DNA from: a virus
Reading direction: 5' to 3' (one strand)
IMG/VR virus record: IMGVR_UViG_3300036985_003153
Span: 1-24,669 of that record
DNA: 24,669 nt
Shown here in pieces: positions 1 to 24,669 of this stretch (position 1 is its first letter; the number at the start of each line of letters is the position of its first letter). The translations under genes and the position numbers were made by a program. The notes beneath the pieces were generated by a model. It did no database searches. It had not been told where the DNA came from and saw nothing but the letters and a program-made list of their open reading frames with translations.

Positions 1-269
1 GGTCTACGGCGCAGTCCCCCGCGATAGTAATGACTTTGCTACCTTTGAAAAACTCAGGCTCTGGGTATAACAGTCCGTTGTCGGTAGGGGGTGATGCTGA
101 CGCTACTATTACGCGGTCTGCGGTTATACCGGTTGAGGAGTTCACTGGGCAAGTATATACCCGGCTACGGGGTAGGCAGATGTCGATGCAAGTAGAGTCT
201 ACTGCGCTGGGTGTGGCGTGGCAGTTGGGTGCTCCTCGTTTGGATATTCGTCCTGACGGCAGGCGTTGA
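1..269 (+). CDS. Phage virion structural protein, C-terminal fragment
   Basis: The reading frame is open to the left edge of the window (codons from base 3 read S-T-A-Q-S-P-A-I-V before the first ATG at 30), so this is the C-terminal end of a longer protein and the ATG at 30 is internal. The last 30 or so residues include VYTRLRGRQMSMQVES and end in WQLGAPRLDIRPDGRR. From memory this resembles the C-termini of long phage tail or head-tail connector proteins in which a basic 'R-x-D-G-R-R' end follows a beta-rich domain; I cannot name the family. It sits at the head of a same-strand series of virion genes with only 5 nt to the next start, which supports a structural role. The function is inferred from context and a partial motif memory, not from a full domain. 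Confidence 0.75.
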   Translation, partial: STAQSPAIVMTLLPLKNSGSGYNSPLSVGGDADATITRSAVIPVEEFTGQVYTRLRGRQMSMQVESTALGVAWQLGAPRLDIRPDGRR

Positions 270-274
270 CCTAA

Positions 275-628
275 ATGGCTACTATTACTATTACCCAAAT
301 ACCTGCACCGGCATTACCGCAGGCGCCAGACGAGTATGACAAAGCCTACATAGACGGGTTAAACAAAGTATTGCGCATATACTTCAATCAGCTAGGTGCA
401 ATACGACAGTACAATGCAGCGCGGTTAAACTTTAGCTTAGATACACTTCCTACTCAGGCTGACCTGCCTAACTTAAGGATAGGTGATGTGTACCGGGATA
501 CCGTCGATGGTGTCCAAGCCACAAGCCAGATGCTAAGGATAAAAACGTCGATAAACGACACTGTTGTGGCTACTGGAGTAAGTAGTACAGGTAGTGTTGG
601 AACCGTAGTTCTAGTGATAACGCCGTAG
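275..628 (+). CDS. Small phage structural-region protein (117 aa), unknown function
   Basis: This encodes 117 residues starting MATITITQIP; the ATG lies 5 nt after the previous stop, so it is probably translated by reinitiation, since only a weak GGCAGG-type site precedes it. The N-terminal half has the pattern Y-D-K-A-Y-I-D-G-L-N-K-V-L-R-I-Y-F-N-Q-L (about residues 21-40), a likely amphipathic helix. The C-terminal half (GDVYRDT through VGTVVLVITP) looks beta-rich. Small proteins of this general shape occur between tail-type genes in marine phage genomes and are usually annotated hypothetical. I see no catalytic motif, signal peptide or transmembrane segment. A minor virion component is an inference from position only. 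Confidence 0.8.
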   Translation: MATITITQIPAPALPQAPDEYDKAYIDGLNKVLRIYFNQLGAIRQYNAARLNFSLDTLPTQADLPNLRIGDVYRDTVDGVQATSQMLRIKTSINDTVVATGVSSTGSVGTVVLVITP

Positions 629-639
629 GAGCAGGGTAG

Positions 640-2319
640 ATGGGTGATTCAGTAGGTAAAGAAGACGTACCGGAGGGGATATATACGACCGAGGTTTCTG
701 CCCTTCGACCTCGGTCAATGAACCCGTACAACTACGACTTTTACGCCTATATAGACGACCTCCGTAGAATGCAGGAGGCAGACGACTTTAGGGTGGCTAC
801 TGCGGGCACTGGGAACACACCAGCGGGGTTAGACCAAGCTTATGACAATGCAGCGGCAGCGGCGGTAGCAGCGGAAGGGGCCCTCGGTGCATTAGACCCG
901 GACACAACAGACCCCATTGAGTACTTAGAAGCTGAAAGGATTCGCAACGCCGCAATAGACGCTGCTAAGGTCGCTGCTATTGCTTCCGGTAGCATAGGGT
1001 TGCCCGGCAACTTGCAGCGGGATGATGATATATCTTTTTTGCAGAGGCTAAGCAATATACCCGTTGTAGGCCGTGTTGCCGACACTATTGGGGATGGGCT
1101 GGATTGGCTTAGGGGTGCAGACCGTAGCGCCCTCTTTTCACCAGCTGGAGCGGGAATTGTTTTTGACTACGGCTCGGGTGCAGGGGGAGTGGGCCCTACT
1201 ACGACCCCCATTCCGGTTGGCACCTACGCGGGTACATCTGCTTATGTAAGTACGGGTGTCCCTGCGATAGATGCTTTAATAAACGCGGGGCTAGGCAATA
1301 ACACGGGAACAAGCACTGCGGGTAGCGTGGCCCGTGGGGTGTTAACGGGTGCTATAGACGAAGCCACCCTGCCCGGTGTGGGCGAAATACTTATGCTTGG
1401 GGGCGAAACACCACGTTTTCCTTTGCCGCGTCTTCCTCCACCGCCGCCCCCACCGCCGCCCCCACCGCCGCCCCCACCGCCACCACCACCTCTGCCGCCT
1501 CCACCGCCACCACCACCTCCGCCGTCTCAGGACTGTAGCGATCCGGTGTATGCCGCCGAGCACCAAGTTGAGTGCTTTGGCTTAGGGGCTGGTCCTTTTA
1601 AAGTTGATGGCCCCGCAACAGACACCTTTCCACCCCCACCGCCGCCTCCGCCGTCCCAGAACTGTAACGACCCAGTGTATGCCGCTGAGCATCGGGCTGA
1701 GTGCTTTGGCCCTGTTACCATTGATCGCTCTGCGCTTGATGCTCCTGTGTATGGCCCCACGAATATACCTCCTAAGGTGGTTACCCCTCCACCACCTCCA
1801 CCGCCGCCGCCCCCACCGCCTCCACCTCCACCGCCGCCGCCGCCGCCCCCACCGCCGCCGCCTCCGCCGCCACCACCTCCGCCGTCTCAGGACTGTGGTA
1901 ATCCAGTGTATGCCGCCGAACACCGAGCCGAGTGCTCCGGGGCACCTCCGCCGCCTCCGCCGCCTCCGCCGCCTCCGCCGCCTCCGCCGCCACCAGCCCC
2001 CAAAAACTGTAGCGACTCGGTGTATGCCTTACTGCACCCAGCGGAATGCGCCCGTGCTAGTACCCCAACCCTCCCAGTAGGCGAAGAGTCTTACCAACAA
2101 GTAACGACGACACCCGGGGACCTTACCGATATAAAGTATCTATATGACGTTGGTGGGGAAAGCATATTTGCACCGAATATGTCGGATGATGACCCCATTA
2201 GCTACCTATCTCCATATGCTTCGCGTATTACTTCGCCCTACACCTCCTACGCAAGTGGTGGTAAAGTAAGTGAACACGATATAGTTGCAGAAGCTCTACG
2301 TTTACTGCGAGGGAATTGA
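640..2319 (+). CDS. Polyproline / cysteine-cassette virion-region protein (559 aa)
   Basis: The start at 640 has an AGGAGC ribosome site at about 627-632 overlapping the upstream stop. Residues 1-265 are Ala/Gly/Asp-rich with no recognised domain. Residues about 266-476 hold four polyproline runs (19 Pro-Leu-10 Pro, 8, 33 and 17 Pro), each followed by a cassette of the form C-x2-[PS]-V-Y-A-x2-H-x3-C; the cysteine pairs are C299/C312, C342/C355, C419/C432 and C457/C470. The C-terminus, SYASGGKVSEHDIVAEALRL, looks like a compact conserved end and shares an A-x-G-G motif with the next virion genes. Proline codons are mixed (ccg, ccc, cca, cct) in most runs, so the run is kept at protein level. 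Polyproline would form a stiff PPII rod; each cysteine pair could form a disulfide outside the cell. A virion spike, fibre or ejected protein is inference. I do not recognise the family. Confidence 0.85.
   Translation: MGDSVGKEDVPEGIYTTEVSALRPRSMNPYNYDFYAYIDDLRRMQEADDFRVATAGTGNTPAGLDQAYDNAAAAAVAAEGALGALDPDTTDPIEYLEAERIRNAAIDAAKVAAIASGSIGLPGNLQRDDDISFLQRLSNIPVVGRVADTIGDGLDWLRGADRSALFSPAGAGIVFDYGSGAGGVGPTTTPIPVGTYAGTSAYVSTGVPAIDALINAGLGNNTGTSTAGSVARGVLTGAIDEATLPGVGEILMLGGETPRFPLPRLPPPPPPPPPPPPPPPPPPPLPPPPPPPPPPSQDCSDPVYAAEHQVECFGLGAGPFKVDGPATDTFPPPPPPPPSQNCNDPVYAAEHRAECFGPVTIDRSALDAPVYGPTNIPPKVVTPPPPPPPPPPPPPPPPPPPPPPPPPPPPPPPPPSQDCGNPVYAAEHRAECSGAPPPPPPPPPPPPPPPPPAPKNCSDSVYALLHPAECARASTPTLPVGEESYQQVTTTPGDLTDIKYLYDVGGESIFAPNMSDDDPISYLSPYASRITSPYTSYASGGKVSEHDIVAEALRLLRGN
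1435..2049 (+). repeat. Four polyproline-plus-cysteine-cassette repeats inside the 559-aa gene
   Basis: Cassettes lie at about 1525-1575, 1654-1704, 1885-1935 and 1999-2049; each encodes C-x12-C with VYA and a His between the cysteines. The first three are nearly the same protein sequence (SQDCSDPVYAAEH, SQNCNDPVYAAEH, SQDCGNPVYAAEH) but differ at many third codon positions. The fourth (KNCSDSVYALLHPAEC) is the most diverged. The proline run before the fourth cassette (1945-1989) is an almost pure 9-nt repeat of cctccgccg, while the other runs use mixed codons. Confidence 0.9.
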
Positions 2320-2320
2320 C

Positions 2321-3334
2321 ATGCCTAAATGGTTAAATAGCCTAGGTAAAAGCGCTAAAGACTTTTTTGCCCCCGGGGGTGACGTTGACTGGGCTAAGGT
2401 TGCCGGGGCAACGGGTCTTACCATAGCCGCTGTAAAAGCGTTGTCGGAATCTGACCTTGGGGCCAAGATCGGAGAGTTCATGGGGATTGGCGGCAACCAA
2501 CAGCCCACTGGGTACCAAGGCAAAATACCAGACTACACGGGTATCAGATCAGTAGTTGGTGGTACATACGATCCGCTGCGCCGACCCGGTAGCGGTGGGC
2601 AACGCTATTTTAGCGACATGTCTTTTGCAACGCCAAGTGACGCACAGGGGTTGCAGTCTATAGCGGACACACAGGCTGCTGCCAGACAAACCCTAAACAG
2701 GGATAACCCCGCACAACAACTTCGCCCCCAGCTGCAACGAACGCCTGCGGAAATCGCGGCTAAATACAACTTCATACAGAATCAAACTCCTGATTTTAGC
2801 CAAGACCAGAAGAACCAGCAGGTGCAGGCGGCGATGAATAAACACGGTATATCCCCTCTTATGCTTGCAGAGGCTACTGGTTTGCCCGTGGCTAAGATCC
2901 AGCAAAAAGCTAGAGAGTACACAGGTCTTGCTCCGCGTATTCCCGCAGTAGCGCCAACAACCAACATAAACAAAACCCTACAGGATTTGATCGCTGCGTC
3001 CCAACCTCGTGCCTACGGGACTGGGCAAATGCCGCCCCCGGTTATGCAGATGGCCCAAGGGGGTTTAGCTTCCTTAACGCATGGGATGTACCTCGGTGGA
3101 CCTACAGATGGCATGGCGGATAAAATCCCCGCTAATATCGACGGCACCCAAGAAGCTGCGTTAAGCGATGGCGAGTTCGTCTTGCCCGCCGATGTGGTTA
3201 GCCACCTTGGTAATGGGAACTCAGAAGCAGGGGCTCAAGTTTTGTACAGTATGATGGAGCGGATACGCAAAGCTCGCACTGGTACTACGGCACAAGGTAA
3301 ACAAATTAACCCCGGCAAAATGTTGCCGAAGTGA
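2321..3334 (+). CDS. Virion-region protein with GG-TDG / LSDGEF module (337 aa)
   Basis: The ATG at 2321 follows the previous stop by one base, with a GCGAGGGA site about 8 nt upstream; a longer frame from 2285 would overlap the previous gene by 35 nt and has no good ribosome site, so 2321 is preferred. The N-terminus MPKWLNSLGKSAKDFFAPGG is amphipathic and is followed by a hydrophobic Ala/Val/Gly stretch. The middle (about 95-225) is Gln- and Ala-rich and probably helical. The C-terminal part (about 245-337) contains MAQGGLASL, then YLGGPTDGMADKIPANIDG, then LSDGEFVLPADVVSHLGNG, then a helix (YSMMERIRKARTG). This module is familiar from uncharacterised virion proteins of marine phages, where it usually closes the protein. 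No enzyme motif is visible. Internal or ejected virion protein is inferred from neighbours. Confidence 0.85.
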   Translation: MPKWLNSLGKSAKDFFAPGGDVDWAKVAGATGLTIAAVKALSESDLGAKIGEFMGIGGNQQPTGYQGKIPDYTGIRSVVGGTYDPLRRPGSGGQRYFSDMSFATPSDAQGLQSIADTQAAARQTLNRDNPAQQLRPQLQRTPAEIAAKYNFIQNQTPDFSQDQKNQQVQAAMNKHGISPLMLAEATGLPVAKIQQKAREYTGLAPRIPAVAPTTNINKTLQDLIAASQPRAYGTGQMPPPVMQMAQGGLASLTHGMYLGGPTDGMADKIPANIDGTQEAALSDGEFVLPADVVSHLGNGNSEAGAQVLYSMMERIRKARTGTTAQGKQINPGKMLPK

Positions 3335-3342
3335 GGTAGGTG

Positions 3343-4212
3343 ATGGTTGACGCAGTGCAGGGTCCAATTGGTCAAGAATCCTCCCTATCTAACTGGGCGG
3401 GTTCGTACGTCACCGACATGCTTGGCAAGGGTAAGGCACTCGCGTCTACGCCGTATCAAGCCTATAGCGGTCCCCTTACTGCGGGGCAGTCTGGGCTACA
3501 TAACCAAGCCTATCAGGGGCTGTCCTCGCTCTCTATGCCTACGTCTACGATGGGGGCTTATTCTCCTACGTCATTTAATGACCCGGGTGTAGCAGAGCAG
3601 TACATGAATCCCTACCTTAGCGCGTCACTGGAGCCCCAGTTGGCTGAAGCCCAACGCCAAGCCGATATCCAACGTGTGCAGAACGCAGGCAGGATGACTA
3701 AAGCGGGGGCTTATGGTGGTTCCCGTCAAGCCATTATGGATTCCGAAGGTATCCGCAACTTACTGCGCAACATGGCAGACATAACAGGCCAAGGCTACAA
3801 CCAAGCCTTTACGCAAGGTCAGGGACAGTTTAATACTGAGGAACAACGCCGCCAGCAGGCCCAGCAATCCACTAACCAGTACGGCTTTGATGTTGCTAAC
3901 GCCCAGCAGGGTGCAGGTGCCGTCCAACGTGGTATTGAGAGCGAAGGTATTGCAGCGGACTACGGGCAGTTTAAAGAAGAACGTGATGACCCATTCAAGA
4001 AACTTCAGTATCAGCAGTCACTACTTCAGGGTATGCCAGTAGAAGCACAGTCTAATACGTATACTCAACCTACTGGGCTTAGCTCGTTAATAGGCGCTAG
4101 TGGCGGAATTTTAGAGTTCTTAAAAAATATGGGACTTATGGGCGGTTCTGCTGATGGAAACCCCAACAAAGACCCTAACCCATCCAGCGTTCTAAAAACA
4201 GCGGGCCAATAA
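3343..4212 (+). CDS. Gln/Ala-rich virion-region protein (289 aa)
   Basis: I choose the ATG at 3343 (MVDAVQG) over the in-frame GTG at 3340 because a GAGGTAGG site spans the previous stop at about 3333-3340 and gives normal spacing to the ATG. The N-terminus contains WAGSYVTDMLGKGKALA and a YQAYSGPLTAGQSGLHNQAY segment. The centre (about 85-215) is a long Gln/Ala/Arg-rich helical stretch with LEPQLAEAQRQADIQRVQNA. A short hydrophobic Gly/Leu segment (LIGASGGILEFLKNMGLMGG) lies near the C-terminus. The 'PYL-S-LEPQLAEA-R' style is familiar from uncharacterised internal virion proteins of uncultured marine phages. There is no recognisable enzyme domain. The four preceding and following genes run the same way with short gaps, consistent with one late operon. 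Confidence 0.85.
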   Translation: MVDAVQGPIGQESSLSNWAGSYVTDMLGKGKALASTPYQAYSGPLTAGQSGLHNQAYQGLSSLSMPTSTMGAYSPTSFNDPGVAEQYMNPYLSASLEPQLAEAQRQADIQRVQNAGRMTKAGAYGGSRQAIMDSEGIRNLLRNMADITGQGYNQAFTQGQGQFNTEEQRRQQAQQSTNQYGFDVANAQQGAGAVQRGIESEGIAADYGQFKEERDDPFKKLQYQQSLLQGMPVEAQSNTYTQPTGLSSLIGASGGILEFLKNMGLMGGSADGNPNKDPNPSSVLKTAGQ

Positions 4213-4226
4213 CTGAGTACAAGGCA

Positions 4227-5840
4227 ATGGCATACGGAATCGGCAGCATACTAGGCGACATTGACCAGAAGGCGGATACGTACCGGAATAACCCGGATGC
4301 GTTAGCGCAGTCGTACCAGCAGAATCAACAGCTGATTGATTTGCTTGTGTTGCAGAAGCTAAAAACCGACAAGGAAGCGGCGCAGCGCGATATGCAGGCG
4401 AAGATGCAGACCCCTGCGTCTACTATAAAAGACCAACGGCAAGAGCAGGTTATGGGCATGACCCGTAACGAAGTAGCCCAGCAAGTTTCCCCGGGCCTCC
4501 AAGCCCTCGCCCAACAGCAGCAAGCCGCCCAAGCACAAGGGATATCTTCTCTCCCTGCGCCTAACATGCAGCAGGTTGGTATGGCTGAGGGCGGCATTGT
4601 TGCGTTTGCTGAGGCTGGGTCGGTTGAGGGTACGGAAAGTGGGGGCGAGGGTTTTGATTGGCAGACGTTAGGCGGTATAACTGCCGCCACCGCTATGTAC
4701 GGGCCTAGCGTTGTTAGCGCTATCCAAAAAGGAGGACCAGCGGCAAAAGCGGCCCTTGAGTTTATAAAAAAGACACCAGTTAAAGCGCTGCCGGGGATGG
4801 CGCGTAATCTTGCAAGACCCGCTATACCTATCATGTCTGCTTACGAAACGGCCACTACTCCCACAGAAGATTACAGAGAAAGGTTTGGTTTTGATCCTAG
4901 TGCCAGCGAGGGCATATTGGGGTTTATCGAAGATTTAGGCGTACGAACTCTAGGGGCGGCGTCTGACCTTGGAAATGTTGGGACATTTGGGTTGGCCGGG
5001 AACTTGTACAGGGATAAACAGCCTGAATTAGAAGCTATTCCCCCACCCGTTTCACCACGAGCCGAAGCTCCAAGAGCACCTACCCAAATCATGGGCACCG
5101 GTCCGCTACCGACACCTGCTCCAACCCGGGGCATATCCAGCATCACCAACGCGGATAACGAACGTAATATAGCCTCCATGCTAGGAGAAGATTTAAACGT
5201 ACCTAAGGTACCAGCTAAAGCTATGGAAAGAACACCGTCAACGCCTCAATCGGCATACGCCCAACAGTTGGCTGACTTGCGCATGGAACAGGAAAGTAAG
5301 TTGGAATCTCTTATTGCATTCCTAAAAGGCGCAGGGGGTCAGTCGTCCTTTGCCGCTACCATGATGGGCGGTAGTGATGCTATGAATGCGCGTGAAGCTG
5401 GAGTAAAAGCAGAGATAATGGATGTCCTCGGTAAGCTCGAAACCATCGACTTGAAAGAGCGAGAGCTTGGTATAGCGGAAGAAGCCAATGTTATTGACCG
5501 CGAGCAAATTCAGGCTACCCTTGATGCAGCAAGGTACAACACAGACCAAGACTATGCTGCGGCTATGGCCCAAATAGATGCTAGCATAGCAAACGCAAAA
5601 AATTCTGATGACCTGCTTAGAGCCGCAACGCTCCTTAATAGTACGCGGAAAAGCCTTCAGGATTCGACTGAGTTTGCTGACGCGGCTACCAAACAAACCC
5701 TTATTGCCCAGATAGCCCAAATTGACGCTAGGTTAGAAGCGGTGTACCAACAGGCGGGTATTGCGCCCGTAACTTCCGTGGCCCCCACTGGCAATGAGAT
5801 TGACGCAGATACTCAAGCGGCTTTAGACCAATACAAATAG
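4227..5840 (+). CDS. Virion-region protein with MAEGGIVA motif (537 aa)
   Basis: The start MAYGIGSILGDIDQKADTYR is preceded by only a weak site (AAGG close to the ATG), so coupling to the upstream gene 14 nt away is likely. Residues about 30-115 are Gln-rich helix, ending at MQQVGMAEGGIVAFAEAG. Residues about 145-260 include Ala/Gly-rich hydrophobic stretches. A Pro-rich linker (about 270-300) leads into a Gln/Ala/Glu-rich C-terminal coiled-coil-like region (about 335-510). The 'MAEGGIV-F-A-G' motif recurs widely in uncharacterised phage virion proteins in my memory. Helical, Gln-rich architecture and placement directly before the giant protein suggest an internal core or ejection protein, comparable in role but not visibly in sequence to the T7 gp14/gp15 set. 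This is inference. Confidence 0.85.
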   Translation: MAYGIGSILGDIDQKADTYRNNPDALAQSYQQNQQLIDLLVLQKLKTDKEAAQRDMQAKMQTPASTIKDQRQEQVMGMTRNEVAQQVSPGLQALAQQQQAAQAQGISSLPAPNMQQVGMAEGGIVAFAEAGSVEGTESGGEGFDWQTLGGITAATAMYGPSVVSAIQKGGPAAKAALEFIKKTPVKALPGMARNLARPAIPIMSAYETATTPTEDYRERFGFDPSASEGILGFIEDLGVRTLGAASDLGNVGTFGLAGNLYRDKQPELEAIPPPVSPRAEAPRAPTQIMGTGPLPTPAPTRGISSITNADNERNIASMLGEDLNVPKVPAKAMERTPSTPQSAYAQQLADLRMEQESKLESLIAFLKGAGGQSSFAATMMGGSDAMNAREAGVKAEIMDVLGKLETIDLKERELGIAEEANVIDREQIQATLDAARYNTDQDYAAAMAQIDASIANAKNSDDLLRAATLLNSTRKSLQDSTEFADAATKQTLIAQIAQIDARLEAVYQQAGIAPVTSVAPTGNEIDADTQAALDQYK

Positions 5841-5858
5841 GCAGGGTAAGTACGGCGT

Positions 5859-8800
5859 ATGGCACAGCTCCAAGAAGCATTGCAGGCGTTTCGCAACGCA
5901 CACGCAGCCGGGGATGTAGGGGCCGCAACCCGCTTGGCTGCGTTAGTTAGGCAATTGCAAACAGGGCCGCAGCCCGCAGTAGAGCCACCCCCCGAGTCTG
6001 GGTTTTTTAGCGAAATTGGACGCGGTGCGGAGCAACTAGCGTCTAGCTATCGTACGGCTGGCAGTTCCGTAATAGGGGACGCTGACGAGGCAGCGCTTGC
6101 GGGGTTACAACGCCAGCAAGCTATACAGGATAAATACGGGGAAGGTGCGTCTTTTGCCCGTGTAAAACAAGCGTACGACGAGGAAGGTTTGTTGTCCGCT
6201 ATAGGGGCGGGCATTGGGCAGATACCTGAGGCTGTTGGTGCTCAACTACCCCAACTAGGGGTTACTGCCGCAGGTGCGCTGTTGGGGCAACTTGCCATAC
6301 CCATACCGTTTTTAGGCGCAGGTGTTGGTGCTGCCACTGCGTTACTTCCACAGTTCTTTGGTGCCAACGTGGAGCGCCAAGCGGCGGAACAACAAGCTAC
6401 GGGTGCCCCAGTAGACGTAAATGTAGGTAAAGCGGCGCTCGCGGCAGCGGCACAGACCGTTCCGGAAGTGGCAGCTACCTACATTACGTTTGGTAAACCT
6501 TTGATTAAGTCCATACTAGGCATTGCCGATGACGTAGGTTTGGATGCTAACGCCGCTCGTAACCTCACCGCCGTAGCGGTTCGTACCTTAGCCCAACAAG
6601 GTAAAGGGGGTGTTGCTCAGCTTGGGCGTAATGTTGGTACAGGCGCGGTTCGCGGCGCTGCTGTTGAAATGCCCACTGAGATAGCCCAACAAGTAATTGA
6701 ACGCGCTCAAGCGGGGTTGGATGTTCTGGGCCCCGAAGCTTTTGCGGAGTACGGTGAAGCTGCTTACTTAGCAGGCACTGTTGGCGGTGTGTTTGGGGGT
6801 GCATCCGGGCTTACTACGCGGTCTAGGGCCCGTACCCGCCTAAGGGGGCTTGCGGAGGAAGAACAACAAGATTTGTTTACCGCGCAGCGCGAGCAGTTGG
6901 ACCAGAAGGGCCAAATGGAGCTAGAGGGGGTTGACCCAGTTCTTGCGCCCACAACCCAAGCGGGTGCGGCACAGCAAGCCGCAGCACAGGTACAGCAGAG
7001 TAACAACGAGGGGTTTTTTACCCGAAGCGGAAACCAAGACTTTGCACCTGCTGGGTTAGGTGGGGAAGATACTGGGGCCCTGCCGGTTATAGTTAGTGAT
7101 GCTGATGTGTTTGCGATAATGAAAAACCGCAAGCTTACGGAAGCAACGGCGGTTAATACCCTACCCCCGGCTGACCGGGAAGTATTTGATTCGATTAAGA
7201 GCGCCATGAACATCGAAGCGCTGATGCAACGGGCAGCGGCGCAAGCCAGCAGAACACTCGTTGGGGTCAACGAAACCCCCCCCGTATTTGACGCTCGTAA
7301 GGCGCTGTCGGAGTTATCCCCCGAAGAACGTGCGGTATTTGACCAGACCGTTGCCGATATTAAAACTCAGCGTTCTACAGATAAACAGGGCGAGCTGTTT
7401 GCCGTGCAAACCACCCCGGAGCAAGTTGAAAAGGCACAACTAGCACGTAAAAAGACCCTAAGTAATGAAGAGCTGAAAGCCCAAAAAGCTCAAGAGGCAG
7501 CTACCCTCCGGGCGCAAAAACAGGCTGAAATAGTCGCAAGGCAAGCTGCGCAAAAGCAAGCTGCTGACGCTAAATTAGCTGCAAAGCAACAAGTTGCCGC
7601 ACGAAAACAAGGAGTCGCGGACTTAACTGCCCCGGTGGACTTGCTATCCCCCCTCCGATCTCCCCTAGAGCAAGTGCTTGGAGTCAATGAGCTGGAAAAA
7701 GAACAAGCAAACGTAGCCAAGATTGCTGCCCGCCAACCCCGCTTACAGGATGCTGCTGCGTTTGAAAATTTTCTTGCACGTCCAGAATCTCAAACGCCTA
7801 CTCTTACTTCTACTACTGCCCCTGTGCTAAAGCCCGAACAGGCTAAAAAAGTTAAACAACCAATTGCACCAAAGGTACCCGTAGATGGCCAAGTTAAAAC
7901 CGTCGAAGCAAAAGCGCAAAAACCAAAACTGGGACAAGAAACACCCCCGACCGGAAACATTGATACCCCAATCGCCACCCCCCCTGCGATTACCGGCAAA
8001 AAACTAAAGCCTTCCGTTAAACCAGTAACCAAACCCGTAGCTAAACCTGCGGTGAAGCCAGTAATCAAACCCGTAGTTGAACCCGTAACTGAATCCGTAG
8101 CCGGGCCCGCAGTAAAACGCGTAGTAAAACCCGCAACTAAACCTGTGCCGTCAAAGGTCCCAGAGTTAAGCTTTATTAAAAAACGTAATACACCTCCAAC
8201 CCAAGACGTTGTGACGGAGACAGGGGTGGAGCTAGACACAGAGAATTATACACCCGCGGTATTAACCCCCGCGGAACAGGTGTTGAAGGCGGAAGCTGTG
8301 AAACGCGGGGATGCCGAAATAAAAGCAGCTACAGCGGATACGGCGGTGGGTGGTATTACTCTTAGTAAGGAAAAGGCAGACATAGTAGCTGCGCTTCCTG
8401 CCCAGAAACAAGCATATACGGAAGCGGGGGGTAAAACTAAGTACCTGCGCAAATCGGGCCCCGAACAGATAAGACAAATCATTCACAAAGGACCCAAATA
8501 CCAAGGTAAGTCCTTTGACGCCACCATGCGGGCGCTGGTTGAGAAGGGCAACATAGATGCCGTACTAGACGCAATTATAAAGACAGCTAAACCCGAGATA
8601 GCGCAGATACTACGCAAGGTTAAATCCCTTGGGCTGAAGACAAAGATTATTGTTGGCGCAGTGGAGGGCGACTCCTCCGGTTTTTACAACACCACCACCG
8701 ACACCATCACACTCGACCCAGACTCTGGGCTTAACGAGCACATCTTTATTCACGAAGTTCTCCATGCCGCGCTATCCAAAGTGTTTGCCAATCCAAACCT

Positions 8801-11789
8801 CAAGATCACTAAAGATATGCAGAAGTTCTTCATGCAGATCAAGGATCGCATGGGTGATTCCTACGGCGGGCTAAACCTAGATGAGTTTGCCTCTGAGCTA
8901 GTAAGTAACCCGGAGTTCCAAGCGCTGCTTAAGACTATCAAAGCACCGCGAAGCGGGAGCTTGTGGGACCGTATCATGCAGGCTATTGCCGAGTTCTTTG
9001 GTTTTTCCAAAGGGCAATCTGCGTACGAGGCTGGGCTCAAGTTTGTATCAGACGCTTTAGATGTATCCGAGGGTGTGGAAGCAAACCCAGCAGAGGTAAT
9101 ACTCTACGGCCCCCCGGCTTCCGCCGTCCAAGCCCTGAAAGACATCGAAGCCTCCGGGGACCCCGCAACTGCAAAAACACTTAGCACCATACGCGAGGAG
9201 TTGGAGTCAACAACTTCTGGGGTACAGAAACTAGCGTTTAGTGTGTTGCGGTTAGACAACATTTACCAAATGTATAAAAACGCCGGGGTTAAGTACGCAA
9301 AATTTGCACGGGCTTTGAAACAACTTATTGATGCCTCGGAGCAACGCACTGGGTACGTAGAAAATAGAGTCTCAGATGCCAACGCAAAATACAAAGAATT
9401 TCAAAAGGTCACTAAGCAACACCCTGCGGCGGTGCAGCGCATGGCTAAATTTGCTGCGGAAGCGCGTATAGCGGCGTTGGATTTTTTACCGGAATCTAAA
9501 TTCGTTCCTACTCCCGGGCAGCAAGACGCGTATAACCGATTAAAAAACGTATTAGCCAACCTACCTGCACCCGTGCGGGACATGTATTTTACCATGCGCC
9601 GGGACTATAACCAGATACATAAAGAGTTTCGTAGTTTGCTGCTGAGCCAGTACTCCGGTAACCCCACGTTGCGGGCAACCATGCAAATGCGTTTTGAAGC
9701 TGAGCATCCAGTGGTGGGGTATGTACCTTTTATGCGCTTTGGGGATTTCGTTCTTGAGTACACAGATACCCGAGCTGACCGCCGTGTGGTGGAGCAGTTT
9801 GAGACACAAGAGGAACGTGACAGGAAGATAAAAGAGCTTAGCCTAAATGACGGCGAATACGAAACATACTCCCGGATAGACAACGCTTCTTATGATGCTA
9901 CAAAGGTGCCACCCGCTTCCTTTGTGCACAAAGTACTGGCGGATTTAGCCAGCAAAGGTGCCCCGCAAAACCAGCTAAACGCAGTGTACCAAACGTATTT
10001 GAGCATGTTCCCCGCTGAGTCCAGTGTTAAACGCATGATGCGGTCAGAAAACGTGGCGGGCATGTCCACTGATGTAGCTAGGGTATACGCAAATACCATG
10101 ATCTCGTTGGCGCGTCACATGAGTAATGCCTTGTACCTGCCCGATATAGACAGCGCGTTGCTGACAATAGAAGCCGAACGAGACCTAGATAATAGCGTAC
10201 GGGCTATCAGTAGTAATTTGAACAGCAAAGAGTCCAAGGACTTTTTCCACAACCCCACGTTTACGCCGTTGGTTGCAAAAATTACTGCCGTGAGTTACGC
10301 CGCGTTCATATTGGGCAGTGTGGCTTCTGCTGCCATCAACTTAACTTCTTTGGGTATATTGGGGTATCCCCTGCTGGGCGGACGCTTTGGGTACCCCGAA
10401 GCAGCCGAGGCTATGGCGGCAGCAAGCAAGACGGCCATTGGCAAGTACGATGTATGGGGTAACAGCCCCCGCTATAAACAGTTGTTTAACACTCTAAATA
10501 ACCACGGTCAGTTGCAGCATACCCAGACGCGAGAAATTCTTGAGGGGCGTAGCGAATCGACGGAAGACTCCCAAGGGATAATTGCCCGGGGCATGGTGTT
10601 TGCGGGCATACCGTTTAACGTCACAGAGAAAGTTAACCGCGCAGTTATGGCTATTGCCGCTTATGAACTTGCCAAAAAAGGTGGCAACGGGGTTAACCCG
10701 ATGTCGGACCGCGAAGCCATTGCGTATGCACTGGATGCTGTTAAGCAAGTAAACACATCGGGCATGGCTATAACGGGACCCAAGCTATTCCAGAGTCCTC
10801 TTGGGCGCGTGTTTGGTACGTTCAAAACCTTTGCTTGGAACGGTGCGTTCGTTGTTGCTAGGTCCATGCGAGATTCTCTTAAGGGAGAAAGCCCGGAGGT
10901 GAAGCGCATTGCCCGCCGCCAGTTGATGGGTACTTTGCTTACGACTACTGCGGTTAGCGGAGTAGCAGGGGCTCCGTTTTTAGGGGTGTTCCTTGGGTTT
11001 GCCGAGGTAGTAAATAACCTTATGCAAAGCATGTCGGATGAGGACGAGGATGACTTCGAGTACTGGAATAGTGACGAATGGCTACAGGACACGGTAAAAG
11101 AAATTGCTTACAAAGGTCCGTTAAACTACTACACCAATCTGGCAATTGCTGACCGTGCTGCGCTAACCAAAAACTTAGTATTCCGCGAAGACCCCCAGTT
11201 AATTGAAGACGTAGGGTATCTCCGGGCTATGTTGATTCAATCCCTTGGGCCTACTGTGGGCTACTTAGCCAACGTAGAAGCGGGGGTTAAATTGTTCCAA
11301 GAGGGGTTCTATGGCCGCGGGTTTGAGCAAATAATGCCTTCCGCTGTTGGCAACATGCTACGCGCTGCGCGTTTCTTGGACGAGGGTGGGGTTCTTACCA
11401 AAGACGGCAAAGTAATTTCCGAAGATATTAGTGAGTACAACGCCGTGATGCAGATGGTAGGCTTTGGCCCGGCAGACCTTGCGCTGCTTTACGAAGAACG
11501 TGGTATGGCTATGGATTTGCAAACATTTGCATTTGCCCAACGAGATCGGCTACTCGATCTAGCATGGGTGTCGAGGGACGCGGGAGACGAGGATATGTTG
11601 CAAGAAGCGCTGCGCAAGCTGCGTATACTAGGTGCACGATACCCCGGACTTGTTAAGCGTGGTACTTTGGCCGATTCTTTCCGTAGTAGAAGGGCCGCTA
11701 TCCTAGAAAGTACTAACGGGCTAAGGCTAAACCCCGTGCTGCGCAATGAAATGATTACCCGCTTCGAGAGCTTAGACGAGGGGGAGTAA
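5859..11789 (+). CDS. Giant internal/ejection virion protein with HEVLH metallopeptidase motif (1976 aa)
   Basis: Residues about 130-165 form a long Gly/Ala hydrophobic segment (LGAGVGAATALLPQFFG). Residues about 520-590 are a Lys/Ala/Gln coiled-coil stretch, and about 715-770 a KPV-type tetrapeptide-repeat linker. A zinc metallopeptidase signature follows: IFIHEVLHAAL with H965, E966 and H969, and about 40 residues later LDEFASELVSNPEF, where E1009 or E1013 could be the third zinc ligand. The C-terminal half is helical and has further hydrophobic segments near residues 1470-1510 and 1687-1720, plus PFNVTEKVNRAVMAIAAYEL and KTFAWNGAF. Proteins of this build resemble phage polyvalent proteins, and the position fits a T7 gp16-like ejected protein; here a peptidase replaces the transglycosylase of gp16. 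Substrate (peptidoglycan stem, host protein or virion protein) cannot be told. It is the last gene of the plus-strand block. Confidence 0.88.
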   Translation: MAQLQEALQAFRNAHAAGDVGAATRLAALVRQLQTGPQPAVEPPPESGFFSEIGRGAEQLASSYRTAGSSVIGDADEAALAGLQRQQAIQDKYGEGASFARVKQAYDEEGLLSAIGAGIGQIPEAVGAQLPQLGVTAAGALLGQLAIPIPFLGAGVGAATALLPQFFGANVERQAAEQQATGAPVDVNVGKAALAAAAQTVPEVAATYITFGKPLIKSILGIADDVGLDANAARNLTAVAVRTLAQQGKGGVAQLGRNVGTGAVRGAAVEMPTEIAQQVIERAQAGLDVLGPEAFAEYGEAAYLAGTVGGVFGGASGLTTRSRARTRLRGLAEEEQQDLFTAQREQLDQKGQMELEGVDPVLAPTTQAGAAQQAAAQVQQSNNEGFFTRSGNQDFAPAGLGGEDTGALPVIVSDADVFAIMKNRKLTEATAVNTLPPADREVFDSIKSAMNIEALMQRAAAQASRTLVGVNETPPVFDARKALSELSPEERAVFDQTVADIKTQRSTDKQGELFAVQTTPEQVEKAQLARKKTLSNEELKAQKAQEAATLRAQKQAEIVARQAAQKQAADAKLAAKQQVAARKQGVADLTAPVDLLSPLRSPLEQVLGVNELEKEQANVAKIAARQPRLQDAAAFENFLARPESQTPTLTSTTAPVLKPEQAKKVKQPIAPKVPVDGQVKTVEAKAQKPKLGQETPPTGNIDTPIATPPAITGKKLKPSVKPVTKPVAKPAVKPVIKPVVEPVTESVAGPAVKRVVKPATKPVPSKVPELSFIKKRNTPPTQDVVTETGVELDTENYTPAVLTPAEQVLKAEAVKRGDAEIKAATADTAVGGITLSKEKADIVAALPAQKQAYTEAGGKTKYLRKSGPEQIRQIIHKGPKYQGKSFDATMRALVEKGNIDAVLDAIIKTAKPEIAQILRKVKSLGLKTKIIVGAVEGDSSGFYNTTTDTITLDPDSGLNEHIFIHEVLHAALSKVFANPNLKITKDMQKFFMQIKDRMGDSYGGLNLDEFASELVSNPEFQALLKTIKAPRSGSLWDRIMQAIAEFFGFSKGQSAYEAGLKFVSDALDVSEGVEANPAEVILYGPPASAVQALKDIEASGDPATAKTLSTIREELESTTSGVQKLAFSVLRLDNIYQMYKNAGVKYAKFARALKQLIDASEQRTGYVENRVSDANAKYKEFQKVTKQHPAAVQRMAKFAAEARIAALDFLPESKFVPTPGQQDAYNRLKNVLANLPAPVRDMYFTMRRDYNQIHKEFRSLLLSQYSGNPTLRATMQMRFEAEHPVVGYVPFMRFGDFVLEYTDTRADRRVVEQFETQEERDRKIKELSLNDGEYETYSRIDNASYDATKVPPASFVHKVLADLASKGAPQNQLNAVYQTYLSMFPAESSVKRMMRSENVAGMSTDVARVYANTMISLARHMSNALYLPDIDSALLTIEAERDLDNSVRAISSNLNSKESKDFFHNPTFTPLVAKITAVSYAAFILGSVASAAINLTSLGILGYPLLGGRFGYPEAAEAMAAASKTAIGKYDVWGNSPRYKQLFNTLNNHGQLQHTQTREILEGRSESTEDSQGIIARGMVFAGIPFNVTEKVNRAVMAIAAYELAKKGGNGVNPMSDREAIAYALDAVKQVNTSGMAITGPKLFQSPLGRVFGTFKTFAWNGAFVVARSMRDSLKGESPEVKRIARRQLMGTLLTTTAVSGVAGAPFLGVFLGFAEVVNNLMQSMSDEDEDDFEYWNSDEWLQDTVKEIAYKGPLNYYTNLAIADRAALTKNLVFREDPQLIEDVGYLRAMLIQSLGPTVGYLANVEAGVKLFQEGFYGRGFEQIMPSAVGNMLRAARFLDEGGVLTKDGKVISEDISEYNAVMQMVGFGPADLALLYEERGMAMDLQTFAFAQRDRLLDLAWVSRDAGDEDMLQEALRKLRILGARYPGLVKRGTLADSFRSRRAAILESTNGLRLNPVLRNEMITRFESLDEGE

Positions 11790-11979
11790 CTCGCCATACC
11801 CGGATACCCCGCACTCCTTCCTCTATTACTACTTTAGTAGCTACGTCGAGTTTGAGGTGCTGGGTGTGTTGTAGTATCTCCCGCAGGGCTTCGGTGGGGT
11901 TAAGGCACGGAATGAAAAACGAACGCCCCGCCTTGAAGTTATCCCAGTTTATAGTGTAGATGACGGTTTCAATTCTCAT
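11755..11979 (-). CDS. Small protein downstream of primase (74 aa), unknown function
   Basis: The ATG at 11979 lies inside the end of the primase gene (11-nt overlap), so it is translationally coupled and last in the minus-strand operon. The product begins MRIETVIYTINWDNFKAGRS and contains a Thr-Glu-Ala-Leu-Arg-Glu helix (PTEALREILQHTQ) followed by VVIEEGVRGIRVWRV, a mixed alpha/beta pattern. The last codons overlap the end of the convergent giant virion gene by 35 nt, so the C-terminal tail (TPPRLSSRSG) may be an extension past an ancestral end at about WRV. I do not recognise a family. Small DNA-metabolism accessory protein is only a guess from position. Confidence 0.7.
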   Translation of the reverse strand: MRIETVIYTINWDNFKAGRSFFIPCLNPTEALREILQHTQHLKLDVATKVVIEEGVRGIRVWRVTPPRLSSRSG

Positions 11980-14830
11980 CCGGCGCTGCGGTAAGCCCCA
12001 TCAAGTTGTCCATGTCTAGGTAGAAGTCTTTGTGCGCGGAGTCCAGCACTAGGGCGCGAACTCCCGGGGCTGCAATCTTCGACCCTTTTGACATACGTTT
12101 GTTCATAATCTCTAGCAACACCCCGGTATCTGTAAGCTCTTGCAGTAGGTCTTTGTAGTCTATCTGGCTTTCCGCGCAGTCCTTCTTAAACTCCTTTGTC
12201 GAAATAAACACACGCTTGGTGTCAGGTTCGTAACGTATCAGCAATGCCCCCCTAGGTTCCTGTATGGGAAGTTTGTGCATGTTGCTGCGCTTGTCTACAC
12301 CGTCGTCAACGACCAAGACGTTGTGGTTGTGTCGGTACATGTAATCCCCAAGTACACCGCTTGCGTCTGCTGCGGGCGCTACGGAATCCTTACCCAGCTG
12401 CATTATCTTGGGCGAAACTACATGGCGTATGCGGTTTATGTCCCAGTCTATAAGCCCGATTCGTTTAGCAATAAGCCCCCCAACTATATTAGAAGCCACC
12501 ATCGCGGAGAAGTTACGCTCCCGTTGCGTTAGGTTAAGCTCTATATCAACCGCCTTTTGCACCCGCAATAGTGTAGCTATTACTTCATCAAGGTTGCTCA
12601 CCACCCACCGCATGTATATGTCCCCCGCATGGCCGTAGTTTTCGTTCAGTGCGTGGTCAAACAAATCCTTACCCTCTTCCACGGAGACAATAGCGCTACT
12701 CGGGGGTACGATCTTAAACTCCATAAGCCGCATAAGCTCTCCTTCGGGGGAGTTCTTTAGCACGGTTAGTTTTTCGCTAAGGGACGCATTGCCACTGCTT
12801 AGTGTGATTGTCCTCCATGTTATGTTGTTCTCCCGTAGTTCATTGGCGTTGTTTTTGGCCTTGTCTTTGCCGCGCCCTTGCGAGTAGGCATATAAAAGCT
12901 GAGAGGTCTCTTCCCCGGTGATGTTGGTTAACTCGTCGATTGTGTTAACTATGTTGTTCAGTATCCCTACTTTTATAATCCTGCCTACCTTAGTGTCGTC
13001 TGGTGTGCCAAGTAATCCCTCGGGGTCGCCAAATATGCTGTTGGCCATACGCAGCACGGTGGTCTTCCCCGTGCCAGATTTAGTATGTATAAGATTTATG
13101 ATTGCTCCCTTTTGCCCAGTGAACTTAAGGAGGGGAGCGCCAAAGCCACTCAAGGCAGCAAAAGCCTGCACCTCTAAACCCGGCCTACCGTATAGCTTAA
13201 ACACCTCTTTCCATTTGTCCAATGTGCCTTTGGGTTCAAACAAGTGCGTCATGGTGCGGGTAGCAGATGAAGGGGGGCTGTGGTACACCCCGTATTGAGA
13301 TATCTCTCTATTACCTGCGATAAACTTGCTATCTTTATCCGCCCAACCGTATTGTAATCTCATAAGCTCCGCCTTTGCTCGGTGTTGAAGTTCGTTTACA
13401 GATGCCATTATGTATGATGCCAGTAGCGAAAACTTAGCCTCGCCACCTAGTACCCCGACCCCAGACAACGCTTTGCGCAGCTCCCCGCGATCCGTGATAC
13501 TTGTGTTTGGTATTACAAATTCTATAACTCCGTCCATTGGTAGATGTACCCTAAGCACCGCCACAAACTTCTCTAGTGGGTCGTGCATCAACTTCAACAC
13601 GTACAAGTCGTGCACACATACCAGCTTGGGTTCTTCCTCATCGCTATCTGACTGCACATAGACACCGCCGGTCTTACCCCTGAAGTATGGAAATGGGTAC
13701 GCGGGTATATGGTGCGTCTTTACTTCTACTTCCCCTACTGTCTCTACTGTCTCTACTTCTACCGTGTTGTCGGTCTCGGCAGCGCGGGCTATGTCTCTAC
13801 CCAACGCCAGAGGGTTAGTTATCTTCCCCCAGTGTGGGCAACCCTCGCATCCTCCGGGGTTCTTAGCCTCAAACTCCGCACAACTGTGGGGGCCTTTAAT
13901 TCCTTGGACCTTCTTCTCCACTACGGCGTAGTCGTAGTCGGGGTGTCCTTCGGATAACTTGTGGATAGCGGTGTCGCGGTCTGAACAAAACTTGGCGATT
14001 GAAAGCGCGTCAAACCACCGGGGCTCGTCTAAGGTAGCCCGATCCTGAAAGCACGACAGCAACTGCTGACACCCAGTGCCGTTAGCACTACGTAGCATTA
14101 TCTTCTTGAAGGAAGACTCCACGTTGCCCAACATCGACTTGCCTAGCGCACTTAGCTCCCGCTTAACTTTCGGCGGCGCTATGGCTAAGTCCTCTACCCC
14201 CAAGAGACTACGAAACTTATCGAAGGCAACAGGACCTGCCGTGCTTAGTACCTCTACTGCGCTAGGCGGATCAGACTTAAAGTTCAACGTGCCGGGCACT
14301 CGTAGGATACGGGCTACTTCAAAAATAGCGGGGTCAACATAGAAGCTATGCAACTTGCAGAGATCACGCAGTCTAAGTCCAACGGGTTCCCACTCAGCGC
14401 GGGAGATATCCGCCTCCAACGCCCAGTAGACATGGAGTCCACGTCCCGAGTTTACAATGATGGGCTTTGGCAACCCGATAAGAGTGCAGAACTCCCGGAG
14501 CGCATGAAGTCCAGCGGTTTGGTCTATGTACCCCTTGGGCCTGCCCGTAACCGGGTCTTCCTTGGCTTTGTCTTTACCGCAGTCTATGTCTAACCAGAAC
14601 GCCTTTAATGTTTTGACATTGTCCTTCGTTCGGTTAGTGTCGGCGTTGTATTTGGCTAGCCCGAAGAATACATTCCGCTTCTGTGCTACCCATGCCGCAG
14701 CTTGTGTGTCTACCTCTTCCCTAGTGGCTACAAAAACTTGCTTAATATCTTTCAGCCCGTCACGCAGTCCTACGACTACAAACCACCCCTCCAAGGGTTG
14801 AACAGCATTTAACAGGTCAAACTCAGCCAT
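11969..14830 (-). CDS. Primase-polymerase (AEP type) fused to a P-loop ATPase/helicase domain (953 aa)
   Basis: Residues 1-200 form an archaeo-eukaryotic primase (AEP/prim-pol) domain: motif I FWLDIDCG with metal ligands D81 and D83, motif II SGRGLHVYW with S128 and H133, a third acidic residue D166 (FYVDPAIF), and RVPGTLNFK at 177-185. Residues about 250-345 form a connector with C316, C328 and C331 in HSCAEFEAKNPGGCEGCPHW, a PriCT-like or metal-binding piece. The C-terminal half is a P-loop ATPase with Walker A HTKSGTGKTT (586-591) and Walker B-like NTIDELTNI (D632, E633), resembling DUF927-type phage helicases. It should synthesise primers, perhaps short DNA, and unwind at the fork for the family A polymerase also encoded here. 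The start ATG at 14830 has no strong Shine-Dalgarno sequence; a hairpin precedes it. Confident on both enzymatic domains; helicase polarity and loading are unknown. Confidence 0.93.
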   Translation of the reverse strand: MAEFDLLNAVQPLEGWFVVVGLRDGLKDIKQVFVATREEVDTQAAAWVAQKRNVFFGLAKYNADTNRTKDNVKTLKAFWLDIDCGKDKAKEDPVTGRPKGYIDQTAGLHALREFCTLIGLPKPIIVNSGRGLHVYWALEADISRAEWEPVGLRLRDLCKLHSFYVDPAIFEVARILRVPGTLNFKSDPPSAVEVLSTAGPVAFDKFRSLLGVEDLAIAPPKVKRELSALGKSMLGNVESSFKKIMLRSANGTGCQQLLSCFQDRATLDEPRWFDALSIAKFCSDRDTAIHKLSEGHPDYDYAVVEKKVQGIKGPHSCAEFEAKNPGGCEGCPHWGKITNPLALGRDIARAAETDNTVEVETVETVGEVEVKTHHIPAYPFPYFRGKTGGVYVQSDSDEEEPKLVCVHDLYVLKLMHDPLEKFVAVLRVHLPMDGVIEFVIPNTSITDRGELRKALSGVGVLGGEAKFSLLASYIMASVNELQHRAKAELMRLQYGWADKDSKFIAGNREISQYGVYHSPPSSATRTMTHLFEPKGTLDKWKEVFKLYGRPGLEVQAFAALSGFGAPLLKFTGQKGAIINLIHTKSGTGKTTVLRMANSIFGDPEGLLGTPDDTKVGRIIKVGILNNIVNTIDELTNITGEETSQLLYAYSQGRGKDKAKNNANELRENNITWRTITLSSGNASLSEKLTVLKNSPEGELMRLMEFKIVPPSSAIVSVEEGKDLFDHALNENYGHAGDIYMRWVVSNLDEVIATLLRVQKAVDIELNLTQRERNFSAMVASNIVGGLIAKRIGLIDWDINRIRHVVSPKIMQLGKDSVAPAADASGVLGDYMYRHNHNVLVVDDGVDKRSNMHKLPIQEPRGALLIRYEPDTKRVFISTKEFKKDCAESQIDYKDLLQELTDTGVLLEIMNKRMSKGSKIAAPGVRALVLDSAHKDFYLDMDNLMGLTAAPDEN

Positions 14831-14842
14831 ATTGTGTTTCTA

Positions 14843-14863
14843 TGGGGGATGTTGAACCCCCCA
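14843..14863 (-). promoter_or_regulatory. Hairpin just upstream of the primase start
   Basis: In the minus-strand transcript the bases TGGGGG (14863-14858 side) and CCCCCA (14848-14843 side) can form a six-pair stem with a nine-base loop, ending 12 nt before the primase ATG at 14830. There is no T-tract after it, so it is not a standard terminator. It occupies the place where a ribosome site would sit, and no other good site is visible, so it may tune primase translation. A GGCCCCC segment slightly further upstream could compete for the same G-run. Inference only. Confidence 0.35.
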
Positions 14864-14876
14864 AATTCCTTTGGTG

Positions 14877-14897
14877 CGTCTAGGGGGCCACGTCTAG
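14877..14897. promoter_or_regulatory. Direct repeat CGTCTAG x2 between HTH gene and primase
   Basis: The heptamer CGTCTAG occurs at 14877-14883 and again at 14891-14897, a 14-base period, in the 63-nt gap between the HTH regulator stop (14894-14896) and the primase start. The second copy overlaps the regulator's stop codon. Paired direct repeats next to an HTH gene can be operator half-sites, but the spacing is not one or two helical turns exactly and the repeat is short, so chance is possible. Confidence 0.25.
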
Positions 14898-15127
14898 TGG
14901 TTGTATTTTTTTATCCGGGCTCTGATGAGGGGTTCCATAGCTAGCCCGGGGAGTACGCTGCCAGTGAACCAGTTGTACACTGTCTGGCGGCTAACCCCCA
15001 TCGCTTCCGCTACGGTGCTTACGGGCACATCCTGCTTAATACATACGCGCCCCAGCCTCACTCCCAAACTAGATATGTTAGCCCGTTTGTTTAGCTCTAT
15101 GAGCCTTGCAGTGTATCCGTAGCTCAT
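14894..15127 (-). CDS. Small helix-turn-helix DNA-binding protein (77 aa)
   Basis: Residues about 37-57 (STVAEAMGVSRQTVYNWFTG) are a clear helix-turn-helix: the first helix VAEAMG, the turn, and a recognition helix SRQTVYNWF, as in XRE/Cro-like and YdaS-like phage regulators. The N-terminus (SYGYTARLIELNKRAN) and C-terminus (EPLIRARIKKYNH) are basic. The start ATG at 15127 comes one base after the stop of the candidate single-strand-binding gene, so it is coupled to it. It lies directly before the primase gene and a CGTCTAG direct repeat, so it may autoregulate or control replication genes. Whether it acts as repressor or as origin-region binder cannot be told from sequence. Confidence 0.85.
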   Translation of the reverse strand: MSYGYTARLIELNKRANISSLGVRLGRVCIKQDVPVSTVAEAMGVSRQTVYNWFTGSVLPGLAMEPLIRARIKKYNH

Positions 15128-15128
15128 G

Positions 15129-16055
15129 TTACGAGTCGTCCCCGCCCCACTGGTCGATAACAGAAGCTAAGTCAGCGGTGGGCTTCGGCGCAGCTTCTTT
15201 TTTGCCCACCCGTTTTGTAGGCTCCGTGACTGGGGTTGCAACTTCTCCGTCAGGGTCTTCGCTACGAACAACCGGTTTGGCCGCTGCCTTCGGTGTTACT
15301 ACTGCTTCGGCTTTAGCAGGTGCTTTGGTTACACCGTCTGCTTGGGCAACCGTGATCTTTGTGTAGTTGGATGTTTCTGGTCTGGCTTGGGCGGCTACGA
15401 CCAGCTGGTATTCCGCGTCACTTAAACTGCGCTGCGGGGAGAACAACAGCTCCAGTGTGTCTGCGTTGTCGTCATAGAACACCTTGGTAACTACCGTATC
15501 CGGGGACTCACCGTTGGCAAGCAAAAACTTAACGTACTGCTCAAACGGGTGAGTGTTGCCGGTGCCCTTGCCGAACAGAGACTTGGCGGGGATGTTAAAC
15601 TGGTAAACTTCGCCAGTCGAATCGCCTGCTACAAGCACTGCAATGCGGCGCTGATACCTACAGGCTTTGCTACCGTTTTGCCCTGAGCCTTTAATGTTCA
15701 TGGGGCATTCTGCACAATTGCTGTGTGAAGCCTCCGGTACGTTGCTCTCGGGCTTGTCGCCTATGTTGGACCAGCAGTTGGGCAGTGTGGCTTCTTTGCT
15801 GGGATCAAACTGTTCGCGGTAGTACACGCGGGATACGTTGGGCAGCAGGTCAACAATTATGATGTCCAGCTCCCCGCGTACTGCGTTGCCTATCTGCTCG
15901 CCGTTAACCAACCGCTTGAACGTGCCGTTGGTATTGGTCTGGATGCGCCGGGACATAGCACGGGACGCAAGGGACTGCCCCAGCTTGCTTAGTCTGCGAC
16001 CTTCTGCGGGAACAACATTTGCTTTGTCCCCAAATATGCTTACTTCACTTGACAT
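15129..16055 (-). CDS. Candidate phage single-stranded DNA-binding protein (308 aa)
   Basis: An AGGAG site six bases before the ATG at 16055 marks a well-translated start. The N-terminal 215 residues look beta-rich and hold four cysteines in the pattern C94-x19-C114-x2-C117-x14-C132 (NCAECPMNIKGSG is the central piece), likely a zinc site. Residues about 235-295 are an Ala/Lys/Pro low-complexity linker, and the protein ends in SVIDQWGGDDS, a short acidic tip with an aromatic residue. A folded, metal-containing core, a flexible linker and an acidic C-terminus match phage ssDNA-binding proteins such as T4 gp32 or T7 gp2.5 in architecture, although I see no sequence homology to them. Position between helicase and primase and the lack of any other SSB in the window support the call. 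Confidence in a gene is high, in the function moderate. Confidence 0.85.
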   Translation of the reverse strand: MSSEVSIFGDKANVVPAEGRRLSKLGQSLASRAMSRRIQTNTNGTFKRLVNGEQIGNAVRGELDIIIVDLLPNVSRVYYREQFDPSKEATLPNCWSNIGDKPESNVPEASHSNCAECPMNIKGSGQNGSKACRYQRRIAVLVAGDSTGEVYQFNIPAKSLFGKGTGNTHPFEQYVKFLLANGESPDTVVTKVFYDDNADTLELLFSPQRSLSDAEYQLVVAAQARPETSNYTKITVAQADGVTKAPAKAEAVVTPKAAAKPVVRSEDPDGEVATPVTEPTKRVGKKEAAPKPTADLASVIDQWGGDDS

Positions 16056-16064
16056 ATGTAACTC

Positions 16065-16454
16065 CTATTTAGCGGTTGGTTTACGTACGGATATTACGTA
16101 CTCGTTGTTAGACTGTAGCCCGGGTGGGCTTAAGTCAGGGTATTCGGTAAGGAACTCTTTAAGCGCTCCGTTGCTCAAACGCTTCTCCAATAAAAACGCA
16201 GCGTCGTTGTCGTGTATAAACTTGTACATAGACTCCCAGTCGCTAGTCCAGTACCGGGAAGATAGCCTGCGGGATATAGTCCCTTCCGGCGTGTTAATGC
16301 TGTTGATGTTACCCTCTGCACAAAGCGCAAGCATCTTGTTACTTATTTCACCCATCTGCTCTTTGTAGGTGGTTATCTCTGCTTCCAGCTCCGCTATCTT
16401 GCCGCGAATCTTTAGGTACACCGCAGCTAGTTTATCTGGGGTTATGTTGTCCAT
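16065..16454 (-). CDS. Coiled-coil replication-region protein (129 aa), unknown function
   Basis: The ATG at 16454 (MDNITPDKLAAVYLKIRGKI) is chosen because a GAGAGGG site sits about seven bases upstream; an in-frame extension to 16505-16511 has no ribosome site. Residues about 10-50 (IRGKIAELEAEITTYKEQMG) form a heptad-type coiled coil. Then follow TPEGTISRRLSSRYWTSDWE and a helical segment, ending in EYVISVRKPTAK. Proteins with this 'GTISRR-RYWTSDW-SMY' core are, from memory, frequent hypothetical proteins beside phage replication genes. No catalytic residues stand out. Its place between the helicase and the candidate single-strand-binding gene suggests an accessory replication or recombination protein, which is inference. 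Confidence 0.82.
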   Translation of the reverse strand: MDNITPDKLAAVYLKIRGKIAELEAEITTYKEQMGEISNKMLALCAEGNINSINTPEGTISRRLSSRYWTSDWESMYKFIHDNDAAFLLEKRLSNGALKEFLTEYPDLSPPGLQSNNEYVISVRKPTAK

Positions 16455-16507
16455 GATGCCCTCTCTGTTTGTATGGGAGGACGAGCTTAGCATTGTGTTG
16501 GACATTG

Positions 16508-18064
16508 TCAAGCGGTTATTTCAAGTTCTTGGCGGTAAAGATCAATTATTTTATTGTGGTTGGTTATGTTGTGCTGAAGCATAGTGTATAACTTGTTTTC
16601 AACCTTGCTCCCCTGTATATGCACGATAGTCATGGGGTGGTGCTGCCCCGGGCGGTTAATCCGGGCGTTTGCTTGCAGGTAGGTCTCTACGCTTGTTACT
16701 GGAGCGTACCAGATAATAGTATCCGCAGCGGTTAGCGTAAGCCCGTGCGATGCAGCTTGGGGCTGGATGACAAGCACGTAGGGGTCAGGCTTCTCCTGAA
16801 AGTCTTGGATGATCTTGGCGCGGTTGTTAACTGAGACGCTGCCAGCTATTACGGCGTTAGTTATTTTGTGCTTGGTCAGGAACTCACTTAGTAGTTCTAT
16901 GGTATGGGTAAACGGCACGAATACCAGAACTTTGTGTGATGCCTCCTGTATAACCTCAAGCACTGCGTTCAGCCTGTTGCTTACATCAAACAATATAACT
17001 TCCCCAGTCTCCGAGTACACCGCACCACCTGAGATTTGCAGAAGTTTGTTTATGTTGGTTGCCGCGTTAACCGAGGTTACTTTTTCCCCAGCCGCTTCAA
17101 AGGTCATTTGGTTTTTTAACGTAGTGTAGTATGCCTTCTGCATAGGGGTTAACGGTGCGTCCCGCTCTACAAAGGTTACCTCCGGGAGATCAAGACACTG
17201 GTTACGCTCAAACCTAATTGCGGGTTGCAGTAGCGCGTGTACAGTTTTATCAGCCGTTATTTTGGGCTTCCATATGTGCTCAGTTACTTTGTACATCACC
17301 GAGTCCCGGAAAGTCCCAAAGAACTTTGGTGTGCTTGGGTTTACTAGCTTGGCTATACCGTACGCATCTATAGGGGATTGTGCTGCTGGAGTACCCGTAA
17401 GCATCCATAACCACTCCATAGTAGCTGAAAGTTCCTTAATGACTTTCCAACGGTTGGTCTTGACGTTTTTATAGGCGTTAGCTTCATCCACCACGATCAG
17501 GTCAAAGCCACCGTCAAGTATTTCTTGCTTCACCACCGCTACGCCATCGAAGTTAATGATGACGAACTCCGATCCCGCGTTTAGTATCTTGCGTCGTGCT
17601 GCTGCATCCCCGTGGGCTACCGAACAGCTACGGTGCATAGCAAACTTGAACAGGTCTTGCTGCCATGCGGACTTCATAATGGACAGAGGGCATATAACCA
17701 GCACTCGCTTAATTGCACCGATCTTTATTAGGTAGTCAATCGCCCAGATAACACTTGCGGTCTTACCTGTCCCTTGCTCGTTGAAGCAAAATGCTTTTTT
17801 GCGTAGGGTTAGGAACGCCGCTGTTTCTTTCTGGTGCGCGAATGGCGTGAGTTTGCCCGTCCACTCGTAGTCCCTGATTATAGTAGACGGTGCGTCTTTG
17901 ACTCCAAGTTCCGCTAAGGCTTGCGCCTCCGCTAGCCCCCAGTGCACAGCGACTTCGTACATCCCGTCAGTTTCACGTACTACCTTAGACTTCTTGATAC
18001 GCTCCGTTATCAGGTGCGGTCGCGTAGTCTTTATTACGATTGCTCTGTTATCAACTATTTGCAT
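16508..18064 (-). CDS. SNF2-family superfamily 2 helicase/ATPase (518 aa)
   Basis: All main SF2 motifs are visible: a Q-like motif PFAHQKETAAF (74-84), Walker A NEQGTGKTAS (GTGKT 98-102), motif Ia VLVICPLSIM, motif II VVDEANAYKN (DEAN 193-196), motif III LTGTPAAQSP (TGTP 223-226), motif V VIQPQAASHGLTLTAADTII, and motif VI QANARINRPGQ (464-474, arginine fingers R468/R471). The 'HGL-L-AAD-I-W' and 'Q-A-R-RPGQ' patterns place it in the SNF2/RapA-like group, common in phages. The length is near the minimum for the two RecA lobes, so there are few accessory domains. It likely remodels or unwinds DNA during replication or recombination. The ATG overlaps the end of the zinc-finger gene upstream by 14 nt; a GGGGA site lies 12 nt before it. 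Confidence 0.95.
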   Translation of the reverse strand: MQIVDNRAIVIKTTRPHLITERIKKSKVVRETDGMYEVAVHWGLAEAQALAELGVKDAPSTIIRDYEWTGKLTPFAHQKETAAFLTLRKKAFCFNEQGTGKTASVIWAIDYLIKIGAIKRVLVICPLSIMKSAWQQDLFKFAMHRSCSVAHGDAAARRKILNAGSEFVIINFDGVAVVKQEILDGGFDLIVVDEANAYKNVKTNRWKVIKELSATMEWLWMLTGTPAAQSPIDAYGIAKLVNPSTPKFFGTFRDSVMYKVTEHIWKPKITADKTVHALLQPAIRFERNQCLDLPEVTFVERDAPLTPMQKAYYTTLKNQMTFEAAGEKVTSVNAATNINKLLQISGGAVYSETGEVILFDVSNRLNAVLEVIQEASHKVLVFVPFTHTIELLSEFLTKHKITNAVIAGSVSVNNRAKIIQDFQEKPDPYVLVIQPQAASHGLTLTAADTIIWYAPVTSVETYLQANARINRPGQHHPMTIVHIQGSKVENKLYTMLQHNITNHNKIIDLYRQELEITA

Positions 18065-18992
18065 TACTTTTTATTTCCCCGTTTGTTGCTGCTAGTTTTG
18101 CTCTGCGAGCCCGCCTATACGCAAGGTCACGCGCCGCTATTCTCTCCTTGTGTTTGAGACGGTATGCGACCTGTGCCGCTTTTATGGCTTCCTTGTTGGC
18201 GAAGTTATACGCAGCTATTTTTTCCTTGTTGTTTGCGAAGTACGCAACGCGGTACGCTCTCTTTTTTTCTACATTGGCAAGATCATAGGCACTTCTTCTT
18301 GCTTTTATTGCCTCTGCATTTTGCTTCCTGTATTGCATACTGTACTCCCTGCTGGTTGGCGGCGTTGTTGTAGCTTTTAATTCCCTAAATACACGCATAA
18401 CTTCCCGTTTACCATCTATTAACCCCACGGGTATTTCAGGGCGATCTGCAACCTTGGTTCTCACGTACAAGCATTGTGCTACGTACGCGGAGCTATACTC
18501 GGCAGTTCTACGTTTAGAGGATAACGCACACGCCTCTGGGTGGAGCTTTCTCCACTCGTCTCCCCGTATTTTACGCGCCGCCTTTTTTTCGGGTTTAGCG
18601 TTGTAGCGAACATGTCTCCTCCTGTCTCCTTCGCGATGCCTAGCGTAATTGTTAACCTCCCAAAGCCGCTTGGCAGTTCGGTGCTTTTCGGGGTTTTTTT
18701 GGATAGCAGCGCGTTTTTTTACGTTAATGCACGTATTACAGTAGGACGTGTACCCTGTAATAGCTGTGTGGTTCTTATTAAACTCGGCTAAAGGCTTCTC
18801 TACGGAACAGGCATTACAATGCTTACGAGCCAAGCCCTCCAAAAATACTATAACTTGACCTTTAGATATTTTTGGAGCCGCGAGCCGCCCCCCATTACGG
18901 ATAAACTGTCGGCAGGTTTTGCATTGATGACGCCTATAAAATGCAAGTATGTCCTTAGCTTCACCGCAGGTTTTGCAAGTGCGCAGCTCCAC
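18051..18992 (-). CDS. Double zinc-finger protein with C-terminal 15-residue repeats (313 aa)
   Basis: The start is a GTG at 18992 that shares its G with the TAG stop of the upstream gene, an overlap implying coupling. Two CxxC-CxxC zinc modules are visible: C6/C9 with C24/C27, and C59/C62 with C85/C88 (the second, CNACSVEKPLAEFNKN, resembles the zinc ribbon found in phage endonuclease VII-like and HNH proteins). Residues about 90-170 are Lys/Arg-rich. Residues 225-295 hold five imperfect repeats of the type N-x-E-x-I-x-A-x3-A-Y, four of 15 residues and one of 11. I find no His-Asn-His or endonuclease VII core after the fingers, so nuclease activity is not supported. A DNA- or RNA-binding role is likely from charge and fingers. 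Confidence 0.83.
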   Translation of the reverse strand: MELRTCKTCGEAKDILAFYRRHQCKTCRQFIRNGGRLAAPKISKGQVIVFLEGLARKHCNACSVEKPLAEFNKNHTAITGYTSYCNTCINVKKRAAIQKNPEKHRTAKRLWEVNNYARHREGDRRRHVRYNAKPEKKAARKIRGDEWRKLHPEACALSSKRRTAEYSSAYVAQCLYVRTKVADRPEIPVGLIDGKREVMRVFRELKATTTPPTSREYSMQYRKQNAEAIKARRSAYDLANVEKKRAYRVAYFANNKEKIAAYNFANKEAIKAAQVAYRLKHKERIAARDLAYRRARRAKLAATNGEIKSNANS

Positions 18993-19195
18993 TACTTGTC
19001 TACTGAGTGCAAGAAAAATATCTTCGCAGTGGTTTCCTTGCGCATAGCGTGGTAGTCCAACTGTACCTTAGCGGAGTTAACCATCTTGCCCGCGAGGTTC
19101 GCTAATTCCTTAGCTACCTTCGGTTCTATCGAACCAGCTTTAAGTTCTGCAAACACAATGGAAACTTGGTCTCTTAGTTCATTTACATGTTTCAT
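18992..19195 (-). CDS. Small helical phage protein (67 aa), unknown function
   Basis: A GGAGGG site at about 19204-19209 lies eight bases before the ATG at 19195; the in-frame GTG at 19204 overlaps that site and is rejected as start. The product MKHVNELRDQVSIVFAELKA continues with SIEPKVAKELANLAGKMVNSAKVQLDYHA, two predicted amphipathic helices, and ends in KIFFLHSVDK. The style (one helix, a short 'GSIEPKVAKELANLAGK' linker and a second helix) is familiar in uncharacterised phage early proteins. It ends at the GTG start of the zinc-finger gene. No specific function can be assigned. Confidence 0.8.
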   Translation of the reverse strand: MKHVNELRDQVSIVFAELKAGSIEPKVAKELANLAGKMVNSAKVQLDYHAMRKETTAKIFFLHSVDK

Positions 19196-19234
19196 ATTTC
19201 GCACCCTCCTAAAGGGGATTTTGTTACGTTAGTT

Positions 19235-19504
19235 TTATTTTACTGAGTGGTCTTTGTTGCGAGCATAGGAACGATTGTTGTGCGCACTCTTAACCTTCAA
19301 GTTACCCGCATTAGTCCCACCGCCCTTTGATAGGGGCTTGACGTGATCTACATCCTTGCCATCGCCCTTGTGCACCTTGCCCTTCGCCGCCATTTCGCGC
19401 CGAGCCTTGTTGCGTTGCGCACGGCGTTTCTTCTGCTCCTCAGTCCCTTGGTAGTTCTCGTACTCCGTTTTGTAATCTCTGTCCGCTTTGTTCTTGTATG
19501 GCAT
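19235..19504 (-). CDS. HNH-type endonuclease (89 aa)
   Basis: The ATG at 19504 has an AGGAGA site seven bases upstream, within the end of the preceding nuclease gene (one base separates stop and start). After a very basic helical N-terminus (KKRRAQRNKARREMAAKGK), residues 48-79 contain the HNH core: DGKDVDHVKPLSKGG with D53-H54, then NAGNLKV and SAHNNRSY, giving the His, Asn and second Asn/His-type positions of the beta-beta-alpha-metal fold. The length is at the short end for HNH enzymes, as often in phages. It could be a homing-type, packaging-associated or DNA-processing nuclease; no terminase genes are in view to support the packaging role. The adjacent Cas4-like nuclease suggests a DNA-processing pair. 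Confidence 0.85.
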   Translation of the reverse strand: MPYKNKADRDYKTEYENYQGTEEQKKRRAQRNKARREMAAKGKVHKGDGKDVDHVKPLSKGGGTNAGNLKVKSAHNNRSYARNKDHSVK

Positions 19505-19505
19505 A

Positions 19506-20171
19506 TCAACGTCTCCTGTGGTGTTCGCATTTAGTTACCGGGCAGTACGCACACAAGGGACCGGACTTGGCGTTCCATACGCCGGTCTCCTCAGCCCCTG
19601 CTAGCCTACTCAGTTCGTTATTAAACGTAGCAAGGTATGACCCTGCCATGTCCGCAGTGTGTTCTTTCCTGACAAACTCGTTGCTTACTACAAACGCAAG
19701 GGCGGACTTTAGCTTCTTCACTTTAGGGTAATGAGTAAACACTGCTCCAGCAAGCACGTCAAGCTGCTTAGTGTCCGCGTACTTGGCATTTTTGCTCGTC
19801 TTGTAGTCCACAAGAAACGCAGACTCCCCTTTGATTATCAGTAGGTCAGCAATACCCCGCCACCATCTACTGCTATCTGAAAAGGCGCAAGGGGTGTAGC
19901 CTTTATCTGTAACCGCTATGCCTAGTTCCAATTCGCAGTGTTTCTCCCCCGGTATAGCGTTCAGGGCGTTAAGAACTCTTTGTAGGTACGAAAATTTAGC
20001 GGGTAGCGGAATACCCGATTTTATAAACTCCTCCGCAGCTTTATGGGCTTCGTTGCCGTACCGGGTAGCTTCACTACCCTTGTCTTCCACATCGTTGAGC
20101 ACCTTCAAGTGGTAGTACTTCTTGGGGCACTGGTCAAAAGTCTTGATACTAGAGTAGCTCCATGTGGTCAT
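19506..20171 (-). CDS. RecB/Cas4-like PD-(D/E)XK nuclease with Fe-S-type cysteines (221 aa)
   Basis: The N-terminus TWSYSSIKTFDQCPKKYY is the classic RecB-like entry with C15. H43 lies in GNEAH. The nuclease core is GIADLLII (D109), FLVDYKTSKN (D122, K124) and the following Q136 (TKQLDVLAG), i.e. the D...D-x-K...Q motif series. The C-terminus LCAYCPVTKCEHHRRR supplies C207, C210 and C215. One early and three late cysteines are the arrangement that binds a 4Fe-4S cluster in Cas4 and AddB-type enzymes. The family makes 5' or 3' single-strand exonucleases; here it likely serves phage recombination or host DNA degradation. There is no CRISPR array in the window, so a Cas4 adaptation role is not indicated. 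The ATG overlaps the stop of the 58-aa zinc-ribbon gene (ATGA). Confidence 0.92.
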   Translation of the reverse strand: MTTWSYSSIKTFDQCPKKYYHLKVLNDVEDKGSEATRYGNEAHKAAEEFIKSGIPLPAKFSYLQRVLNALNAIPGEKHCELELGIAVTDKGYTPCAFSDSSRWWRGIADLLIIKGESAFLVDYKTSKNAKYADTKQLDVLAGAVFTHYPKVKKLKSALAFVVSNEFVRKEHTADMAGSYLATFNNELSRLAGAEETGVWNAKSGPLCAYCPVTKCEHHRRR

Positions 20172-20344
20172 GGCTTGGGTTCCTTGTTGATTAGTCGTTC
20201 GCGGTGCACGGCGTTAACCCACCGTTTGCATGTAAAGCAGAACCAGCCCTTTCGGTACGCGTGTTGGTCCGGGGTATCGTTTGCAACAACGCTCACCATT
20301 TCCGCGCCACAGGTACACACTAGGGGTAAAGGTTTTTCTTTCAC
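20168..20344 (-). CDS. Small zinc-ribbon protein (58 aa)
   Basis: Reading the minus strand from a GTG at 20344 gives a 58-residue frame starting KEKPLPLVCTCGAEM after the initiator and ending in ERLINKEPKP. Four cysteines in two pairs (C10-x-C12 and C36-x2-C39, the latter in GWFCFTCKRWVN) make a zinc ribbon. The GTG overlaps the stop of the DUF3310 gene (GTGA) and its TGA overlaps the ATG of the nuclease gene (ATGA), so it fits exactly into the coupled operon, and it fills what would otherwise be a 170-nt gap. Function unknown; a small nucleic-acid or protein-binding accessory is likely. Confidence 0.75.
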   Translation of the reverse strand: MKEKPLPLVCTCGAEMVSVVANDTPDQHAYRKGWFCFTCKRWVNAVHRERLINKEPKP

Positions 20345-20589
20345 CTGCCCAGCTCTTCCGTAATGAGTTTGTCCAAGTAGTGCGCTGCTTTCCTCAAGTC
20401 TTCTACACCGCCCTTATCGCGGTATCTTGCAATGTACTTAATGATGTTGCCTCGCAGGAACCCACAGAATTCTTCTTCCGATAGCCACGACTCCATAGCG
20501 TCCCACGGTTGTATGTCGTGCTTTCGGTAGTGGCCCCCACCTACTTGTGTGTTCCTTCCGAAATCAAACTCCAGTTGTTCATTTGCCAT
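20341..20589 (-). CDS. DUF3310 family protein (82 aa)
   Basis: The ATG at 20589 has a strong GGAAGGAG site seven bases upstream, inside the end of the previous gene. After MANEQLEFDFGRN comes GGGHYRKHDIQPWDAMESW, then EFCGFLRGNIIKYIARYRDKG and EDLRKAAHYLDKLI. The 'HY-...-P-...-FL-GNIIKYI-RY--KGG-EDL-KA--YLD-L' pattern is the DUF3310 domain, which is found in many phages and is sometimes annotated as a nucleotide kinase-like or SaV protein without proof of activity. It lies among early genes and is coupled to the zinc-ribbon gene. Family assignment is confident, biochemical function is not known. Confidence 0.92.
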   Translation of the reverse strand: MANEQLEFDFGRNTQVGGGHYRKHDIQPWDAMESWLSEEEFCGFLRGNIIKYIARYRDKGGVEDLRKAAHYLDKLITEELGR

Positions 20590-20812
20590 GCGTGTACTCC
20601 TTCCAATTTTGTTTTACTTGCTTATGGGGTTTTGGGGGTGCCGCGTTCATGTTTATGACAAACGGCGTTGCTTTCCCACTGGGGTGGTAACCTGTGGCCC
20701 CCTCCGGTATTTGTTGCACCACACCGCCGCAGCGCAGAAACGCCGCTACGTGTTTTTCCAGCGCAGCGCGTCTGATTTGGCTTCCGGTGTACTGTATTTC
20801 TTCTTCGTTCAT
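20579..20812 (-). CDS. Small protein with SutA-like segment (77 aa)
   Basis: The ATG at 20812 follows an AGGAG site with eight-base spacing; that site lies in the last codons of the upstream gene, and the first bases form an ATGA stop/start overlap. The product MNEEEIQYTGSQIRRAALEK continues HVAAFLRCGGVVQQIPEGAT and ends in a Pro/Lys-rich, basic tail. The core 'R-A-L---V-AFL--GG-VQ-IP' resembles the conserved helix and following loop of the RNA-polymerase-associated regulator SutA and related small proteins, a resemblance I recall rather than have tested. If right, it may modulate host RNA polymerase. The end overlaps the DUF3310 start by 11 nt. Confidence 0.78.
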   Translation of the reverse strand: MNEEEIQYTGSQIRRAALEKHVAAFLRCGGVVQQIPEGATGYHPSGKATPFVINMNAAPPKPHKQVKQNWKEYTHGK

Positions 20813-21006
20813 TTCACTTGCTCCTGTGCCTGTGCCTTCGCTTGCTGGAACGCATCCCACGCCGCCTCCCACGCCCCCTCCGCCTTCTCCGCCGCCTCCA
20901 CCGCCTTCTCCGCCGCCTCCACCGCCTTCTCCGCCTCCGCCTTCGCCTCCGCCTCCGCCTTCGCCGCCTTCACCGCCGCTTCTAGCCTTTTGATTTCTTC
21001 GCTCAT
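20809..21006 (-). CDS. Ala/Glu/Lys coiled-coil small protein from internal start (65 aa)
   Basis: From the ATG at 21006 the frame gives MSEEIKRLEAAVKAAKAEAE, then repeated AVEAAEK heptads, then GAWEAAWDAFQQAKAQAQEQ and VK-stop. Glu/Lys-flanked alanine heptads indicate a single long helix, probably a dimeric coiled coil. An AGGAG site eight bases before the ATG makes independent translation likely whether or not the upstream frame runs through. Its TGA overlaps the next ATG. The coding DNA contains a perfect 21-base repeat. Small Ala-rich helical proteins of this kind are scattered in phage genomes; no function is known to me. Confidence 0.6.
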   Translation of the reverse strand: MSEEIKRLEAAVKAAKAEAEAKAEAEKAVEAAEKAVEAAEKAEGAWEAAWDAFQQAKAQAQEQVK

Positions 21007-21201
21007 TTCACTTGCTCCTGTATTACCCAAAAAATCAGTACCACGCTCCGTTCTAATTCGGGTTGGAGTGAACCGAAGTTCAGGAGGGATGACGATTTTG
21101 CGCCGCATCCCATACTCTCCATCCGTCTCGCCGCCCATCAGGGGCGTATATTCCTCATCGTTGTGCCGGTCAGCATCGCCACCAGCGTCATTAGGTTCCA
21201 T
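20809..21201 (-). CDS. Small acidic/basic protein reading into an Ala/Glu coiled coil (130 aa as read)
   Basis: The ATG at 21201 has a GGAGG site six bases upstream and overlaps the previous stop by 11 nt. The first part (MEPNDAGGDADRHNDEEYTP, then KIVIPPELRFTPTRIRTERG) is unrelated in character to the second part, which starts at an internal ATG (21006) with its own AGGAG site. As written the frame runs straight through that site. A one-base loss in the A6 run at 21029-21034 (T6 in the gene) would instead end the first part at ...RGTDFWVIQEQVK and a TGA overlapping the internal ATG, exactly like the other junctions here. So this is either a 130-aa fusion or two 65-aa genes with a frameshift or sequence error. 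Function unknown. Confidence 0.6.
   Translation of the reverse strand: MEPNDAGGDADRHNDEEYTPLMGGETDGEYGMRRKIVIPPELRFTPTRIRTERGTDFLGNTGASEMSEEIKRLEAAVKAAKAEAEAKAEAEKAVEAAEKAVEAAEKAEGAWEAAWDAFQQAKAQAQEQVK
20881..20940 (-). repeat. 21-bp tandem repeat in the coiled-coil gene
   Basis: Two perfect 21-base units lie at 20881-20901 and 20902-20922, followed by a partial third to 20940. Each unit encodes one seven-residue heptad of the type AVEAAEK on the minus strand, so copy-number change would lengthen or shorten the coil by whole heptads without a frameshift. Confidence 0.85.
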
Positions 21202-21397
21202 CACACGCCTCCGCAGTATTGTTGTAGTCGGGCCAGCCGTACTCGCCGTCTGACTCAATAAATATTTTTACCATGTCGCAGTGCAGTTGCGCTTTCCGCG
21301 CTTCGGCTTCGTAATCCATCGTGCTTACGACACACGCCACCACTACCGCAAACAGTGTGACCACGACCACGTACAAATTTACTATGTAGTTTTTCAT
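21191..21397 (-). CDS. Small single-span membrane protein (68 aa)
   Basis: The ATG at 21397 overlaps the previous stop as ATGA. Residues about 5-25 (IVNLYVVVVTLFAVVVACVV) form one strongly hydrophobic helix after a short MKNY start with one lysine, so an N-in membrane anchor or uncleaved signal is likely. The 40-residue remainder (STMDYEAEARKAQLHCDMVK, IFIESDGEYGWPDYNN) is acidic, with two cysteines, and would face the periplasm. The 'GEYGWPDY' element is, from memory, recurrent in phage hypothetical proteins. The size and topology would also suit a spanin or holin accessory, but it lies among early genes and no endolysin is nearby, so I do not assign lysis. Confidence 0.75.
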   Translation of the reverse strand: MKNYIVNLYVVVVTLFAVVVACVVSTMDYEAEARKAQLHCDMVKIFIESDGEYGWPDYNNTAEACDGT

Positions 21398-21582
21398 TTG
21401 TTTTTCCACGGCCCTTGCTCCATCCACTGTCCACTTTGCTGCTTCTTTGCCAACTCCACAAACAAGGCATCGACGGAACGCACAGCCACTGACCACGATT
21501 CAATCCGCGTACCTGACGCAAGCACCCCTTGCAACGCCATGAAGCAGGCTAGGTCGTACGGTGTAACATCATCTTTAGTCAT
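21394..21582 (-). CDS. Small phage protein (62 aa), unknown function
   Basis: The ATG at 21582 has an excellent AGGAGGTGAG ribosome site, which lies in the last codons of the sigma-like gene (8-nt overlap). The product starts MTKDDVTPYDLACFMALQGV and contains a second helix with VRSVDALFVELAKKQQ, ending GPWKNK. It looks like two amphipathic helices and no metal or catalytic motif. The stop overlaps the start of the membrane-protein gene (ATGA). The strong ribosome site suggests it is made at a high level. I do not recognise the family. Confidence 0.78.
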   Translation of the reverse strand: MTKDDVTPYDLACFMALQGVLASGTRIESWSVAVRSVDALFVELAKKQQSGQWMEQGPWKNK

Positions 21583-22627
21583 TACTCACCTCCTCTTCTG
21601 TTTCGTCAACCTCTACAACCACTAGTAAGTCCAGCGCACGTTGGTATTGGTCGGCATGTTTATTGAGCCCTTGTTTCTTCCTTAAATTGCGTATACGGGA
21701 AAGATCGTCGTGCAAGGAGTTCATGTCCGCATTTGAGGTTTGCCTAATACGGTCTACCAGACTCCAATACAAAGCCTCCAGCTCCTGTTTAATGTTGCCC
21801 TCAAACCTATCAATTGCCTGTGCATATATTTTTGTCCCCAACGCATCGTTGTCAGCATTAGCCTTATTCATCTCATGTGTAAGCATGGCTATTAGCCCAA
21901 CACTGTTCTCGGCGTAGGGTAATTCTCTAATCCGCCGCCGCATTTCAGCATGTATTTGCTCTATTCTTGCCTGCCTCAGCGTTTCTTCCATGAACTTTTT
22001 GTCTTCCTCAATCTCTTTCGCAATCGTAGCCTGCACGTATTCGTCAGCCCCTTCATGCCAATTTGTTTTTGTAGCACAGCGGTGCATCTTCCTTAGTGCC
22101 TTACTAGCTATTTGTTGGGTACGCCCACGGCCCATACCAAGCTCTTCCCCAATAGCTGCGTATGTTTTAGGTTCGCCGCCGTCCAAACCAAAGCTCGCTG
22201 TTAAAATCTTAGTTTCGCGGGCAGATAGCTTGGCGAGAGCGATTAGCTTGTATACATGCCTTGCACTTTCTTCCCCTTCTAGCTGGGCTAGTGGGTCTAC
22301 AGTGCCTTCCAACAAGTACCCCGGAATAAGCTCTTCTTGATCTGCTTCAACCACAGAGCGGTTATTGTGTAGAGGCATGATTAAATGCTGGTCAGGAAAT
22401 ATATCCTCTGGGCAACACGATAAAAACTCGCATATTTTACTTACTATTGGGCGCACCTTCCCGTTTTTATCGTATGCAGAGACTTTCAAATTCGCTATGT
22501 CCCCTACGCAAGCTGGGGATGAGTTAGTCAACTTAGCCAACTGGTTCACGTTAGCTACGCCGTTCTCCATCATCTTAGTTAATAGGTAGTTATTTTTTAT
22601 TTTTACTTCTACCCTATAGTCTTTCAT
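21575..22627 (-). CDS. HTH plus sigma-70 region 4 transcription regulator (350 aa)
   Basis: The ATG at 22627 is eight bases after a GGAG site; an in-frame GTG at 22633 sits too close to that site. Residues about 10-75 look like an XRE-type HTH (NVNQLAKLTNSSPACVGDIA, then VSKICEFLSCCPEDIFPD). Residues about 118-183 match sigma-70 region 4: LSARETKILTASFGLDG, then TYAAIGEELGMGRGRTQQIA and SKALRKMHR, the -35-binding helix-turn-helix. A VDPLAQLEGEES lead-in resembles the end of region 3. The -10-binding region 2 is absent. The C-terminal 165 residues are helical and charged and end acidic. It probably redirects or modulates host RNA polymerase for phage middle or late genes. The ATG overlaps the stop of the 53-aa gene (ATGA). 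Confidence 0.88.
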   Translation of the reverse strand: MKDYRVEVKIKNNYLLTKMMENGVANVNQLAKLTNSSPACVGDIANLKVSAYDKNGKVRPIVSKICEFLSCCPEDIFPDQHLIMPLHNNRSVVEADQEELIPGYLLEGTVDPLAQLEGEESARHVYKLIALAKLSARETKILTASFGLDGGEPKTYAAIGEELGMGRGRTQQIASKALRKMHRCATKTNWHEGADEYVQATIAKEIEEDKKFMEETLRQARIEQIHAEMRRRIRELPYAENSVGLIAMLTHEMNKANADNDALGTKIYAQAIDRFEGNIKQELEALYWSLVDRIRQTSNADMNSLHDDLSRIRNLRKKQGLNKHADQYQRALDLLVVVEVDETEEEVSND

Positions 22628-22785
22628 CGCCACTTCTCCAGTTCTTTGCGTCTGATCCAGTTGTTAAACTTGTGTACTACTTCTGCTCTGTTGTAACCAA
22701 AAAACACAAGTCGGTTTCGGTAAACAGGTTCTTCGCCCTCACTCACCAGCTTCCACCATCCTGCTTTGATCTCAGTGATACACAT
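22624..22785 (-). CDS. Small Trp/basic protein (53 aa)
   Basis: From the ATG at 22785 the minus strand encodes MCITEIKAGWWKLVSEGEEP, then VYRNRLVFFGYNRAEVVHKF, ending NNWIRRKELEKWR. It overlaps the end of the 66-aa gene by 14 nt and its TGA overlaps the ATG of the sigma-like gene, which fits the coupling seen elsewhere and fills an otherwise empty 145-nt stretch. The ribosome site is weak (GGGGA). Four tryptophans and a basic C-terminus suggest a compact beta-alpha protein that could contact nucleic acid. I do not recognise it. Confidence 0.68.
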   Translation of the reverse strand: MCITEIKAGWWKLVSEGEEPVYRNRLVFFGYNRAEVVHKFNNWIRRKELEKWR

Positions 22786-22972
22786 TTGGTTTCCCCGTTG
22801 ATAGCGCTGCTATACACCGCAGCACATGGGCGTATGCTTCTTCGGCTTCTTCTTGTGAGATACCCGCCTGCGCCTGCCACGATCCATCTTCTAGTGCAGC
22901 TTTGATTTGCATCAGCCCAAACCCGGCGTCCAGCATGTCTTGCATCAGATCGTTTATAAAAACCTCAGTCAT
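22772..22972 (-). CDS. Small acidic helical protein (66 aa), unknown function
   Basis: A strong AGGAGG site eight bases upstream of the ATG at 22972 supports this start. The product MTEVFINDLMQDMLDAGFGL continues MQIKAALEDGSWQAQAGISQ and EEAEEAYAHVLRCIAALSTG, which reads as three short helices with acidic faces. No motif is recognisable. It begins a chain of coupled small genes leading to the sigma-like regulator. The upstream 190 nt contain segments complementary to its ribosome site (see the leader entry), so its translation may be regulated. Confidence 0.78.
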   Translation of the reverse strand: MTEVFINDLMQDMLDAGFGLMQIKAALEDGSWQAQAGISQEEAEEAYAHVLRCIAALSTGKPNVYH

Positions 22973-23154
22973 CGTCGTGTCCTCCTAGTTAATGAAGTGC
23001 CTCCCTTTAGGGGAGGACTAGCCTTAGCGTGGCTTCTCCGGTGCATACCCAGAAAGGAGGACAAGACTTCTGTCAGCCCGTTATGCACTGCGGGTGTTAA
23101 GTTGAACATTCCACCGCCCGCTGGGAACGTGGTAGGCCATGACCCACCAAGCAT
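22969..23154 (-). CDS. Doubtful small frame between polymerase and the 66-aa gene (61 aa)
   Basis: From the ATG at 23154 the frame reads MLGGSWPTTFPAGGGMFNLT and ends in PLKGGTSLTRRTRR with a TGA overlapping the next ATG (ATGA). The overlap is the same as at true junctions in this operon, which argues for a gene. Against it, the only upstream purine site (GGGGA) is 13 bases away, the composition is Gly/Ser/Pro/Arg-rich with no motif, and the last part encodes the structured leader. It may be noncoding. No function suggested. Confidence 0.28.
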   Translation of the reverse strand: MLGGSWPTTFPAGGGMFNLTPAVHNGLTEVLSSFLGMHRRSHAKASPPLKGGTSLTRRTRR

Positions 23155-23161
23155 GTAACGC
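22973..23161 (-). promoter_or_regulatory. Structured leader upstream of the small early genes
   Basis: This 189-nt stretch separates the polymerase stop from the first small gene, unlike the tight junctions elsewhere. In the minus-strand transcript, GTCCTCC occurs twice (complement of 23056-23062 and of 23012-23018) and each copy is fully complementary to the GGAGGAC ribosome site of the 66-aa gene (complement of 22979-22985). The nearer copy can alternatively pair with GGGAGG (complement of 23000-23005) in a 6-bp, 5-base-loop hairpin. This layout could mask or free the ribosome site. I see no clear promoter or terminator in it. Confidence 0.35.
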
Positions 23162-24669
23162 CTAACAGTCCCCGTATGTTGCACCGAAACCACCCTCACA
23201 GTTGAGAGGTAATCCCTGCGCCCACGTTGGACGAGTCCTCATACACGACTCTACGAATGCTAACCCCGCTTGCGCTTGGGCTTCTGGTACTACGCTGCCT
23301 ATAGCATCATGCACCGTCACCACTACTCTTTGTTCCTTAGCCACCGCCAGCATCTGCTCGCCTATTACTATGCGGGCCAGTGCCTGACAACAGTTCTCTA
23401 CCAACTTACCGCCATATATCCTAGTAACTACATCAGACTTGCCCTTCTTGGTGTCGTACACCATTTCTTTTTTGCCCGTGGCCTCGTCAGTTTTCCAACG
23501 TAGGTTGGGGTACTTAAGGTATAAACCGTTTGGCAACCTAACGCCCTTGCCGTGCACCTCCAACACCCCGGCAAGCCCCAACGGTGCGGTCTTGTTGTCC
23601 ATCATGGCCAGCAGCGCATCGTTAGCCTGCTTCCACAACTCCGGGATTCGCGGGTAGGTGCGGCGATACACGTCTATGAGTCGCTTGCACTCGGCCTCGT
23701 CTAGCACCACCTTGAAGTTCTTTAGCTGCCGTTGAAACGTAACTGCGCCAAGGCCGTAGCCAGCTCCGAGCACTATAGTTTTCCCAAAAAATCTTTCCTC
23801 CTTGGTTATGTCCGCCTCTGGCTTGCCGTATATGACAGACGCCATGTGCCTATACACATCCTCCCCATTCTCGAACGAGCGTACCAAATCCTCCTGCCCT
23901 GACAACCACGCCAAAGTGCGGGCTTCTATCTGGGAAGAGTCGCAGTCAATAAACGAGTACCCCTCAGGCGCACGTAGCGCATACTTTAACGGGGACTTGC
24001 GAGGTAAGTTCTGCATGTTCACGCGGTCATCTCCACCCCACCGGCCTGTGTGCGCCGCGTAGTAACGCAGGGGTATGGGCATCAACCCACGCCCTGCAAT
24101 GTTTATTAGCCTTTCGGTGCGCGTCTCCTCGATGGTGGACTTAACCCCTAACCGTGCCGCTACTAGGGCTTGCACAAATAAGTTTTCATGCTCAAGCAGG
24201 GCTTGGAACGCCTCGTCTGTTTTAGCAAACGCGTACACCGGGTTATTAGTCGTTGGACTTATCTTAGTAGGTGGGGCAACCCCGAGTTCCCACAGCAACG
24301 CTGCTAGCTGGTCGTTGCTCATCAATTGGCCTTTGTCAATCATGGCCCTGCCCAATAGCTTCGCCTTAGCTGCCTGCACCTCCTGCAAATTCTTTGTAAG
24401 CACCTCGACATCTAGCTCAATCACCGGGTCAACGAACATACGGACGGTAAGATCAATTAAGTCAAGCTCTGGTACCGGGAAGCCTTCGCCCATCAGCTTC
24501 CAGAACAACCCGTAGGTTAGCCCCACATCATTCTTGCAGTACTCCCCGTATGAACGCATCTCTTGCTCTGTGAAGTCTATGCGCTTCTTGCCCAGTGCAT
24601 CTAGTACTTCAGTGCCCTTAGTGCCTAGCTTGTAGTGCACCGCAAGCGCAGCGAGACTGCCGCCTACTT
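23162..24669 (-). CDS. Family A DNA polymerase (PolI-like), N-terminus outside the window
   Basis: The frame is open to the right edge (upstream codons read G-G-S-L-A-A-L-A before HYKLGTKGTE), so the first part is missing. Near the visible N-terminus, YCKNDVGLTYGLFWKL (about 24510-24560) is the Exo III end of a DnaQ-like 3'-5' proofreading domain. The polymerase domain shows motif A FIDCDSSQIEARTLAWLSG (about 23900-23956), motif B RFFGKTIVLGAGYGLG (about 23748-23801) and motif C VVTVHDAIGSVV with the catalytic HD at about 23307-23312; metal ligands are the D of motif A and the D of motif C. The protein ends EGGFGATYGDC. It is the replicative polymerase, expected to use primers from the prim-pol fusion. 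Motif B has the Phe/Tyr-type pattern common in phage enzymes. Confidence 0.96.
   Translation of the reverse strand, partial: VGGSLAALAVHYKLGTKGTEVLDALGKKRIDFTEQEMRSYGEYCKNDVGLTYGLFWKLMGEGFPVPELDLIDLTVRMFVDPVIELDVEVLTKNLQEVQAAKAKLLGRAMIDKGQLMSNDQLAALLWELGVAPPTKISPTTNNPVYAFAKTDEAFQALLEHENLFVQALVAARLGVKSTIEETRTERLINIAGRGLMPIPLRYYAAHTGRWGGDDRVNMQNLPRKSPLKYALRAPEGYSFIDCDSSQIEARTLAWLSGQEDLVRSFENGEDVYRHMASVIYGKPEADITKEERFFGKTIVLGAGYGLGAVTFQRQLKNFKVVLDEAECKRLIDVYRRTYPRIPELWKQANDALLAMMDNKTAPLGLAGVLEVHGKGVRLPNGLYLKYPNLRWKTDEATGKKEMVYDTKKGKSDVVTRIYGGKLVENCCQALARIVIGEQMLAVAKEQRVVVTVHDAIGSVVPEAQAQAGLAFVESCMRTRPTWAQGLPLNCEGGFGATYGDC

What the first reader, a model, noticed from the sequence alone, without database searches (positions are those of the whole stretch)
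1435..2049. Virion-region protein built of long polyproline rods alternating with two-cysteine cassettes
Four proline runs (19+L+10, 8, 33, 17) alternate with four cassettes of the form C-x12-C carrying VYA and a central His. Three cassettes are almost identical in protein but differ in third codon positions, so the protein pattern appears selected. PPII rods spaced by small disulfide- or metal-capable knots would be an unusual phage structural design, perhaps a stiff extendable fibre or a periplasm-crossing ejected protein. The architecture is seen; the structural role is inference.
Basis: partly seen in the sequence, partly recalled or inferred. Interest (0 to 1): 0.72.

Follow-up and report, generated by a model that had tools for sequence, protein, structure and literature searches.

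The report
Phage spacer of proline rods and knots
A virus of bacteria carries, among its tail and DNA-delivery genes, a protein whose middle is a string of stiff proline rods and tiny cysteine-paired knots; the knots recur in dozens of environmental phages and very probably form internal sulphur bridges, but close relatives replace them with other flexible spacers, so they look like an adjustable extender rather than an indispensable part.

Summary
The 559-aa ORF 640-2319 has proline runs of 19+L+10, 8, 33 and 17 and four C-x12-C cassettes, which hold all 8 of its cysteines. The 'central His' is a local variant: Asn is the rule (75 of 77 distinct cassettes).

The gene belongs to an undescribed phage family found in 59 viral loci. 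It lies between a gp10-like tail gene (35/35 loci that reach it) and a 'DGEFV' protein (42 downstream, 7 fused), next to predicted ejection genes. The ends are conserved, above all the C-terminal 'YLYDIGGESIFAP...GG...LLRG' tail. The spacer between them is hypervariable: polyproline with cassettes, PT, GT or DTVV repeats.

The cassette C-x-[DN]-P-[AV]-Y-A-A-x-N-P-x-x-C occurs in 62 viral loci, all in frame, and in none of 257 Gb of prokaryote genomes. All 28 complete non-redundant cassette proteins have an even cysteine count (2-100; p = 4e-9; controls about 50:50), so the cysteines are paired, most simply as disulfides.

Best reading: a tunable, partly stiff, oxidation-locked tether in the tail/ejection apparatus. 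Virion presence and function are unproven. A resemblance to a single-disulfide alpha-conotoxin mini-fold is only a lead (E 0.1-0.3).

The parts
640..2319 (+). Whole gene, 559 aa, member of the 'SIFAP-tail' family
   Evidence: ORF; 59 related loci through the C-terminal profile; synteny
730..984 (+). N-terminal helical region (residues 31-115), weakly conserved
   Evidence: AlphaFold2 helices 31-55, 61-83, 92-115, pLDDT about 53-73
1252..1281 (+). Motif TGVPAIDALI, shared by the family upstream of the spacer
   Evidence: family sequences and alignment
1435..1524 (+). Proline rod 1 (P19-L-P10)
1534..1575 (+). Cassette 1 CSDPVYAAEHQVEC
   Evidence: predicted helix-kink-helix
1630..1653 (+). Proline rod 2 (P8)
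1663..1704 (+). Cassette 2 CNDPVYAAEHRAEC
1786..1884 (+). Proline rod 3 (P33)
   Evidence: pLDDT about 88-93 in the model
1894..1935 (+). Cassette 3 CGNPVYAAEHRAEC
1945..1995 (+). Proline rod 4 (P17)
2008..2049 (+). Cassette 4, divergent: CSDSVYALLHPAEC
2092..2316 (+). Conserved C-terminal tail YQQVTTTPGDL..YLYDVGGESIFAP..ASGGKV..LLRGN
   Evidence: alignments A1, A2, A4
3..269 (+). C-terminal end of the gp10-like tail (stabilisation) protein, cut by the window edge
   Evidence: similar to the C-terminus of L008:86-1933 by reading; that protein matches phage 'stabilization protein' and 'needle head protein' records
275..628 (+). 117-aa protein between gp10-like gene and spacer gene; position of a tail needle
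   Evidence: order; the relatives' 216-aa counterpart has a jelly-roll-like C-terminus by reading only
2321..3334 (+). 'LSDGEFVxPADVVSHLGNG' protein; fused to the spacer protein in 7 relatives
3340..4212 (+). Predicted DNA ejection protein
   Evidence: phrog_4287, E 4e-6
4227..5840 (+). 537-aa protein of the same module
   Evidence: syntenic in relatives
5859..11789 (+). 1976-aa giant protein (LPD39 and DarB-like similarity), last gene of the module
   Evidence: PF18858 E 2e-5, below its curated cut-off; phrog_10089 E 3e-55

Best explanation
It is a tail/ejection-module protein made of two conserved ends and a changeable spacer. Shown: a partly helical N-terminal half and a conserved C-terminal tail, at a fixed place between the gp10-like tail gene and the ejection genes, with a hypervariable low-complexity spacer between them. 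In this branch the spacer grew by tandem duplication of a unit of polyproline rod plus two-cysteine cassette, under selection that keeps the cassette core and the pairing of cysteines. Inferred: the C-terminal tail docks the protein at the portal/tail or its DGEFV partner. The spacer works as a length-tunable tether, stiff where it is polyproline-II helix and kinked at the cassettes. The C1-C14 disulfides close only after the protein leaves the reducing cytoplasm (on lysis, or on delivery into the periplasm), with Tyr6 and Asn/His10 packing on the disulfide, turning a threadable chain into a protease-resistant string of knots.
For: Exact anatomy. Family by C-terminal profile, 59 loci. Fixed synteny: gp10-like upstream 35/35, DGEFV downstream 42 or fused 7. 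Spacer swapped between relatives. Cassette in 62 viral loci, all 62 in an open frame, and 0 in 257 Gb of genomes (about 1 expected by chance by my estimate). Even Cys count in 28/28 non-redundant cassette proteins, p 3.7e-9, against 50 even/56 odd in control ORFs; zero Cys in 22 of 29 family members without cassettes. pN/pS 0.28. Helix-kink-helix in all four cassettes and confident rods in the model. Neighbour matches an ejection family.
Against: No virion proteomics or structure for any relative. Cassettes and polyproline are absent from syntenic relatives, so nothing shows that they are needed. The whole model is low-confidence (pLDDT 57) with no fold match. Even Cys counts could be inherited with duplicated two-Cys units, though the units differ widely in sequence and spacing. 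The N-terminal half has no recognisable domain.
Confidence: 0.5

Rival explanations
1. Co-ejected, periplasm-spanning protein: carried in the head reduced and unfolded, threaded through the short tail, then oxidised in the periplasm so that the knots stop it sliding back. The proline rods give it the reach.
For: Genes lie inside the ejection block. The periplasm is oxidising and podovirus tails can be shorter than the envelope (PMC8954989). 87 Pro at 0.31 nm each is about 27 nm, near periplasm width (my arithmetic from general knowledge). Cys are paired.
Against: No match to known ejection families for this protein. No strongly hydrophobic segment in the window protein (best 19-residue mean 1.19). 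Most relatives do without cysteines.
Confidence: 0.22
2. Surface bristle or fibre of the virion whose cassettes are displayed to bind host or particles.
For: Repetitive displayed micro-domains; a cassette also occurs in a protein that reads like a vWA protein (L083); other cassette-bearing phage proteins carry up to 100 Cys.
Against: Conserved C-terminal tail and gene order tie it to the ejection block and to a fused DGEFV partner; linkers and cassette number vary without a conserved binding face apart from Y, N and P.
Confidence: 0.13
3. Assembly factor or tape-like ruler not kept in the virion.
For: Some distant DGEFV-containing proteins are annotated 'tape measure'.
Against: The gp10-like tail gene suggests a short-tailed phage with no long tail to measure; spacer length varies widely between relatives.
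Confidence: 0.08
4. Metal-binding knots (Cys2-His) spaced by rods.
For: C-x12-C plus His in the window and L001.
Against: His is Asn in 75 of 77 distinct cassettes; only two possible ligands remain per cassette.
Confidence: 0.03
5. Near-neutral low-complexity expansion by replication slippage, with no role beyond a linker.
For: Short tandem DNA repeats in the Pro runs and duplicated units; spacer type changes freely.
Against: pN/pS 0.28 and Pro-11 pN 0.03; strict Cys pairing; the same cassette recurs in otherwise different proteins.
Confidence: 0.1

Closest known systems
P22-type tail/ejection module (gp10, needle gp26, ejection proteins gp7/gp20/gp16)
   Same: Gene order (as I know it for P22): gp10-like tail gene, small needle-position gene, then internal/ejection proteins; one neighbour matches a DNA-ejection PHROG
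   Different: No sequence match of this protein to any PHROG ejection family; a polyproline/disulfide spacer was not found described in the papers searched
phrog_21841 (85-aa phage family, unknown function)
   Same: Matches cassette 1 and its flanks, E 6e-5 in the whole protein
   Different: Only one of 42 cassettes matches when scanned alone, E 0.045; function unknown
Single-disulfide alpha-conotoxin analogue (PDB 2n07) and elevenin-type mini-fold
   Same: Same Cys-to-Cys length, Asp-Pro after the first Cys, His/Asn-Pro before the last Cys, aromatic at the position where the second cystine was removed; the published aromatic-8 cluster with Cys3, His12, Ile15 and Cys16 (PMC4542547) corresponds to Tyr6, Asn/His10, residue 13 and the two Cys
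   Different: Statistically weak (E 0.32, 0.1-0.18; shuffled control 0.44); lacks the defining second disulfide; repeated inside a large phage protein; no evidence of toxin action

Membership tests
Family of this gene (SIFAP-tail spacer proteins, defined here) | C-terminal YLYD[IV]GGESIFAP...GG...LLRG | tested here: met
Family of this gene (SIFAP-tail spacer proteins, defined here) | Position between gp10-like gene and DGEFV gene | tested here: met
Phage DNA ejection proteins (P22/T7 type) | Sequence match to a known ejection family | tested here: not met
   none for this protein; neighbour 3340-4212 matches
Phage DNA ejection proteins (P22/T7 type) | Present in virion and ejected into the host | not testable with these tools
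   needs proteomics
Alpha-conotoxin family | Four-Cys framework with two disulfides | tested here: not met
   each cassette has two Cys only
Alpha-conotoxin family | Significant sequence similarity | tested here: not met
   best E 0.097; no Pfam toxin hit
Single-disulfide alpha-conotoxin-like mini-fold (resemblance only) | Helix between the two bonded Cys with an aromatic core residue | tested here: inconclusive
   AlphaFold2 helix at the matching place; Foldseek found nothing at this size
Disulfide-bonded protein | Paired cysteines | tested here: met
   28/28 even counts; actual bonds not testable here
Zinc-binding Cys/His knot | Conserved Cys/His ligands | tested here: not met
   His not conserved

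The most novel reading that the evidence does not exclude
A redox-gated delivery tether: a phage protein that is threaded through the tail as a reduced, unfolded chain and is locked, knot by knot, by oxidation in the host periplasm, using a phage-only single-disulfide mini-fold strung on polyproline rods.
Probability: 0.15. Interest if true: 0.85.

Novelty: new variant of a known kind. Interest (0 to 1): 0.58.

Why it matters
Phage particles are assembled in a reducing cytoplasm, yet these environmental phages encode proteins with 2 to 100 evenly paired cysteines, in this family within the tail/ejection block. If the disulfides form on delivery or in the free particle, oxidation would be an unrecognised step of virion maturation or DNA delivery. 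The cassette is also a compact, repeated, phage-specific two-cysteine module that can be recognised by pattern, which makes a set of unannotated phage proteins classifiable.

Tried and rejected
The N-terminal part alone found no relative in viral contigs. Two cassette patterns were mis-spaced by me and their zero results (and the first own-genome pattern) must be ignored; the corrected pattern is. L002, L004 and L005 from the first pattern scan are chance matches. tblastn of the whole protein, of the L008 relative, of the C-terminal tail and of a cassette array against 50,697 phage records gave nothing credible. Syntenic isolate genes (DSL-LC04, Pag-Yong1, CRP-901, HTVC023P, HTVC027P) that I read have no cassettes. 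Fold searches of both models found nothing. Metal-knot idea dropped because His is not conserved. Assembly artefact judged unlikely: independent contigs L001, L003 and L008 show the same architecture, and Pro codons are mixed. Membership in alpha-conotoxins rejected; kept only as a lead on the mini-fold. Paper searches found no description of such a protein.

Full report
Observation. The ORF at 640-2319 (+) encodes 559 aa with 123 prolines and 8 cysteines. Every cysteine is in a cassette. The cassette pattern is far above chance in the window (3 against 0.00). The rod-plus-cassette unit is a direct repeat of 82-142 nt with about 60-84% identity between copies, so duplication built the array. 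Cassettes 1-3 nevertheless differ by about as many synonymous as non-synonymous codons (11 against 9 over the three pairs), many more synonymous than neutral change would give.

Family. No Pfam family matches. A DNA pattern for the cassette led to two real relatives, L001 and L003, and the C-terminus of L003 to L008 and L009. A profile of the C-terminal tail then fetched 59 viral loci. Wherever the locus reaches far enough, a gp10-like tail gene lies upstream (35 of 35). A protein with the LSDGEFV motif follows (42 loci) or is fused in the same ORF (7 loci), and a homologue of the predicted ejection protein 3340-4212 comes next. This is a strict gene order of the tail/ejection block.

The spacer is not conserved. 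Between the TGVPAID motif and the C-terminal tail, relatives carry PT repeats (L012), polyproline without cassettes (L016; with another Cys pair in L010 and L011), G/T/N repeats (L009/L015), GGDAGT repeats (L018), DTVV repeats (L032), cassettes with few prolines (L022, L126), or ten cassettes with long rods (L008/L014). Cassettes are therefore optional.

The cassette itself is real and selected. The corrected 42-nt pattern occurs in 62 viral loci and in none of 257 Gb of bacterial and archaeal genomes, where by my estimate about one chance match was expected. All 62 viral matches are in open frames. The consensus from 77 distinct cassettes is C-[DSL]-[DN]-P-[AV]-Y-A-A-[AEQ]-N-P-x-[EKI]-C; the scan itself fixes several of these positions. 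Asn, not His, is the usual residue at position 10 (the genome and second viral scans asked for Asn, but the relatives found through the C-terminal tail also carry Asn). Cassettes sit both in this family and in other large cysteine-rich phage proteins, one with 100 cysteines. Within proteins, pN/pS is 0.28; because the search fixes positions 1, 6, 7, 10 and 14, the unconditioned Pro-11 (pN 0.03, pS 0.53) is the cleaner figure.

Cysteine pairing. All 28 complete, non-redundant cassette proteins have an even number of cysteines, from 2 to 100 (binomial p 3.7e-9). Of family members without cassettes, 22 of 29 have none at all, six an even number and one an odd number. Other ORFs in the same loci split 50 even to 56 odd. 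One complete cassette ORF from the wider list, L081 with 23 cysteines, is odd; its match did not meet the cassette definition used. Shared ancestry and duplication of two-cysteine units lower the effective sample, but the units differ in sequence and spacing. Paired, disulfide-bonded cysteines are the simplest reading.

Structure. AlphaFold2 of one cassette with 42 sequences gives mean pLDDT 79 and a helix at cassette positions 4-9, a kink, then a short helix at 11-15. The full-length model (mean 57) repeats this for all four cassettes and is confident mainly in rods and cassettes. No fold match was found. A profile of cassettes against all PDB sequences hits only alpha-conotoxin Vc1.1 analogues, at E 0.32 and 0.1-0.18; a column-shuffled control reached 0.44 with unrelated proteins, so this is not significant. 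It is still a useful lead. The published disulfide-deleted analogue keeps its fold with one disulfide and an aromatic residue that clusters with Cys3, His12, Ile15 and Cys16 (PMC4542547). These positions correspond to Tyr6, His/Asn10, residue 13 and both cysteines of the phage cassette. A single-disulfide peptide with a similar fold is known and regarded as possible convergence (PMC9963005). The phage cassette lacks the second disulfide that defines the toxin family, and nothing here suggests toxin action.

Mechanism. What is shown: gene position, conserved ends, a changeable spacer, a selected two-Cys cassette, paired cysteines. What is inferred: virion location, docking through the C-terminal tail, extension by polyproline-II rods (about 27 nm for 87 prolines at 0.31 nm each), and oxidation after leaving the cytoplasm. 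The two main versions, a tether that stays in the particle or a chain delivered into the oxidising periplasm (PMC8954989), cannot be separated without proteomics.

Verdict. The fibre/periplasm reading is only partly supported. The phage-specific cassette, with its strict cysteine pairing, is the part worth following.

Noticed in passing
window 1786-1884: 33 consecutive proline codons should stall ribosomes strongly without EF-P, so expression of this gene should depend on the host's EF-P (general knowledge, not tested).
   Followed up: no
L085, L097, L103, L113, L122 (cassette ORFs): Phage proteins of about 980-1500 aa with 84-100 cysteines in many kinds of two-Cys units; L085 and L103 end in RQEFPITDYLSGLFTGR-like tails and carry the cassette near the C-terminus.
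   Followed up: partly
L104: 13 pattern matches to the cassette in a tandem array, those listed spaced at exactly 69 nt, most repeats identical in protein, suggesting very recent expansion.
   Followed up: partly
L001, L003/L017, L010, L011: A second cassette type, C-x-x-G-x-x-x-[DN]-x-x-G-x-C-V, occurs beside or in place of the first.
   Followed up: partly
window 2321-3334 (residues 166-199 of its protein); L008 spacer protein residues 461-506: A short helical module resembling phrog_686 (HTH) is shared between the DGEFV protein of the window and the spacer protein of relatives.
   Followed up: no
L025, L030-L033, L035, L047: Spacer protein and DGEFV protein are fused into one polypeptide, suggesting that they act in the same structure.
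   Followed up: yes
window 5859-11789: 1976-aa protein carries an HExxH-like motif (HEVLHA) and LPD39/DarB-like similarity; likely a delivered giant protein.
   Followed up: no
window 20694-21258: Another low-complexity stretch: a proline/serine-rich + strand ORF (20694-20993) opposite an Ala/Glu/Lys-rich minus-strand ORF (20809-21258); probably only the minus-strand frame is real.
   Followed up: no
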